This document shows, piece after piece, positions 1 through 64,000 of a DNA stretch of 64,000 nucleotides. The first letter of the stretch is position 1. Every line of letters begins with the position of its first letter. The notes under the pieces are model-generated. The model had not been told where the DNA came from and searched no databases. It worked only from the letters and a program-made list of their open reading frames with translations. The position numbers were made by a program, and so were the translations under genes. This DNA is from Ancylobacter mangrovi (lineage in GTDB: Bacteria; Pseudomonadota; Alphaproteobacteria; Rhizobiales; Xanthobacteraceae), in assembly GCF_024752355.1 (NCBI RefSeq), contig NZ_JANTHZ010000004.1:248001-312000 (forward strand), in the 5' to 3' direction.

Positions 1-484
1 GCTCGTAGATAGTCACGCTCTCGCGCGGCTTCGGCTCCTCGATCAGGTCCTTGTACTGGAAGCCCCAGTTGGCCGCCGGGTTGGAGCCGAAGAAGCGGCC
101 CTCATAGGCCGGGTTGGCGCTCGGGCGCGGCCAGGTGTCGATCACCCGCACCTCGATCACGTCGCCAGGCTCGGCGCCCTCGACGGCGATCGGCCCGGTC
201 AGCAGGTGCACGCCGAGCCCCTCGCCCGAACCGTAGGTGAACGGCCCGTCGGTCGCCCCCGCCCCGCGCCGGCGCATGGTCTTCTTCTCGCCGGTCCAGA
301 GGAAGATCTCCTCCGCCGCCTTGTCGCCGGCAATCATGCGCTCGTAGTCGTCATTGGCGTGGTGGGTGATGGTCTCGATCACCGCGCTGTCGCCGGACTT
401 CAGCGTCAGCACCGGCGCCAGGGTCCGGCTGAAATACCCCCAATGGACGGTCTCGGGCGTGGCGGGCAAATGGTGCTTGGTCAT
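1..484 (-). CDS. Acetamidase/formamidase family protein, N-terminal part (cut by window edge)
   Basis: The first 161 residues are present and the gene continues past base 1. The protein starts MTKHHLPATPETVHWGYF and contains HHANDDYERM and a GSGEGLGVHLLTGPI stretch followed by GDVIEVRVIDTWPRP. This looks like the beta-rich N-terminal half of the FmdA/AmdA amidase family, cytoplasmic enzymes that hydrolyse formamide, acetamide or similar short amides to ammonia and a carboxylate. It lies 62 bp behind the fused ABC transporter gene on the same strand, so it is probably the last gene of that operon and acts on the imported compound. Substrate and full length cannot be judged from the fragment. 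Confidence 0.8.
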   Translation of the reverse strand, partial: MTKHHLPATPETVHWGYFSRTLAPVLTLKSGDSAVIETITHHANDDYERMIAGDKAAEEIFLWTGEKKTMRRRGAGATDGPFTYGSGEGLGVHLLTGPIAVEGAEPGDVIEVRVIDTWPRPSANPAYEGRFFGSNPAANWGFQYKDLIEEPKPRESVTIYE

Positions 485-514
485 GGCAAACCTCGGTCTG
501 GAAGCGGTATGCGC

Positions 515-529
515 GGCGGCCGGGCCGCC
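515..529 (-). other. GC-rich inverted repeat between transporter and amidase genes
   Basis: A perfect 7-bp inverted repeat (GGCGGCC/GGCCGCC) around one central base lies in the 62-bp gap between the ABC permease-ATPase gene and the amidase gene. It has no T-run and may be only a weak RNA fold. Confidence 0.3.
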
Positions 530-546
530 CTTCAGGGTTCGCGCCG

Positions 547-2187
547 CTATTCGGCGCTCATCTTGCTGAGGAAGCGCGCGGTGAGGGGGTGGCGGGGCGT
601 GTTGAGCACCTGGTCGGCCGGGCCCTCCTCCACGATCCTGCCGCCGGAGAGGAACACCACGCGGTCCGCCACCTCGCCGGCGAAGCGGAGCTGATGGGTG
701 GAGATGACCATGGCGAGCCCCTCCTCCACGGCGAGCCGCTGGATCACCTCCAGCACCTCGTTGACGAGTTCGGGGTCGAGCGCCGAGGTCGGCTCGTCGA
801 GCAGCAGCACGCTCGGGCCCGGCGCCACCGCGCGGGCGATGGCGACGCGCTGCTGCTGGCCGCCCGAGAGGTGGCGCGGCAGCGCATCGGCGCGGTGGGC
901 GAGGCCGACGCGCTCCAGCAACTCCTGCGCGCGGCGGTCGGCATTGAGGCGCGAGAGCCCCTGCACCCAGCGCAGCGGCCCGGCGATGTTCTCGCGCGCG
1001 GTCAGGTGACCGAACAGGTTGAACTGCTGGAACACCATGCCCACGCCCACGCCGGCGCGCATCTGCGCCACGTCGCGCGGGGAGAGCGCACGCCCGGCCT
1101 CGTCGGTGCCGAGGAAGCGCCCGCCGACGCGGATCGCGCCCTCGTCCCAGCCCTCCAGCCGGTTGATGCAGCGCAGCAGGGTCGACTTGCCCGAGCCCGA
1201 GGGGCCGAGCATCGCCACGATCTCGCCGGCGCGCACGGTGAGGTCGACGCCGGCGAGCACGGCCTGCGGCCCGTAGGACTTGCGCAGCCCCGTCACCTCG
1301 ACCGCCACCGCGTTGCCGGCGAGGCGGCGGGCGCGGGCCTCGCGGTCGATGCCGCGCACATGCAGGTTCACCACCTTGGGCGAGGCCGGCGGCAGCGGGT
1401 CGGTCTCGATCTCCTCGAGGATCTCCTCGGCGACGTCGGCCGGCGTCTGCGGCGCCGCGCCGGCGGTGGCGAGCGCGCTCTCGCCGCGACCCGGCAGCAG
1501 CGCGCGCATGAAGCGGGCGAACTGCTCCTTCGGCGGGGGCCGATCGAGGTCGAGCAGCAGCTCGATGACGATCTGGATTACCGCGACGGCGCCGGTGAGC
1601 ACCAGATACATCAGCCCCGAGGCGAAGAAGATGGAGAAGAAGTCGAAGGTCGCCGAGGCGAGCTGGGTCGAGCGCAGGGTCAGCTCCTGCACCGCGACCA
1701 CCGAGGCGAGCGAGGAGTTCTTGAGCGCGCTGATGGTCTCGTTGCCGAGCGCGGGCACCATGGAGCGGATCGCCTGCGGGGCGACGATGCGGCGCATGAT
1801 GGCGGCCGGCGTCATGCCCAGCGCCTGCCCGGCGCTGACCTGTCCTCGATCGACCCCGATCACGTTGGCGCGCAGGATCTCGGCGATGAAGGGCGCCTCG
1901 TTCAGCGCCAGGGCGAGGCTGGCGGCGGAGATGGCGGTCAGCTTGATGCCGATCAGCGGCAGGGCGTTGTAGCAGAACACCATCTGCAGGATCAGCGGCG
2001 TGCCGCGGAAGATGATGGAATAGCCGCGCGCGACGATGGCGAGGGCGCGGAAGCGGCTGAGCTGCATCCAGGCCAGCACCAGCCCCATGGCGAAGCCGCC
2101 GAGCAGGCCCAGCACGGTGATGAGCAGCGTGTAGCCGACCCCTTCCACGAGGTACGGCATGCTCAGATAATGTACGAAAAGATCCAT
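547..2187 (-). CDS. Fused polar amino acid-type ABC transporter permease/ATP-binding protein
   Basis: This is a single 546-residue polypeptide with a HisM/GlnP-type permease (about 1-215) joined by an acidic linker (about 235-290) to an ABC ATPase (about 295-546). The permease has several hydrophobic helices and an EAA-type loop around residues 97-125. The ATPase has Walker A GPSGSGKST at 328-336, signature LSGGQQQR near 440, Walker B LLLDEP at 461-466 and a switch histidine in STHQ. Permease and ATPase are usually separate genes in this family, so the fusion guarantees 1:1 stoichiometry. The ATG at 2187 fits the conserved permease N-terminus. The binding-protein gene lies just upstream and an amidase gene follows, so the cargo is probably an amide or amino-acid-like compound. 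Confidence 0.9.
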   Translation of the reverse strand: MDLFVHYLSMPYLVEGVGYTLLITVLGLLGGFAMGLVLAWMQLSRFRALAIVARGYSIIFRGTPLILQMVFCYNALPLIGIKLTAISAASLALALNEAPFIAEILRANVIGVDRGQVSAGQALGMTPAAIMRRIVAPQAIRSMVPALGNETISALKNSSLASVVAVQELTLRSTQLASATFDFFSIFFASGLMYLVLTGAVAVIQIVIELLLDLDRPPPKEQFARFMRALLPGRGESALATAGAAPQTPADVAEEILEEIETDPLPPASPKVVNLHVRGIDREARARRLAGNAVAVEVTGLRKSYGPQAVLAGVDLTVRAGEIVAMLGPSGSGKSTLLRCINRLEGWDEGAIRVGGRFLGTDEAGRALSPRDVAQMRAGVGVGMVFQQFNLFGHLTARENIAGPLRWVQGLSRLNADRRAQELLERVGLAHRADALPRHLSGGQQQRVAIARAVAPGPSVLLLDEPTSALDPELVNEVLEVIQRLAVEEGLAMVISTHQLRFAGEVADRVVFLSGGRIVEEGPADQVLNTPRHPLTARFLSKMSAE

Positions 2188-2215
2188 CGGCCTGTTTTCA
2201 CGGCGTTGGGATGGA

Positions 2216-2243
2216 AACGGCCGCGGGGCGTGCCGCGGCCGTT
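2216..2243 (-). other. Strong intergenic hairpin between binding-protein and permease genes
   Basis: A perfect 11-bp inverted repeat (AACGGCCGCGG/CCGCGGCCGTT) with a 6-nt loop sits in the 73-bp gap after the solute-binding-protein stop codon. No long T-run follows. It most likely acts as a 3'-end stabiliser or partial attenuator, giving more binding protein than membrane component. Confidence 0.6.
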
Positions 2244-2260
2244 CCGGCAAGGGCCTTGCG

Positions 2261-3181
2261 TCAGTCGGCGAGCACCAGCTTGGGCGCCTCGATCTGGTCG
2301 GTGGGCAGGTTCCACTTCTTCATCATCTCGGCCTGCATGCCCGACTTCTGGATCTCGACCAGCGCCGCCATCACCGCGTCGCGGAACTCGGTCTTGCCGC
2401 GCGGCACGGCGATGCCCACCGAATAGGGCAGCGTCACCGCGGTCGCCTTGGCCAGCTTGTCGGGATAGGCCTTCACCGCGCCGTCGACCGTGTTCACGTC
2501 GTTGATGTAGGTGTCGGCGCGCCCGGCGAGGATCGCCTGGATGCAGTTGGCGTTGTTGTCGAACAGGAGGATCTCCGGCGCCGGCTTGCCGGCCTTCTTG
2601 CACTCCTCCTCCAGCGCCTGGATCAGCGGCACCTCGACATAGCCGGTGTTCTCCGCCGCCACCGTGCCGCACAGCGACAGGTTGATGCCGTCGATCTTCT
2701 TCGGGTTGCCCTTGGCCACCAGCACGCCGTCGAACACCTTCAGATAGGTGATGAAGTCGGCCGCCTTGGCGCGCTCCTTGGTGGCATAGATGTCGGAGAT
2801 GACGATGTCGGCCTGGCCGGCCTGCAGCGTCGTCAGCAGCGCGGCGAAGGTCACCGGCTTGTAGGTGAGCGAGAAGCCGAGGCACTCGCCGATCGCCTCG
2901 CCGAGGTCGATGTCGAAGCCGATATACTTGCTCGGGTCCTGGGGATCGATGGTCTCGTAGCCCGGCGTGTGCGGGTTGACGGCGTTGGTGAGGGTCTTGC
3001 CCTTCAGGTCCGGATATTTCGCCTGCAGCGCGGCGCAGCCATCGGGCATCGCCGCCTCGGCCTTCCGGGGCAGCGCGCCGGCCGCGACGGCGAGAGCGAG
3101 TGCGGCGAACAGCGCGCCCCGCAGGCGCCGGGCGACGCCCGTGGAACGCACGCCGGCGGGCGTGTCGAATTTGAGTGCCAC
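2261..3181 (-). CDS. ABC transporter substrate-binding protein, family 3 (amino acid type)
   Basis: A 306-residue periplasmic binding protein with an N-terminal hydrophobic export signal (about 18-44, ending near PRKAEA). It has SBP_bac_3 features: YIGFDIDLGEAIGECL, TTLQAGQADIVISDIYAT, and a second lobe with AILAGRADTYINDVNT. The start is GTG at 3181, preceded by a clear Shine-Dalgarno (AGGAGAAGG). It heads the operon with the fused permease-ATPase and the amidase, so it should capture the ligand in the periplasm and deliver it to that transporter. The ligand is not identifiable from motifs. The amidase suggests a small amide or amide-bearing amino acid, which is inference. Confidence 0.88.
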   Translation of the reverse strand: MALKFDTPAGVRSTGVARRLRGALFAALALAVAAGALPRKAEAAMPDGCAALQAKYPDLKGKTLTNAVNPHTPGYETIDPQDPSKYIGFDIDLGEAIGECLGFSLTYKPVTFAALLTTLQAGQADIVISDIYATKERAKAADFITYLKVFDGVLVAKGNPKKIDGINLSLCGTVAAENTGYVEVPLIQALEEECKKAGKPAPEILLFDNNANCIQAILAGRADTYINDVNTVDGAVKAYPDKLAKATAVTLPYSVGIAVPRGKTEFRDAVMAALVEIQKSGMQAEMMKKWNLPTDQIEAPKLVLAD

Positions 3182-3361
3182 TGAACCTTCTCCTCTGATT
3201 CCGCGTGCTCATGGGCACGGTCACGGGTACCGAGGAGAGGATTGTCGCGCAGACGCGCCCGCCGGGCTTGTCTCAGGGCGCACCGATTATTGGATCGGGC
3301 GCCGCCAAGTTTCAGGCAGGAATTGCCCGTTTGTTAGGCGCCGGCACCGGCCGCCCGCCGT

Positions 3362-3387
3362 TTCCGCACGCCCGTTCCGCACGCCCG
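3362..3387. repeat. Perfect 13-bp tandem duplication
   Basis: The unit TTCCGCACGCCCG occurs twice head to tail just beyond the uxaC stop codon, in the 213-bp gap upstream of the ABC operon. It is probably a simple slippage duplication. The rest of this gap shows only the Shine-Dalgarno of the binding-protein gene. Confidence 0.6.
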
Positions 3388-3394
3388 CGCGCGC

Positions 3395-4786
3395 TCACAG
3401 CCGGTAGGCGGAGCGGGCGAGGTCGGTGGCGAGCAGGCGGGCGATCTCGTGCGCCTCGTCCTCGTCGAGCCGGTGGCTGGTGACGAGCTCGGCGAGGAAC
3501 GCGCTGTCGACGCGCCGGCTGACGTCGTGGCGCGCGGGGATCGAGCACAGCGCGCGGGTGTCGTCGTTGAAGCCGGCCGTGTTGAGGAAGCCGGCGGTCT
3601 CGGTCACGCGGCGGCGGTAGCGGCTGATGCCCTCGAAGCTGTCATGGAACCACCAGGGTGGACCGAGGAGCAGCCCCGGATAGGCCCCCGCCAGCGGCGC
3701 CAGCTCGCGCGCATAGACGCTCTCGTCAAGCGTGAACAGGATCAGCCGCAGCCGCGGGTCCATGCCCACCGCGTCGAGCAGCGGCTTGAGCGCGGCGGTG
3801 AAGCTCACCGGCTGGGGAATGTCGAAGCCCCGGTCGCGGCCATAGGCGGCGAACACGCCGGCGCTGTGGTTGCGGAACGAGCCGGAATGGAGCTGCATGA
3901 CCAGCCCGTCCTCGGCCGACATGCGCGCCATCTCGGTGAGCATCTGGGCGCGGAACAGATCCGCGTCCTCGCCCTCGGCACGGCCGGCGAGGACGCGCTG
4001 GTAGAGCGCGGCGATCTGCGCTTCCGGCAGGTCGGCGGTGCGCGGCGTCGGGTGGCCGTGATCGGTGGCGGTCGCGCCCATGGAGCGGAAGAAGGCCCGG
4101 CGCCGGCGATGCGCCTCGAGATAGCCCTGCCAGTGGCCGATGTCGCATCCGGCGAGTTCGCCGAGGCGCTCCACATTGGCGCGGAAGCCCTCGAAATCCG
4201 GGTCGACCACCGAATCCGGCCGATAGGTCGGCACCACCCGGCCGGTCCAGCCCGAGGCTTGAACCGCCGCGTGCCAGGCGAGATCGTCGAGCGCCCCGTC
4301 GGTGGTCGCGATCACCTCGATGCCGAAGCGCTCATAGAGCGCGCGCGGGCGGTAGGCGGGATCGGCCAGCCGCTCGGCGATGGCGTCGTAGTGCCGGTCG
4401 GCATTGTCCGCGTCGAGCCGCTCCTCGAGGCCGAACACCTGCGACAGCGCGTGGTCGATCCACAGCCGCGAGGGCGTGCCGCGGAAGACGTGGTAGTTCT
4501 CGGCGAAGCGGCGCCAGATCGCGCGCGGATCGGCCTGCGCCCCGGCGCCGATGCCCAGCGCCTCGAACGGCACGCCCCGGCTCACCAGCATGCGCACGAC
4601 GTAGTGGTCGGGCGTCACGAACAGCTCGGCCGGGTTCGGAAAGGCCGGGTTCTCGCCCCACCAGCGCGGTTCGGTGTGCCCGTGCGGCGAGATGATCGCC
4701 AGGTGCTCGATGCCGGCGAACAGGCGCCGGGCGAGGCTGCGGGTGTCGGGGTCGGCCGGGAACAGCCGGTCGGGATGCAGCAGCAT
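3395..4786 (-). CDS. uxaC: Glucuronate isomerase
   Basis: This 463-residue protein is a full-length UxaC, an amidohydrolase-fold TIM barrel that interconverts D-glucuronate and D-fructuronate (and galacturonate and tagaturonate), the first step of hexuronate breakdown in the cytoplasm. Visible marks are the N-terminal LLHPDRLFPADP, the metal-binding HGH in SPHGHTEPRWW (about 34-44), VTPDHYVVRML, and LMQLHSGSFRNHS further on. It is the last gene of the minus-strand arm (gntR, epimerase, TRAP transporter, uxaC). Its product feeds UxuB and UxuA encoded on the divergent arm. The ATG at 4786 is the natural start. Confidence 0.95.
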   Translation of the reverse strand: MLLHPDRLFPADPDTRSLARRLFAGIEHLAIISPHGHTEPRWWGENPAFPNPAELFVTPDHYVVRMLVSRGVPFEALGIGAGAQADPRAIWRRFAENYHVFRGTPSRLWIDHALSQVFGLEERLDADNADRHYDAIAERLADPAYRPRALYERFGIEVIATTDGALDDLAWHAAVQASGWTGRVVPTYRPDSVVDPDFEGFRANVERLGELAGCDIGHWQGYLEAHRRRRAFFRSMGATATDHGHPTPRTADLPEAQIAALYQRVLAGRAEGEDADLFRAQMLTEMARMSAEDGLVMQLHSGSFRNHSAGVFAAYGRDRGFDIPQPVSFTAALKPLLDAVGMDPRLRLILFTLDESVYARELAPLAGAYPGLLLGPPWWFHDSFEGISRYRRRVTETAGFLNTAGFNDDTRALCSIPARHDVSRRVDSAFLAELVTSHRLDEDEAHEIARLLATDLARSAYRL

Positions 4787-4810
4787 GGCGATTCCTTGGC
4801 TCGGCGTTCC

Positions 4811-6100
4811 CTAGTTCATCACGTAGTCGGGCAGGAACAGGACCACCTGCGGGAACAGGATCATGATCACCACCACCGCCAGCACCGCCACGGCGAGCGG
4901 GATCATCTCCGCCGTGTAGTCCTTGTAGGAGCATTTCAGGATGCCGCAGACGGTGAACATCGACACCCCCACCGGCGGCGTCATCCCGCCGAAGGTGACG
5001 AGCGTCATCATAACCAGGCCGAAATGCACCGGATCGATGCCCGCCGCCGTGACGACCGGGACGAGGATCGGGGTGAGCAGCATCACGATCACCGTCGCCT
5101 CGACCAGCATGCCGAACACCAGCAGGAAGCCGGCGATGACGAACAGCAGCGACGCCTGGCTGGAGAACAGGCCGAGCGTCACCTCGGCGATGGTCTGCGG
5201 CACGCGCTCGAAGGTGATGACGTAGCCGAAGGCGCCCGACAGCAGGATGATCAGCATGATCATGCCGATGTCGCGCACGCTGGCGACCAGCGCGTCGACC
5301 AGCCGCTCGAAGGTGAGCTCGCGATAGATCACCATGCCGACGAACAGCGCGTAGGCGACCGCGAACGCGCCCGCTTCCGACGGGGTGAAGACGCCGAAGC
5401 GGATGCCCACCAGCAGCCACACCGGGAACAGGATGGCCCAGAAGCCGGCCCGCACGCCCGACGCCACCTCGCGGAAGGTCGGCAGGCGATCGTTCACCGG
5501 CCGGTAGTCGCGCCTGCGCGCGACCCAGGAGGTGGCGATCATCAGCGCGATGGTCAGCAGCACGCCGGGCATGATGCCGGCGATGAACAGCCGCCCGATC
5601 GAGACCTCGCCCAGGAAGCCGTACAGGATCAGCCCGAGGCTCGGCGGGATCGTCGCCGTGATCAGGCCGCCGATCGAGAGCAGCGCCCCGGTGAAGCCGG
5701 GCGAGTAGCCGCGCGAGATCATCGGCTCGCCCAGCACGCGCGACTGCATCGCCGCGTCGGCGACGGCCGAGCCCGAGATGCCGCCCATCAGCGCGCTGAG
5801 CACGAGGCTCGCCTGCGCGAGGCCCCCGCGCATCCAGCCCGCCAGCGTGGTGGAAAGGGCCGTCAGGCGCGGGGTGATGCCCGAGCCGTTCATCAGGTGC
5901 CCGACCAGGATGAACAGCGGCACCGAGAGCAGCGGGAAGGACTGGCTGGCGGCGACGATGCGCTGCACCGCCACCGTGTCGGGCATGAAGGTGCCCGGCA
6001 GCAGGAAATAGACGAGGCTGGCGATGCCGATGGCGAACGCCACCGGCGTGCCGATCGCCATGTAGCCGAGCGCGAGGACGAGGATCAGGGCCGAGGTCAC
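4811..6100 (-). CDS. dctM: TRAP transporter large permease, DctM subunit
   Basis: A 429-residue integral membrane protein with about a dozen hydrophobic segments. It carries typical DctM stretches: PLLSVPLFILVGHLMNGSGI, ALMGGISGSAVADAA, TATIPPSLGLILYG and GGMTPPVGVSMF. It is the ion-coupled channel of a tripartite ATP-independent transporter. Translation starts at GTG 6100, overlapping the dctQ stop (GTGA), with AGGAG upstream; longer upstream readings run into dctQ in another frame and are rejected. With dctQ and dctP it likely imports a hexuronate or aldouronate for the surrounding catabolic genes. The symbol is the family name. Confidence 0.93.
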   Translation of the reverse strand: MTSALILVLALGYMAIGTPVAFAIGIASLVYFLLPGTFMPDTVAVQRIVAASQSFPLLSVPLFILVGHLMNGSGITPRLTALSTTLAGWMRGGLAQASLVLSALMGGISGSAVADAAMQSRVLGEPMISRGYSPGFTGALLSIGGLITATIPPSLGLILYGFLGEVSIGRLFIAGIMPGVLLTIALMIATSWVARRRDYRPVNDRLPTFREVASGVRAGFWAILFPVWLLVGIRFGVFTPSEAGAFAVAYALFVGMVIYRELTFERLVDALVASVRDIGMIMLIILLSGAFGYVITFERVPQTIAEVTLGLFSSQASLLFVIAGFLLVFGMLVEATVIVMLLTPILVPVVTAAGIDPVHFGLVMMTLVTFGGMTPPVGVSMFTVCGILKCSYKDYTAEMIPLAVAVLAVVVIMILFPQVVLFLPDYVMN

Positions 6101-6588
6101 AGGGGGTACTCCTGATCGGGGACTTCCGGCTCGAGGCTGTAGAGCAGGCCATGCGTCGCCAGCCGGCGCAGCAGCGAGACGATCATCAGCACCGAGCCGA
6201 CCGGCAGCGCCAGCGTCACCCAGGCATAGCTGAGCCCCGACGTGCCCATCGGGCGCGCCCAGTTCGACATGGCGAGCTGGAAGCCGAGCCACGCCACATA
6301 GGCAAGGAAGGCGAGGATGCTGGCCAGGCTGACGACGATCAGCACCCGCCGGTAGCGCGGCGCGAGAGCGTCGGGCAGCGCGGAGATGCGGATATGGTCG
6401 CCGCGCTTGATCGTGAGGTCGGCGCCGAACATGCAGGTCCAGATGAGCAAGAGCTGCGCGATCTCGGGCCCCGCCGGGATGGGCACGCCGACCGAGCGGC
6501 CGACGGCGCCGACCAGCACGGCGGTCACCGTGCCGGCCAGGAACACGAGGGCGAGGATCTCCTCGACGCGATCGAAAATCTTCGACAT
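6097..6588 (-). CDS. dctQ: TRAP transporter small permease, DctQ subunit
   Basis: A 163-residue protein with four hydrophobic helices, the usual DctQ size. It contains the characteristic IWTCMFGADLTIKRGDHI region (about 50-67) that contacts the large subunit. A good Shine-Dalgarno (GGGGAGGGGAAG) precedes the ATG at 6588. Its stop overlaps the dctM start by 4 bp, implying translational coupling and equal production. It lies between dctP and dctM in the hexuronate operon. A strong hairpin sits right upstream of its ribosome-binding site. Confidence 0.9.
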   Translation of the reverse strand: MSKIFDRVEEILALVFLAGTVTAVLVGAVGRSVGVPIPAGPEIAQLLLIWTCMFGADLTIKRGDHIRISALPDALAPRYRRVLIVVSLASILAFLAYVAWLGFQLAMSNWARPMGTSGLSYAWVTLALPVGSVLMIVSLLRRLATHGLLYSLEPEVPDQEYPL

Positions 6589-6598
6589 CTTCCCCTCC

Positions 6599-6622
6599 CC
6601 AATGGTGCGGATGCACCATTGG
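6599..6622 (-). other. Perfect 10-bp hairpin between dctP and dctQ
   Basis: The inverted repeat CCAATGGTGC/GCACCATTGG with a 4-nt loop lies after the dctP stop and immediately before the dctQ Shine-Dalgarno. It lacks a T-run. The likely role is to protect the dctP mRNA 3' end or limit dctQ translation so that binding protein exceeds permease. Confidence 0.65.
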
Positions 6623-6652
6623 CCATGCGGTGGTTCGCGGTTGAGGGACCCG

Positions 6653-7645
6653 TTACTGGGTCTTGTTGATGTAGGGCTGCAGCGCCTTGCGCGCGTCCTC
6701 GAGCCCCATCTTCTCGTAGACGACCGGCACCAGCGCGCTGAACTGGCTGACGTCGACGTCGTTCACCTGGACGCCGGCCTTCTTCATCATCTCCAGCACT
6801 TCCTTGCCCTTGGCCACGGTGTTGCGCGTCGCCTCGTCGCCGGCCGCGGCGAGTTCCTCGACCACGATCTTGCGCAGGTCCTCGGGCAGCGACTGGTACC
6901 AGGCTTCCGAGGTCAAGAGGCCGGTGAAGAGCTGGACGTGGTTGGTGAAGGCGAGGTTCTTCGTCACCTCGTGCAGCTTGATGCCGTAGGCGCCGGTGAG
7001 TTGGGCCTCGGCACCGTCGATGGCGCCGAGCTGCAGCGCCGAATAGACCTCCGACCACGGCATCGGCACGGCGGTGGCGCCCATGGCGTTGACGGTGGCG
7101 ACCCAGCCGGGCGCGTCGATGGTGCGCACGCGCACGCCCTTCAGGTCGGCCGGGGTGTGCACCGGCTTGTTGGTGAACATCTCGCGCGTGCCCTGGAACC
7201 AGTTGTAGTTCAGCAGGCGCAGGCCCGAGGTCTTGGCCATGTCCTCGACCCACTCGTGATAGACCGGCGAGGAGGTGATGGCGGCGTACTGCGTGTAGTC
7301 GTCGACGAGGTAGGGCGCGGCGAGGATGCCGAGTTCCTTCTTGAACGGCGCGAGGCGGCCGGCGTCGACCAGCACGGCGATGTTGGCGCCGTTGCGGATC
7401 TGCTCGATCACGTCATTGTCCGAGCCGAGCTGCGAGCTCGGATAGATGGTGATCTTCACCTCGCCCTTGGTGCGCTCCTCGATCTTCTTCTTGGCGCTCT
7501 GCATGGCGAGCACCAGCGGGTCCTGCGCGGTCTGCGAGGTCGAGAGGTTGAGCTTGTAGTCGGCCATCGCCGTGCCGGCGAACAGCGTGGCGAGGCCGGC
7601 GGCCAGGCCCAGGGTCTTGAAACGGCTCAGTGTGCCATTGAACAT
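6653..7645 (-). CDS. dctP: TRAP transporter solute-binding protein, DctP family
   Basis: A 330-residue periplasmic protein with a signal peptide ending at about ...GTAMA-DYKL (about residue 28). The DctP core is clear: YPSSQLGSDNDVIEQIRNG, then VRVRTIDAPG holding the conserved arginine that salt-bridges the ligand carboxylate, then PMPWSEVYSALQLGAIDGAE. It captures an acidic sugar in the periplasm and hands it to DctQM. The ATG at 7645 is preceded by GGAGG. Gene context (uxaC, uxuA, uxuB, kdgK) points to glucuronate or a related uronate, which is inference from neighbours. Confidence 0.92.
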   Translation of the reverse strand: MFNGTLSRFKTLGLAAGLATLFAGTAMADYKLNLSTSQTAQDPLVLAMQSAKKKIEERTKGEVKITIYPSSQLGSDNDVIEQIRNGANIAVLVDAGRLAPFKKELGILAAPYLVDDYTQYAAITSSPVYHEWVEDMAKTSGLRLLNYNWFQGTREMFTNKPVHTPADLKGVRVRTIDAPGWVATVNAMGATAVPMPWSEVYSALQLGAIDGAEAQLTGAYGIKLHEVTKNLAFTNHVQLFTGLLTSEAWYQSLPEDLRKIVVEELAAAGDEATRNTVAKGKEVLEMMKKAGVQVNDVDVSQFSALVPVVYEKMGLEDARKALQPYINKTQ

Positions 7646-7718
7646 GAGGCTTCCTCCATTGTGTTTTCGACGGCGCGCATCCCGCGCCTTGGTTCATGTG
7701 CCTTCGTTCACGCGCCTT

Positions 7719-8993
7719 TCACGCGTGCCGGGGCCCGGGCCACAGCCCGAGGCGCTCGCCCTCCGTCACGAACATCGCCACGTGGTAGAGAAGCCGGCTC
7801 AGCGCCTCCGGCTGCAGCACCCGCCCCTGCGCGTCGAGCTGGTTGCACCACACGGTGCGCCCCGCGAAGTAGCGCTCGAACACCAGCACCGCGATCTCGC
7901 GCGCGCGCCGTGCATCCTCCGCCGCATCGCTCGCCTCGCCACCCCGCTCGAAGCGGGCGACGAAGGCCTTGGCCGCCTCGGTCTGCGGCCACAGCAGGAA
8001 GGTCCCGGCCATCAGGGAGCCGTCCGCGGCCACGCCGTCATAGGCGGCGCCGCGCATCGGTCCCTCCGGGCAGAAGCCGAAGGCGAGCGCGAAGTCCATC
8101 ATGCGCCCGGCGGCAGCGCGCACCGGCGCCGTGCCGCCGAGCCGCTCGTAGCGATGCAGCAGCCAGGCCCATTCGCACTGGTGGCCGATCTCGCGCCACG
8201 GCCCGGCCGTGCCCGGCGCGGGCGAAAGGTCGGGTGCGCGGAATTCCATGATCGTGCCGGTGTCGGCATCGAGGAAATGCTCCAGCGCCACCGCCAGCAG
8301 GCCGTCCGCGCGCGCGAGCCAGCGCGCCTCGCCGGTCATCTCGAACGCCTGCAGCGCCGCCTCGAACATGTGCATGTGCGGGTTCTGCGCCCGGAGCGGC
8401 GCGTCCGGCGCGGCGGGATCGGCAACGCCGTCATCCTCCAGCAGCAGCCCGCTCGCACGGTCCACCAGCCGGGTCTCGATGAAGGACCAGCAATCCTCGA
8501 GCGCGGCTGCGATCTCGGTTGCCGCCGCGGCGGACGGCGCCAGCCGGCCATAGGTCGCCAGCGCCAGCACCACGAAGGACTGGTCGTAGCTGCGCGAGAC
8601 GCGGTCGCTCGCCACGCCGGTCGGCCGGCCGTCGCGGGCGACTGCCCGCACATGGCCGCCGGTGGCGGGGTCGAGGACGTCATCGCGCAGGAAGCGATAC
8701 GCCGCATGCGCGCCCGCGAGCAGCGCCCGATCGTCGCCGCCCAGCGCCAGATGGGACAGGGTGAACAGGGTGCGCGCCTGCGCGAGGCAGGTCTTGGCCT
8801 CCCCGGCCGGCACGTTGCCGTCAGGCAGCAGGCGGTCGAAGAAGCCACCGAAGTCGGGATCGGCCGCGCGCCACGCCCACCAGGGCATCAGCTCGCGCCG
8901 GAACCACGCGGCCCAGGCCCCGGCATCGCGCCGGATCGGCGCCGGCGGCTGGCCGGGCTGGTGCAGCGGCGAGAGCACGGGGCGCGCCGTCAT
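7719..8993 (-). CDS. AGE family epimerase/isomerase (N-acylglucosamine 2-epimerase-like)
   Basis: A 424-residue protein of the N-acylglucosamine 2-epimerase/YihS superfamily, an (alpha/alpha)6 barrel that interconverts aldoses and ketoses or epimerises at C2. Family features are FGGFFDRLLPDGN (about 48-60), QARTLFTLSHLAL, RSYDQSFVVLALATYG, LLEDDGVADP, NPHMHMFEAALQAFEMTG and IGHQCEWAWLLHRYERLG, which include the usual catalytic histidine positions. It overlaps gntR by 4 bp (ATGA) and precedes the TRAP genes, so it belongs to the uronate operon. It may isomerise an alternative sugar acid, for example mannuronate to fructuronate, or a neutral sugar. The substrate is unknown. Confidence 0.85.
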   Translation of the reverse strand: MTARPVLSPLHQPGQPPAPIRRDAGAWAAWFRRELMPWWAWRAADPDFGGFFDRLLPDGNVPAGEAKTCLAQARTLFTLSHLALGGDDRALLAGAHAAYRFLRDDVLDPATGGHVRAVARDGRPTGVASDRVSRSYDQSFVVLALATYGRLAPSAAAATEIAAALEDCWSFIETRLVDRASGLLLEDDGVADPAAPDAPLRAQNPHMHMFEAALQAFEMTGEARWLARADGLLAVALEHFLDADTGTIMEFRAPDLSPAPGTAGPWREIGHQCEWAWLLHRYERLGGTAPVRAAAGRMMDFALAFGFCPEGPMRGAAYDGVAADGSLMAGTFLLWPQTEAAKAFVARFERGGEASDAAEDARRAREIAVLVFERYFAGRTVWCNQLDAQGRVLQPEALSRLLYHVAMFVTEGERLGLWPGPRHA

Positions 8994-9703
8994 CGCGCGT
9001 CCCCCTCGGCCGGCGCGTCGAAGAATTCCGGCTCGGTGCGCGCGATCAGCGGCAGGTCGGTCATGATCTCCTGGAGATGGCCGCGCATGGCGGCCTCGGC
9101 CGCGCCCTGGTCACCGGCGGCGATCGCCTCGACGATGGCGGCGTGCTGGTCGATCAGCCGCTCGCGCGGGAGCTGGCGCGCGGTGAGGTAGCGCACCCGG
9201 TCCATCTGGGTCTTCAGGCCCTGCAGGATGTCCCAGACCGCGACCTGCCCCGCCGCCTCGGCGAGGGTGCGGTGGAACGCCTCGTCGAGCCGCAGGAACA
9301 CGGCGGGGTCGCTCTCCTGCACGATCGCTTTCTGCTGCTCGATCAGGCGCCGCAGCGCGGCCAGCGCCGCCTCGGTGGAGGCGCCCGCGACCTGGCGGGC
9401 GATGTCGGCCTCGACCGCCTCGCGGATGAAGCGCGCCGTCATCACTGCCGCGACCGAGATCCGGCGCACATAGGTGCCGCGCTGCGGGCGCACCTCGACC
9501 AGCGATTCCTCGGCCAGCTTGATGAAGGCCTCGCGCACCGGCTGGCGGCTGACATTGTAGCCGACCGCGATCTCGGCCTCGGAGATGCGCGCGCCGGGGG
9601 GAAGGTCGCCGCGGATGATCCGCTCGCGCAGCAGGCGATAGAGCTGGGGGCCGACGGCCACGCCCATTTCCAGTCGCGTCGAATGCAGCTGCTGCGGCTT
9701 CAT
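8990..9703 (-). CDS. GntR family transcriptional regulator (FadR/FCD subfamily)
   Basis: A 237-residue regulator with an N-terminal winged helix (about 15-85; LYRLLRERIIRGDLPPGARI, AEIAVGYNVSRQPVREAFIK) and a helical FCD ligand domain (about 90-225). The FCD domain has the metal and carboxylate-binding pattern of this group (DEAFHRTL, and histidine in DQHAAI and MRGHLQEI). UxuR, ExuR and KdgR-like regulators of hexuronate genes belong to this subfamily. It is the first gene of the minus arm and divergent from uxuA, so it probably represses both arms until a uronate intermediate is present. A strong Shine-Dalgarno (GGGAGGAA) precedes the ATG. Confidence 0.9.
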   Translation of the reverse strand: MKPQQLHSTRLEMGVAVGPQLYRLLRERIIRGDLPPGARISEAEIAVGYNVSRQPVREAFIKLAEESLVEVRPQRGTYVRRISVAAVMTARFIREAVEADIARQVAGASTEAALAALRRLIEQQKAIVQESDPAVFLRLDEAFHRTLAEAAGQVAVWDILQGLKTQMDRVRYLTARQLPRERLIDQHAAIVEAIAAGDQGAAEAAMRGHLQEIMTDLPLIARTEPEFFDAPAEGDAR

Positions 9704-9730
9704 GCGTTCCTCCCGCGGACGATATAGCTA

Positions 9731-9770
9731 CATACTTCCATACTAGTCAACAATATCGGAAGGTGATATT
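9731..9770. promoter_or_regulatory. Candidate operator/promoter region between gntR and uxuA
   Basis: This is an A+T-rich island in a G+C-rich divergent gap. It holds a direct repeat CATACT at 9731-9736 and 9739-9744 and a perfect 6-bp inverted repeat AATATC/GATATT at 9752-9757 and 9765-9770. It is the only obvious place for the two divergent promoters and for binding of the GntR-type regulator. Assignment of the site is inference. Confidence 0.45.
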
Positions 9771-9808
9771 CCCCGGCGGGTAGTTCGCAGGCAGAGGGAC
9801 GCGCGGAA

Positions 9809-11026
9809 ATGCGGCAGACGTGGCGCTGGTTCGGGCCGAAGGATCTCGTATCGGTCGACGACATGATGCAGGCGGGGGTCGAGGGCGTGGTTTCCGCCCT
9901 CCACCACGTGCCGACCGGCGCGGTGTGGACGCCGGAGGAGGTCGCGCTCCGGCAGGCGCAGATCGGGCGCATGGCCGACGGCGCGCCCTCGGGCCTGCGC
10001 TGGGAGGTGGTGGAGAGCCTGCCGGTCTCCGAGGACATCAAGAAGCAGAAGGGCGAGTGGCGCACCCATCTCGCCAACTACAAGGCCTCGATGCGCGTGC
10101 TGCGCGACGCCGGCATCGAGGTGATCTGCTACAATTTCATGCCGGTGCTCGACTGGACCCGGACCGATCTCGCCTGGCGGCGGCCGAACGGCGCGACCTG
10201 CATGCGCTTCGACCTCGTCGACTTCGCCGCCTTCGACATCCACATCCTCGCCCGTCCCGGCGCGGCGGAGAGCTTCCCCCCCGAGGTGGTGGAGGCCGCC
10301 GCCGTCCGCTTCGCGCAGATGGACGAGGCGACCCGCGCCGGGCTGGCGCGCAACGTCGTGTTCGGCCTGCCGGGCGCGGCGGAGAGCTTCACCCTCGACG
10401 ACGTGCGCCTGCACCTCGCCGAATATGCCGCGGTCTCGGAAGAGCGCCTGCGCACCCATCTCGTCGACTTCCTGTCCGAGGTCGCCCCGCTCGCGCAGGA
10501 GCTGGGCCTGCGCCTGTGCTGCCATCCCGACGACCCTCCGTTCCCGCTGCTCGGGCTGCCGCGCGTCATGTCGACCGAGGCCGACTACGGCACCGTCATG
10601 GAGGCGGTCGACATTCCCGCCAACGGCATCACCCTGTGCGCCGGCTCGCTCGGCACGCGGCCGGACAACGACCTGCCCGGCATGATGGAGCGGCTTGGCC
10701 CGCGCGTGCATTTCCTGCACCTGCGCAACGTGCACCGCGACACCGACGCGGTCGTCGGCAGCTTCTACGAGGCCGAGCATCTGGGCGGCCACACCGACAT
10801 GGTCGCCCTCGTCGGCGCCGCGCTGCGCGAGGAGGCCCGCCGGCGCGCCGAGGGACGCGCCGACTGGTCGATCCCGATGCGCCCCGACCACGGGCAGGAC
10901 ATCCTCGACGACCTCAAGCGCAAGGGCCAGCCGGGCTATCCGGCGATCGGCCGGCTGAAGGGGCTGGCGGAGCTGCGCGGCATCATGACCGCCCTGTCCC
11001 ACCCCGCGCTGGGAGAGGGCGCATGA
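9809..11026 (+). CDS. uxuA: Mannonate dehydratase
   Basis: A 405-residue UxuA, which dehydrates D-mannonate to 2-keto-3-deoxy-D-gluconate in the cytoplasm. The N-terminus MRQTWRWFGPKDLVSVDDMM and GVVSALHHVPTGAVWTPEE is typical. Conserved catalytic stretches include CYNFMPVLDWTRTDL, LRLCCHPDDPP and LHLRNVHRD, plus the C-terminal PMRPDHGQDILDD. The metal-binding Cys and His positions are present. GAGGGA lies upstream of the ATG at 9809. The next gene, uxuB, starts inside its stop codon (ATGA), showing a coupled uxuAB-kdgK operon. Confidence 0.96.
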   Translation: MRQTWRWFGPKDLVSVDDMMQAGVEGVVSALHHVPTGAVWTPEEVALRQAQIGRMADGAPSGLRWEVVESLPVSEDIKKQKGEWRTHLANYKASMRVLRDAGIEVICYNFMPVLDWTRTDLAWRRPNGATCMRFDLVDFAAFDIHILARPGAAESFPPEVVEAAAVRFAQMDEATRAGLARNVVFGLPGAAESFTLDDVRLHLAEYAAVSEERLRTHLVDFLSEVAPLAQELGLRLCCHPDDPPFPLLGLPRVMSTEADYGTVMEAVDIPANGITLCAGSLGTRPDNDLPGMMERLGPRVHFLHLRNVHRDTDAVVGSFYEAEHLGGHTDMVALVGAALREEARRRAEGRADWSIPMRPDHGQDILDDLKRKGQPGYPAIGRLKGLAELRGIMTALSHPALGEGA

Positions 11027-12507
11027 GCGCGCCCCGCCTCGCCCGGCCGGACATGGTGCGCGAGCCCGCGCTCCGCCCGGCCTACGACCCCGCCGCCCAC
11101 GGCGTGGGCATCGTCCATATCGGCGCCGGCGCCTTCCACCGCGCCCATCAGGCCGCCTATACCGACGCGGCGCTGGCCGAGGCCGGCGGGGACTGGCGCA
11201 TCACCGGCGTCAGCCTGCGCAGCCGCGAGGTCGCGGAAGCGCTGAACCCGCAGAACGGCCTCTACACGCTGCTCGAACGCGGTGCGGAGGGAACGCAGGC
11301 CCGCGTCATCGGCGCCCTCGCCGGCATTCTCGCCGCCGACCCGGCCGCGACGCTCGAGGCGATGTGCGATCCGGCAGTGAAGATCGTCACCATCACCGTC
11401 ACCGAGAAGGGCTACGGCATCGACCGCGCCACCCGCGGGCCGGACCGGACCCACCCGGCGGTGGCGGCGGACCTTGCCGCGCCGGAGGCGCCGGCCGGCG
11501 TGCTCGGGCTCCTCGTCGCCGCCCTCGCCCGGCGGCGTGCGGCCGGCATCGCCCCCTTCACCGTGCTGAGCTGCGACAACCTGCCGGAGAACGGCGCGCT
11601 GCTGCGCGACGGCGTGGTCGGCTTCGCCCGGCTGGTCGCCCCCGAGCTCGCCGAGTGGATCGCCGCCGAGATCGCCTTTCCCTCCTCCATGGTCGACCGC
11701 ATCACCCCGGCGCCCACCGCGCAGACGCTGGTCGACGCCGAGCGCCTGACCGGCTGCACCGACCTCGCCGCGATCGAGACCGAGCCGTTCCACCAGTGGG
11801 TGATCGAGGACCGCTTTCCCGCCGGACGCCCGGCCTGGGAGGCGGGCGGCGCGCTGTTCGTCGCCGACGTGACGCCCTATGAGCGCATGAAGCTCACCAT
11901 GCTCAACGGCAGCCACTCCATGCTCGCCTATGCCGGCTTCCTCGCCGGGCACCGCTATGTGCGCGACGTGATGGCCGATGCCGCGCTCGCCGGGCTGGTG
12001 CAGCGCCATCTGGCGGCCGCCGCCGCGGTGCTGCCGGCGCTGGAGGGGATCGACCTTCGCGCCTATGCCGAGGCGCTGGCCACGCGCTTTGCCAACCCGG
12101 CGATCGCGCACGAGACCTACCAGATCGCGATGGACGGGACCGAGAAGCTGCCGCAGCGCCTGCTGAACCCGGCCGTCTGCGCCGAAGAGGCCGGACTGCC
12201 GCTGCGCCCCTTCGCCTTCGCCGTCGCCGCCTGGATGCGCTACTGCCTCGGCGAGTGCGACGCTGGCGAGACCTACGCGCTGCGCGACCCGCGCGAGGCC
12301 GAGATCAAGGCCGCCCTGACCGACCACGGGCGCGATCCCGGCGCCATCTCGCTCGCCCTGCACGGCCTGCCGGGCCTGTTCCCGGAGGCGCTGAAGAGCT
12401 CCGCATCCTGGCGCGCCGAGGTGGAGGACGCGCTTTCCGCCATGCTGGCGGAGGGGATGAAGGGCGCGATCGGCCGCGAGCTCGCCCGGCTGGAGCCCGC
12501 CGGATGA
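11023..12507 (+). CDS. uxuB: Mannitol dehydrogenase family protein, fructuronate reductase
   Basis: A 494-residue polyol-specific long-chain dehydrogenase. It has an N-terminal nucleotide-binding region (GIVHIGAGAFHRAHQAAY, about 30-47), then VTITVTEKGYG, and the active-site pattern K290-x4-N295-x2-H298 in KLTMLNGSHS. In this context it should reduce D-fructuronate to D-mannonate with NADH, linking UxaC to UxuA. The family also contains mannitol and tagaturonate enzymes, so UxuB is chosen from its neighbours. It overlaps uxuA and kdgK by 4 bp at each end. Confidence 0.9.
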   Translation: MSAPRLARPDMVREPALRPAYDPAAHGVGIVHIGAGAFHRAHQAAYTDAALAEAGGDWRITGVSLRSREVAEALNPQNGLYTLLERGAEGTQARVIGALAGILAADPAATLEAMCDPAVKIVTITVTEKGYGIDRATRGPDRTHPAVAADLAAPEAPAGVLGLLVAALARRRAAGIAPFTVLSCDNLPENGALLRDGVVGFARLVAPELAEWIAAEIAFPSSMVDRITPAPTAQTLVDAERLTGCTDLAAIETEPFHQWVIEDRFPAGRPAWEAGGALFVADVTPYERMKLTMLNGSHSMLAYAGFLAGHRYVRDVMADAALAGLVQRHLAAAAAVLPALEGIDLRAYAEALATRFANPAIAHETYQIAMDGTEKLPQRLLNPAVCAEEAGLPLRPFAFAVAAWMRYCLGECDAGETYALRDPREAEIKAALTDHGRDPGAISLALHGLPGLFPEALKSSASWRAEVEDALSAMLAEGMKGAIGRELARLEPAG

Positions 12508-13427
12508 GCAGCCGGCTGTTCCTCTCCATCGGCGAGGCGATGGTGGAGCTGTCGCAGCAGGGCGGCGATTTGTGGCGCATGGGCTTTGCCGGCGACACGC
12601 TGAACACCGCCTGGTACGCCCGCGCCTTCCTCGGCGAGGCGTGGCGGGTCGCCTATTTCTCCCGGCTCGGCACCGACCCGTTCTCCGAGCGTATGGCCGG
12701 TTTTCTCGAAGCCAACGGCATCGGCACCGGCTTCATCGCGCGGGACCCGAAGCGCAATGTCGGGCTCTACTCGATCGAGCTGCACGAGGGCGAGCGCAGC
12801 TTCGCCTATTGGCGCGGCCAGTCGGCGGCGCGCCACCTCGCCGATGACGAGACGGCGCTCCAAGCCGCCATCGACGCGGCCGGCCTGGTCTATTTCTCCG
12901 GCATCACCCTCGCCATCCTCGCTCCCGACCGCCGCGCCGTCCTGCTGGACGAGGTGGCCCGCGCCCGCCGGGCCGGCACGACCACCGTGTTCGACCCCAA
13001 CCTGCGGCCCGCCCTGTGGGAGGACGCCGCGACCATGAGGGACTGGGTGACGAAGGCCGCCGCCACCGCCGCCATCGCCCTGCCGAGCTTCGACGACGAG
13101 GCCGCCGCCTTCGGCGATGCCGACCTCGCCGCCTGCGCCAGCCGCTGGTGTGAGGCCGGCGCCGGCGAGGTGGTGGTGAAGAACGGCGGCGGGCCGATCG
13201 CGCTGCTCGATGGCGAAGCCGGGAGCGAGGTGATCGACTGCGCGCGTGTCGCGCCGGTCGACAGCACCGGGGCGGGCGATTCCTTCAATGGCGGCTACCT
13301 CGCCGCCCGGCTGCAGGGGCTCCCCCCGGCCGAGGCGGCGCGGCGCGCCCACGCCCTTGCCGCGCGCGTCATCGGCCGGCGCGGCGCGCTCATGCCGATG
13401 GCGGAGCTCGTCGCCCTGCGGGGCTGA
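12504..13427 (+). CDS. kdgK: 2-keto-3-deoxygluconate kinase (PfkB family)
   Basis: A 307-residue PfkB/ribokinase-fold sugar kinase. It shows the first substrate-binding region (MGFAGDTLNTAWYARAFLG), KRNVGLYSIEL, VFDPNLRPALW, and the second PfkB signature DSTGAGDSFNGGY with catalytic Asp259. It phosphorylates 2-keto-3-deoxygluconate to KDPG, the entry to the lower Entner-Doudoroff pathway. The KDPG aldolase is not in the window. It starts within the uxuB stop (ATGA) and is the last gene of the plus arm, convergent with the CoA-transferase gene 19 bp away. Confidence 0.93.
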   Translation: MSSRLFLSIGEAMVELSQQGGDLWRMGFAGDTLNTAWYARAFLGEAWRVAYFSRLGTDPFSERMAGFLEANGIGTGFIARDPKRNVGLYSIELHEGERSFAYWRGQSAARHLADDETALQAAIDAAGLVYFSGITLAILAPDRRAVLLDEVARARRAGTTTVFDPNLRPALWEDAATMRDWVTKAAATAAIALPSFDDEAAAFGDADLAACASRWCEAGAGEVVVKNGGGPIALLDGEAGSEVIDCARVAPVDSTGAGDSFNGGYLAARLQGLPPAEAARRAHALAARVIGRRGALMPMAELVALRG

Positions 13428-13446
13428 GAGCCGGCGGCCCCACTCC

Positions 13447-14685
<1,239 letters not shown>

Positions 14686-14816
14686 GGGACGTCCGTTCGT
14701 AGCGCCGCCCGCGCCCAGGAAGGCTGGACGCGGATGCGGCAGGCGTTGCTTAGCGCAATCCGCGCCGCCGCGAACGTCGTCTCTCGTCGGATGCGCGCGA
14801 AGCGCCGCTCGCCGAA

Positions 14817-16298
14817 CTAGTGCGGCGAGACGTCCGCCAGCACGTCCTTGTCGTGCCGGCCGAAGCGGTCGACCATGGTGGCGCTCGCCTCGTTGAGGCC
14901 GAGCACGGTCACCTCCGCACCCGCCTTGCGCAGCTTCATGACCGCCTTGTCGAGCGCGCCGATCGAGGTGATGTCCCAGAAATGCGCGTGGGTGACGTCG
15001 ATCACCACCTCGCGCGGGCGCCGGTCGAAGTCGAAGCCGCGCAGGAACACCTCGGCCGAGGCGAAGAAGATCTGCCCGGTCACGGTGTAGACCACCCGCC
15101 CCGCCGCCTCGTCGGCGCTCACCGAGACGTGCACCAGCCGCGCCACCTTGCCGGCGAAGAACACGCCGGAGAGCATCACACCCACCAGCACGCCGATGGC
15201 GAGATCGCGTGTCGCCACCACCGTGACGACGGTCGCCAGCATCACCACCGAGGAGGAGCGCGGATTGGTGCGCAGGTCGAGGATCGAGCGCCAGGAGAAG
15301 GTGCCGATCGAGACCATGACCATCACCGCCACCAGCGCCGCCATCGGGATGATGCGCACGAGGTCGTCGAGCACCAGGATCAGCACCAGCAGGAAGGCAC
15401 CGGCGACGAAGGTCGACAGCCGCCCGCGCCCGCCCGAGGTGACGTTGATCACCGACTGGCCGATCATCGCGCAGCCGCCCATACCGCCGATCAGCGCCGA
15501 GGCCAGGTTGCCCGCGCCCTGGCCGATGCATTCCTGGCTCTTGTTGCTCATCGTGTCGGTCATGTCGTCGACGATCTGCGCGGTGAGCAGCGATTCGAGC
15601 AGGCCCACGGCCGCCAGCGTCAGCGAATAGGGCAGGATGATCTTCAGCGTCTCGAGGTTCAGCGGCACGTCGGGCAGCGCCAGCGCCGGCAGGCTGGAGG
15701 GCAGCTCGCCGAGGTCGCCGACCGTGCGCAGCTCGATCCCGCTCCACCAGGCGAACAGCGTGAGCACCGCGATCGCGACCAGCGGCGAGGGCACGGCGCG
15801 GGTTAGGCGCGGGAACAGGTAGATGATGGCGAGCCCGGCCGCGACCATGGCGTAGGTCACCGGCGGCACGTGGATCAGCTCGGGAAGCTGCGCCATGAAG
15901 ATCAGGATGGCGAGGGCGTTGACGAAGCCGGTGATGACCGAGCGCGAGACGAACCGCATCAGCCGGCCGACGCGCAAGAGGCCGGCAACGATCTGGATCG
16001 CGCCCATCAGGATGGTGGCGGCGAACAGGTACTGAAGCCCGTGATCGCGCACCAGCGAGGTCATCACCACCGCGGTCGCGGCGGTGGCGGCCGAGATCAT
16101 GCCCGGCCGCCCGCCGACGAAGGCGGAGACGCAGGCGATGGCGAAGGAGGCGAACAGCCCCACCTTCGGATCGACCCCGGCGATGACGGAAAAGCCGATC
16201 GCCTCGGGGATCAGGGCAAGGGCCACGACGATGCCGGCAAGGACATCGGCGCGGATATTGAAGAACCAGTCGCGGAAATAGCGTGAGCTCGTCGTCAT
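14817..16298 (-). CDS. SulP (SLC26) family anion transporter with STAS domain
   Basis: A 493-residue inner-membrane protein with about 10-12 hydrophobic segments (N-terminal [20 protein letters not shown]) and a C-terminal cytoplasmic STAS domain (about 380-490; [20 protein letters not shown] and [20 protein letters not shown]). SulP proteins transport sulfate, bicarbonate or other anions. Here it follows an ArsR regulator and peroxiredoxin on the same strand, next to sulfide-oxidation genes, so sulfate or sulfite movement is plausible; bicarbonate is an alternative in this autotroph. The start is uncertain: ATG 16298 is preferred, but an in-frame TTG lies at 16316, and neither has a clear Shine-Dalgarno. 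Confidence 0.88.
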
Positions 16299-16460
16299 GG
16301 AATTGTTTCTGCGCAAAGAGCGGCCGTCCGCCGGAAGGCGGTGCGGGCAGGCGCTGCATCTGCGTTGTCCGGCGGATCGGCGGCCGGAAGAGCCACCCGG
16401 AATTTCACCGGGTCCGGATGATTAGGTCCGGGCTACATCAGCTTTTGCTGCAATGCAATA

Positions 16461-16515
16461 CGCAGAGCCCATCTGCGCCGTCTCGCGCGCCCCCGAAGCG
16501 GCCTGCGTGACGCAG
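16461..16515. promoter_or_regulatory. Two palindromes between arsR stop and SulP start
   Basis: The 237-bp gap upstream of the SulP gene holds CGCAGA-N5-TCTGCG at 16461-16477 and the palindrome CTGCGT-G-ACGCAG at 16503-16515. The second resembles the TTGCGT-TG-ACGCAA palindrome upstream of the peroxiredoxin gene (17615-17628), which suggests a shared regulator. Binding by the neighbouring ArsR-type protein is a guess. Confidence 0.35.
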
Positions 16516-16535
16516 ATCCCACAAATGGGCGGCCT

Positions 16536-16934
16536 CTAGCGCGAACCCTCGCGGATGACGCGGGCGAACATGGCGGCACCCTTCTGCGGCGGGCGCCCCG
16601 CCCCGCGCGTGTCGGCGGCGGGACCCTCCGGCTCGGGCGCGGCCTCGGCGCCGCCGAACTGGGTCTCGATGCTGCGCACGCAATGGGCGACCGAGACGTC
16701 GGCGAGGCGGTAGAACACCTGCTTGGAGACGCGCCGCGTCGCCACCAGCCCGGCGCGGCGCAACTCGGCGAGCTGCTGGCTCAGCGCCGGCTGGCCGATG
16801 CCGGTGGCGGCATCGATCCCCCCGACCGTCAATTCGCCCGCCTGCAGGTGCGAGAGGATCATCAGCCGCTGCGGCTGGCCATAGGCGCGCAGCCGCTCCA
16901 CCGCCTGCTCCGCCTGCTCGCGTGTCAGCGCCAT
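16536..16934 (-). CDS. ArsR/SmtB family transcriptional regulator
   Basis: A 132-residue small winged-helix repressor. The core (about 5-90) reads GQPQRLMILSHLQAGELTVG, then GIGQPALSQQLAELRRAGLV as recognition helix, then the wing VATRRVSKQVFYRLAD. It has only one cysteine (in SVAHCVRSIE), so it lacks the pair used by BigR/SqrR-type persulfide sensors and the metal cluster of classic ArsR. The C-terminal ~40 residues are a Pro/Ala-rich tail. It lies 5 bp after the peroxiredoxin gene and is surrounded by sulfur-oxidation genes, so it probably controls them. The signal it senses is unknown. Confidence 0.88.
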   Translation of the reverse strand: MALTREQAEQAVERLRAYGQPQRLMILSHLQAGELTVGGIDAATGIGQPALSQQLAELRRAGLVATRRVSKQVFYRLADVSVAHCVRSIETQFGGAEAAPEPEGPAADTRGAGRPPQKGAAMFARVIREGSR

Positions 16935-16939
16935 GGCGC

Positions 16940-17593
16940 TCAGCTCTCCTCGATCCGCCGGCAGAACCAGTCGTCCCCACCGTCGAACAGCGCCTGCTCG
17001 CCGGGCAGCGGCAGCAGCACCGCGTCGCCCGGCTCCCAGCCCTCGGGCGTGACGGCGTCGCCGCGCTCCACCCGCTTCAGCGCGGCGGCGAGGCGCAGCA
17101 TCTCGTCGGCGGAGCGCCCCACCGTCATCGGGTACCAGCTGATCGCCCGGACGATGCCGTCCGGGTCGATGAAGTAGCTCGCCCGCACGGTGGAGGAATC
17201 GCGCGCCTCCTCGTCCAGCATGCCGTAGGCGCGCGCGATCTCGAGCGAGGGGTCCTCGATCACCGGGAACGGCACCTCGACGCCGAAGCTGGCGTGGATC
17301 GCCCGCAGCCAGGCGAGGTGGGAATAGAGGCTGTCCACCGACAGGCCGATGAGCGCGCAGCCGAGCTGCTCGAACCGGGGCGCGAGCCGGGCCAGCGCGA
17401 TGAACTCGCTGGTGCAGACCGGCGTGAAGTCCGCCGGGTGCGAGAAGAACACCAGCCAGCGCCCCCGATAGGCGGAGAGCTCCACCGGGCCATGGGTCGA
17501 GCGGGCGCTGAACAGCGGCGCGCGATCGCCGATCCGCAGCGGGCGCGGTGGAGCGGCGAGGGTGCCGATCGCGGAAGTGTGTTCGCCAGTCAT
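16940..17593 (-). CDS. Peroxiredoxin, 1-Cys (Prx6-like) type
   Basis: A 217-residue thioredoxin-fold peroxidase. The peroxidatic motif is HPADFTPVCTSEF with Cys60, preceded by GPVELSAYRGRWLVFF. The Prx6-like long C-terminal arm contains RAISWYPMTVGRSADEMLR and ends near WFCRRIEES. It reduces hydrogen peroxide, organic peroxides or possibly persulfide-derived oxidants in the cytoplasm. It is divergent from the SQR fusion gene across a 167-bp A+T-rich control region and precedes arsR on its own strand, which suggests co-regulation with sulfide oxidation. Confidence 0.92.
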   Translation of the reverse strand: MTGEHTSAIGTLAAPPRPLRIGDRAPLFSARSTHGPVELSAYRGRWLVFFSHPADFTPVCTSEFIALARLAPRFEQLGCALIGLSVDSLYSHLAWLRAIHASFGVEVPFPVIEDPSLEIARAYGMLDEEARDSSTVRASYFIDPDGIVRAISWYPMTVGRSADEMLRLAAALKRVERGDAVTPEGWEPGDAVLLPLPGEQALFDGGDDWFCRRIEES

Positions 17594-17614
17594 TCTCCCT
17601 GATTGCCTTCGCCG

Positions 17615-17663
17615 TTGCGTTGACGCAATGCGTATCTATAATTACATAATATCTGAAATTATG
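17615..17663. promoter_or_regulatory. Divergent control region of prx and SQR-fusion genes with two palindromes
   Basis: The 167-bp gap has a palindrome TTGCGT-TG-ACGCAA at 17615-17628 and an A+T-rich inverted repeat CATAAT-N7-ATTATG at 17645-17663. This A+T-rich stretch stands out from the G+C-rich surroundings. These are good candidate operators for the ArsR-type regulator encoded next to prx. Which one is bound is not known. Confidence 0.5.
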
Positions 17664-17760
17664 AAATCAAAGAGCGGGCAAAGCGCCTTGCCCTCGACCC
17701 CCCGCATGGCTGACCGCCGGCGGCCGGTCCGGCGGTGCGGACAGATCAGGGAAACGCATC

Positions 17761-19461
17761 ATGGCTCCAAGGCAGATCACGCCGGACGTCTCCGTCACCA
17801 ACCAGATGGACGGCGCCGCCCTCGCCCGTGCCGCCTCGGCCGGCTACCGGACCATCGTCTGCGCCCGTCCGGACGGCGAGGAGCCCGGCCAGCCCGACGC
17901 CGCCGAGATGGCCCTGCTGGCCGACGCGCTGGGCATGGCCTTCGTCCATATCCCGGTCGCCCCCGGCGCCTTCGACGACGAGGCGGTGGCGCAGATGCGG
18001 GCCGTGCTCGACAAGCTTCCCTCACCCATTCTCGGCTATTGCCGAAGCGGCATGCGCGCGGCCACGCTCTGGGCGCTGGCGGAGGCGGGCCATCGCCCGT
18101 TCGAGGATATCCTCGGCCTCGCCGGCCGCGCCGGCTTCGACCTGTCGGCCCAGCGCCCGCGCCTCGCACCCGCGCCAACGGAGACGGACCCCGGGAGCGC
18201 GCCGGCGCCCCGCGTGCATGACGTCGTCATCGTCGGCGGCGGGGCGGCCGGCATCGCCACCGCCTCCAGCCTGCTGAAGCGCCGCCCCTCGCTCGACATC
18301 GCGATCGTCGAGCCCGCCACCTGCCACTACTACCAGCCGGGCTGGACAATGGTCGGCGCCGGCATCTTCAAGCCGGAAACCACGCGCCATCCCATGGCCG
18401 AGGTCATGCCGGCGGGCGTCACCTGGATTCGGCAGGCCGCCGCCGGCTTCGCGCCGCAGATGCGGGAGGTGATGCTGGCGGACGGCGCCTCGGTGCGCTA
18501 CCGCGCGCTCGTCGTGGCGCCGGGCCTGCGCCTCGCCTGGGACGCCATTCCCGGCCTGTCGGAAACGCTGGGCGAGAACGGCGTCACCTCAAACTACCGC
18601 TACGACCTCGCCCCCTACACCTACCGTCTCGCCAGCGACATGCGCCCCGGCCGGGCGCTGTTCACCCAGCCGGCGATGCCGATCAAATGCGCCGGCGCTC
18701 CGCAGAAGGCGATGTATCTGTGCTGCGATATCTGGCGCGAGGCCGGCATCCTGCCGCGCATGGAGGTCGAGTTCCACAATGCCGGCGGCGTGCTGTTCGG
18801 CGTGCCGACCTATGTCCCGGCGCTGATGGACTATGTCGAGCGCTACGGCATCGACCTCAATTTCGGCTCTACCCTCGTCGCCGTCGACGGGCCGGCCCGC
18901 ATCGCCACCTTCGAGCGCAAGGGTGCGGACGGACGGCCCGAGCGGGTCGAGCGCACCTTCGACATGCTCCACGCCGTGCCGCCGCAGACGCCGCTCGACG
19001 TCATCGCCGCGAGCCCGCTCGCCGGGCCTGGCGGGTGGATCGAGGTCGATCCGGCGACGCTCCGCCATGTCCGCCACGAGGACGTGTTCGCGCTCGGCGA
19101 CGCCACCGACACGCCGAACGCCAAGACCGCCGCCGCCGCGCGCAAGCAGGCGCCCGTGGTCGCCGTCAACGTGCTCGCCGCGCTCGACGGCAAGGCGCCG
19201 GCGGCGCAGTACAACGGCTACGGCTCCTGCCCGCTCACCGTCGAGCGCGGCCGGATCGTGCTGGCCGAGTTCGGCTATGGCGGCGCGCTGCTGCCGACCT
19301 TCCCGAAATGGATGCTGGACGGCACCCGGCCGACGCGCCGGGCCTGGTTCCTGAAGGACCGCATGCTGCCGCCGATCTACTGGTACGCGATGCTGCGCGG
19401 GCGCGAATGGCTGTGTGCGCCCGAGCCGATCGCGGCACCGCCGGAAAGCGGGCCGGCGTGA
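17761..19461 (+). CDS. DUF442 (TIGR01244-type) domain fused to sulfide:quinone oxidoreductase-like flavoprotein
   Basis: A 566-residue two-domain protein. Residues 1-125 form a tyrosine-phosphatase/rhodanese-like domain with the Cys-loop YCRSGMR (Cys94), the type linked to sulfur transfer. Residues about 150-566 are an SQR-type FAD protein with VVIVGGGAAGIAT (155-167), Cys310 in IKCAGAPQKAMYLCCD, an FAD-binding ALGDATDTPNAKTAAA, and Cys490 in YGSCPLTVERG. Both usual redox cysteine positions appear to be present. The enzyme should oxidise sulfide to persulfide or polysulfide, pass electrons to quinone at the membrane, and may pass sulfur to the fused domain. TauE follows with a 1-bp overlap. 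Confidence 0.9.
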   Translation: MAPRQITPDVSVTNQMDGAALARAASAGYRTIVCARPDGEEPGQPDAAEMALLADALGMAFVHIPVAPGAFDDEAVAQMRAVLDKLPSPILGYCRSGMRAATLWALAEAGHRPFEDILGLAGRAGFDLSAQRPRLAPAPTETDPGSAPAPRVHDVVIVGGGAAGIATASSLLKRRPSLDIAIVEPATCHYYQPGWTMVGAGIFKPETTRHPMAEVMPAGVTWIRQAAAGFAPQMREVMLADGASVRYRALVVAPGLRLAWDAIPGLSETLGENGVTSNYRYDLAPYTYRLASDMRPGRALFTQPAMPIKCAGAPQKAMYLCCDIWREAGILPRMEVEFHNAGGVLFGVPTYVPALMDYVERYGIDLNFGSTLVAVDGPARIATFERKGADGRPERVERTFDMLHAVPPQTPLDVIAASPLAGPGGWIEVDPATLRHVRHEDVFALGDATDTPNAKTAAAARKQAPVVAVNVLAALDGKAPAAQYNGYGSCPLTVERGRIVLAEFGYGGALLPTFPKWMLDGTRPTRRAWFLKDRMLPPIYWYAMLRGREWLCAPEPIAAPPESGPA

Positions 19462-20246
19462 TGCTCGAACCGGTGCAATACGCGCTCGGCGGCGGGGCCG
19501 GCGTGCTGGTGGGCTTCACGCTCGGCTTGGTGGGCGGCGGCGGCTCGATCCTCGCCGTGCCGCTGATCGTCTATCTGGTCGGCGTGCGCAACCCGCACAT
19601 CGCCATCGGCACCAGCGCCTTCGCGGTCGCCATCAACGCCGCGGTCGGGCTGCTCAGCCATGCGCAGGCGGGCACGGTGAAGTGGCGCTGCGGCGGCATG
19701 TACGCCGCCGCGGGCATTCTCGGCGCGCTGGCCGGCTCGACCTTCGGCAAGCTGATCGACGGCCAGAAGCTGCTGTTCCTGTTCGCCCTGCTGATGCTGG
19801 CGGTGGGCGTGCTGATGCTGCGCGGGCGCGGCAATCCCGGCGAGCCGGGCGCGGAATGCACGCGCGAGAAGGCGCCCCGGGTGCTCGGCTTCGGGCTCGG
19901 CACCGGCGCGGTCTCCGGCTTCTTCGGCATCGGCGGCGGCTTCCTCATCGTGCCGGGGCTGATCGGCTCGACCGGCATGCCGATCCTGAACGCGGTCGGC
20001 ACCTCGCTCGTCGCGGTCACCGCCTTCGGCCTGACCACCGCGTTCAACTACGCGCTGTCGGGCTTCGTCGACTGGGCCCTCGCCCTCGTCTTCATCGCCG
20101 GCGGCGCAGCGGGAAGCTTTGCCGGCATGAAGGTGGCGCAGCATCTCGCCGGACGGGCCGGTCATCTGGCGACGGTGTTCGCGGCGATCATCTTCGTCGT
20201 CGCCTCCTACATGCTGTTCCGCAGCGCCTCGGTGCTGCTGGCCTGA
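19461..20246 (+). CDS. TauE/SafE family sulfite or sulfoacetate exporter-like membrane protein
   Basis: A 261-residue integral membrane protein with about seven to eight helices. It has the duplicated TauE/SafE motif: VGFTLGLVGGGGSILAVPLI near the N-terminus and GAVSGFFGIGGGFLIVPGL in the second half, each followed by GTSAFAV and GTSLVAV. Members export sulfite, sulfoacetate or related anions. It starts inside the stop codon of the SQR fusion (TGATG), so the two are co-translated. It may expel sulfite or thiosulfate formed during sulfide oxidation. It is convergent with the ATPase gene 16 bp away. Confidence 0.92.
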   Translation: MLEPVQYALGGGAGVLVGFTLGLVGGGGSILAVPLIVYLVGVRNPHIAIGTSAFAVAINAAVGLLSHAQAGTVKWRCGGMYAAAGILGALAGSTFGKLIDGQKLLFLFALLMLAVGVLMLRGRGNPGEPGAECTREKAPRVLGFGLGTGAVSGFFGIGGGFLIVPGLIGSTGMPILNAVGTSLVAVTAFGLTTAFNYALSGFVDWALALVFIAGGAAGSFAGMKVAQHLAGRAGHLATVFAAIIFVVASYMLFRSASVLLA

Positions 20247-20262
20247 ACCGTCCGCGGCCGGC

Positions 20263-22890
20263 TCAGCCGAGGTCCGGCTCCCAGTCGCTCATGTGCAGCA
20301 CGTTGCCGCCGAGCTTCGCGAAGGCGCGCTGGCGGCAGGAAAAGACGATGATCTGCTGGTCCCGCGCCTGCCGGTGCAGCGCGTCGAACATGCGCTCGAT
20401 CCGGTCATCGTCGGAATAGACCAGCGCGTCGTCGAGGATCACCGGCGCCGGCCGGCCGTCCTGCGCCAGCAGCCGGGCGAAGGCGAGCCGGGTCAGCACC
20501 GAGAGCTGCTCGCGCATGCCTCCGCTCAGCCGCTCGACCTCCTCCTCCTGCCCGTTGCGGCGGATGGTCTGCGGCAGCAGCGACTTCTCGTCGAACACGA
20601 TCGAGACGTCGTCGAACAGCAGGCCGAGCAGCGGGCGCAGCTCGTTCAGCACCGGCTGGAGATAGAGGTCGCGCGCCGCCGAGCGCGAGGCCTGCAGAGC
20701 CTCGCGCAGGCGGTCCAGCACCGCCACTTCGGACGCGAACGCGCCGACGCGCGCATCGGCCGCCTCGCGGGCCTCGCCCGCCTCGCGCCACGCCTCCTCG
20801 ACCGCATCGTCCGAGCGGGTCCTGATCTCGGCGTTGAGGCCGGCGAGGTCGCGCCGCAGCCGCTCCTCCTCCTGCCGCGCGCCCTCCTCGACCGAGCGGG
20901 CGCGGCGCAGCGCCGCCTCGGCCGAGGCAAGATCCGGCGCGGCGGCTTCCAGCTCGCCGGCGCGGGTCTCGCAGGTGCCGAGATCGGCCGCGGCCGCGCC
21001 ATGGGCGGCGGCGAGCGCCGTCTCCTGCCCGCCGCGTTCCGCCTCCGGCCCCAGCTCGGCCTCGAGCCGCGCGAGCTCGCCGTCCAGCGCCGCGACCGAG
21101 CTCTGCGCCGCCATCAGCGCCTCCATCGCCCGCTCGCGCCGCGGCTCGGCCTCGTGGGCTCGCGCGCGCCCGGCGCCGACCCGCGCCTCGGCACGCTCCA
21201 GCGCCTGGCGCACCTCGTCGGGATCGCCCTTCAGCTCCAGCGCCTCCGCCGGCACCGCCGCACGCCGCGCGACCTCCTCGCGCAGCGCCTTCAGCCCTTC
21301 CGGCACCAGATGGCGCGCCTTGATGCGCAGCCCTTCGAGCGCCGCCGCCTGCCTCTGCGCCTCGCCGGAGCGGCGGCGCGCCTCGGCGAGGTCGGCGACG
21401 GAAATCTCCGCCAGCAGGCGCCGCCGCTTCTCCTCCGCCACCTTCAAAGCCCCGTCGGCGCCGGCCGGCCGGTTGGCGCGCACATGGAGCGTGCCGATGC
21501 CGGGCAGGTCGAGGCGGGCGACGTCCCTCACCGCCTGTTCCTCGCCATCGGCGAGCGCGCGGCCATCGATCGTCACCCGCGCCGGCGCCTCGCCCTCATA
21601 GGCGATGCGCAGCGAAGGCAGCCCCGCCTCCTCGGCCGTGCGCAGGCGGAAGATCCCCTCGTCCAACCGCTGCAATTTCTCGATCGCCGCGTCGGGGATC
21701 GCGATCGATGCCAGCGCGGCCTCGCCCTCCTCCAGCCGCGCGCGGATCGCCTCGGCCCGGCCGAGCCGCTGCTTCAGCGCGTCGAGCTCCTCGGCCGCCT
21801 TGCGCGCGGCGAGCGCGCGCTCGAGCCGGGCCAGCAGCGCGCGCGTCTCGCGCTCCTCGCGCTCGGCCGCCTGCACCTCGGCACTCGCCTGCTCCATCGC
21901 GGCGGTGGCCGCCCCGCGCTTCGCCTGCGCCTCCTCACGCCGCACCTCCATCGCCTGCCGCTCGACTTTCAGCGCGGCGAGACGCTCCATAGCCGCGCGG
22001 AATCCCTTCAGCGCCCGCTCGGCGGCCTCGAACCGGCTGCGCGCCAGTGCCGCTTCCGCCCGCGCCGCCTTCAGCGTCTCGGCATGGCTCTTCGCAGTCT
22101 CGAACGCCGCCTCGGCCTCGACCACGGCGGCGCGGCGGGCCGCCTTCTCCTCGGCCTTGTCGAGCTCGGCGAGCTGGCGCAGCGCCCCGGCGCGCCGGTC
22201 GAGCGCCGCGCGCAGCGTGTCGACGTCGGCCTTGAGCCGCGCCTCCTCCTCGGCGAGGCGGGCCTGTTCCTCCAGCGCCGCGGCATAGGGGCCGCCCGAC
22301 TTCGCGCGCCCGGTGGCGGTGACCAGCGCGCCAAGTTCGCCGGCGCACAGCTCGATGATCTGCGACATGCGCCGCCCGCCGGTGATCGCCTCGACCTCGC
22401 CCTGCACGGAGGTGAGCAGGCTCTCGCGCACCTGCCGCTCGTCCTCGTCCTCCTTGCGCTTCTCGAGGCCGGTATTGCCCTGCCGCACCCAGAGCAGGCC
22501 GGCCGGCCCGGCGGTGCCCCCGCGTATGAGCCCGGCAATGAAGTTCTCCGCCTCGTCCGCCTGGGCGACGAGCCGGCCGCTGTCGAGCGCCATGACGCTC
22601 GCCCGCCGGCCGCCGAGGAACTGCTTGGTGAGCCGGAACCGCCCCTCCGGCACGATGATGTCGGCCTCCACCAGCGGATTGCCGCCGCTATAGGGCTGCA
22701 GGCGCTTCAGCTCCTTCGCCTGCCCGGTATGGGGCTGGAAGAACAGCGCGTGCAGCGCGTCGAAGCTGGTCGACTTGCCGTATTCGTTGGCCGCGCACAG
22801 CACGTTGACGCCGTCGCCGATCCCCTCGATCGCCACGCCCCGGCGGGCGAAGCGCCGCACGTTGAAGAGCCGGAGCGCCGCGATCTTCAT
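20263..22890 (-). CDS. YhaN-like SMC/Rad50-type ATPase
   Basis: An 875-residue ATPase with a nucleotide-binding head split by a very long Ala/Glu/Arg-rich coiled coil (about 190-720). The N-terminal half-head has KIAALRLFNVRRF and the Walker A-like AANEYGKSTSFDALH. The C-terminal half has signature LSGGMREQLSVLTRLAFARL and Walker B APVILDDALVYSDDDRI, followed by QIIVFSCRQRAF. This matches the YhaN group, which pairs with a YhaO nuclease like Rad50 with Mre11, for DNA-end processing. It overlaps the nuclease gene by 4 bp. The ATG at 22890 is chosen because upstream sequence in this frame is a shadow of the nuclease gene. Confidence 0.9.
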   Translation of the reverse strand: MKIAALRLFNVRRFARRGVAIEGIGDGVNVLCAANEYGKSTSFDALHALFFQPHTGQAKELKRLQPYSGGNPLVEADIIVPEGRFRLTKQFLGGRRASVMALDSGRLVAQADEAENFIAGLIRGGTAGPAGLLWVRQGNTGLEKRKEDEDERQVRESLLTSVQGEVEAITGGRRMSQIIELCAGELGALVTATGRAKSGGPYAAALEEQARLAEEEARLKADVDTLRAALDRRAGALRQLAELDKAEEKAARRAAVVEAEAAFETAKSHAETLKAARAEAALARSRFEAAERALKGFRAAMERLAALKVERQAMEVRREEAQAKRGAATAAMEQASAEVQAAEREERETRALLARLERALAARKAAEELDALKQRLGRAEAIRARLEEGEAALASIAIPDAAIEKLQRLDEGIFRLRTAEEAGLPSLRIAYEGEAPARVTIDGRALADGEEQAVRDVARLDLPGIGTLHVRANRPAGADGALKVAEEKRRRLLAEISVADLAEARRRSGEAQRQAAALEGLRIKARHLVPEGLKALREEVARRAAVPAEALELKGDPDEVRQALERAEARVGAGRARAHEAEPRRERAMEALMAAQSSVAALDGELARLEAELGPEAERGGQETALAAAHGAAAADLGTCETRAGELEAAAPDLASAEAALRRARSVEEGARQEEERLRRDLAGLNAEIRTRSDDAVEEAWREAGEAREAADARVGAFASEVAVLDRLREALQASRSAARDLYLQPVLNELRPLLGLLFDDVSIVFDEKSLLPQTIRRNGQEEEVERLSGGMREQLSVLTRLAFARLLAQDGRPAPVILDDALVYSDDDRIERMFDALHRQARDQQIIVFSCRQRAFAKLGGNVLHMSDWEPDLG

Positions 22891-24017
22891 GCGCCGGCCT
22901 GCTGGCTGTAGGAGAACAGGCGCATCAGCGCCGCCCGCGCCACCTCCCGCTCGGCGGCCGAACGGGTGGCGTCGAGGCTCTCCGCCCGCAGCGCCTCGGC
23001 CGCCTCGCGCAGGGCGCCGCCACGGTCGATCAGGTCGAGATCGGTGGCCTCGCAATCGATCGCGAGCCCGGCCTCGTCGAGTTCGAGGCGGGCGAATTCC
23101 GGCGCCGCCTGCGCGATGGCGGCGGCGAGCGCGGTGCGGCCGGCAAGGCTTGCCCGGCCGGCCGCGGCGACGCGCAGGAGCGTCTGCCGCCGCTCCCGCC
23201 CCTCGGGAAGCCGCCCGGCGAGCAGCGCCGCGCCATCGTCCTGCGACAGCAGGTCGAGGCGCAGCGTGCGCCAGGCGAAGCTCGCGGTCTCGACCGGCGT
23301 CACCTCGGGCGCGGCACCGGCCGCTTCGATGCTCACGATCAGCGCCGTGCCGGGCCGGTCGTGCTTGAAGCGGTCGGGCTCGGGCGTGCCGCTGTAGCGG
23401 GTACGCACGTCGACCTCCAGCGAGCCGTGCCAGTCGCCGAGCGCCAGATAGTCGAGGCCGGCGCGGGCCGCCCGGTCGGGGGCGATGACGTCGGTGGCGC
23501 CGCCCTCCTCGGCGAAGTCGCGGATCGCGCCATGGGCGAGGCCGATGCGGATCGCCCCCTCCTCCCGGCCCGCCCCGTCCATCCATTCGGTCAGGTCGCG
23601 TCCGGGCCGGCGGGTGGTGCAGGGCGCGGGCAGCAGCGTGACGCCGGGGGCCAGCGCCAGCGGGGCCGGCTCGACGGCGAGCACGACATTGTCCGGCGCC
23701 TCGAGGCGCAGCGCGCCCCAGAGCTGCGAGGCCTGCAGCGAATCGTGGTTGCCCGGCAGCAGCACCCAGCGCAGCGGGGCGTGATGGCCCATCTCCGCCA
23801 GCGCCTGCCGGCGGATGTCGGGGGCGGGCGTCTCGGTGTCGAAGGTGTCGCCCGCCAGCAGGATGGTGGAGGCCCCGCTCTCGCGCGCCCGCGCCGCCAG
23901 CCGGCCGATCGCCGCATGGCGCGCCTCACGCAGCCGCCCGCGCAGCTCCTCCGGCAGGTTGCCGAAGCGCCTTCCCAGATGAAGGTCGCTGGAATGGAGG
24001 AAGCGGAATGCGCTCAT
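22887..24017 (-). CDS. YhaO/SbcD-like metallophosphoesterase (DNA exonuclease subunit)
   Basis: A 376-residue calcineurin-type phosphoesterase. Metal-binding motifs are SSDLHLG (about 9-15), LAGDTFDTE (about 53-61), LLPGNHDSL (about 83-91), and histidines in GLAHGAI and GDWHGS. It is the likely Mre11/SbcD-type nuclease partner of the following YhaN-like ATPase. The ATG at 24017 is chosen because the conserved fold begins there (MSAFRFLHSSDLH); the in-frame extension to 24245 is Arg/Pro-rich and unlike the family. The stop overlaps the ATPase start (ATGA), indicating coupled synthesis of the complex. Confidence 0.9.
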   Translation of the reverse strand: MSAFRFLHSSDLHLGRRFGNLPEELRGRLREARHAAIGRLAARARESGASTILLAGDTFDTETPAPDIRRQALAEMGHHAPLRWVLLPGNHDSLQASQLWGALRLEAPDNVVLAVEPAPLALAPGVTLLPAPCTTRRPGRDLTEWMDGAGREEGAIRIGLAHGAIRDFAEEGGATDVIAPDRAARAGLDYLALGDWHGSLEVDVRTRYSGTPEPDRFKHDRPGTALIVSIEAAGAAPEVTPVETASFAWRTLRLDLLSQDDGAALLAGRLPEGRERRQTLLRVAAAGRASLAGRTALAAAIAQAAPEFARLELDEAGLAIDCEATDLDLIDRGGALREAAEALRAESLDATRSAAEREVARAALMRLFSYSQQAGA

Positions 24018-24267
24018 CGCGCCGCCCGTCGCGCCCGCGCAGGCCGGGAACGGGTCCGGCGGGCGGTCGGATTGCCGGCGCAGGGTTGGGCTCGATCGGC
24101 GGGCACGGCGGTCGCGTTCTCCTGCTGCGGGCGGGAGAGGCGCCGCGTCGCGCGAATCCCCGCCGCTTCCTCCCCCGACCATGGGCTCGCGCCGGCGCCC
24201 GCGCAAGGCGCGCGCGGGCGCCACGCGGAGCGGTCGCCGCGGCAAGATGACCGCCCGGCGGCTTTAC
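24018..24267. other. Gene-free G+C-rich upstream region of the nuclease operon
   Basis: No convincing gene is seen in this stretch. Open frames on both strands are Arg/Pro/Gly-rich shadows. It should hold the promoter of the nuclease-ATPase operon, but no clear -35/-10 pair is visible. Confidence 0.5.
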
Positions 24268-24345
24268 ATGAGAAGACTTCCAGATTCATGAGAAATGAAT
24301 AAAAACTTTATAAGAATCAATATTATAGACAGGCGGTTACATGGT
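24268..24345 (+). promoter_or_regulatory. A+T-rich promoter region with repeats upstream of the cupredoxin-like gene
   Basis: A sharply A+T-rich stretch in a G+C-rich context. It has direct repeats ATGAGAA at 24268 and 24288, an inverted repeat ATTCAT-N5-ATGAAT at 24284-24300, and a TATAA-N9-TTATA dyad near 24311-24334. It is the likely promoter and operator for the secreted-protein pair that follows. The regulator is unknown. Confidence 0.45.
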
Positions 24346-24425
24346 GACTACGGTCTTGCGAAAAGAAGAACGGGACCGGCCGGCGCCGGCACCCGCGCTC
24401 GACATCAGGGAAGGGAGAGAAACGC

Positions 24426-24893
24426 ATGAACGCCCGTTTCGTAAATCGCCGCCACATGCTTGCGCTCGGTGCCGCCGGCATCGTCGGCCTCGCGGCCATC
24501 CCCGCCGCCATCCCCGCCGCCTTGGCCGAAGACATCGCCAAGGGCCGCCAGCGGCTGCCGGAAATCGTGCTCGGCGACACCAACGGCAACGACTACGCGG
24601 TGCCGGTGAAGGACATCACCATGGAGGGCGGCAAGTCCTACCAGCTCGATGTCACCTCCAATGGCGGCAAGGAATACAAGTTCATGGCGCCGGAATTCTT
24701 CCGCAACATCTGGATGAACCAGATCGTCATCAACCATCTGGAAATCCATCCCTACGGCTCGCCGCACCATATCGAATTCGACGACGAAGGCACGATCTCG
24801 CTCGAATTCGTGCCGATCCGCACCGGCACCTACAAATGGTGGATCGAGGGGCTGGAAGAGAAGGGCATGCAGGGCACGCTGACCGTCAAATAG
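24426..24893 (+). CDS. Secreted cupredoxin-fold protein lacking cysteine
   Basis: A 155-residue exported protein with a signal that has an RR pair (VNRRHMLALGAAG, possibly Tat) and a cleavage site near AALA-EDIA. The mature part looks like a beta-barrel cupredoxin (YQLDVTSNGGKEYKF, ISLEFVPIRTGTYKWWIEGL, GTLTVK). There is no cysteine anywhere, so a type-1 blue copper site is impossible. Instead there is a cluster NHLEIHPYGSPHHIEF with four histidines, plus methionines in IWMNQ and EKGMQG. It may bind a metal in another way or have lost metal binding. It is followed 51 bp later by a small secreted two-cysteine protein. Function unknown. Confidence 0.75.
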   Translation: MNARFVNRRHMLALGAAGIVGLAAIPAAIPAALAEDIAKGRQRLPEIVLGDTNGNDYAVPVKDITMEGGKSYQLDVTSNGGKEYKFMAPEFFRNIWMNQIVINHLEIHPYGSPHHIEFDDEGTISLEFVPIRTGTYKWWIEGLEEKGMQGTLTVK

Positions 24894-24944
24894 GCGGCAG
24901 CGCAAACGGGAAGCCGGCAACGGCGTCATTCGGGAGGAAGAACC

Positions 24945-25217
24945 ATGCGGGAAAGAACCCTGAGAATTCTGCTTTCGGCGGCGCTGCTGGCCGGCGCGGC
25001 CACCTTCGCCACCGTCGGCGACGCCCTGGCGGACGACGCCAAGGACTGCTCGGACGGCGTCGCCATGATCAAGGCGGAGATCGCCAAGGGCCCGCCCAAG
25101 GCGACGCTCGACAAGCTGAACAAGGCGCTGCGCGGCGCCCAGCGCGAGATGGGCGAAGGCGAATATGACGAATGCCTCGACTTCGTCGGCGACGCGAAAA
25201 AGGCGATCAAGGGCTAG
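24945..25217 (+). CDS. Small secreted helical protein with two cysteines, unknown function
   Basis: A 90-residue protein with a typical Sec signal peptide (LRILLSAALLAGAATFATV, cleavage near ALA-DDAK). The mature ~60 residues are charged and helical, with two cysteines (KDCSDGV and YDECLDF) about 44 residues apart that could form a disulfide tying helices together. The Shine-Dalgarno GGGAGGAA lies upstream. It is co-directional with the cysteine-free cupredoxin-like gene and ends in a shared terminator, so the two probably form one transcription unit. I do not recognise the family. Confidence 0.75.
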   Translation: MRERTLRILLSAALLAGAATFATVGDALADDAKDCSDGVAMIKAEIAKGPPKATLDKLNKALRGAQREMGEGEYDECLDFVGDAKKAIKG

Positions 25218-25240
25218 ACACCGGCCCTCGGGTGGGAAGA

Positions 25241-25274
25241 CGGGCGCGGCGACCCCGCGCCCGTTTCCTTTTTC
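25241..25274 (+). terminator. Intrinsic terminator after the small secreted protein gene
   Basis: A perfect 9-bp G+C stem (CGGGCGCGG/CCGCGCCCG) with a 5-nt loop is followed by TTTCCTTTTT. It ends the plus-strand cupredoxin unit. Confidence 0.85.
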
Positions 25275-25309
25275 GGGCCATGCGGCCCGGCGGCATCACA
25301 TGGCGTGCG

Positions 25310-25576
25310 TCAGCCGGTCGGCGGTGCGACGTCCGGGTCGTCGCCGTCCACCGACGGCAGTGCGCCCGAACCGGGAGTGGCGTCCTCGTTGATCAGGTCG
25401 CGCCGCGCGTGCGGGCCGGCGCCGGGGAACGGGCGCTCGTCGCCGGCGCGGCCGGCTTCACCCTTCTCCAGCCGGTGCGCCGACATCCAGGCGTCGAGCG
25501 CCGCCCCTTCCGGACGGCCTTCCGCCTCCCAGACCCGATAGGCGGCTTCGCGTACCCGCTGCTCGTTCCTGTCCAT
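25310..25576 (-). CDS. DUF2934 domain protein
   Basis: An 88-residue protein whose N-terminal ~40 residues (REAAYRVWEAEGRPEGAALD and AWMSAHRLE) match the short helical DUF2934 domain common in alphaproteobacteria. The rest is acidic, Pro/Gly-rich and probably disordered. An excellent Shine-Dalgarno (AAGGAGA) precedes the ATG at 25576, supporting a real gene despite its small size. No biochemical role is known to me. It is divergent from the membrane protein gene at 25783. Confidence 0.8.
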   Translation of the reverse strand: MDRNEQRVREAAYRVWEAEGRPEGAALDAWMSAHRLEKGEAGRAGDERPFPGAGPHARRDLINEDATPGSGALPSVDGDDPDVAPPTG

Positions 25577-25782
25577 GGCGAATCTCCTTGTTGAATCCCG
25601 CTTGGCCGACCCTTGCGGCCGACGGCGCGGGCATCCGGGCCAACCGCCCAACCGAGGCCATGGTTCCTCGTCCTTGATGCAAATGGCGCGAGTCGGGTGC
25701 GAAAAGCGGAGGGCTCGGCTACAAGCATCAGGTTCGCCCATCCGGTCTCCGGGATCGCGGGCGGACCGATCGGGAGTGCGAG

Positions 25783-26835
25783 ATGACGGAAGACAGCGAG
25801 CCGCAGGTGCCGCCGCACGCGCAGCCGCCGCAAGGACAGACGGCAGAGGGGCAGCCCTCATACGGGCAATCACCGCAAGCGCCGGACTATCCCCCGGCGC
25901 CCCGCCAAGCGGCCGCCCGGCCCGCTTCCGCCGCCCCCCGTCCCGCTGCCGCCGGCAGCCGTACCAAGGGCCCGCCGCAGGACCCGGAGGCCTTTCATCG
26001 CTGGATCGAGATCGAGCGGCTGAAGGTCGAGATGCGCCGGCTGGAGCTGGAGACGCGCCGCAGCGAAGCACCCGCTTCCGCCCCGCCCTCCAGGACCGGC
26101 GGGCGCGTCCTGCCGATCGCGGTGGCGGCCGGATTCGTTGCGATGCTGCTCCTGCTGGTCGCGGCGGTGATCCAGATCGGCCTGCTGCGTGGCGAGCTCG
26201 GCACGCTGCGCGATGCGCAGGCCGGGCTGGAGCAGCGGCTCGACGACCGCCTCGCCGCCATGGTCGAGACCCGTCTGGCCGCGCTCGGCCCCTCGCTGCA
26301 GTCCGCGGCCCCCACGGCCCAGTCCGCACCGGCGCCGACCTCGATGCCCACCACCACCACGGCGCCGCGGCCGGCGGCGAGCGACGGCGCCGCGCCGTCC
26401 CCGGCCGACATGGCCGCCACGCCGGCGCCCGATGGCGATTCGCAGGCCCCGGCCACGCAAACCGCGCCGACGCAGACCGCGGCGGCCGCGCCCACGACGC
26501 CCGACCCGCCCGCCAAGCCGGCCCTGCTCGGCACCGGCTATGTGGTGCGGATGTTCGCCCCGACCGGCTCCGTGCCGGCGGCCCGGGTCAACGCCTTCAC
26601 CAGCATCCTGAAGAATGCCGGCTTCGAAGTGGTGGTGTCGGATTCGGGCGTGGTCCAGCCGACCGCCAACACGCTGTCCTACCACGCCTCCGCCGCCGGG
26701 GTGGCGGAGAAGCTGGCGACGCTGGTGCAGTCGAAGCGGCCCGCGCTCGACCTCGAGCTGAGGACGTCGACCGCGATCCGCGAGGACGCCAAGCAGGTGC
26801 TGATCCTCAACGTGACCGAGGGCGCGCTGAACTGA
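25783..26835 (+). CDS. Single-pass membrane protein with Pro/Ala/Thr-rich periplasmic linker, unknown function
   Basis: A 350-residue protein with a Pro/Gln/Ala-rich cytoplasmic N-terminus (1-65), a charged helix (about 70-98, HRWIEIERLKVEMRRLELET), one transmembrane helix (about 109-131, LPIAVAAGFVAMLLLLVAAV) and a short coiled stretch. A long Ala/Pro/Thr linker (about 165-248) leads to a compact C-terminal domain (about 250-350). That domain (YVVRMFAPTGSVPAARVNAF, then ILKNAGFEVVVSD) resembles small alpha/beta envelope domains of the LytR_C or SPOR kind, but the match is weak. A cell-envelope role is inferred. Confidence 0.7.
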   Translation: MTEDSEPQVPPHAQPPQGQTAEGQPSYGQSPQAPDYPPAPRQAAARPASAAPRPAAAGSRTKGPPQDPEAFHRWIEIERLKVEMRRLELETRRSEAPASAPPSRTGGRVLPIAVAAGFVAMLLLLVAAVIQIGLLRGELGTLRDAQAGLEQRLDDRLAAMVETRLAALGPSLQSAAPTAQSAPAPTSMPTTTTAPRPAASDGAAPSPADMAATPAPDGDSQAPATQTAPTQTAAAAPTTPDPPAKPALLGTGYVVRMFAPTGSVPAARVNAFTSILKNAGFEVVVSDSGVVQPTANTLSYHASAAGVAEKLATLVQSKRPALDLELRTSTAIREDAKQVLILNVTEGALN

Positions 26836-26859
26836 CGTTCTGGGGGTGACAGCCGGGAG

Positions 26860-26881
26860 CCCGCCCGCGAGCGCGGACGGG
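26860..26881. terminator. Possible bidirectional hairpin between converging genes
   Basis: A G+C-rich imperfect inverted repeat (CCCGCCCG and CGGACGGG arms, one mismatch) lies between the plus-strand membrane protein and the minus-strand cbbE. No T-run is present on either strand, so termination is only possible. Confidence 0.3.
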
Positions 26882-26937
26882 TTCAGGAATCGTCGTTCTC
26901 CGGCGGTCCTGCCACGCGAACCGGGGCCGGTCCCGCC

Positions 26938-27609
26938 CTACGCCGCCGCGGCCGGACGCTCGGCGGCGGCGCGCAGCGCGGCGATGTTGGCGCGGTAGCC
27001 TTCCGCCCCGCCCCGGAACACGGCCGATCCCGCCACCAGCACGGTGGCGCCCGCCGCGGCGCAGAGTGCGCCGGTCTGCGGGTTCACCCCGCCGTCGATC
27101 TCCAGATGGATCGGCCGCTCGCCGATCATCGCTCGCAGGCGGTGCAGCTTGGGCAGCACGTCGGCGATGAAGGCCTGCCCGCCGAAACCGGGATTGACGG
27201 TCATGGCGAGGATCAGGTCGACCTTGTCGAGCACATAGGCGAGCGCGCTCTCATGCGTCGCCGGATTGAGCGCGACGCCCGCCTTCTTTCCCAGCGAGCG
27301 GATGAGCTGCAGGCAGCGGTCGAGATGGCGGGTGGCCTCCGCCTGCACCGTGATGACGTCGGCGCCGGCATGGGCGAAGGCCTCGATATAGGGCTCCACC
27401 GGCTCGATCATCAGATGCACGTCGAAGGTCCGGTCGGTATGGGGCCGCATGGCGCGGATCACGTCCGGCCCGAAGGTGATATTCGGCACGAAATGCCCGT
27501 CCATCACGTCGAGATGAATCCAGTCGGCGCCGGCGGCGGTGACGTCGCGCATTTCCTCGCCGAGACGTGCGAAGTCGCAGGCGAGCATGGAAGGGGCGAT
27601 GAGCGCCAT
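26938..27609 (-). CDS. cbbE: Ribulose-phosphate 3-epimerase
   Basis: A 223-residue TIM-barrel epimerase interconverting xylulose 5-phosphate and ribulose 5-phosphate. The family motifs are all there: [58 protein letters not shown], and LEIDGGVN with the phosphate-binding [12 protein letters not shown]. As the last gene of the cbb operon it returns xylulose 5-phosphate from transketolase to the ribulose 5-phosphate pool used by phosphoribulokinase. It could equally be named rpe, but its position in the operon favours cbbE. Confidence 0.95.
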
Positions 27610-27656
27610 GAGATGTCTCCCGTCGATGGGGTCGGGGGCACGGCGGCCCGCGGCTT

Positions 27657-28610
27657 TCAGCGCGCGGGCAGCGGCGGGTAGCTGTCGATGCCGCCGGAGA
27701 ACACCCGGCTCGCCAGAATGTCCTCGGCCTCGATGGTGGTGAGGTCGCCGGCCGTCACCGGCCGCTCGCTGGCGAACAGCCGGTTGGCCTGCCTCAGCCG
27801 CGCGCGATCGAGCGCGTTGCGGACCGAGCGGCCATTGGCGAAATGCGGCTGCGCCATGCGCAGCTCGACATAGCGGTGGAACGCCTCCTCGGCCGCCGGG
27901 CTCAGCCGGTAGTTCATGCCGTCGAGGATCCGCGCCCCGATCGCCTCCAGCTCCCCGCCCGTATAGTCGGGGAAGTCGATGTGATGGGCGACGCGCGAGC
28001 GGAAGCCCGGATTGGCGGTGAAGAAGCGCTCCATCCGATCGGCATAGCCGGCCAGGATCACGACCAGGTCGTCGCGCTGGTTCTCCATCACCTGCAGCAG
28101 GATCTCGATCGCCTCCTGCCCGTAGTCGCGCTCGTTCTCGGGGCGATAGAGATAATAGGCCTCGTCGATGAACAGCACGCCGCCCATGGCACGCTTCAGC
28201 ACCTCCTTCGTCTTCGGCGCGGTGTGGCCGATATACTGGCCGACGAGGTCGTCGCGGGTAACGGTGACGAGGTGGCCTTTGCGCACATAGCCGAGCCGGT
28301 GGAGGATCTCGGCCATCCGCAGCGCGACCGTGGTCTTGCCGGTCCCCGGATTACCGGTGAAGCTCATATGCAGGGTCGGGCTGACCGCCTGCAGGCCGAA
28401 GCGGGCGCGGGCGCGGTCCACCAGCAGCAGGGCGCCGATTTCGCGCAGGCGCTGCTTCACCGGCACCAGGCCGACGAGGTCGGTGTCGAGCTCGTCCAGC
28501 ACCCGGGCGAGCCCGCTTTCGGTGAACTCGGCCCGCAGGTCGATCGCCTGTTCGCCCCCGTCGGGTGCGGCGAGGGGCGCGGTCGGCGGGGTGTCGATGA
28601 CAGCTTCCAT
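27657..28610 (-). CDS. cbbX: Red-type RubisCO activase
   Basis: A 317-residue AAA+ ATPase. Walker A is GNPGTGKTT (86-94), Walker B is [12 protein letters not shown] (144-155), and a pore-loop-like YIGHT is at 126-130. CbbX remodels red-type (form IC/ID) RubisCO by pulling on the large-subunit C-terminus to release inhibitory sugar phosphates. It lies downstream of cbbLS, with which it must match in type. The ATG at 28610 is chosen because the fold begins shortly after; the in-frame extension to 28667 runs into a hairpin region. It follows strong hairpins that probably lower its expression relative to RubisCO. Confidence 0.95.
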
Positions 28611-28644
28611 GAGAAGGGCTCCCGCTGTTTTCGATGAAGGAAAG

Positions 28645-28682
28645 AGGACCGGTTCCGGGCGCGGCATTCCGGAACCGGTCCT
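28645..28682 (-). terminator. Perfect 14-bp hairpin after cbbS (partial terminator or mRNA stabiliser)
   Basis: The inverted repeat AGGACCGGTTCCGG/CCGGAACCGGTCCT with a 10-nt loop lies in the 197-bp cbbS-cbbX gap. On the minus strand it is followed by the T-rich stretch CTTTCCTTC. It probably terminates or stabilises most cbbLS transcripts, with read-through to cbbX and cbbE. Confidence 0.65.
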
Positions 28683-28717
28683 TCGCGGCCGGGGAGGAAA
28701 CCAGGCGACCGCGATAG

Positions 28718-28748
28718 TCCGTCGGGGGAGTAGTGGGAGACCGACGGA
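28718..28748 (-). other. Second hairpin in the cbbS-cbbX gap
   Basis: A perfect 8-bp inverted repeat TCCGTCGG/CCGACGGA with a 15-nt loop lies between the cbbS stop and the larger hairpin. It may add to 3'-end protection of cbbLS mRNA. Confidence 0.45.
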
Positions 28749-28807
28749 TCGGCAGCGCTCCCACGCGGCACGAGGACCGCGCGCGGCGGGAGCGCGTCAT
28801 GGCAGTC

Positions 28808-29227
28808 CTAGTAGCGCGCGCCCTCCGGGCGATCGGCGGCGTAGGCGCGCGTGGTGTAGCGGATCGACCGGCCGTCCACCTCCTGCCGGTCCAGCGCGAA
28901 GCCGGGCTCGTCTGCGGGGCGGTCGGTGATGAAGGACAGGCGCAGCGATTCCCACGTATGGGTGGAATCGAAGGCGCTGACCCGGATGTAGTTCCGGCCG
29001 GCATGGGCCTTGCGGCAGGCGTTCAGCTCGAACATGACGCCGGCGGCGTCGGGCACGTCGAACATCGGCATGCCCCACATTTCCCAATAGGTGTTGCGGG
29101 GGTGGGGATCGTCGGTGAACTCGATGTTCACCGCCCAGCCCTTGTCGATGCAGTACTGGACCTGCCGGGTGATCTGCCCGTCATCGAGGTCCGGCAGGAA
29201 GGAGAAGGCTCCCTGGGTGATGCGCAT
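28808..29227 (-). CDS. cbbS: RubisCO small subunit, red-type (form IC)
   Basis: A 139-residue small subunit. It begins MRITQGAFSFLPDLDDGQI and has the YCIDKGWAVNIEFTDDPHPR and NTYWEMWGMPMFDV segments. The length and the C-terminal extension (after SFITDRP) are typical of red-type enzymes, where the tail forms a beta-hairpin lining the central solvent channel. It assembles as L8S8 with CbbL. It lies 26 bp behind cbbL, and hairpins follow it. Confidence 0.96.
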   Translation of the reverse strand: MRITQGAFSFLPDLDDGQITRQVQYCIDKGWAVNIEFTDDPHPRNTYWEMWGMPMFDVPDAAGVMFELNACRKAHAGRNYIRVSAFDSTHTWESLRLSFITDRPADEPGFALDRQEVDGRSIRYTTRAYAADRPEGARY

Positions 29228-29253
29228 GATGTGTCTCCTCGCTCTGTCCGGCC

Positions 29254-30789
<1,536 letters not shown>

Positions 30790-30810
30790 CTACGGAGGAG
30801 CGGCCGAAGG

Positions 30811-30923
30811 CCCCTCACTCCAATCCCGCCCCTCGCGAAGAGGGGGTAGGCACGTTCGCGTTCCGGCTCTGCGTCACCTCGCCCCCACACGGGGGGCCCG
30901 GCCCGGCGGGCCGGATGAGGGGG
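30811..30923. repeat. Repeat-like palindromic intergenic element between cbbA and cbbL
   Basis: A 113-bp element bounded by CCCCTCA at one end and its complement TGAGGGG at the other. Internal hairpins include CCCCTC-GCGAA-GAGGGG (30829-30845) and a G+C-rich GGGCCCGGCC/GGCGGGCC fold. Its style resembles the CCCTCA-type palindromic repeats scattered between genes in alphaproteobacteria. It sits in the transcribed gap upstream of cbbL. Copy number cannot be judged from this window. Confidence 0.55.
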
Positions 30924-30938
30924 AGCGCCGCGTGGTCC

Positions 30939-32024
30939 TCATTCCGCCGCCGCCCGGGCGCCGCCGATCACCGGATCGAGCGCGCCGCTGGCGTAGCGCT
31001 TGGCCATGGCCGCCAGCGGCAGCACCTTGATCTTCGAGGCGTTGCCCGCGGTGCCGAACGCCTCGAAACGCTCGCGGCACAGCGCGCGCATCGCGTCCAT
31101 CGCCGGCTTCAGGAACTTGCGCGGGTCGAATTCGGAAGCGTCGCCGACCGCGACCTTGCGGAACTGCGCGGTCATGGCGAGCCGGCAGTCGGTGTCGATG
31201 TTGACCTTGCGCACGCCGTGACGGATGCCGCGCACGATCTCCTCCACCGGCACGCCCCAGGTCTGGGGCATCCGGCCCCCGGAGGCGTTGAACAGGTCCT
31301 GCAGCGCCTGCGGCACCGAGGACGAGCCGTGCATGACCAGATGCACGTTAGGCAGCCGGCTATGTATCTCCTCGATCACGTTCATGGCGAGGATGTCGCC
31401 GTCCGGCCGGCGGGAGAACTTGTAGGCGCCGTGCGAGGTGCCCATGGCGATGGCGAGCGCGTCGACCCGGGTGGCGGCGACGAAGTCCACCGCCTGGCCG
31501 GGATCGGTGAGGAGCTGGTCGCGGGAGAGCTCGCCCTCCGCGCCGTGCCCGTCCTCCTGCTCGCCGCCGCCATGCTCCAGCGAGCCGAGCACGCCGAGCT
31601 CGCCCTCGACCGAGGCGCCGACCCAGTGCGCGGCGTCGACCACGCGCCGGGTGATGGCGACGTTGTAGTCGTAATCGGCCGGGGTCTTCGCGTCCTGCAG
31701 GAGCGAGCCGTCCATCATCACCGAGGTGAAGCCATGCTGGATCGCCGAGAGGCAGGTCGCCTCGTTGTTTCCGTGGTCCTGATGCATGCAGATCGGGATC
31801 GCGGGGTACATCTCGGTGAGCGCGTCGATCATGCGCGCCAGCATGATGTCGCCGGCATAGGAGCGCGCGCCGCGGCTCGCCTGCAGGATGACCGGGGCAT
31901 CGACCGCGTCGGCGGCCTCGAGGATCGCGATGCCCTGCTCCATGTTGTTGATGTTGAAGGCGGGAACGCCGTAGCCATGCTCGGCCGCGTGGTCGAGAAG
32001 CTGGCGAAGGGTGATGCGGGCCAT
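30939..32024 (-). CDS. cbbA: Fructose-bisphosphate aldolase, class II
   Basis: A 361-residue zinc-dependent aldolase of the Calvin-cycle type. Motifs include [18 protein letters not shown], the zinc-binding [10 protein letters not shown], a second metal site with [41 protein letters not shown], and [13 protein letters not shown]. It condenses dihydroxyacetone phosphate with glyceraldehyde 3-phosphate or erythrose 4-phosphate to make fructose and sedoheptulose bisphosphates. It follows cbbT by 16 bp. Confidence 0.96.
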
Positions 32025-32040
32025 GGACGCGTCCTCCGTC

Positions 32041-34068
32041 TCAGGCGCAGGTCAGGAGGTCGCAGGTCGCGTCGACCACGGCCTCGGGCGTGATGTTGAA
32101 ATGCGCGTAGAGCTCACCTGCCGGCGCCGAGGCGCCGAAGCCGGTCATGCCGACGAAGCGCCCGCGATCGCCGATCCAGCGGTCCCAGCCGAGCCGGGCG
32201 GCGGCTTCCACCGCGACCCGCGGGGCGGTGCCGAGCACGGCGCGCCGATAGGCCTCGCTCTGCTTCTCGAACAGCTCCCAGCACGGCATGGAGACCACCG
32301 CGGCATCGACGCCGCGGGCGGCGAGGAGATCGACCGCCTTGAAGGCGATCTCCACCTCCGAGCCGGTGGCGAGCAGCGTCACGTCCCGCCGGCGGCGCGG
32401 CTTCAGCGCGACATAGGCGCCGTAGCCGGTGAGGTTCTCCTCGCTGTAGGCGGTGCGGAAGGTCGGCAGGTTCTGCCGCGACAAGGCGAGCACCGAAGGC
32501 GTGCCCTCGCAGTGCAGCGCAAGCTGCCAGGCTTCCAGCGTCTCCACCGCGTCGGCGGGGCGGAACACGTTGATGTTCGGCGTCGCCCGCAGCATGGCGA
32601 GATGCTCGACCGGCTGGTGCGTCGGCCCGTCCTCGCCGAGGCCGATGGAATCGTGCGTCATCACATAGACGACGCGCTGGCCCATCAGCGCCGAGAGCCG
32701 CATCGCCCCGCGGGCATAGTCGGAGAACACCAGGAAGGTGCCGCCATAGGGGATGAAGCCGCGATGCAGGGCGAGCCCGTTCATCACCGCCGCCATGGCG
32801 TGCTCGCGGATGCCGTAATGCAAATAGCGTCCGCCATACGCGCCCGGCACGACCGATCCGAGCCCCCTGGTGAGGGTCAGGTTCGAATGGGTGAGGTCGG
32901 CCGAGCCGCCGACGGTGAGCTCGCTCGCCTCGTTGACGACGCCGAGCACCATCTCGGAAGCCTTGCGGGTGGCGACCTTCGGCGCCTCCTCGCCCAGCAT
33001 GCGCTTGTAGGCGTCGAGCTTCTCGTCGAAATCCGCCGGCAGGTCGCCCTCGACCGCGGCCTCGAAATCCGCGCGCCGGCCAGAGGTCGAAAGCCGCGCC
33101 TCCCAGGCCTCGCGGGCCGCCCGGCCGCGCGCGGCGACCTCGGCCCAGGCCGCGCGCAATTCGTCCGGCACCTCGAAGGGCGGATGGGTCCAGCCGAGCT
33201 TCTCGCGCGCGCCCTCGATCTCGGCGGCGCCGAGCGGGGCACCGTGGGCGCTCTCGCGGCCGGCCTTGGTGGGGGCGCCGTAGCCGATGGTGGTGCGGCA
33301 GGCGATCAGCGTCGGGCGGTCGGAGCGGCGCGCCTCGGCGATGGCGTCGACCACCGCGTGATAGGCCAGCCCGTCCACCGCGATCACGTTCCAGCCGGCG
33401 GCGCGGAAGCGGGCGGGCTGGTCGGTCGAGGTCGACAGCGCGGTCGAGCCGTCGATCGAGATCCCGTTGTCGTCCCACAGCACGATCAGCCGGGCGAGCT
33501 TCAGGTGCCCGGCAAGGTCGATCGCCTCGTGCGAGATGCCCTCCATCAGGCAGCCGTCGCCGGCGATGACATAGGTGTAGTGGTCGACCAGCTCATCGCC
33601 GAAGCGCGCATTCATCATGCGCTCGGCGAGCGCCATGCCGACCGCGGTGGTCAGCCCCTGGCCGAGCGGCCCGGTCGTGGTCTCCACCCCCAGCGTGTGG
33701 CCGTGCTCGGGATGGCCGGCGGTGACGGCGCCGAGCTGGCGGAACCGCTTCAGCTCCCCGCCCCCCATGTCGGCATAGCCGAGCAGGTGGTTGATCGCGT
33801 AGAGCAGCATCGAGCCGTGGCCGGCGGAGAGTATGAAGCGGTCGCGGTCGGCCCAGTCCGGCCGGCCGGGATCGATCTTCATGAAGCGCGTGAACAGCGC
33901 GGTGGCGGCGTCCGCCATGCCCATCGGCATGCCGGGATGGCCGGACTGCGCCTTCTCGACCGCGTCCATGGCGAGCGCGCGCAGCGCGTTGGCCATGCCG
34001 TCATGGGGCAGGTCGTCCGCCTTCAGGGGCGCGGGGCGGAGCGTCGGATCGGTGTGTCTCGTGAGCAT
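32041..34068 (-). CDS. cbbT: Transketolase
   Basis: A 675-residue thiamine-diphosphate enzyme. Features are [17 protein letters not shown], the ThDP/Mg motif [13 protein letters not shown] through [12 protein letters not shown], the pyrimidine-domain [19 protein letters not shown], and [20 protein letters not shown], with catalytic histidines. It transfers two-carbon units to regenerate pentose phosphates in the Calvin cycle. The start at ATG 34068 precedes the conserved N-terminus and lies 14 bp after cbbP; the longer upstream reading is a shadow of cbbP. Confidence 0.96.
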
Positions 34069-34082
34069 GATGTTCTCCCGGT

Positions 34083-34958
34083 TCACGCGGCGCGGCGCTT
34101 CTTCTCCACCAGGTGGAGGATCATCGGGGTGAGGATGAGCTGCATCGCGATGTCGAGCTTGCCGCCCGGGATCACGATGGAATTGGCACGCGACATCCAG
34201 GAGCCCTGGATCATCGACAGCAGATAGGGGAAGTCGATGCCGCGCGGGCTGCGGAAGCGGATGACGACGATCGATTCGTCCGCCGTCGGGATCCAGCGCG
34301 CGATGAACGGGTTCGAGGTGTCGACCGTCGGCACGCGCTGGAAGTTGATGTCGGTGTAGGTGAACTGCGGGCAGATGTAGTTCACGTAGTCCGGCATGCG
34401 GCGCAGGATCGTGTCGGTCACCGCCTCGGTGGAATAGCCGCGGTGCGAGCGGTCGCGATGGATCTTCTGGATCCATTCGAGATTGATCACCGGCACCACG
34501 CCGATCTTCAGGTCCGCATAGCGCGCGACGTCGATATTGCCGCTCACCACCGCGCCGTGCAGCCCCTCGTAGAACAGCAGGTCGGTGGGCGCGGGGATTT
34601 CCTCCCACGGCGTGAAGGTGCCCGGCTCGCCGCCATATTCGGCGGCTTCCTTGTCGTCGTGGACGTAGTGGCGGAACTTGCCCGTGCCGGTCTTGGCATA
34701 GGAGCGGAAGGTCTCCTCCAGCTCCTCGAACAGGTTCGAATCGGGTCCGAAATGGCTGTAGTGGTGGTTGCCGCGCCCCGCTTCCTCGGCCATGACCTCG
34801 CGCATCGCGGCGCGGTCGTAGCGGTGGAAGGCGTCGCCCTCGATATAGGCGGCGACCACTTCCTCGCGGCGGAAGATCTGCTCGAAGATCCGCCGGACCG
34901 AGGTCGTGCCCGCTCCCGAGGAGCCAGTGACCGAGATGATGGGATGATGGATCGACAT
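34083..34958 (-). CDS. cbbP: Phosphoribulokinase
   Basis: A 291-residue bacterial-type phosphoribulokinase with the P-loop [10 protein letters not shown] (about 12-21) and [14 protein letters not shown]. Other marks are [15 protein letters not shown], the Walker B-like [13 protein letters not shown], and the C-terminal [20 protein letters not shown]. It makes ribulose 1,5-bisphosphate from ribulose 5-phosphate and ATP, a reaction unique to the Calvin cycle. It follows cbbF by 10 bp. Confidence 0.97.
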
Positions 34959-34968
34959 CGCCCGCTCC

Positions 34969-35994
34969 TCACGCGCGCAGCAGGCCGCGCCGCCCGAACA
35001 GGGGCGAGCGCTCGGGAAGGGCGGAGGCGTCGCGGTGATAGCGGGCGACCCGCTCCACCTCGCCACGCGAGCCGAACACCAGCGGCACGCGCTGGTGCAG
35101 GCTCTCCGGCACGATGTCGAGGATGCGCTGCAGCCCGTCGGTCGCCGCGCCCTGCGCCTGCTCCATCAGGAAGGCGATCGGGTTGGCCTCGTAGACCAGC
35201 CGCAGCCGGCCCTGGCCGTAGCCGCGGCGGGCGTCGCCGGGGTAGAGATAGATGCCGCCGCGCATCAGGATGCGGTAGGCGTCGGCGACCATGGAGGCGA
35301 CCCAGCGCGTGTTGAAGTCGCGGTCACGCGGGCCCTCGCCGCCGGCGAGGCAGTCCTCGATGTAGCAGCGCACCGCCCGGTCCCAGTGGCGGGCGTTCGA
35401 GGCGTTGATCGCGTATTCGCCGGTCTCGGCCGGAACCTGGGCCTCGGCCTCGACCATGCGGAACTGGCCGAACGGGCGATCGAGCACGAAGAGCTGCGTA
35501 CCCGCGCCGGTGGTGAGCGCCAGCGCGACATGCGGGCCGTAGAGCAGGAAGCCGGCGGCAAGCTGCTGTGTGCCCGGCTGCAACAGCGCATCCGCCCCCG
35601 TATAGGGCAGGATGGTGAAGATGGTGCCGACGCTGAGATCGGTGTCGATGTTCGAGGAGCCGTCGAGCGGGTCGACCGCCACCGCCAGCGTGCCGGCGGG
35701 GTTCAGCTCGACCGGCTCGTCCATCTCCTCGGAGCCGAGCAGGGCGACCGGCGCGGCGGCGAGCGCCTCGCGCACCAGCTCGTCCGCCACAAGGTCGAGC
35801 TCCTTCTGGCTGTCGCCGTCGGCGTGGAAGCCCCGCACCTCGGCGAGGCCGCCCGCGAGCGGACCGGCGGCCAGCAGCTCGGCGAGCGCGCGGCCGGCAT
35901 CTGCAAGGGCGAGAACGGTGGTCGCGACGTCGCGACGCAACGCATCGGAACCGGCCCACCCGTCGAGGTGGTCCTGCAAGGTCCGGGATATCAT
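34969..35994 (-). CDS. cbbF: Fructose-1,6-bisphosphatase, class I
   Basis: A 341-residue FBPase. The metal and substrate residues are in [22 protein letters not shown], and the signature [25 protein letters not shown]-like [19 protein letters not shown] follows. It removes the C1 phosphate of fructose 1,6-bisphosphate, and probably sedoheptulose bisphosphate, in the Calvin cycle. It is the first gene of the cbb operon and is divergent from cbbR. ATG 35994 (MISRTLQDH) is preferred over the in-frame extension to 36150, which would cover the cbbR control region. Confidence 0.95.
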
Positions 35995-36110
35995 GGCGTT
36001 TCCCCAGTTATGTGAGGGCTTGAGCCCTTGGCGTGTCGTTTCCGTTAGCCTTCGAGCGGGGGACCCGAAGCGGCGGACGCCTCTTGTTGTGCTTAATCTG
36101 CCTGAGTTGC

Positions 36111-36160
36111 TCGAATAAGGAAATTCGAATAATCTTTCTATGAAATTCAATTACATTGAA
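36111..36160. promoter_or_regulatory. Likely CbbR operator region between cbbF and cbbR
   Basis: The 178-bp divergent gap contains an exact direct repeat TCGAATAA at 36111-36118 and 36125-36132, and a perfect inverted repeat TTCAAT-TAC-ATTGAA at 36146-36160 just before cbbR. LysR-type sites carry T-N11-A spacing and CbbR sites are A+T-rich half-site arrays, so this is the expected binding region for activation of cbbF and autoregulation of cbbR. Confidence 0.6.
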
Positions 36161-36172
36161 ACGTAATGCCGC

Positions 36173-37120
36173 ATGCGTAATGCCACCCTGAAGCAGCTGC
36201 GGGCCGTCGCCGCCATCGTCGAGACCGGCACGGTCACGGCGGCGGCGAAGAGGCTGAACGTCACCCCGCCCGCCGTGACCATGCAGGTGCAGCAGCTCGA
36301 GGAGCATCTCGGCCTGCCCCTGCTCGACCGCGCCGGCGACCGCTTCCAGCCCAGCGCCGCGGGCCGCGAGGTGCTGGCGGCCGTGGCCCGGATCGAGCAG
36401 GCCATGGCCGATTGCGGCGCCGCGCTCGACGCCATGCGCGGCCTCAGGGCCGGGCGCGTCGATGTCGGGCTGGTGTCGACGGCGAAATATTTCGCCCCGG
36501 CCGCGCTCGGCGCCTTCGCCCGTACCCATCCGGGCATCGACGTCTCGCTCACCGTCGGCAACCGCGAGGAGATGATCGCGGCGCTGCGCAGCGACGCCAT
36601 CGACGTCGCCATCATGGGGCGCCCGCCGCTCGACATCGAGGTCGACAAGACGCTGATCGGCGACCACCCGCATCTGATGATCGCGCCGGTGGACCATCCG
36701 CTGGTCGGGCGCCGGGTGGCGCCGAGCGCGCTCGCCAATGCGAGCTTCCTCAGCCGCGAGCCAGGCTCGGGCACGCGCGGGCTGATGGAGCGCTTCTTCC
36801 AGGAATCGGGCATCGAGCCGCGCATCGCCATGGAGATCGGCTCCAACGAGACCATCAAGCAGGCGGTGATGGCGGGGCTCGGCCTCGCCTTCATCTCCTC
36901 GCACACCATCGCCGCCGAGGTCGCCGACGGGCGGCTTGCCATACTCGACATCGAGGGCCTGCCAGTCGTGCGGCAATGGTTCGTGGTGAAGCGCACCGCC
37001 AAGCGCCTGACCCCGCCCGCCGCCGCGCTCGCCGAATTCCTCGGCCGCCGCGGCTCGGAATTCCTGCCGGGCGTCTCGCCCGCCGCCCCCGCCCCGGCAC
37101 GCGAGGCGAGCCCGATATGA
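36173..37120 (+). CDS. cbbR: LysR family regulator of the Calvin operon
   Basis: A 315-residue LysR-type regulator divergent from the cbb operon. The winged helix (about 1-62) reads LKQLRAVAAIVETGTVTAAA, KRLNVTPPAVTMQVQQLE. The effector domain contains RVDVGLVSTAKYFAPAAL, SLTVGNREEMIAAL, and AVMAGLGLAFISSHTIAAE. CbbR senses metabolites of the cycle and activates cbb genes. Its stop overlaps the start of a periplasmic phosphatase gene (ATGA), so the two are translated together, which is unusual for cbbR. Confidence 0.95.
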   Translation: MRNATLKQLRAVAAIVETGTVTAAAKRLNVTPPAVTMQVQQLEEHLGLPLLDRAGDRFQPSAAGREVLAAVARIEQAMADCGAALDAMRGLRAGRVDVGLVSTAKYFAPAALGAFARTHPGIDVSLTVGNREEMIAALRSDAIDVAIMGRPPLDIEVDKTLIGDHPHLMIAPVDHPLVGRRVAPSALANASFLSREPGSGTRGLMERFFQESGIEPRIAMEIGSNETIKQAVMAGLGLAFISSHTIAAEVADGRLAILDIEGLPVVRQWFVVKRTAKRLTPPAAALAEFLGRRGSEFLPGVSPAAPAPAREASPI

Positions 37121-37851
37121 GGAAACCTCGCTCCCGCCGCGCGGGCTGCGTTTCTCGCGCGCTGGTCCTCGCCGCGCTTCTTCTCGGGATGGCGACGGGC
37201 ATGCCGGGCGGCGCTTCGGCCGAGCCGGCGCTGCACCAGCCGGCCAATGTCGGCGACGCCAAGAATGCCGCGACGCGCTACCATGACGACGGAGGCTACG
37301 GGCGCGACATCGACGCGGTGACGAAGGCCGCCGGCCGCTGGATCGCACGCCGCGCCGGCGAGGTCGCCCGGCCCGCCATGGTGTTCGACATCGACGACAC
37401 CGCGCTCAGCAACTGGCAGGTGATCGAGGACGACGATTACGGCCGTATCATCGGCGGCCCCTGCCCCGCCCTGCCGGAGCGCGCCTGCGGCTGGGCCGCC
37501 TGGGACCTTCGGGCCGGCACGCCGGCGATCGTCCAGACGCTGGCACTCTATCGCGAGGCGAAGCGGCTCGGCATCGCGGTGTTCTTCATCACCGGGCGCG
37601 GCGAGAGCCAGCGCGGCGCGACGGTCCGCAACCTCGCAGCCACCGGGTTCGGCGGCTATGACGGGCTCGCCATGGTGCCGCGCGGCGCGCATTTCGCTTC
37701 CGCCGCCGACTTCAAGGCGCCGCAGCGCGCGGCGATCGAAGCCAAGGGGTTCCGCATCATCGCCAATATCGGCGACCAGCCCTCCGACCTCGCGGGCGGC
37801 CACGCCGAGCGCCGCTTCCTGCTGCCGAACCCGTTCTACCGCATTCCCTGA
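37117..37851 (+). CDS. Secreted HAD-superfamily acid phosphatase (class B / lipoprotein e(P4)-like)
   Basis: A 244-residue protein with a Sec signal peptide (RALVLAALLLGMATGMPG, cleavage near ASA-EPAL). The HAD catalytic motif I is VFDIDDTALSNW (two aspartates), motif II is FFITGRGESQRGAT, and the C-terminal IIANIGDQPSDLAGGHAER carries motif IV. It resembles plant-type/class B acid phosphatases acting on phosphomonoesters outside the cytoplasm. It lacks an obvious lipobox. It starts within the cbbR stop codon and may be coupled to it. Possible roles are phosphate scavenging or sugar-phosphate salvage. Confidence 0.85.
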   Translation: MRKPRSRRAGCVSRALVLAALLLGMATGMPGGASAEPALHQPANVGDAKNAATRYHDDGGYGRDIDAVTKAAGRWIARRAGEVARPAMVFDIDDTALSNWQVIEDDDYGRIIGGPCPALPERACGWAAWDLRAGTPAIVQTLALYREAKRLGIAVFFITGRGESQRGATVRNLAATGFGGYDGLAMVPRGAHFASAADFKAPQRAAIEAKGFRIIANIGDQPSDLAGGHAERRFLLPNPFYRIP

Positions 37852-37857
37852 GGCGGC

Positions 37858-38184
37858 TCAGCGCCGGCCCGACACCACGGTGATCGGCGTGGTGCGCGCG
37901 ACGTGATGATGGTCCTGCGCCCGGTAGCGGATGACGGCGAGCGACTGCGCCAGCAGCTCGGCCTCGTCCACCAGCCCCATCTCCATCAGCAGGTCGAGCG
38001 CGGCGCGGGCCCAGCAATGATAATAGGCCTCGTCCGGATGGGCGTGGATCTCGCGGCTCAGCCGGTCGGCGAAGTCGCGCCATTCGAACATGCCGCTTTT
38101 GTGCAGCTCCACTACCATGGCGAAGATCTGCGCTTCCCACGGGGCGGCGAAGGCTTCGGGCGCGTCGAGCTCGGGCAGGGCCAT
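37858..38184 (-). CDS. Nitrile hydratase-type activator/accessory protein
   Basis: A 108-residue protein similar to nitrile hydratase activators, which are themselves homologous to the N-terminal half of the beta subunit. Marks are FAAPWEAQIFAMVVELHKSG, MFEWRDFADRLSREI, and YYHCWARAALDLLMEMGLV. Activators escort cobalt into the alpha subunit by subunit swapping. A HHH near the C-terminus (YRAQDHHHVAR) may take part in metal handling. It is the last gene of the four-gene operon. Shine-Dalgarno GGAGGAG precedes the ATG. Confidence 0.85.
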   Translation of the reverse strand: MALPELDAPEAFAAPWEAQIFAMVVELHKSGMFEWRDFADRLSREIHAHPDEAYYHCWARAALDLLMEMGLVDEAELLAQSLAVIRYRAQDHHHVARTTPITVVSGRR

Positions 38185-38186
38185 CG

Positions 38187-38552
38187 TCAGCGCTCCTCCG
38201 CGCCGGCCGGTTCGAGGTAGCTGTCCCACAGGTCGATGAGCAGGCTGTCGCGGGCCGGGGCCTCCTCGCCCCACAATTCGCGCATCGTGAAGCGCACCGA
38301 GTAGCAATATTCCGGCGTGCTCTCGTCGCCCAGCGCGCGGCGGTCGGGGAGCGCGTACATGCCGTGCACGCGCACGATCTCGCCGCGCTTGCCGCGGCAG
38401 TAGCGCGGCAGGCGGGTATGGGTGCGCGGATGGAGGTTGCGCGTCACCACCACCTGGCCGACCTCGTAGGGCGCGGGGTGAGGCGGCGGGTCGACGCGGG
38501 TGGTGGCGCCGACATCGAGCAGGCGGACGATCTCCTCGGGACCGTAGGTCAT
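38187..38552 (-). CDS. C-terminal half of a nitrile hydratase beta subunit, as a separate gene
   Basis: A 121-residue protein equal to the SH3-like C-terminal domain of nitrile hydratase beta: YEVGQVVVTRNLHPRTHTRL, then PRYCRGKRGEIVRVHGMYAL, then YCYSVRFTMRELWGEEA. An arginine in PRYCRGKRG corresponds to the conserved beta arginine that contacts the oxidised metal-bound cysteines. It starts at ATG 38552 inside the stop of the preceding gene, with its own GGAGG site, so it is made as a separate chain. The split matches the alpha subunit of thiocyanate hydrolase (ScnA) and one subunit of toyocamycin nitrile hydratase. Confidence 0.85.
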   Translation of the reverse strand: MTYGPEEIVRLLDVGATTRVDPPPHPAPYEVGQVVVTRNLHPRTHTRLPRYCRGKRGEIVRVHGMYALPDRRALGDESTPEYCYSVRFTMRELWGEEAPARDSLLIDLWDSYLEPAGAEER

Positions 38553-38890
38553 GAGCGCGCCTCCGCACCCGTGCCGGTGCCCGCATCCATTCGCGCGATC
38601 TCGGCGCGGTATTCGGCCGGGCTGATCACGCCCTTCTCGACCATCAGCCGGGCGACCGCGAACCACCATTGCTCGTAATAGGAACGGGTGAGGTAGCGCG
38701 AGGGCTCGAGGCGCTCGCGCGACTGGCGGAAATCCTCGTCCGTGAACAGCCCGCCGACGATGGTCGCCATGAACAGCGCGCACATGCGCCGCTCCCACTC
38801 GCTCTTGAACACCGGCTCGGTGCCGTCATAGCCGTCCGGGATGATGCGCCCGAAGCCGTCGTCGCCGCCGCAGTCGTGCACCGAGTTCAT
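38549..38890 (-). CDS. N-terminal half of a nitrile hydratase beta subunit, as a separate gene
   Basis: A 113-residue protein equal to the helical N-terminal part of nitrile hydratase beta: [36 protein letters not shown], and [20 protein letters not shown] with [10 protein letters not shown]. An arginine in this segment is the likely counterpart of the other conserved active-site beta arginine. The protein stops where the C-terminal half gene begins (ATGA). In thiocyanate hydrolase this half is ScnB. Start ATG 38890 overlaps the alpha-subunit stop and has GGAGG upstream. Confidence 0.85.
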
Positions 38891-39561
38891 GCCGCCCCTC
38901 CGGGAGTGAGGGCCTCGCTTACGCCGATCATGCTGTCGCGGGTGACGAGGGCGGCCAGCGCGTCCTCGCTCAGCCCCTCCGTGCCCGGCGGGCGGCGCGG
39001 CAGGATCATGTAGCGGATCTCGGAATTGCTGTCCCAGACCCGGATTTCGGTCGTCTCGGGCAGGAAGGTGCCGAACTCCTCCAGCACCGAGCGCGGATCG
39101 CGCACCACCCGCGAGCGGTAGGGCATGCTCTTGTACCAGACCGGCGGCAGGCCGAGCACCGGCCAGGGATAGCAGGAGCACAGCGTGCAGACGACGAGGT
39201 TATGGACGCTGTCGGTGTTCTCGATCACCACCATGTGCTCGCCCTGCGCGCCGCTGAAGCCGAGCTCGGCGATGGCCGCGGTGGCGTCGGTCAGCAGCCG
39301 CTGCTTGTAGGCGGGATCGGCCCAGGCCCGCGCGACGACGCGTGCGCCGTTTCGCGGGCCGACTTTGTGTTCGTAATAGTCGACCACCGCGTCGAGTGCT
39401 TGCGGGTCGATCAGCCCCTTGCGCGCCAGCAATTCCTCCAGCGCCTTCACCCGCACGCCGATATCGACCGCGTCGATCGAGGTCAGCATCTCCTCGGCGG
39501 AGATGTCCCCATCCGGCCCGTGATCGTGATCATGATCGTGAGGGTGGTGATGGCCCGGCAT
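38887..39561 (-). CDS. Cobalt-type nitrile hydratase alpha subunit (or thiocyanate hydrolase gamma-like)
   Basis: A 224-residue metal-binding catalytic subunit. The claw motif is V-C125-T-L-C128-S-C130 in [20 protein letters not shown]; threonine after the first cysteine indicates a non-corrin Co(III) site rather than iron. Cys128 and Cys130 are expected to be oxidised to sulfinate and sulfenate. The N-terminus is an unusual His/Asp-rich tract ([12 protein letters not shown]) that could hold metal. The core has no long insertion before the claw and reads like a true nitrile hydratase alpha. First gene of the operon; ATG 39561 chosen, with a weak Shine-Dalgarno. Confidence 0.9.
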
Positions 39562-39838
39562 GGCGTTTTCCCGTCGATCGAGCGGCAGCGCCCGCTCAGG
39601 TGGCTCCGGCACGGTGCCGACGGAAACAAGATTCACGCCAATTCCGGCGCCCGGCAATGCCGTTCATAGGGAAAACTACGTAAATGTGCTGCCCTGCCAG
39701 CAGATAAGACGATTGGCCGCGCCGGCCGGACCGTCCGACGGTATCATGACGCTCCCGTGTCGCTAGATTGCGCAAGCGACGCTCGGGGCGGGCCTCGTTT
39801 CGTCTCAAGGCCATGCCGAGCATGAGACGGCTCTCAGA
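39562..39838. other. Gene-free gap upstream of the nitrile hydratase operon
   Basis: No gene is seen. Near the SHMT stop lies an inverted repeat CGTCTC/GAGACG (39801-39829) enclosing ATGC-TCG-GCAT, a possible 3' hairpin of the SHMT gene. The promoter of the hydratase operon must be here, but no consensus is clear. Confidence 0.4.
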
Positions 39839-41098
39839 TCAGTAGATGGGAAACCGCTCGCACAGCGCCCGCACCCGCGCGCCGACATCGGCGATCAGCG
39901 CGGCGTCGGACGGTGCCTTGACGATATCGGCGATGAAGCCGCCGATCGCCTCGAACTCGGGCGCGCCGAAGCCGCGCGCCGTGCCGGCATTGCTCGACAG
40001 GCGCAGCCCGGAAGGCGCCTCCGGCGGGCGCGGATCGAACGGGATGAGGTTCTTGTTCACCGCGAGCCCGGCCTTCTCCAGCGCCTTGGAGGCGACGTCG
40101 CCGGTGACGCCGATCCCTGTCAGGTCGACCAGCATCAGCCCGCAATCGGTTCCCCCGCCGACCAGCCGCAGCCCGGCATCGGCGAGCCGCGCCGCCAGCA
40201 CCCGGGCATTGCCCAGCACGGCGCGGTTATAGGCGGTGAATTCCGGCCGCAGCGCCTCGCCGAAGCACGCCGCCTTGCCGGCCACCGCGTGCATCATCAC
40301 CGAGCCCTGCACGCCGGGGAAGATGCCGTAATTGATGCGGTCCGACAGCGCCGCGTCGTTCCACAGCACGATGCCGCCCCGCGCGCCGCGCAGAGACTTG
40401 TAGGTGGTCGAGGTCACGACATGGGCGTGCGGGAACGGGTGCGGGTAGAGGCCGCTCGCCACCAGCCCGGCGAAATGGGCCATGTCGACCATGAACAGCG
40501 CCTCCACCTCGTCCGCGATGGCGCGCATGCCGGCGAAGTCGAGCGCGTGCGGATAGGCCGAGCCGCCGGCGACGATCAGCCGGGGCCGGTGCGCCCGCGC
40601 CAGCTCGCGCAGTTGCTCGAGCTCGATCCGCTCGCTGCCGCGGGCGACGCCATAGCGCACGACGTGGTAGTCGCGCCCGGTCAGCGTCGCGGGATGGCCG
40701 TGGCTGATATGCCCGCCCGCCGCCGTGTCCATCGACAGCAGCGTGTCGCCGAGCCCGAGCAGGCCGAGGAACACGCCGGCATTGGCGTTGGACCCGGAAT
40801 GCGGCTGGACATTCGCGAAGGCGCAGCCGAACAGCCTCTTCGCCCGTTCCACCGCCAGCGCCTCGATGGCATCGGCGAATTCGGCGCCGCCATAGTAGCG
40901 GGCGTAGGGCAGGCCCTCGACCGTCTTGTTGGTGAGCACCGAGCCCTGCGCCTCCAGCACGAGGCGCGAGACGATGTTCTCCGAGGCGATCAGCTCGATG
41001 CCGTGGCGCTCGCGCGCCAGCTCGCCGCCTATGGCGCGCGCGAGCTCGGGATCGGCCTCGAGGCCCTCGGTGAAATAGCCGGCATGGAGCGTCGACAT
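39839..41098 (-). CDS. Serine hydroxymethyltransferase paralog (GlyA family)
   Basis: A 419-residue PLP enzyme of the SHMT family. Landmarks are IELIASENIVSRLVLEAQGS, NKTVEGLPYARYYGGAEF, and VQPHSGSNANAGVF. The PLP-lysine segment VTSTTYKSLRGARGG differs from the usual TTTTHKTLRGPRGG: tyrosine replaces the histidine next to the lysine, and proline becomes alanine. These changes suggest a second, specialised copy rather than the housekeeping glyA. It may still convert serine and tetrahydrofolate to glycine, or act as an aldolase on other beta-hydroxy amino acids. It is not clearly linked to its neighbours. Confidence 0.88.
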   Translation of the reverse strand: MSTLHAGYFTEGLEADPELARAIGGELARERHGIELIASENIVSRLVLEAQGSVLTNKTVEGLPYARYYGGAEFADAIEALAVERAKRLFGCAFANVQPHSGSNANAGVFLGLLGLGDTLLSMDTAAGGHISHGHPATLTGRDYHVVRYGVARGSERIELEQLRELARAHRPRLIVAGGSAYPHALDFAGMRAIADEVEALFMVDMAHFAGLVASGLYPHPFPHAHVVTSTTYKSLRGARGGIVLWNDAALSDRINYGIFPGVQGSVMMHAVAGKAACFGEALRPEFTAYNRAVLGNARVLAARLADAGLRLVGGGTDCGLMLVDLTGIGVTGDVASKALEKAGLAVNKNLIPFDPRPPEAPSGLRLSSNAGTARGFGAPEFEAIGGFIADIVKAPSDAALIADVGARVRALCERFPIY

Positions 41099-41222
41099 GG
41101 GAAGGTCCGGACTGAAGGCCAGCGGGAGATTTCAGTCCATCCGACCGCCGGCCGCCAATTCCGGCGCCCGATCCGGCGGCGGCGCGGGGCGCGGGCCGCG
41201 CCTTGGCGCTCGGCCCCGCCGA

Positions 41223-42254
41223 TCAGCTCTTCTTGCCGGACAGCCAGGACAGCAGCGGGTTGAGCGGGCCCTTGGACTTCGGCAGCGCGTCGACCACGAT
41301 CATCTCGTCGATCTCGCCCTTCTTGAAGGCGGAGAGGAAGGTGTCGTAGTCGGCGACCGAGACGCAGCCGTTGGAATCGCCGCGCGGCCCGAGCATGTAG
41401 GTGTGCACCAGGAAGCCGTTGCGCCCGTACATCTTGCCATCGCCGACCGGGGTCATGCGCACGGCCTCGACGCCGTGGAACAGCTTCTCGCGCATGGTCA
41501 GCTTGTAGCGGTTGGGCGGCGTGGGCCCGCGCATCTTCACCGCGACGTGACGGGGATCGTCGAACTTGTCGCCATAGCCCGAATGCGCCTCGAGCTTGCG
41601 GCCGTCCGGCAGGTACACCTTGCCGGCCGAGATGTCGTAGATCGCATAGGTGTCGCCCGCGCGCGGCAGGCGGGTCGCGTCCTCCGCCTCGGGCTTGGCC
41701 ACATCAGGCTTGGCCGCCTGGGGCACCGGCGTGGCGAGATCGTCCGGCACCTCGTCTTCCGGCATCGGCGGCGGCAGCATGGCGACTTCGGCCGGCTGCT
41801 TACGCTTGGGCGGGTTCGGGGCGAGGGTCAGCGTGTCCTCGGGCTCGTCGCCGGGCATGACGCGGCCGGCGAACATCGGCTTCGCCATCGGCAGCGGCAC
41901 CGCGCTGACGGTCTCGACCACGGGCGCGCTCGCCGGCGGGGGCACCGGGGCGGCGGCCACCACGGCCGGCTGCGTCGGCGTGACCGAGGGATTGAACATC
42001 CAGCCGGTCGGCTGCGGAACTTCGCCGGAGGGATAGAAGTTACGGATATCGGTGACGGAGTAGACCGGCGCCGGCGGAGGAGCATCCTTGACCTTCGCCA
42101 TCACCGGCGGCGCCGCGGGCGTGAGCCGCAGCTCCGGGTCGACGCGGGCAGCGTCGGCCGGGGTGGGGAGGGACGTGGTCGAAACCCAGGCGACAGCCAC
42201 CGCCATGGCGACGAAGCTGGCCGAGCCGACGAGGAACGTTCCGACGAAGCGCAT
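41223..42254 (-). CDS. DUF2778 (TldE1-like) envelope protein, membrane-anchored
   Basis: A 343-residue protein with an N-terminal transmembrane or signal helix (about 5-25), a Pro/Ala-rich linker (about 30-220) and a C-terminal DUF2778 domain (about 225-335). The domain has DTYAIYDISAGKVYLPDGRK, RNGFLVHTYMLG, and SNGCVSVADYDTFLSAF with the Ser-x-Gly-Cys pattern of L,D-transpeptidase-like catalytic sites. Related domains act on peptidoglycan stems. The protein is probably a cell-wall enzyme in the periplasm. ATG 42254 (MRFVGTFLVG) is chosen because the helix starts there. Confidence 0.8.
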   Translation of the reverse strand: MRFVGTFLVGSASFVAMAVAVAWVSTTSLPTPADAARVDPELRLTPAAPPVMAKVKDAPPPAPVYSVTDIRNFYPSGEVPQPTGWMFNPSVTPTQPAVVAAAPVPPPASAPVVETVSAVPLPMAKPMFAGRVMPGDEPEDTLTLAPNPPKRKQPAEVAMLPPPMPEDEVPDDLATPVPQAAKPDVAKPEAEDATRLPRAGDTYAIYDISAGKVYLPDGRKLEAHSGYGDKFDDPRHVAVKMRGPTPPNRYKLTMREKLFHGVEAVRMTPVGDGKMYGRNGFLVHTYMLGPRGDSNGCVSVADYDTFLSAFKKGEIDEMIVVDALPKSKGPLNPLLSWLSGKKS

Positions 42255-42410
42255 GGACGTCTCTGCGTGAATCGCGATGCAGGCACGAACCGGATTCGCG
42301 GCGAAGAACCCGAACTGTACCGGCACTCACCGCATTCGAACAGGCCCTGCGCCCCGACATGATGTCGCCGGGCAACATGAGCCAACTCATACCGATTATT
42401 CCCGAATTGG

Positions 42411-42425
42411 GTAACATTTCCTTAA
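42411..42425 (-). promoter_or_regulatory. Possible CtrA-type box upstream of the DUF2778 gene
   Basis: On the minus strand the sequence TTAAGGAAATGTTAC fits TTAA-N7-TTAA with one mismatch, the core of alphaproteobacterial CtrA sites. It lies 157 bp upstream of a cell-wall gene. One short motif can arise by chance. Confidence 0.25.
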
Positions 42426-42509
42426 TGCCGCCGCCAACCCCCGGCATGTACCTATCTTGCAAGTGCGAGAACCCTGCGGGAAGCAGGTGGCGGCTGCCGC
42501 TTACCTTTT

Positions 42510-43508
42510 TCAGGCAAGCGCGGGCCGTTTCGTCGGCGGCGCCATGAAGGTCGGGGCGATGGACTCGGGCACGTGACGCGCGAGGATGGCGTCGATCGCG
42601 TGCTTCGCCTCGTCGTCGAGCGTCCAGCCCTCGACCTCGCCCGCCGGGTCGAGCTGGTGGGGATGGCGCGCGCCCCACAGGGCGATGGTCGGCCCCTGGT
42701 CGAGCACCCAGCGCACCGCCAGTGCCAGCACAGACCTGCCGTAGCGCTCGCGTGCCAGCGTCTTCAGCTCCTCGACGGCGGCGAGATAGTGGGCGAAGCG
42801 CTCGCCGCGGAATTTCGGGTCGACCTTGCGCAGGTCGTCGCCCTCGAAACGGGTCCCCGAATCCATGCGGCCCGACAGCAGCCCCCGGCAGAGTGCCCCG
42901 TAGCTCAGCACGGTAAGGCCGCTGCGCGCCGCATAGGGCAGCACGTCGGCCTCGATCTCGCGCTCGAACAGATTGTAGGGCGGCTGCACGGCGTCGAGCC
43001 GGGCCTCGGCGCGGAACGCATCCATCTGCGCGGGCGAATAGTTGCTCACCCCGATCGCGCGGATCTTGCCCTCGGCGCGCATCGCCTCGAGCACGCGCGC
43101 GGTCTCCTCGAACGGCGCCTCGAGGTCGGGCCAGTGCACCTGGTAGAGATCGATCGCGTCGGTGCGCAGGCGCCGCAGCGAGTCCTCGAGCTCGAGGCGC
43201 AGCCGCTCGGGCCGGCTGTCGCGCCACACCTTTCCGTCCTTCCAGGCGAGCCCGACCTTGGTGGCGATCTGCGCCTTGTCGCGCAGCCCGCCCTCGGCGA
43301 GCGCCTTGCCGACGATCTCCTCGGACCGGCCGAAGCCGTAGACCGGCGCGGTATCGATCAGGGTGACGCCGCGCTCGACCGCTGAGCGGATGGTGGCGAT
43401 GGCCTCGGCCTCGTCCGAGCCGCCCCACATCCAGCCGCCGATGGCCCATGTGCCGAGGCCGACGCGGGAGGTCCGGATCCCGGAGCTGCCGAGTTCGATC
43501 TGTTCCAT
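42510..43508 (-). CDS. Aldo/keto reductase
   Basis: A 332-residue TIM-barrel oxidoreductase. The family residues appear in GVTLIDTAPVYGFGRSEEIV (Asp and Tyr), ATKVGLAWKDG (Lys) and DLYQVHWPD (His), completing the Asp-Tyr-Lys-His catalytic set. IRAIGVSNYSPAQMD and the C-terminal TIALWGARHPHQLD fit the NAD(P)H-binding half. It reduces aldehydes or ketones in the cytoplasm; the substrate cannot be given. ATG 43508 has a GGGAG site. It is divergent from hsp20. Confidence 0.93.
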   Translation of the reverse strand: MEQIELGSSGIRTSRVGLGTWAIGGWMWGGSDEAEAIATIRSAVERGVTLIDTAPVYGFGRSEEIVGKALAEGGLRDKAQIATKVGLAWKDGKVWRDSRPERLRLELEDSLRRLRTDAIDLYQVHWPDLEAPFEETARVLEAMRAEGKIRAIGVSNYSPAQMDAFRAEARLDAVQPPYNLFEREIEADVLPYAARSGLTVLSYGALCRGLLSGRMDSGTRFEGDDLRKVDPKFRGERFAHYLAAVEELKTLARERYGRSVLALAVRWVLDQGPTIALWGARHPHQLDPAGEVEGWTLDDEAKHAIDAILARHVPESIAPTFMAPPTKRPALA

Positions 43509-43820
43509 GATGATGCTCCCGTTCTGGAGGGCCGCCGCATGGTCATACGTGCCGCGCTGCCAGCGGCCTTGCCGGCGGCGTCCGAGCGCACATATGGGGC
43601 CGATGAGGCCGGCGACGAGAGGGACCGGCCGCCTCGCAGTTCGTCGCGCGCCTCGCTCCGCCGGCCCCGGCCGGCAGAAGGCGAACGCCGACCGGCGAAG
43701 CCGGACCGAATACGGTCCGGCTTCGTATTCGCCCGGCGGCGGCACCGGCCCGTCTGGCGTGTGACATAAACGTCACTATATCTTGCGCGGTGGGCCCCAG
43801 GGCCTGCCCAGGAGATCCTC
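43509..43820. other. Divergent intergenic region between the aldo/keto reductase gene and hsp20
   Basis: There is no gene in this 312-bp stretch. It holds a 30-bp perfect hairpin (listed separately), an inverted repeat GTGAC-N6-GTCAC near 43760-43775 and the hsp20 ribosome-binding site AGGAG just before 43821. A heat-shock promoter or RNA thermometer would be expected here, but no consensus is certain. Confidence 0.5.
43696..43725. repeat. Perfect 13-bp inverted repeat (30-bp hairpin)
   Basis: The arms CGAAGCCGGACCG and CGGTCCGGCTTCG are perfectly complementary around a 4-nt loop. It sits about 95 bp upstream of hsp20 in a divergent gap where no terminator is needed. No T-run follows on either side. 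It could be a mobile palindromic repeat or a regulator site. Confidence 0.6.
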
Positions 43821-44243
43821 ATGAAAAAGACTGACCCCCGCGCCTGGATGTGGTCGGAAGCGCTCGACATGCTGAACCGCGCCGAGCGCATGCACCGGCA
43901 GATGTTCCGTCCCGCCGACCTGCCCGATACGGCGCCGAGGCACCACCGCGCCCCGTGCTGGGAGCCGCCAGTCGACGTGCTGGAGACCGAGCGCGAGATC
44001 CTCGTGCTCGCCGCGCTGCCGGGTGTCGATCCCGAGCGCATGACGGTGGCGATCAAGAACGGCGTGCTCACCATTGCCGGCGAGCGCGTACTTCCGGTCG
44101 AGTTCCACCGCGCCACCATCCATCGCATGGAGCTGCCGCAGGGCCGTTTCGAGCGTCAGCTCGCGCTGCCGCCCGGTCGCTACGAGGTCGCCCATCCGCG
44201 CGTCGTGAATGGCTGTCTGGCCATCGCGCTGCGCAAGGTTTGA
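43821..44243 (+). CDS. Small heat shock protein, Hsp20/alpha-crystallin family
   Basis: A 140-residue ATP-independent chaperone. The alpha-crystallin domain (about 48-138) begins WEPPVDVLETEREILVLAAL, then PGVDPERMTVAIKNGVLTI and AGERVLP, and ends with VAHPRVVNGCLAIALRKV. The N-terminal arm is short and basic, and no clear C-terminal I-x-I tail is seen. It binds unfolding proteins under stress. The lon gene follows by 13 bp, so chaperone and protease are probably co-expressed. Confidence 0.92.
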   Translation: MKKTDPRAWMWSEALDMLNRAERMHRQMFRPADLPDTAPRHHRAPCWEPPVDVLETEREILVLAALPGVDPERMTVAIKNGVLTIAGERVLPVEFHRATIHRMELPQGRFERQLALPPGRYEVAHPRVVNGCLAIALRKV

Positions 44244-44256
44244 AAGGGGGAGCACC

Positions 44257-46710
<2,454 letters not shown>

Positions 46711-46773
46711 CCGGCGCCAGCCGGGCTCGGCATTCGTCGGGCCCGGCGGCCGACATCGGTATCGTCCTCGAGA

Positions 46774-46814
46774 CGGGCGGCCCGGGTATCCCCGGTGCCG
46801 CCCGCCTCTCTTTT
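46774..46814 (+). terminator. Intrinsic terminator after lon
   Basis: A stem CGGGCGGC/GCCGCCCG with an inner CCGGG/CCCGG extension is followed by CCTCTCTTTT. It probably ends the hsp20-lon transcript. Confidence 0.7.
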
Positions 46815-47155
46815 GCCCTTGCGTCATCTCCCCCGAACGGCGGGGGGTGACGCTGAGGCCAATCGCGGCTAGACCCTAGGGCGCTCCGGCGCGAAGCGGA
46901 TTCCGTCCCGCGTCGGGAAAGCGCGTAAGAACAACGATCTGGACCATGCCCGGCGAACCCGTATTCGCCGCATGTGGCCCGGAGCCCGCCCGGCCCGGCA
47001 TCCTCCGAGGCGGACGGCGAATCGATCGGCGGGGGCTGGGGCTTGTTGGCGTTCGCAACGCATCTTCGGCGCGTTTCTCCCGCGCCCGCCCGGGGGTTTC
47101 GCGCACCCGCCCGAGCGCCGCGGCCGGCCGGCCGCGAACGGGTCCGCGCCGCGTC
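46815..47155. other. Gene-free region between lon and the phospholipase D-like gene
   Basis: No gene or clear signal is seen. The reading frame of the next gene is open back to 46946, but the translated extension is Arg/Pro/Gly-rich and unlike the family, so it is taken as noncoding leader. Confidence 0.5.
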
Positions 47156-48589
47156 ATGAGCAGCTTCCTCGCCCATTACTGGCCACACATCACGCTGGTG
47201 GCGAGCACCGCCATCGGCCTCGCGGCGGCGATCCACGCCGCCATGACCAAGGACGACGTGCGCGCCGCCATCGGCTGGGTCGGCGTCATCCTGCTGTCGC
47301 CGATCGTCGGGGCGATCCTCTATCTGGTCGCCGGCATCAACCGCATCCGCCATTCGACCGCCGGCCGCCGGCGCGCCAGCCAGCATCCGCGCCGGCGCCA
47401 CGAGCCGCCGCCGGTCGCCATCGCGCTCTCGCCCAGCCTGTCGGCGATGAAGCGGCTCGGCGACCATCTCGGCAGCTTCCCGCTGGTCTCCGGCAATGCG
47501 GTGAACCTGCTCGACAGCGGCGACGCCGCCTATCCGCAGATGATCGCCGCCATCAACGCCGCCAAGCGCCATGTCGCGCTCTCGAGCTACATCTTCGACA
47601 ACGACCCGGTCGGCGTCCTGGTGGCCGACGCGCTGGTCGCCGCGCACCGGCGCGGGGTCGCGGTGCGGGTGCTGATCGACGCCATCGGCGCGCGCTATTC
47701 GCGGCCCTCCATCGTCGGCCGGCTGCGCGAGGGCGAGGTGCCGACCCAGCTCTTCATGGGCAACCTGATCGGGCTCCGGCTGCCCTATGCGAATTTGCGC
47801 AGCCACCGCAAGATGCTGATCGTCGACGGCGCGACCGGCTTTACCGGCGGCATGAACATCCGCGCCCAGTTCACCAGCGAATACGGCAAGGACGACCCGG
47901 CGCGCGACACCCATTTCCGGATCGAGGGGCCCGCGGTCGAGCAGCTTCTCAGCGTGTTCGCGCAGGACTGGTCCTTCACCTGCGGCGAGAATCTCGGCGG
48001 GCCGGCCTGGGCCGAGGCGCCGGCCGGGCCGCCGCGCGGGACGGTCGCGGTGCGGGTGGTGCCGTCCGGGCCAGACCACAACCTCGCCAACGCCCACTCG
48101 ACCATCATGGGCGCGCTTTCCGTGGCGCAGAGCCGGGTGCACATCTGCTCGCCCTATTTCCTGCCCGACCAGCAGCTCATCGGCGCGCTGACGACTGCGG
48201 GACGGCGCGGGGTGGAGGTCGACATCGTCATCCCCTCCGCCAACAATCTGAAGCTGGTCGACTACGCCATGACCGCCCAGCTCGACCAGGTGATCGCCGG
48301 CAATTGCCGGGTCTGGCGGGCCGGCGGCATGTTCGACCATTCCAAGCTGATGGCGGTGGACGGGTGCTGGGCCTATGTCGGCTCGTCCAACCTCGACCCG
48401 CGCAGCCTGCGGCTGAATTTCGAGCTCGACCTTGAGCTGTACGACCCGACCGTCGCGCTCGAGGTCGAGGCCCGCATCGCCCAGATGGCGCATGCGGGAA
48501 GCGCCGAGACGCTGGCGACGCTCGGCGCCCGGCCGTTCCTGCGCCGGCTGCGCAACCGCGCGATCTGGCTCGCCTCGCCCTATCTCTGA
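47156..48589 (+). CDS. Phospholipase D / cardiolipin synthase family protein
   Basis: A 477-residue membrane enzyme. Two N-terminal helices (about 10-30 and 38-62) are followed by two PLD phosphodiesterase motifs: HRKMLIVDG (His217, Lys219, Asp224) with TGGMNI, and HSKLMAVDG (His395, Lys397, Asp402) with GSSNLDPRS. The layout matches bacterial cardiolipin synthase A, which joins phosphatidylglycerol molecules in the inner membrane. A related PLD-family activity cannot be excluded. ATG 47156 (MSSFLAHYWP) is used as start because the transmembrane region begins there. Confidence 0.9.
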   Translation: MSSFLAHYWPHITLVASTAIGLAAAIHAAMTKDDVRAAIGWVGVILLSPIVGAILYLVAGINRIRHSTAGRRRASQHPRRRHEPPPVAIALSPSLSAMKRLGDHLGSFPLVSGNAVNLLDSGDAAYPQMIAAINAAKRHVALSSYIFDNDPVGVLVADALVAAHRRGVAVRVLIDAIGARYSRPSIVGRLREGEVPTQLFMGNLIGLRLPYANLRSHRKMLIVDGATGFTGGMNIRAQFTSEYGKDDPARDTHFRIEGPAVEQLLSVFAQDWSFTCGENLGGPAWAEAPAGPPRGTVAVRVVPSGPDHNLANAHSTIMGALSVAQSRVHICSPYFLPDQQLIGALTTAGRRGVEVDIVIPSANNLKLVDYAMTAQLDQVIAGNCRVWRAGGMFDHSKLMAVDGCWAYVGSSNLDPRSLRLNFELDLELYDPTVALEVEARIAQMAHAGSAETLATLGARPFLRRLRNRAIWLASPYL

Positions 48590-48760
48590 GCCGCCGGACG
48601 GGTACTTCCAAAGGTGCACCGGACGGCACCCCGGGCGCGCGACGAGCATCGACGGCGCGCGGCCCCGCGAGCGTGGAGCACCGCTGCGCCTCCCCGTCGA
48701 GACACGACACGGCCGGAGGCGCGGCACGCACGAGACATGCACCACGACGACAGCGCATAA

Positions 48761-48790
48761 ACAAAAAGCCAGCCCCTCGCGGGGCTGGCT
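48761..48790 (-). terminator. Intrinsic terminator of glnII
   Basis: On the minus strand a perfect 10-bp stem AGCCAGCCCC/GGGGCTGGCT with a 4-nt loop is followed by TTTTTGTTTAT. It lies 64 bp past the glnII stop. Confidence 0.92.
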
Positions 48791-48854
48791 CAGGGAGACG
48801 CCGTTCAGCGGTCGTCTCGGGAGTGCGGAGCGGCGGAATGGATCCGCCGCCGGA

Positions 48855-49889
48855 TCAGGCCGCAGCGGAAGCCGAGGTCGGGACTTCCGAGATCGTCTTC
48901 AGCACCTGCGAAGCGATGGCATAGGGGTCGCCCTGGGAGTTCGGGCGGCGATCCTCGAGATAGCCCTTGTAGTCGTTCTTGATGAACGAGTGCGGGACGC
49001 GGATCGAGGCGCCGCGGTCGGCCACGCCGTAGCTGAACTTGTTCCAGGGCGCGGTCTCATGCTTGCCGGTGAGGCGCATGTGGTTGTCCGGGCCGTAGAC
49101 GGCGATGTGGTCGTCGAGGTTCTTCTCGAAGGCCGCCATCAGGCCCTCGAAATACTCCTTGCCGCCGACTTCGCGCATGTACTTGGTCGAGAAGTTGCAG
49201 TGCATGCCCGAGCCGTTCCAGTCGGTGTCGCCGAGCGGCTTGCAGTGGAACTCGATGTCCACGCCGTACTTCTCGGTCAGGCGGAGCAGCAGGTAGCGGG
49301 CCATCCACACTTCGTCGGCCGCCTTCTTGGAGCCCTTGCCGAAGATCTGGAATTCCCACTGGCCCTTCGCGACTTCCGCGTTGATGCCCTCGTGGTTGAT
49401 GCCGGCCTCGAGGCACTGCTCGAGGTGCTCCTCGACGATCTCGCGGGCGACGTTGCCGACGTTCTTGAAGCCGACGCCGGTGTAGTACGGGCCCTGCGGG
49501 GCCGGATAGCCATGCTCGGGGAAGCCGAGCGGACGGCCGTCCTTGTAGAAGAAGTATTCCTGCTCGAAGCCGAACCAGGCGCCCTCGTCATCGAGGATGG
49601 TGGCGCGCGCATTGGTCGAGTGCGGGGTGACGCCGTCCGGCATCATCACTTCGCACATCACCAGGACGCCGTTCTTGCGGGCCGGGTCGGGATAGACCGC
49701 GACGGGCTTGAGCACGCAATCCGAGCTCCGGCCTTCCGCCTGCATGGTCGAGGAACCGTCGAAGCCCCACAGCGGCAGGTCCTCGAGCGAGGGGAAGCGA
49801 TCGAACTCCTTGATCTGCGTCTTGCCGCGCAGATTCGGGACCGGCGTATAACCGTCGAGCCAAATATACTCGAGTTTGTACTTCGTCAT
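48855..49889 (-). CDS. glnII: Glutamine synthetase type II
   Basis: A 344-residue eukaryotic-type (GSII) glutamine synthetase. Characteristic parts are KLEYIWLDGYTPVPNLRGKT, LPLWGFDGSSTMQAEG, FGFEQEYFFYKDGRPLGFP, the GSNGQWEF-like AKGQWEFQIF, and DWNGSGMHCNFSTKYMR; the ATP region has ETAPWNKFSYGVADRGASIR. It makes glutamine from glutamate, ammonia and ATP, mainly when nitrogen is scarce. ATG 49889 (MTKYKLEY) is the family start; upstream frame is leader. A sigma-54 promoter lies about 100 bp upstream and a gstI-like gene is divergent. Confidence 0.96.
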   Translation of the reverse strand: MTKYKLEYIWLDGYTPVPNLRGKTQIKEFDRFPSLEDLPLWGFDGSSTMQAEGRSSDCVLKPVAVYPDPARKNGVLVMCEVMMPDGVTPHSTNARATILDDEGAWFGFEQEYFFYKDGRPLGFPEHGYPAPQGPYYTGVGFKNVGNVAREIVEEHLEQCLEAGINHEGINAEVAKGQWEFQIFGKGSKKAADEVWMARYLLLRLTEKYGVDIEFHCKPLGDTDWNGSGMHCNFSTKYMREVGGKEYFEGLMAAFEKNLDDHIAVYGPDNHMRLTGKHETAPWNKFSYGVADRGASIRVPHSFIKNDYKGYLEDRRPNSQGDPYAIASQVLKTISEVPTSASAAA

Positions 49890-49964
49890 TGCGTATCTCT
49901 CATAGCTTAATGACCGGGCGCCGAGGACCCTGTCGCTTTGCCGGCCGTGCGAGAAATGGTCGAC

Positions 49965-49979
49965 CGCCAACGGCTGGCG
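49965..49979 (-). other. Small hairpin at the 5' end of the glnII leader
   Basis: The inverted repeat CGCCA-N5-TGGCG lies at the predicted 5' end of the glnII mRNA. In Rhizobium the GstI protein acts on translation of glnII mRNA, so a structured leader is noteworthy here. Confidence 0.35.
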
Positions 49980-49988
49980 ATACACGCA

Positions 49989-50005
49989 AGCACGTAGCGT
50001 GCCAA
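49989..50005 (-). promoter_or_regulatory. Sigma-54 (-24/-12) promoter of glnII
   Basis: On the minus strand TTGGCACGCTACGTGCT matches the consensus YTGGCACGRNNNTTGCW at all but two positions, with GG and GC 10 bp apart. Transcription should begin near 49979, leaving a leader of about 90 nt. NtrC-dependent sigma-54 control of glnII is established in rhizobia. Confidence 0.85.
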
Positions 50006-50147
50006 AATTCATTACGAAATGCCGGCAATCCCGCGCGCAGGCCGCCAAGCGGCCGGCGGCCGGCCTCTCCGAGCCCTTGCGAACAGGTGATTCGCCAGCG
50101 ATCCGGGACGTTTGACGGCGCCACAGTGCCCCGCCGGCGCTGCGGCG

Positions 50148-50278
50148 TTGCAGCACGCCATGCAACCAAAGGGCACCGCCGGCCGTTGCCGGACATCATG
50201 CGCCCGACGCCTTTGGCACTGCACAAAAACTGGACTGATTGTGATCCTAAAATAGGCATATTGCGCAAACGCCATGCA
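50148..50278. promoter_or_regulatory. Candidate NtrC-binding sites between glnII and the gstI-like gene
   Basis: Two dyads share the 10-bp string ACGCCATGCA. TTGCA-N8-TGCAA lies at 50148-50165, and TGC-N11-GCA, the NtrC half-site geometry, lies at 50262-50278. They sit about 170-300 bp upstream of the glnII start and next to the gstI-like promoter area. This placement would allow activation of glnII and repression of the divergent gene. Confidence 0.5.
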
Positions 50279-50342
50279 GGCTGTGCTATATTGCTTTTAT
50301 TGCCTGACGCAGGAACGCGCAGGATGAGAGGAGTGACGAGGT

Positions 50343-50531
50343 ATGAACACGAGCCATGAACGTGAGAGCGCGAAGATTTTCGCGTTCCCGGCCGGCGGCC
50401 GTGCCGGTCTCGCCGCGCGGCGCATAGAGAGCCGTCCGACCGCCGAGATCGCCCCCCGGGCCGACATCGCCTGGGGTGGAAGCTGGTATCACGAGGAAGC
50501 GGTACGCGACGAGCGCTCGCCCAAGCGCTGA
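50343..50531 (+). CDS. gstI: Small GstI/DUF2735-like protein, likely translational inhibitor of glnII
   Basis: A 62-residue basic protein divergent from glnII, with the conserved N-terminal ESAKIFAFPAGGRAGLAARR and a C-terminal GSWYHEEAV. Size, position and motif fit the DUF2735 group, which includes GstI of Rhizobium leguminosarum (63 residues), known to block translation of glnII mRNA when nitrogen is plentiful. A GAGG site precedes the ATG, and a TATATT element near 50287 may be its -10. Assignment as GstI rests on remembered similarity and gene order, not a search. Confidence 0.75.
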   Translation: MNTSHERESAKIFAFPAGGRAGLAARRIESRPTAEIAPRADIAWGGSWYHEEAVRDERSPKR

Positions 50532-50551
50532 CGCGCATCGAAGCACAGGGT

Positions 50552-50571
50552 CCGGGAGCATCCGCTCCCGG
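50552..50571 (+). other. Perfect 8-bp hairpin after the gstI-like gene
   Basis: The inverted repeat CCGGGAGC/GCTCCCGG with loop ATCC follows the gstI-like stop by about 20 bp. It has no T-run and may stabilise the mRNA 3' region. Confidence 0.45.
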
Positions 50572-50603
50572 CGTGACGAGGGTCCGCGCACGGATCGCTG
50601 CCG

Positions 50604-50633
50604 AGGTCGGGTGAGAGCCCGGCCTTTCGTGTC
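50604..50633 (+). terminator. Probable terminator of the gstI-like gene
   Basis: An 8-bp stem with one G-U pair (AGGTCGGG/CCCGGCCT) is followed by TTTCGTGTCT. It lies before the convergent glutaminase gene. Confidence 0.5.
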
Positions 50634-50675
50634 TCTGGGGTCCGCCCCGTCCGCCCTGCCGAAATTGCCCCCGGC

Positions 50676-51614
50676 TCAGCCCCCGAACACCGACCAGCCC
50701 AGCCGCTGGGTCAGCGCCTCCAGCGCCAGCCGGCCGAGATGCGAGTTGCCGCTGGCGTCGAGCCCGGGCGACCACACCGCGATCGAGGCCCGGCCCGGCG
50801 CGATCGCCAGAATGCCGCCGCCTACCCCGCTCTTGCCCGGCAGGCCGACGCGATAGGCGAACTCGCCCGAGCCGTCATAGTGGCCGCAGGTGAGCATCAC
50901 CGCATTGATCCGCCGCGCCCGCTCCGGCGACACCACCGACAGGCCGCTCTCGGGGTTGCGCCCGTTATGGGCGAGGAAGCGCCCGGCCATGGCGAGCTGG
51001 CGGCAGGACATGGCGATGGCGCAGTGGTGGAAATAGACGCCGAGCGTGTGGTCGACCGGATTTTCCAGAACCCCGAACGACTTCATGTAGTTGGCGAGCG
51101 CACGGTTGCGAAAGCCCGTGCGCTGCTCGGACGCCGCCACCGCCTCGTCGATGAAGATCGAGGCGTCGTCGGCGAGGAACTGCATGAAGCGCACGATCTC
51201 GCCCAGCGCCTCGCGCGGCTGGTGGCCCGACAGGATGATGTCGGTCACCGCGATCGCCCCGGCATTGATGAAGGGATTGCGCGGGATGCCCTGCTCGGCC
51301 TCGAGCTGGACGATCGAGTTGAACGGGCTGCCGGAGGGCTCGCGCCCGACCCGGCGCCACAGCCGATCGCCGACCTTGCCGAGCGCCAGCGTCAGCGTGA
51401 ACACCTTCGACACGCTCTGGATCGAGAACGGCAGGTCGCAGTCGCCGGCCGCCGCCACCTCGCCATCCGCGCCCACCACCGCGATGCCGAAGCTCGCGGG
51501 GTCGGCGCCGGCCAGCTCGGGGATGTAGGTGGCGACGTCGCCGCGGTCGGGACGCGCGCGCATCTCCTCGGCGATTTCCTGGACGACACGTTGAAGATCG
51601 GGCACGGGCGGCAC
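50676..51614 (-). CDS. glsA: Glutaminase A
   Basis: A 312-residue serine-dependent glutaminase (beta-lactamase-like fold). Key parts are [18 protein letters not shown] with the catalytic Ser-x-x-Lys, [40 protein letters not shown], and [18 protein letters not shown]. It hydrolyses glutamine to glutamate and ammonia. Its nearness to glnII and gstI places glutamine synthesis and breakdown together. It stands alone, convergent with the gstI-like gene. Confidence 0.95.
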
Positions 51615-51740
51615 CTGCGGCTGCGGACGGAACTTCGATAGAGACGGTGCTGCAATAAAGCATGCGGGGTCCCCGCCGCCAGTGGTGCGGGCGAGATTGA
51701 CCCGGAGGCGACAGGACCCGCTGGCTATTAGGTTGCTGAC

Positions 51741-54713
51741 TTAGACCGTAGCGGGCGCCGCCGCCTCGGGCGCGCCAGCGGGGCGGATCGCCAGCACCGC
51801 CTCGATGTCCGGCTCGTCGATCTGGTCCGGCCGCAGATGGTGGTCCGCATAATCGCGCCAAAGGCCGGAGGTGAGGAACAGGTCGAGCAGGTCCGGGTCG
51901 AGGTGGTTGTCCCGCTTCATCGCCCCCATGATGCGGATCGCCTCGCTCAGCGTCTTCGCCTTGCGGTAGGGCCGGTCGGCGGCGGTCAGTGCCTCGAACA
52001 CGTCGGCGATCGCCATCATCCGCGCAACTTCGCTCATCTGGTCGCGCCTCAGCGAGCGCGGATAGCCGGTGCCGTCCATGTGCTCGTGATGGGCGGCGGC
52101 ATATTCGGGCACCCGGGTCAGCGGGCCGGAGAAGGGCAGCGCCTCCAGCATCACGATGGTGCGGGTGATGTGGCGGTTGATCTCGTAGCGCTCTTCGGCC
52201 GTCAGCGTGCCGCGGGCGATCGAGAGATTGTAGATCTCGCCGAGATTGAGCCGGTTCTCCGGCCGCGCCAGCGTGAAGCCGCGACCGCGCTCCAGCGCGT
52301 CGAGCTGGTTGGGGAAATGGGCGATGACGTGGTGCGGCGCGTCGGACAGCAGCGGCTCCTCCGCCGGCAGTGAGCGCTCGGAACCGCGCGCGCGCCGACC
52401 GCGCTCGGCCGCGGACACGCCGAGCCGGTCGTCCAGCGTGCGCCGCCAGCGCCGCCCGGCGATGCGCTTCAGCCGCTCGATCTTCTCCGGCTCCATGAAC
52501 TCGCCGCCCATGTTGCACTCGGCGACGAAGGCGAACTCCTCGTCGAGCTCGCGCCAGGTCCGGTCGCGCTCGGCGCGCAGGGCCGGTTCGTCGCCGCCCT
52601 CGGCGAGACCCTTCCAGTAGGTGGTCTCGGCGGCGGATTTCAGCAGCTCGAACCGCATGCGGATCTCGTGGATGCGGTCGGTGATGGTCTCGAGCTTGGT
52701 CGCCTTGTCGATCACGTATTCGGCCGTGGTGAGCTTCCCGCAATCGTGCAGCCAGCTCGCGACATCCACCGCCTCCCACTCCTCGGGCGAAAGCGCGAAG
52801 CCGGCGAACGGGCCCTCGCGCGTCTCGCAGGCGGCGCGCACCAGGCCGAGCGTGAGCACCGGCACGCGCTGGCAGTGGCCGTTGGTGTAGGGCGACTTGG
52901 CGTCGATCGCCTGCGCGACCATGCGGATCACCGCGTCGAGCAGCGCCTTGCGCGATTTCAGCGCCAGCGTGGTCTCGATCGCCACCGCCGCATTGCCGGA
53001 GAGCGCGCGGGCGAGGTCGAGGCTGTCGTCCGACACCGTCTCCTCGATCGCGGTACGGTGGAGCAGGGCGAGCCCGCCAATGGTCTCGTCGCCGCGGTCG
53101 AGCAGGGGGATGACGGAGCAGCGGAACACCTCGCCCGGCCCCAGCGTGATGCCTTCGGTGAGCTGGGCGAGCACCGGGTCGCCGCCGGTCTCCGTGGCCT
53201 CGAGATGAACCACGGTCCTGCGCGCCAGCGCATGCACCAGCCGGCCGCCGAAGCCGGCCGATCCCGCGCCGAACGGGCCGATTGTGGCGAAGGCGCCGAG
53301 CGGCTCGCCGCGGCGGTGGACGATGCCGATGAAGCTCTTGCAGCCATCCTCGCTGAGCAGGATCACCCCGGCCTGCGAATGGGTGAGATTGATGGTCTCC
53401 TCCAGCAGCCGCCGGACCAGCAGGTCGGGATCGCGTTCGGCCGAGAGCGCGCGGCCGATCTCGATGAAGCGCTGGATGGTGAGGCGCGCATTGCGGATGG
53501 CGCGCGAGAGCGTGTCGATCTCGGCCACCGAGGAATGGGTCTCGTCCGGCGCGTCCTTGAAGTTGAAGGACTGGATCGCGTCCGCCTCGTGGGCGATGGC
53601 CACCAGCGGCAGGCTCACCGCGCGCGCCGTGAGGCGGATCGCCACCACCACGAACAGGATCAGCGCCAGGCTGATCCAGCCGAGCGTGGCCACCAGGCTG
53701 CGCACGCCCGCCATCACCTCGTCATGGGGCATCGCCACCGCCATGCCGAAGGTCCAGGGGCCGACCGCGAGCGGGGCGACGTGGATCATCCAGCGCCTTC
53801 CGTGCTCGCTGAAGCTGTCGGCCTGCTTGCCTTCCAGATGCGCCCGCACCGCGGCCAGCATGAACGGCACCACCGGCGGCACCGGCCCCTCCGCCCGCCG
53901 TGCCGCCGGCCCGCTGCGCAGGCTCGAGGGCGTGGCGACATTCGCGCTGCTGGCTGCGATCACCGCGCCGCTCTCGTCGGCGATCAGGATCTCGGAGGAC
54001 GGGGTGCTCTTCATCCGCTTCAGCTCGCTCGACAGGTCGGCGAGGCTGAGGTCGATGCCGACCACGCCGCGCCCGCTGGCGAGGCGGTGCGCGATGGTCA
54101 CGCCGGTCTCGGCGGTGGCGAAGAAGCGGTAGGGCTGGGTGAGGATCGGCCCGCCCTTCGCCATCGCCTCCACGTACCAGCCGCGCTGGCGCGGGTCGTA
54201 GCTGAAGCCGGGACGGTCGAGCGTGCCGACCTTGCGCAGCGCGCCGTCGAGGAAGGTGAAGCCGGCTTCGACCCCGCCGGGGCCGTTAGTCACGCTCTGC
54301 AGCAGATAGGCCGCGTCCGCCCGCGCGCCGAGATTGCGCCGAGCGACGTCGGAGGTCAGGTGACGCAGCAGGAGGAAGTCGCCATTGTCGTAGCCGACAT
54401 AGATCGCGGAGGTGTAGGGCATCGTGTCCATCACGATGCGGAACCGCTCGATCAGCTCGCCGCGATCCTCGATCTCGGGCGAGCCGAGCTGCGGATCGGC
54501 GGCGAAGAGCTGCGTCAGCAGGTCGAGGCTGTTGAAGCTCTTGTCGATATGCGAGCGGCTCTCGCCGGCCATGCGGGCGAACAGCGTCCCGGTGGCGTCC
54601 TCCAGTATTGCCGCAGCGCGGTTGTTGACGAGGAACACGATTCCCGCCAACGCGAGCGTCACCGTGACGCCGAACACCAGCGCGAGGTGAGTATCAAGGC
54701 GCCTCTTCACCAT
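51741..54713 (-). CDS. Membrane-bound sensor with dCACHE, HAMP, GAF and HD-GYP domains
   Basis: A 990-residue signalling protein. Order: TM1 (about 10-30), periplasmic double-CACHE sensor (about 31-335; RGWYVEAMAKGGPILTQPYR), TM2 (about 342-360), HAMP-like linker, GAF domain (about 425-585) and HD-GYP domain (about 595-950). HD is HDCGK (656-660) and GYP is HHEHMDGTGYP (875-885), both intact, so c-di-GMP hydrolysis is expected. Between them lies an insert of about 150 residues (about 680-830) with a charged helical and a low-complexity part. ATG 54713 (MVKRRLDTHL) precedes TM1. It should lower c-di-GMP in response to an external ligand. Confidence 0.9.
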   Translation of the reverse strand: MVKRRLDTHLALVFGVTVTLALAGIVFLVNNRAAAILEDATGTLFARMAGESRSHIDKSFNSLDLLTQLFAADPQLGSPEIEDRGELIERFRIVMDTMPYTSAIYVGYDNGDFLLLRHLTSDVARRNLGARADAAYLLQSVTNGPGGVEAGFTFLDGALRKVGTLDRPGFSYDPRQRGWYVEAMAKGGPILTQPYRFFATAETGVTIAHRLASGRGVVGIDLSLADLSSELKRMKSTPSSEILIADESGAVIAASSANVATPSSLRSGPAARRAEGPVPPVVPFMLAAVRAHLEGKQADSFSEHGRRWMIHVAPLAVGPWTFGMAVAMPHDEVMAGVRSLVATLGWISLALILFVVVAIRLTARAVSLPLVAIAHEADAIQSFNFKDAPDETHSSVAEIDTLSRAIRNARLTIQRFIEIGRALSAERDPDLLVRRLLEETINLTHSQAGVILLSEDGCKSFIGIVHRRGEPLGAFATIGPFGAGSAGFGGRLVHALARRTVVHLEATETGGDPVLAQLTEGITLGPGEVFRCSVIPLLDRGDETIGGLALLHRTAIEETVSDDSLDLARALSGNAAVAIETTLALKSRKALLDAVIRMVAQAIDAKSPYTNGHCQRVPVLTLGLVRAACETREGPFAGFALSPEEWEAVDVASWLHDCGKLTTAEYVIDKATKLETITDRIHEIRMRFELLKSAAETTYWKGLAEGGDEPALRAERDRTWRELDEEFAFVAECNMGGEFMEPEKIERLKRIAGRRWRRTLDDRLGVSAAERGRRARGSERSLPAEEPLLSDAPHHVIAHFPNQLDALERGRGFTLARPENRLNLGEIYNLSIARGTLTAEERYEINRHITRTIVMLEALPFSGPLTRVPEYAAAHHEHMDGTGYPRSLRRDQMSEVARMMAIADVFEALTAADRPYRKAKTLSEAIRIMGAMKRDNHLDPDLLDLFLTSGLWRDYADHHLRPDQIDEPDIEAVLAIRPAGAPEAAAPATV

Positions 54714-54830
54714 GACGGGCGCCCTCCCTCGGGAGCTGTTCGCCAAATGGCGACCCGCTACGTTTCGAATTAACGACGACGTTCGAACCAATACAAGCGT
54801 ATTTCGCTACCCGCGCCGCCGGTGGACAGG

Positions 54831-55976
54831 ATGATCGCGCCGGCATTCGACTTCCGGCGGGGATGCGCGGGGAAGGCCGATGTGCGACTTGTATCGCGCA
54901 CGATCAAACCACGGGCAGAGGTGGGGGCGTACCAGGATGAGGGCACGGCGCGGGCGCGGCCAGGCCGGAGGTCGGCCGATGCGGGGCGGGCGGTGAGCGT
55001 CGCGGCCGCAGGCGCGCCGCACGGCTCCGCTGCGTGCCCGGATTCCCGAACCTTCGGGCGCGACGGGCTGGGCTGCGCGCAGGCCGCGCTCGGCCGCGAC
55101 CAGGAGCTGCACGGCGCCGGCTTCGCGATCTACCGCAAGGCGCATGGTGCCCCGTACGGCGCCTCGAATGGCGCCCCGCATCCGGGCGCACCGGTCGGCG
55201 GGGCGACCGGCCGGGTCGAAACGCCGGCGAGCCGGCGCGGGCTGCTCGCGGGCGTGGCGCTGGCGGCCGGACATCGCCGCCGCATCTTCGAGGGCAATCG
55301 CTCGGCCGCGGTCCAGTTCGACGAGGGCGCCTGCTATGTGCGCTCCTTCTCCGACCCCTATCGTGCGGATGTGGAGACCGGCTTCGACTTCTTCCTGCTG
55401 GAGCTGGCCCCCGCCGCGCTCGACCGGACCTTCGCCGAGCTCGACCTGCCGGCGGCCGAAGGGCTCGCCTGCCGCCCGGGCGAGAAGGACCCGGTTCTCG
55501 CTGCCCTTGCCGGCGCGCTGCTGCCCGCGCTCGAGCGGCCGGATCACGCCGCGCCGCTCTTCGTCGAGCAGGTCGTGTGCGCCATGCAGACCCATCTCGC
55601 CGCCCGCCATCACGGCCGGCCGCCGCGCTGCGGGCACTGCCTCGCCCCGCGCCGTCTCGCCCCGCGTCAGGTCGCCCGCGCCAAGGAGATGCTGCTGGCC
55701 GGCATGGACGGCACGGTGCTGATCGCCGACATCGCCGATGCCTGCGGCGTCTCGCGCAGCCATTTCATCCGTGGCTTCCGCGAGGCGACGGGCGCGACCC
55801 CGCATCACTGGCTGGTGGTGCAGCGCGTGACCCGTGCGCTGGCGCTGCTCGCCCATTCGCGCCTGCCCCTCGCCGAGGTCGCGGTCTCGTGCGGCTTCGC
55901 CGACCAAAGCCACATGACGCGGCTGGTCGCCCGCCTGACCGGGACCACGCCCGGCGCCTGGCGGGGACGGCACTGA
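54831..55976 (+). CDS. AraC family transcriptional regulator (start uncertain)
   Basis: A C-terminal AraC DNA-binding domain is clear (about the last 105 residues): VLIADIADACGVSRSHFIRG and FREATGATPHHWLVVQRVTR, then AEVAVSCGFADQSHMTRLVA. Before it are a sensor-like region (EGACYVRSFSDPYRADVETG, FDFFLLELAPAALD) and a CGHC motif. The N-terminal ~120 residues are low-complexity, including imperfect Gly-Ala-Pro repeats around 55140-55200, and may not be translated. GTG 54822 or ATG 54831 gives the longest reading; the true start could be further in. It may control the adjacent alpha/beta hydrolase gene. Confidence 0.75.
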   Translation: MIAPAFDFRRGCAGKADVRLVSRTIKPRAEVGAYQDEGTARARPGRRSADAGRAVSVAAAGAPHGSAACPDSRTFGRDGLGCAQAALGRDQELHGAGFAIYRKAHGAPYGASNGAPHPGAPVGGATGRVETPASRRGLLAGVALAAGHRRRIFEGNRSAAVQFDEGACYVRSFSDPYRADVETGFDFFLLELAPAALDRTFAELDLPAAEGLACRPGEKDPVLAALAGALLPALERPDHAAPLFVEQVVCAMQTHLAARHHGRPPRCGHCLAPRRLAPRQVARAKEMLLAGMDGTVLIADIADACGVSRSHFIRGFREATGATPHHWLVVQRVTRALALLAHSRLPLAEVAVSCGFADQSHMTRLVARLTGTTPGAWRGRH

Positions 55977-56204
55977 TGCCGGCCGGCGTCGCCTGCGCCG
56001 CCACGGCGCACTTTTGTTCAATACGCCCGCGCGCCCACGAGGCACACAGGTGCCCGCGCGTCCGAGCCATCTTCAGAGGGCTCCGGCCCGGCCGATCTTC
56101 GCCCGCGCGCCCCGGCGTCCCTCTCCGGGGACGGCCCGCCACGGCGGGACCTTGCCTCAGCCTAACGTGCCCGCAGTTCGTCTCACCATGTGAAGGAACG
56201 CATC

Positions 56205-57035
56205 ATGCCCAGCATCACCACCAAGGACGGCGTCGAGATCTTCTACAAGGACTGGGGTCCGAAGGACGCCACGCCGCTGGTCTTGCACCATGGCTGGCCG
56301 CTCTCCGCCGACGACTGGGACGCCCAGCTCCTGTTCTTCCTGGCCAAGGGCTACCGCGTCGTCGCCCATGACCGGCGCGGCCATGGCCGCTCGAGCCAGG
56401 TCTGGGACGGCCACGACATGGACCACTACGCCGCCGACGTCGCCGCCGTGATCGAGCATCTCGACCTCAAGGGCACGGTGAACATCGGCCACTCGACCGG
56501 CGGGGGCGAGGCGCTCCACTACACGGTGAAGCACGGCAAGGGGCGCGTCGCCAAGCTGGTGCTGATCGGCGCCGTGCCGCCGCTGATGCTGAAGACGCAG
56601 GCTAATCCGGGCGGCCTGCCGCTCGAGGTGTTCGACGGCTTCCGCGCCGCGCTCGCCGCCAACCGCGCGCAGTTCTTCCTCGACGTGCCGGCCGGCCCGT
56701 TCTACGGCTTCAACCGCGAGGGCGCGAAGGTCTCCCAGGGGGTCATCGAGAACTGGTGGCGCCAGGGCATGATGGGCGGCGCCAAGGCGCATTACGACGG
56801 CATCAAGGCCTTCTCCGAGACCGACTTCACCGAGGACCTGAAGGCGGTCGACGTGCCGACCCTCGTCATGCATGGCGACGACGACCAGATCGTGCCCTTC
56901 GCCGATTCCGCCCCGCTGTCGGCCAAGCTCGTCGCGGGCAGCGTGCTCAAGGTCTATGAGGGCTTCCCGCACGGCATGTGCACCACCCATGCCGAGGTGA
57001 TCAACGCCGACCTGCTCGCCTTCATCGAGAGCTGA
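56205..57035 (+). CDS. Alpha/beta hydrolase, non-heme chloroperoxidase-like
   Basis: A 276-residue alpha/beta-fold hydrolase. The nucleophile elbow is GHSTGGG with Ser97, the oxyanion region is [14 protein letters not shown], the acid lies in [11 protein letters not shown], and the histidine in [12 protein letters not shown]. It closely follows the cofactor-free haloperoxidase/arylesterase group, which hydrolyses esters and can do perhydrolysis. ATG 56205 ([18 protein letters not shown]) is the family start, with AAGGAAC upstream. The AraC-type regulator lies 228 bp upstream on the same strand. Confidence 0.92.
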
Positions 57036-57092
57036 CCCGGCTGCGCCGGCCGCCCGCCTTTCGCGGCGCGGCCGGCACTCGGCACTGCGCGC

Positions 57093-57995
57093 TCAGCGCC
57101 CGGCGGCGGCCTGGCCGACCGCCCAGTCGCAGAAGGCGGCGGCCAGCGCCGCCTTCTCGCCCGCCGGCGCGTAGCCGAGCCGGTAGTCCGGCCCGTGCAC
57201 CCGCAGCTCCGGGAAGGGCTCGGCGAGGTCGCCGCGCTCGACCAGATCGGCCACCACCTCGATCGGCGCGGCGATCACCCCCTGCCCGGCCAGCGCCGCC
57301 TCGAGCGCGATGTAGAAATGGCCGAAGCGCGCCGCCCCGGCGGCGAGGTCCGCCGGCAGGCCGGCGGCCACCAGCCAGCGCGCGAGCTCGCCCGGGCGGG
57401 TGACGGATTCCAGCAGCCGAACCCCCTCGCGCCCGGCCGGCGCGCCGAGCCGCTGCATGAGACCGGGCCGCGCCGCGAGGTCGGGGCGCGCCATCAGCCC
57501 GATCTCCTCGCGCAGCAGGGCGAAGCTGCGCAGATCCCCCTGCAGCGCCTCGCCGCGCCGGATCACCACGTCGAACGGAATCCCCGACCAGTCCTCGCCC
57601 GTGTGCATCGGGCGCACCCGCACGTCGACCTCGCCGGCCTTCGCCTGGAAGTCCGGCAGGCGCGGCATCAGCCAGCGCATGGCGAAGGTGGCGGGGGCGA
57701 TCACCTCCAGCACCTGCGGCACGGCCTGCGGCTGGAACGCCTCCGCAGCCGAGGCGACGAGGTCGAGCGCGGCGCCGGCGGCGCGGGCGAACTGGGCCGC
57801 GGCGGGCGTCGCTACCATGCGCCGGCGGTTGTTCTCGAACAGCGGCGTGCCGAACCAGGCCTCGATCGCCGCGAGCTGCTTGCTGACCGCGCTGTGGGTG
57901 ACGCCGAGCTCCTCCGCCGCCTCCGTCACCGAGCCGATGCGCGCCACCGCCTCGAACGCCACCAGCGCCTTGAGCGGCGGAAGGGTACGTCGCAT
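57093..57995 (-). CDS. LysR family transcriptional regulator (GcvA-like)
   Basis: A 300-residue LysR-type regulator. The helix-turn-helix is LPPLKALVAFEAVARIGSVT, EAAEELGVTHSAVSKQLAAI, and the ligand domain has RWLMPRLPDFQAKAGEVDV and GQGVIAAPIEVVADLV. It is divergent from the phosphonoacetate hydrolase operon, separated by 173 bp of A+T-rich DNA. LysR-type PhnR regulates phnA in Pseudomonas fluorescens 23F, so this is a good candidate for a substrate-responsive regulator. ATG 57995 is chosen; an in-frame start at 58034 is possible. Confidence 0.88.
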   Translation of the reverse strand: MRRTLPPLKALVAFEAVARIGSVTEAAEELGVTHSAVSKQLAAIEAWFGTPLFENNRRRMVATPAAAQFARAAGAALDLVASAAEAFQPQAVPQVLEVIAPATFAMRWLMPRLPDFQAKAGEVDVRVRPMHTGEDWSGIPFDVVIRRGEALQGDLRSFALLREEIGLMARPDLAARPGLMQRLGAPAGREGVRLLESVTRPGELARWLVAAGLPADLAAGAARFGHFYIALEAALAGQGVIAAPIEVVADLVERGDLAEPFPELRVHGPDYRLGYAPAGEKAALAAAFCDWAVGQAAAGR

Positions 57996-58009
57996 GTCCT
58001 GTGTTCCGA

Positions 58010-58160
58010 AATCTCTTCTGTTCCAAAAGCTCACATAGTGACGGAACTAATATCGCTTTACTCACGCTGGCAATACTAAATAATAAAACACATAGAATAA
58101 CTCACGATGCGTCGGCAAATCGATAAGCATACGCATTGTTTGCGACAGTTTAATTACGGA
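58010..58160. promoter_or_regulatory. Divergent A+T-rich control region of lysR and the phosphonate operon
   Basis: The 173-bp gap is strikingly A+T-rich, with several TNA and T-N11-A arrangements (for example around CAATACTAAATAATAAAAC). It should hold both promoters and the LysR-type operator. No single site can be fixed by eye. Confidence 0.45.
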
Positions 58161-58168
58161 ATCATCAG

Positions 58169-59446
58169 ATGGATATGGCATTGCCCGGCGCCGGCGCGCC
58201 GCGCGAGGACGAGGTCGTGCGCGAGGAGATGGTCGTGAACGGGCGCCGCTACCGGCGGCCGGCGCGCACCACGGTCGTGATCTGCTTCGACGGCTGCGAT
58301 CCCGCCTATGTCGAGGCGGCCGCGCGGGCCGGCGTGACGCCGGCGCTGGAGCGGATGCGGCGCGAGGGCGTCGACGCGCTGGCCGAGGCGGCCATGCCGA
58401 CCTTCACCAATCCCAACAACGTCTCGATCGTCTGCGGCGCTCCGCCTTCCGTGCACGGCGTCGCCGGCAATTTCTACCTCGACCGCGCCACCGGCGAGAC
58501 GGTGATGATGCTCGACGCGGCGCTGATGCGCGCCCCCACCATCCTCGCCGGGCTGGCGGGCATCGGCGAGAAGGTCGCGGTCGTCACCGCCAAGGACAAG
58601 CTGCGCAAGGCGCTGGCCTTCGGGCTGGAAGGCATCGCCTTCTCCGCCGAGCGGGCCGAGGGCACCAGCGAGGCCGAGCACGGCATCGCCGACGCCGCGG
58701 GGCTGGTCGGCCTCGCCCGGCCGGACCAGTACTCGGCCGAGCTGTCGCTCTACGTGCTCGACGCCGGCATCCGCCTGATCGAGACCGGCCACGCCCGGCT
58801 GCTCTATCTCTCGCTGTCCGACTACGTGCAGCACAAATACCCGCCCGAGGCGCCCGAGGCGCTGGCCTTCATGGCGGCGGTGGATTCGCGCCTCGCCCGG
58901 CTGGCCGAGCTCGGCGCGGTGATCGCCATCACCGCCGATCACGGCATGACCGACATGGCGAAGGTCGACGGCACGCCGCGCGTGACCTATCTCGGCGACG
59001 TGCTCGACGCCGCCTTCGGCGCCGGCGCGACCCGCGTCATCTGCCCGATCACCGACCCCTTCGTGCGCCACCACGGCGCGCTCGGCGGCTTCGTGCGGGT
59101 GCATATCCTGAAGGAGGGCATCGACCCGCAGGCGGTGCGCGCGGCCATCGCCGGCCAGGAGGGGGTCGAGCTGGTGCTCTCCGGCGCCGAGGCCGCCGCC
59201 CGCTTCGAGATGCCGGCCGACCGCGAGGCCGACTTCGTGGTGACCGGCACCGAAGGCACCGCGCTCGGCGCGCGGGCTGAGGACCACGATGTCGGCCAGC
59301 TCGCCGGCGAGCGGCTGCGCTCGCATGGCAGCCTGCACGAGCAGCGCGTGCCCTTCATCCTTTCGCACCCGCTGACCCAGGATGGCGACACCGCGCGCCT
59401 GCGCAACTTCGACATCTTCGATGTCGCGCTGAACCGGGTGGGCTGA
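58169..59446 (+). CDS. phnA: Phosphonoacetate hydrolase
   Basis: A 425-residue zinc enzyme of the alkaline phosphatase superfamily. It cleaves phosphonoacetate to acetate and phosphate. Landmarks are VVICFDGCDPAYVEAA (metal Asp), MPTFTNPNNVSIVCGAPPS with the nucleophilic threonine, YLSLSDYVQHKYPPEAPE, ITADHGMTD, and the late DVGQLAGERLRSHGSLHEQ. The length fits PhnA (about 410). It has no signal peptide, so it acts on imported substrate. The next gene begins 3 bp later, and a LysR gene is divergent. Confidence 0.93.
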   Translation: MDMALPGAGAPREDEVVREEMVVNGRRYRRPARTTVVICFDGCDPAYVEAAARAGVTPALERMRREGVDALAEAAMPTFTNPNNVSIVCGAPPSVHGVAGNFYLDRATGETVMMLDAALMRAPTILAGLAGIGEKVAVVTAKDKLRKALAFGLEGIAFSAERAEGTSEAEHGIADAAGLVGLARPDQYSAELSLYVLDAGIRLIETGHARLLYLSLSDYVQHKYPPEAPEALAFMAAVDSRLARLAELGAVIAITADHGMTDMAKVDGTPRVTYLGDVLDAAFGAGATRVICPITDPFVRHHGALGGFVRVHILKEGIDPQAVRAAIAGQEGVELVLSGAEAAARFEMPADREADFVVTGTEGTALGARAEDHDVGQLAGERLRSHGSLHEQRVPFILSHPLTQDGDTARLRNFDIFDVALNRVG

Positions 59447-59449
59447 GCG

Positions 59450-60790
59450 ATGCGCCGCGCCGTCATCGTCATCCTCGACGGGCTCCGCCGCGATTTCGTG
59501 GACGAGCACCGCACGCCGGCCCTCGCGGCGCTGAGCGCGCGGGCCGAATATTTTCCCGGCTATCGATCGGCCTTTCCCTCGGCGACGCGCGTGGTCTCCT
59601 CCACGCTGGCGACCGGCTGCTGGCCCGCCCGCCATGGCCTTGCCGGCAACACCATGGCGCTGATCGAGGAAGGCCGACTGGTGCGGCACGACGCCGGCCA
59701 TCCCGACTTCCTGCAGCACAAGCGGAGCGTCACCGGCGCCTCGCTCGCCGTGCCAACTCTGGCCCAGCGGGTGGCCCGGCAGGGTGGGGCGAAGACCGGC
59801 GGGGCGGTGATCTTCAACAATGTCTCGCCCGGCGCCGCCTATGCCCACGACCCGGACGGGCACGGGCGGGTCTACCACCGCGCCGGCTCGTTCGGCCCGG
59901 GCCGGATGCCGCTCGCCGACGGGCTCGACGTGACGCTCGACGCCGGCGGCGACCGGATCATGACCCACCGCTTCGTCAACGAGGCGCTGGTGCCCGGCGG
60001 CCCCGCGCTGGCGGTGCTTTGGCTCGGCGAGCCCGACCATGTCCAGCATTCCGCGCCGCTCGGCTCGCCCGAGCATCTCGGCGTGCTGAAGGCGGCCGAC
60101 GCCAATCTCGCCCGCGTGGTGACGGCGGTCGACGCGCTGCGCGCGGCCGGCGAGGACGTGCTGCTGATCGCCGGCTCCGACCACGGCCACGAGACGGTGA
60201 GCGGCATCGTTGACATCGAGGACGAGCTGGTCGCCGCCGGCCTGAAGGCGGCCCCCGATTCCGACGACGTGGTGGTGTGCGCCAACGGCACTGCGGCGCT
60301 CGTCTATCTCCATCCCGACCATGACGGCCGGCGCGACCGGCTCGGCGACTTCCTCGCTTCGCGTCCCTGGGCCGGGGCGGTGATGGACGCCGACACGCTG
60401 CCGAGCGTCGGCCAGGTGGCCGCCGGCGGTCTCGCCTTCGCCGTCTCGATGAAGGGCGACAACCGCCCCAATGCCTTCGGCGTGCCCGGCTCCTGCCTCG
60501 CGGTGAAGCCGCAGGGCGGCAAGGCCGACCGGCTCGGCTTCGGCCAGCATGGCGGGCTGAACGCCCATGAGCAGGCCCCGGTGCTGGTTGTCGACGGCCC
60601 CGGCTTCGCCGCCGGCGGCAGGCGCGACGCGCCGGTCGCCGTGGTCGACATCGCGCCGACCGTGCTCACCCATCTCGGCCTGCCCGCCGCCGGCATGGAC
60701 GGCGCCGCCCTGCAGCTTCCCGCCGTGCCGCGCATCCCCGCGCCGCCCGCGTCCCTCCCCACCTTGCTCCACTGCCCGGAGATCCGCTGA
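59450..60790 (+). CDS. Alkaline phosphatase superfamily (nucleotide pyrophosphatase/phosphodiesterase-type) hydrolase
   Basis: A 446-residue cytoplasmic metal hydrolase with VIVILDGLRRDFVDEH (metal Asp), FPSATRVVSSTLATGCWPAR (nucleophilic Thr/Ser), WLGEPDHVQH and SDHGHETVSG. This is the type I phosphodiesterase/NPP pattern. It is not a PhnA copy. In the operon it could hydrolyse a phosphonate ester or phosphodiester before or after PhnA. The start ATG 59450 lies just after the phnA stop, and the ABC binding-protein gene starts in its stop codon (TGATG). Confidence 0.85.
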   Translation: MRRAVIVILDGLRRDFVDEHRTPALAALSARAEYFPGYRSAFPSATRVVSSTLATGCWPARHGLAGNTMALIEEGRLVRHDAGHPDFLQHKRSVTGASLAVPTLAQRVARQGGAKTGGAVIFNNVSPGAAYAHDPDGHGRVYHRAGSFGPGRMPLADGLDVTLDAGGDRIMTHRFVNEALVPGGPALAVLWLGEPDHVQHSAPLGSPEHLGVLKAADANLARVVTAVDALRAAGEDVLLIAGSDHGHETVSGIVDIEDELVAAGLKAAPDSDDVVVCANGTAALVYLHPDHDGRRDRLGDFLASRPWAGAVMDADTLPSVGQVAAGGLAFAVSMKGDNRPNAFGVPGSCLAVKPQGGKADRLGFGQHGGLNAHEQAPVLVVDGPGFAAGGRRDAPVAVVDIAPTVLTHLGLPAAGMDGAALQLPAVPRIPAPPASLPTLLHCPEIR

Positions 60791-62349
60791 TGACCACGCT
60801 ACGCCTCAGCCGCCGCACCTTCCTCGCCGGCACCGCCGCCGCCGGCCTTGCCGGCAGCGTCAACGGCCTGCTGCCCGCCAGCGCCCACGCCGCGAACGCG
60901 CCGGCGCGCGGCGGCGTGCTGCGCTATGCGACGCTCGGCCTCGACACCTCCGACCCGCACCGCCACACCGGCTCCATCGCCGTGCAGCAGATCTATGCCG
61001 AGGCGCTGACCTCGATCAGCGACGACGGCTCGGTGAAACCGTTCCTCGCCGAGAGCTTCGACATCTCCCCGGACGGCAAGACCTACACCTTCACGCTGCG
61101 TGAGGGCGTGAAATTCCACAATGGCGACGTGATGAACGCCGAGGACGTGGTCGCCAACGTCACCCGCGTGAAGGAGAAGGTGAAGGGCGGCTGGCTTGCC
61201 TCCGCCATGAAGCTGGTCGACGACGTCAAAGCGAGCGACACCCGCACCGTCGTCATCATCATGCGCGAGCCCTACGCCCCGCTCGTCAACCTGATGAGCG
61301 AGCTGTGGATCCTCTCGCCCAGGTCCGAGGGCTGGGACGAGACCATCAAGACCCCGATCGGCACCGGCCCGTTCACCTTCGGCGAATGGCAGCCCAAGGT
61401 GAAGCTGACCGCGCCGGCCCACACCGCCTACTGGCAGAAGGGCATGCCCTACCTCGCCGCGATCGAGGCCGACCTGCGCGACGACGCCGACCGCCAGCTT
61501 GCGCTGCGCGCCGGCGAGATCGACATCGCCAGCGTGCCGGCCGACATCGCCAAGCAGCTCGCCAGCGACCCGAACCTGCGCGTCTCGCAGCTCAAGGATG
61601 CCGGCTGGTACTTCGTCGCCTTCAACAACCGCAAGCCCCGCGCGCCCTTCGACGACGTGCGCGTGCGCAAGGCGATCAGCTACGCGATCGACAAGGCCGC
61701 CTTCATCAACTTCGCCTCGGCCGGCACCGGCGTCGTCTCCAACCAGATGGTCGGCCCCGGCAACCTCTATTTCGACGAGGCGTTGTTCAAGGCCGACCCG
61801 CACGCCAAGGCCGACCTCGACAAGGCGAAGGCGCTGCTGAAGGAGGCCGGCGTCGACCCGGCCAAGGAGACCATCGAGTTCGTCTCCTGGCAGGAGAGCT
61901 ACCCGCAGGTCGTGGTGCAGATGGTGCGCAAGCTCGGCTTCAAGGTGAACCATGTCGCGCTCGACGACATCGGCGCCCAGAAGCGGCTCGGCCAGTACGA
62001 CTGGGACATGAACTGCATGAGCTCGGGCCCGCGCGCCGACGTGTTCCTGCGCTATGTCCGCATGATGAGCGACGGCCCGAACCCGGTGCTGTGGGGCGGC
62101 GTGCAGGACGCGGACTACGACGCGCTGGTGAAGAAGGCGGTCGCCGAGACCGACCTCGCCACCCGCCGCCAGCTCTATCTCGACGCCTGGAAGATCGTGA
62201 TGGACAAGTACTACGTCGTCGCGCTCGGCCTCGACGCCGACCAGATCGTCATCCGCAAGGACGTGCAGGGCTACGAGCCGGGCTTCACCTGGTCGCCGAA
62301 CCGGGTGGATGGCGGCGTCGCCCAGACCTGGCTCGCGGGCCGGTCGTGA
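60790..62349 (+). CDS. ABC transporter substrate-binding protein, family 5 (peptide/nickel type), Tat-exported
   Basis: A 519-residue periplasmic binding protein. The N-terminus has a twin-arginine motif LSRRTFLAGTAAAG and cleavage near AHA-ANAP. The SBP_bac_5 core is visible: PFLAESFDISPDGKTYTFTL, REGVKFHNGDVMNAEDV, and PIGTGPFTFGEW, VRKAISYAIDKAAFI. Family 5 proteins bind peptides, opines, nickel chelates and other bulky ligands. Being co-transcribed with phnA suggests it carries a phosphonate or phosphoester, which is not the usual phosphonate importer (PhnD). One-base overlap with the preceding gene. Confidence 0.92.
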   Translation: MTTLRLSRRTFLAGTAAAGLAGSVNGLLPASAHAANAPARGGVLRYATLGLDTSDPHRHTGSIAVQQIYAEALTSISDDGSVKPFLAESFDISPDGKTYTFTLREGVKFHNGDVMNAEDVVANVTRVKEKVKGGWLASAMKLVDDVKASDTRTVVIIMREPYAPLVNLMSELWILSPRSEGWDETIKTPIGTGPFTFGEWQPKVKLTAPAHTAYWQKGMPYLAAIEADLRDDADRQLALRAGEIDIASVPADIAKQLASDPNLRVSQLKDAGWYFVAFNNRKPRAPFDDVRVRKAISYAIDKAAFINFASAGTGVVSNQMVGPGNLYFDEALFKADPHAKADLDKAKALLKEAGVDPAKETIEFVSWQESYPQVVVQMVRKLGFKVNHVALDDIGAQKRLGQYDWDMNCMSSGPRADVFLRYVRMMSDGPNPVLWGGVQDADYDALVKKAVAETDLATRRQLYLDAWKIVMDKYYVVALGLDADQIVIRKDVQGYEPGFTWSPNRVDGGVAQTWLAGRS

Positions 62350-63209
62350 CCCTCGCGCTGCCCTCCGAGGCACGCGGCACGGTGCGCCGGGGGATCTCCC
62401 CGCGCACCGCGCTCGCCGCGCTCGCGCTGGCGCTGATCGTCGCGCTGGCGCTCGCCGCGCCGCTGATCGCGCCGTTCGACCCGCTGGACCAGGACCTGCT
62501 GGCGCTGAACATGCCGCCGGGGCCGGCGCACTGGCTCGGCACCGACCATATGGGGCGCGACGTGTTCTCCCGCCTCGTCATTGGCGCGCGCACGACGCTG
62601 ATCGTGGGTTTCGGCGGCGCGCTGGTCGCCTTCGCGCTCGGGGCCGGGTTCGGCCTCGTCGCGCTCTCCTTCGGGCGCTGGGCGGAAGCGGCGATGTTCG
62701 CCGTCATCGACCTCGTGCGCGCCCTGCCGGACGTGCTGCTGGCGCTGCTGCTCATCGTCGCGCTGGGGGCGGGCGCAGGGCCGGTGGTGATCGCGCTCGG
62801 CATCGCCTTCGCCCCCTTCTTCGCCTATGTGGCGCGGGCGACCTTTCACCGCGAGAGCGTGAAGGACTACGTGGCGGCGGCGAGGCTGTTCGGCGGCGGC
62901 CGGCTGCATGTGCTGCGCCTGCACCTCGCGCCGAACCTCGCCGGCGGCCTTGTCACCCAGGCGGCGATCCTGCTGCCGCGCTGCGTGGTGACCGAATCGG
63001 TGCTGAGCTTTCTCGGCCTCGGCTCCTCGCCGGACGCGCCGACCTGGGGCCGCATGGTGGCGGATGCCAGCCGCTACATCGAGGTGTCGCCGCACGCGAT
63101 CCTCGCCCCGGTGATCGCCATCATCGTGCTCACCCTCTCGCTGTCCATCCTCGGCGAGGCGGTCCGGCGCGGGCTCGACCCGCTGCGCGAGATGCGGGGG
63201 GGCATGTGA
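62346..63209 (+). CDS. ABC transporter permease, DppC/OppC type
   Basis: A 287-residue inner-membrane protein with about six helices. Family marks are the N-terminal PLIAPFDPLDQDL, HWLGTDHMGRDVFSRLVIGA and the coupling loop DYVAAARLFGGG, then SVLSFLGLGSSPDAPTWGRM. The start is GTG 62346, overlapping the binding-protein stop (GTGA). In most peptide-type operons the DppB-type permease comes first; here the C-type permease precedes it. Confidence 0.92.
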   Translation: MTLALPSEARGTVRRGISPRTALAALALALIVALALAAPLIAPFDPLDQDLLALNMPPGPAHWLGTDHMGRDVFSRLVIGARTTLIVGFGGALVAFALGAGFGLVALSFGRWAEAAMFAVIDLVRALPDVLLALLLIVALGAGAGPVVIALGIAFAPFFAYVARATFHRESVKDYVAAARLFGGGRLHVLRLHLAPNLAGGLVTQAAILLPRCVVTESVLSFLGLGSSPDAPTWGRMVADASRYIEVSPHAILAPVIAIIVLTLSLSILGEAVRRGLDPLREMRGGM

Positions 63210-64000
63210 TGGCCGCCGTCACGCTTTCCCGTGCATTTCCCCGCCTTCTCGCCCGCCTGCTGCCGGTCGGACTCGCGCTGGCGCGCATGGCCGCGCAGGC
63301 GGTGGGGATCGTGGTGATCGTGTTCCTGCTCGCCCGCCTCATTCCCGGCGACGCGGTCGACGTGAAGGGGCTGGAGGGCGACCTGACCGCCGCCCAACAG
63401 AGCGAACTGCGCCACCAGCTCGGCCTCGACCGGCCGGTCGCCGAGCAGATGGCGGCCTGGAGCTGGCGCGCGCTGCACGGCAACTTCGGCGATTCCATCC
63501 GCTTCGGCCGGCCGGTCTCCGGCATGCTGGCGACCGCGGTGCCGGAGACGCTGCTGTTCACCGGGCTCAGCTTCGCCTTCGGGCTGCTGCTCGCGGCCGG
63601 GGTCGCGGTCGGCGCCGTGACCACCGGCAACCCGGTGCTGCGGGGGCTGGTGAACTTCTTCAACGTCTGGTCGGTGGCACTCCCCACCTTCTGCGTCGGC
63701 GTGGTCGGCATCCTCGTCTTCTCGATTTGGCTGAACTGGCTGCCGGTGTTCGGCTCGCTGGTGCTGCCGGTGATCATCATCGGCATCGACAGCGCCGGGC
63801 TGATCGTGAAGCCGCTCTATGAGGAGCTCGCCGAGGCGGCGACCTCCGCCCATGTGCGCACCGCCCGCGCCAAGGGGCTGCCGGGCTGGCGCGTCACGCT
63901 GCGCCACCTGCTGCCCACCGCCGTGCCGGTGACGCTGGCGCTCTCCGGCCTCGTGCTCACCAGCCTCGTCGCCGGCACCATCACCATGGAGGTGCTGTTC
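63209..64000 (+). CDS. ABC transporter permease, DppB/OppB type (cut by window edge)
   Basis: The first 264 residues are present. It begins MAAVTLSRAFPRLLARLLPV and has the B-type permease features VFLLARLIPGDAVD, LRHQLGLDRPVAEQM, GNFGDSIRFGRPVS, VALPTFCVGVVGILVFSIWL and a coupling loop with RTARAKGLPGWRV. It starts within the stop codon of the previous permease (TGATG). The remaining helices and presumably the ATPase genes lie beyond 64000. Confidence 0.9.
   Translation, partial: MAAVTLSRAFPRLLARLLPVGLALARMAAQAVGIVVIVFLLARLIPGDAVDVKGLEGDLTAAQQSELRHQLGLDRPVAEQMAAWSWRALHGNFGDSIRFGRPVSGMLATAVPETLLFTGLSFAFGLLLAAGVAVGAVTTGNPVLRGLVNFFNVWSVALPTFCVGVVGILVFSIWLNWLPVFGSLVLPVIIIGIDSAGLIVKPLYEELAEAATSAHVRTARAKGLPGWRVTLRHLLPTAVPVTLALSGLVLTSLVAGTITMEVLF

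Follow-up and report, generated by a model that had tools for sequence, protein, structure and literature searches.

A window of 64,000 nucleotides from Ancylobacter mangrovi (the whole stretch of DNA that we analyzed) carries, at 37858-39561, four consecutive minus-strand ORFs, alpha, beta-N, beta-C and activator. With a probability of roughly four in five, we read them as encoding a functional cobalt nitrile hydratase whose structural part consists of three chains (alpha, beta-N and beta-C), with a dedicated activator to serve it; the product is probably a cobalt enzyme that turns nitriles into amides. The initial annotation had described an alpha with a CTLCSC claw and further ORFs of 113, 121 and 108 aa, and the coordinates and domain models agree with it; the GGAGG sites of the two halves and the ATGA overlap that it claimed are both found in the sequence (Table 1). 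By sequence, the four genes are intact and conserved, and their arrangement is that of a single translationally coupled set. In the host genome (4.9 Mb in 22 contigs), the nitrile hydratase alpha family is matched once.

Table 1. Genes and translation signals of the split-beta operon, in window coordinates.
Feature	Coordinates	Strand	Description	Basis
Alpha subunit gene	38887..39561	-	224 aa, stop included in coordinates; claw CTLCSCYPW; His-rich N-terminus	PF02979 303.5 bits; TIGR01323 310.8 bits, above cut-off; nearest PDB chains are Co-type nitrile hydratases
Beta-N gene (N-terminal half of beta)	38549..38890	-	113 aa; carries Arg55 (Arg52 equivalent)	PF21006 (beta N-terminal domain) 101.7 bits; predicted helical fold matches beta chains; dN/dS 0.20
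Beta-C gene (C-terminal half of beta)	38187..38552	-	121 aa; carries Arg47 in HTRLPRY	PF02211 (beta C-terminal domain) 108 bits; model aligns with residues 104-219 of P. putida beta and 10-126 of ScnA; dN/dS 0.17
Activator (accessory protein) gene	37858..38184	-	108 aa	TIGR03889 62.9 bits, cut-off 46
ATGA overlap, alpha stop / beta-N start	38887..38890	-		Sequence
ATGA overlap, beta-N stop / beta-C start	38549..38552	-		Sequence
GGAGG ahead of beta-N	38897..38901	-		Sequence
GGAGG ahead of beta-C	38560..38564	-	Within the beta-N 3' end	Sequence
GGAGG ahead of activator	38195..38199	-	Within the beta-C 3' end	Sequence

Alpha passes the nitrile hydratase alpha model TIGR01323 (310.8 bits, cut-off 249.85) and falls 100 bits short of TIGR03887, the model for the metal subunit of thiocyanate hydrolase (191.7 bits, cut-off 291.45), which bears out the earlier reading of its core as that of a true nitrile hydratase. 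Thr in the claw is a mark of the cobalt type, and the claw of the window alpha is C-T-L-C-S-C. Among solved chains searched with phmmer, the Co-type alpha of P. putida reaches 297.9 bits against the window alpha (the top row, at 302.1 bits, belongs to an entry in which a segment is doubled), and the gamma chains of thiocyanate hydrolase lie at the bottom of the family with 165.6 and 171.5 bits; from these family-model and solved-chain matches of alpha, we take gamma to be the metal subunit of thiocyanate hydrolase. For beta-N and beta-C, nitrile hydratase beta chains are matched first and thiocyanate hydrolase chains last or nearly last. Immediately after the claw the window reads CYPW, whereas thiocyanate hydrolase (2dd4_C, read beside the deposited variant 3vyg_C) reads CYPR, with Arg136 in place of the Trp. 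The string CTLCSCYPW is present in all 36 alpha-first split loci and in 51 of 57 fused-beta loci of the set described below; Arg or Lys occupies the Trp position in 7 of 10 beta-first split loci. Seven of those ten beta-first loci were scanned with the family models: all seven fall below the TIGR03887 cut-off, and two lie above the nitrile hydratase cut-off. Based on the family cut-offs, the ranking of solved chains, the claw-adjacent Trp and the arginines kept in beta (see below), we conclude that the predicted enzyme is of the nitrile hydratase type. A separate feature of alpha is that its residues 147-204 (gene at window 38887-39561) pass the NCBIfam NHLP leader peptide domain model (63.9 bits, cut-off 50.9), a match that agrees with the name of that NCBIfam family.

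The best-surviving alternative is a thiocyanate hydrolase, which would convert thiocyanate to carbonyl sulfide and ammonia with the same three-chain cobalt architecture: the two cobalt enzymes belong to one superfamily, and ScnA/ScnB/ScnC (2dd4) resembles the window enzyme in its three chains, its Co claw and the structurally same site of the split. We nevertheless rejected it as the identity of the enzyme on the family cut-offs and the Trp at the Arg136 position, and the beta halves resemble nitrile hydratase beta far more than they do ScnB or ScnA. Gene order also differs, as the initial annotation had remarked: at our locus the metal subunit comes first and the activator last, whereas in the available part of a 2020 review the thiocyanate hydrolase arrangement (its order C) ends with the metal subunit and the activator (PMC7193024). 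The host genome gave no match to cyanate lyase, which bears weakly on the enzyme itself. Taken together, a thiocyanate hydrolase is improbable, and thiocyanate, which had been put forward as an equal candidate with nitriles, is disfavored as a substrate by the same TIGR03887 shortfall and the same Trp. A certified thiocyanate hydrolase was sought as an anchor for the trees, but none of 398 Pseudomonadota genomes gave a match above the TIGR03887 cut-off (58 gave weaker ones), and the trees therefore contain none.

For the nitrile hydratase reading, the two beta genes have to supply what one chain usually does. Against the full-length beta model TIGR03888 (cut-off 152.2 bits), beta-N scores 91.4 and beta-C 107.8 bits, each being a half-chain below the cut-off; we take this miss to mark a variant and not an exclusion, because known split-beta nitrile hydratases miss it too. 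Two arginines of beta face the claw, the Arg52 equivalent, located in beta-N, and the HTR arginine, located in beta-C. Neither varies in any row of the beta alignment, and each half keeps one of the active-site arginines of a fused beta. The second shell is not retained in full, since His71 of P. putida beta (by our own count) corresponds to a Gln in the window (residue 74 of beta-N, 38552-38890); across the 36 split loci this position is His in 22, Arg in seven and Gln in seven (six Ancylobacter and L034).

AlphaFold2 models built from 23-row alignments have a mean pLDDT of 77.6 for beta-N, which is predicted to be helical with poor ends, and of 86.1 for beta-C, in which a helix (residues 5-14) precedes the barrel. 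For both halves Foldseek returns nitrile hydratase beta chains on top and thiocyanate hydrolase chains further down, with the proviso that beta-N is matched only loosely (TM about 0.6, rmsd 7 to 9) and that its model is only fair. VIA-align places residues 1-116 of beta-C onto residues 104-219 of P. putida beta (3qyg, Z 13.9) and onto residues 10-126 of ScnA (Z 12.2), and on these alignments the break lies in the linker joining the two beta domains, structurally at the site where thiocyanate hydrolase has it. The covalent link within that linker seems to be dispensable. We had also considered that the break site might be unlike that of thiocyanate hydrolase, given that beta-C of the beta-first loci is N-terminally short; this was dropped, as ScnA has that segment from residue 10. 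Beta-N and the activator both match PF21006 and are thus homologous.

The split is not peculiar to this genome. The genome collection was scanned with the alpha protein, keeping the best 80 of 90 related loci, and beta-C was searched for in 61 genomes, the host's own included, 26 of which had a match. With duplicates removed there were 103 distinct loci with alpha, 36 of them alpha-first split (window included), 57 with a fused beta and 10 beta-first split; these loci were picked by likeness to the window proteins, so that the shares are not a census. The order alpha, beta-N, beta-C, found in those 36 of 103 loci, occurs in Ancylobacter, other proteobacteria and cyanobacteria (L045 was counted here on its gene order, despite long open frames), and all but one of the 36 have an activator-type gene, the exception being L034. 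Because the same gene order recurs in 35 further distinct loci, the split is not a sequencing error, and its recurrence in so many other bacteria implies that it is real and lasting. The initial annotation had named, as a possible refutation, a resequenced locus in which a frame-restoring base fuses the halves; the relatives do not bear this out, the split being common to six genomes of the genus, including the window's. Seven of 30 genus genomes, the host's own included, have the cassette, six split and one, A. radicis (L005 / L032, G014), with a fused beta of 235 aa; an eighth genome of the genus has a different enzyme, beta-first and fused.

Other layouts were also seen among these loci. 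Alpha is followed by two tandem fused beta genes and an activator in L057, L065, L069, L070 and L072 (5 of the 57 fused loci). At L027:462-1725 (genome G039) a single open frame reads as beta-N or an activator joined to alpha, with a separate beta-C after it, and L026 (genome G040) has beta-C, alpha and a beta-N-like gene, in that order, which resembles the Microvirga order given in the available text of PMC11573777.

Both beta halves are under purifying selection and are maintained as proteins. By the Nei-Gojobori method, applied to the domains, dN/dS between the window and its nearest relative (G012) is 0.16 for alpha, 0.20 for beta-N, 0.17 for beta-C and 0.14 for the activator; it is 0.06-0.09 between L007 and L008, 0.10-0.19 between L006 and L008, and 0.26 to 0.68, highest for the activator, between the window and four more distant congeners. 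Purifying selection on both halves, along with the same order in 35 other loci, upholds the initial claim that beta is genuinely split. At the junction, the beta-C start overlaps the beta-N stop in 26 of the 36 split loci (ATGA in 8, TGATG in 18), and in the other ten it lies 3 to 10 positions after the stop, in a count whose choice of start favors codons near the stop. Such a stop and start overlap might let ribosomal frameshifting join the halves in part of the product, giving a fused beta as well; the GGAGG ahead of beta-C suits plain re-initiation, however, and the junction varies among congeners (ATGA or TGATG) and has no overlap at all in those ten loci, making this a very improbable alternative. 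Least probable is that a recent frameshift broke beta and left the operon decaying or inactive: a cassette present in only 7 of 30 genus genomes is dispensable, but the same split in 36 loci from several classes, the low dN/dS in both halves, and the start codon and GGAGG of beta-C all tell against it.

In a tree of 91 loci, built on 374 columns that cover the domains of alpha, beta-N and beta-C, one set (support 93/93, below the starred level) takes in 29 of the 36 split loci; this set also contains the A. radicis fused beta and four beta-first fused loci, and seven cyanobacterial split loci are separate from it. A tree had been proposed as a check on the split, and in ours the halves group with many split relatives. 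A. radicis lies within the split Ancylobacter (support 100/97) and has a one-codon gap in beta-N in common with L006, L007 and L008; this position and the shared gap suggest that its fused beta arose by re-fusion. However, the AU test does not reject a topology that leaves A. radicis outside the six split Ancylobacter (p 0.223). By our own reading of the alignment, A. radicis joins the halves through a Pro-rich stretch and not through a one-base repair of the frame at its neighbors' junction. Four changes between split and fused are needed on the best tree and five on the alpha-only tree, and the AU test rejects neither a single clade that unites A. radicis with all split rows (p 0.139) nor the corresponding clade with the cyanobacteria left out (0.11). 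A more speculative scenario, to which we give rather little weight, is that the alpha-first split-beta nitrile hydratases form an old, stable proteobacterial and cyanobacterial lineage in which separate halves are ancestral or selected, perhaps since a free beta-N, as an activator homologue, aids the exchange of cobalt-loaded alpha, and that later re-fusion gave rise to fused betas like the one in A. radicis.

Compared with known systems, the window enzyme is like the Co-type nitrile hydratases of P. putida (3qxe) and P. thermophila (1ire) in its alpha claw, beta domains, active-site arginines and activator gene, but their beta is one chain of 219-229 aa, whereas that of the window is two. Among the split precedents first cited for it, thiocyanate hydrolase holds good; the other is toyocamycin nitrile hydratase (ToyJ/K/L), which we take to be a three-chain nitrile hydratase and liken to the window enzyme. 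Pantoea sp. At-9b was dropped as a further candidate, its plasmid annotation having one beta gene of 660 bases; the strain was not found named together with nitrile hydratase in the open-licence PMC literature.

Further split nitrile hydratases are in print, as far as the available portions of the sources go: AnhD-AnhE-AnhA of Streptomyces canus is a cobalt nitrile hydratase with a two-chain beta, both chains being required for full activity (PMC7329996), and the plasmid enzyme of Microvirga flocculans is reported as three-subunit (PMC11573777). A split beta in nitrile hydratase was thus already known. In S. canus, however, the beta genes come first and no activator is described as found (PMC7329996), and in Microvirga alpha lies between its two beta genes (PMC11573777), whereas the window has alpha ahead of both and an activator. 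The accessible parts of three reviews describe an archaeal enzyme with alpha fused to its activator (2024; PMC11573777), six gene orders of which none is alpha, beta-N, beta-C, activator (2020; PMC7193024), and four types, with a citation of the S. canus enzyme (2026; PMC13243292). In the portions of the open-licence PMC literature available to us, we did not find the alpha-first, activator-bearing split form or its spread described.

The operon's neighbors in the window encode an acid phosphatase, a LysR regulator, a serine hydroxymethyltransferase, a Tlde1-domain protein, an aldo/keto reductase and an HSP20 protein, with no nitrile-metabolism gene among them; farther out are genes that we read, from ORFs and without a model, as Calvin-cycle genes. 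The flanks are common to the window and G012, and in four other Ancylobacter regions the operon alone matches. The serine hydroxymethyltransferase gene (window 39839-41098, minus strand) adjoins alpha upstream; in G012 the two are separated by other genes spanning about 5.4 kb. The host genome as a whole gave matches to the amidase family (10), CN-hydrolase (9) and NicO (4), some of them falling in one gene.

Neighborhoods were compared by tblastn with queries taken from split loci, which biases the comparison: 37 alpha-first split regions (35 loci, two fetched twice; window left out) gave amidase in 9, CN-hydrolase in 8, CobW in 9, NicO in 5, a LivK-type binding protein in 14 and an NMT1-type one in 7, as against 4, 0, 1, 2, 2 and 0, respectively, in 44 fused regions and none of the six in 4 beta-first split regions. 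The end of a CobW-type gene in G006, at 7376, is followed by the opening of the alpha frame at 7460. These neighbor genes fit a route from nitrile to amide to acid, together with metal supply, in some of the lineages.

By analogy with the family, the activator would deliver cobalt to alpha through an alpha-activator complex, followed by subunit exchange or direct insertion, and two claw cysteines would become oxidized. Beta-N and beta-C would then occupy alpha like the halves of a fused beta, giving (alpha, beta-N, beta-C) x2, with the oxidized cysteines held by Arg55 of beta-N and Arg47 of beta-C. The enzyme so assembled would hydrate a nitrile, and the resulting amide may be hydrolyzed by an amidase from another locus of the genome. 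Free beta-N might help with cobalt loading too, an idea prompted by its homology to the activator (PF21006) and by the report, in the available text, that AnhD of S. canus is a metal and swapping chaperone (PMC7329996); the window operon has an activator of its own, beside beta-N.

Annotation of the beta halves has a gap: on the Gloeocapsopsis dulcis plasmid NZ_CP119970.1 (L147:3621-4318), both are annotated only as "SH3-like domain-containing protein", a name that would make a name-based beta search miss the two of them. In many lineages, an enzyme of industrial use has its two-domain beta as two chains, with the active-site arginines in place, and the split operon of the window and its fused counterpart in A. 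radicis form a natural experiment on the linker's contribution to stability, metal loading and substrate range.
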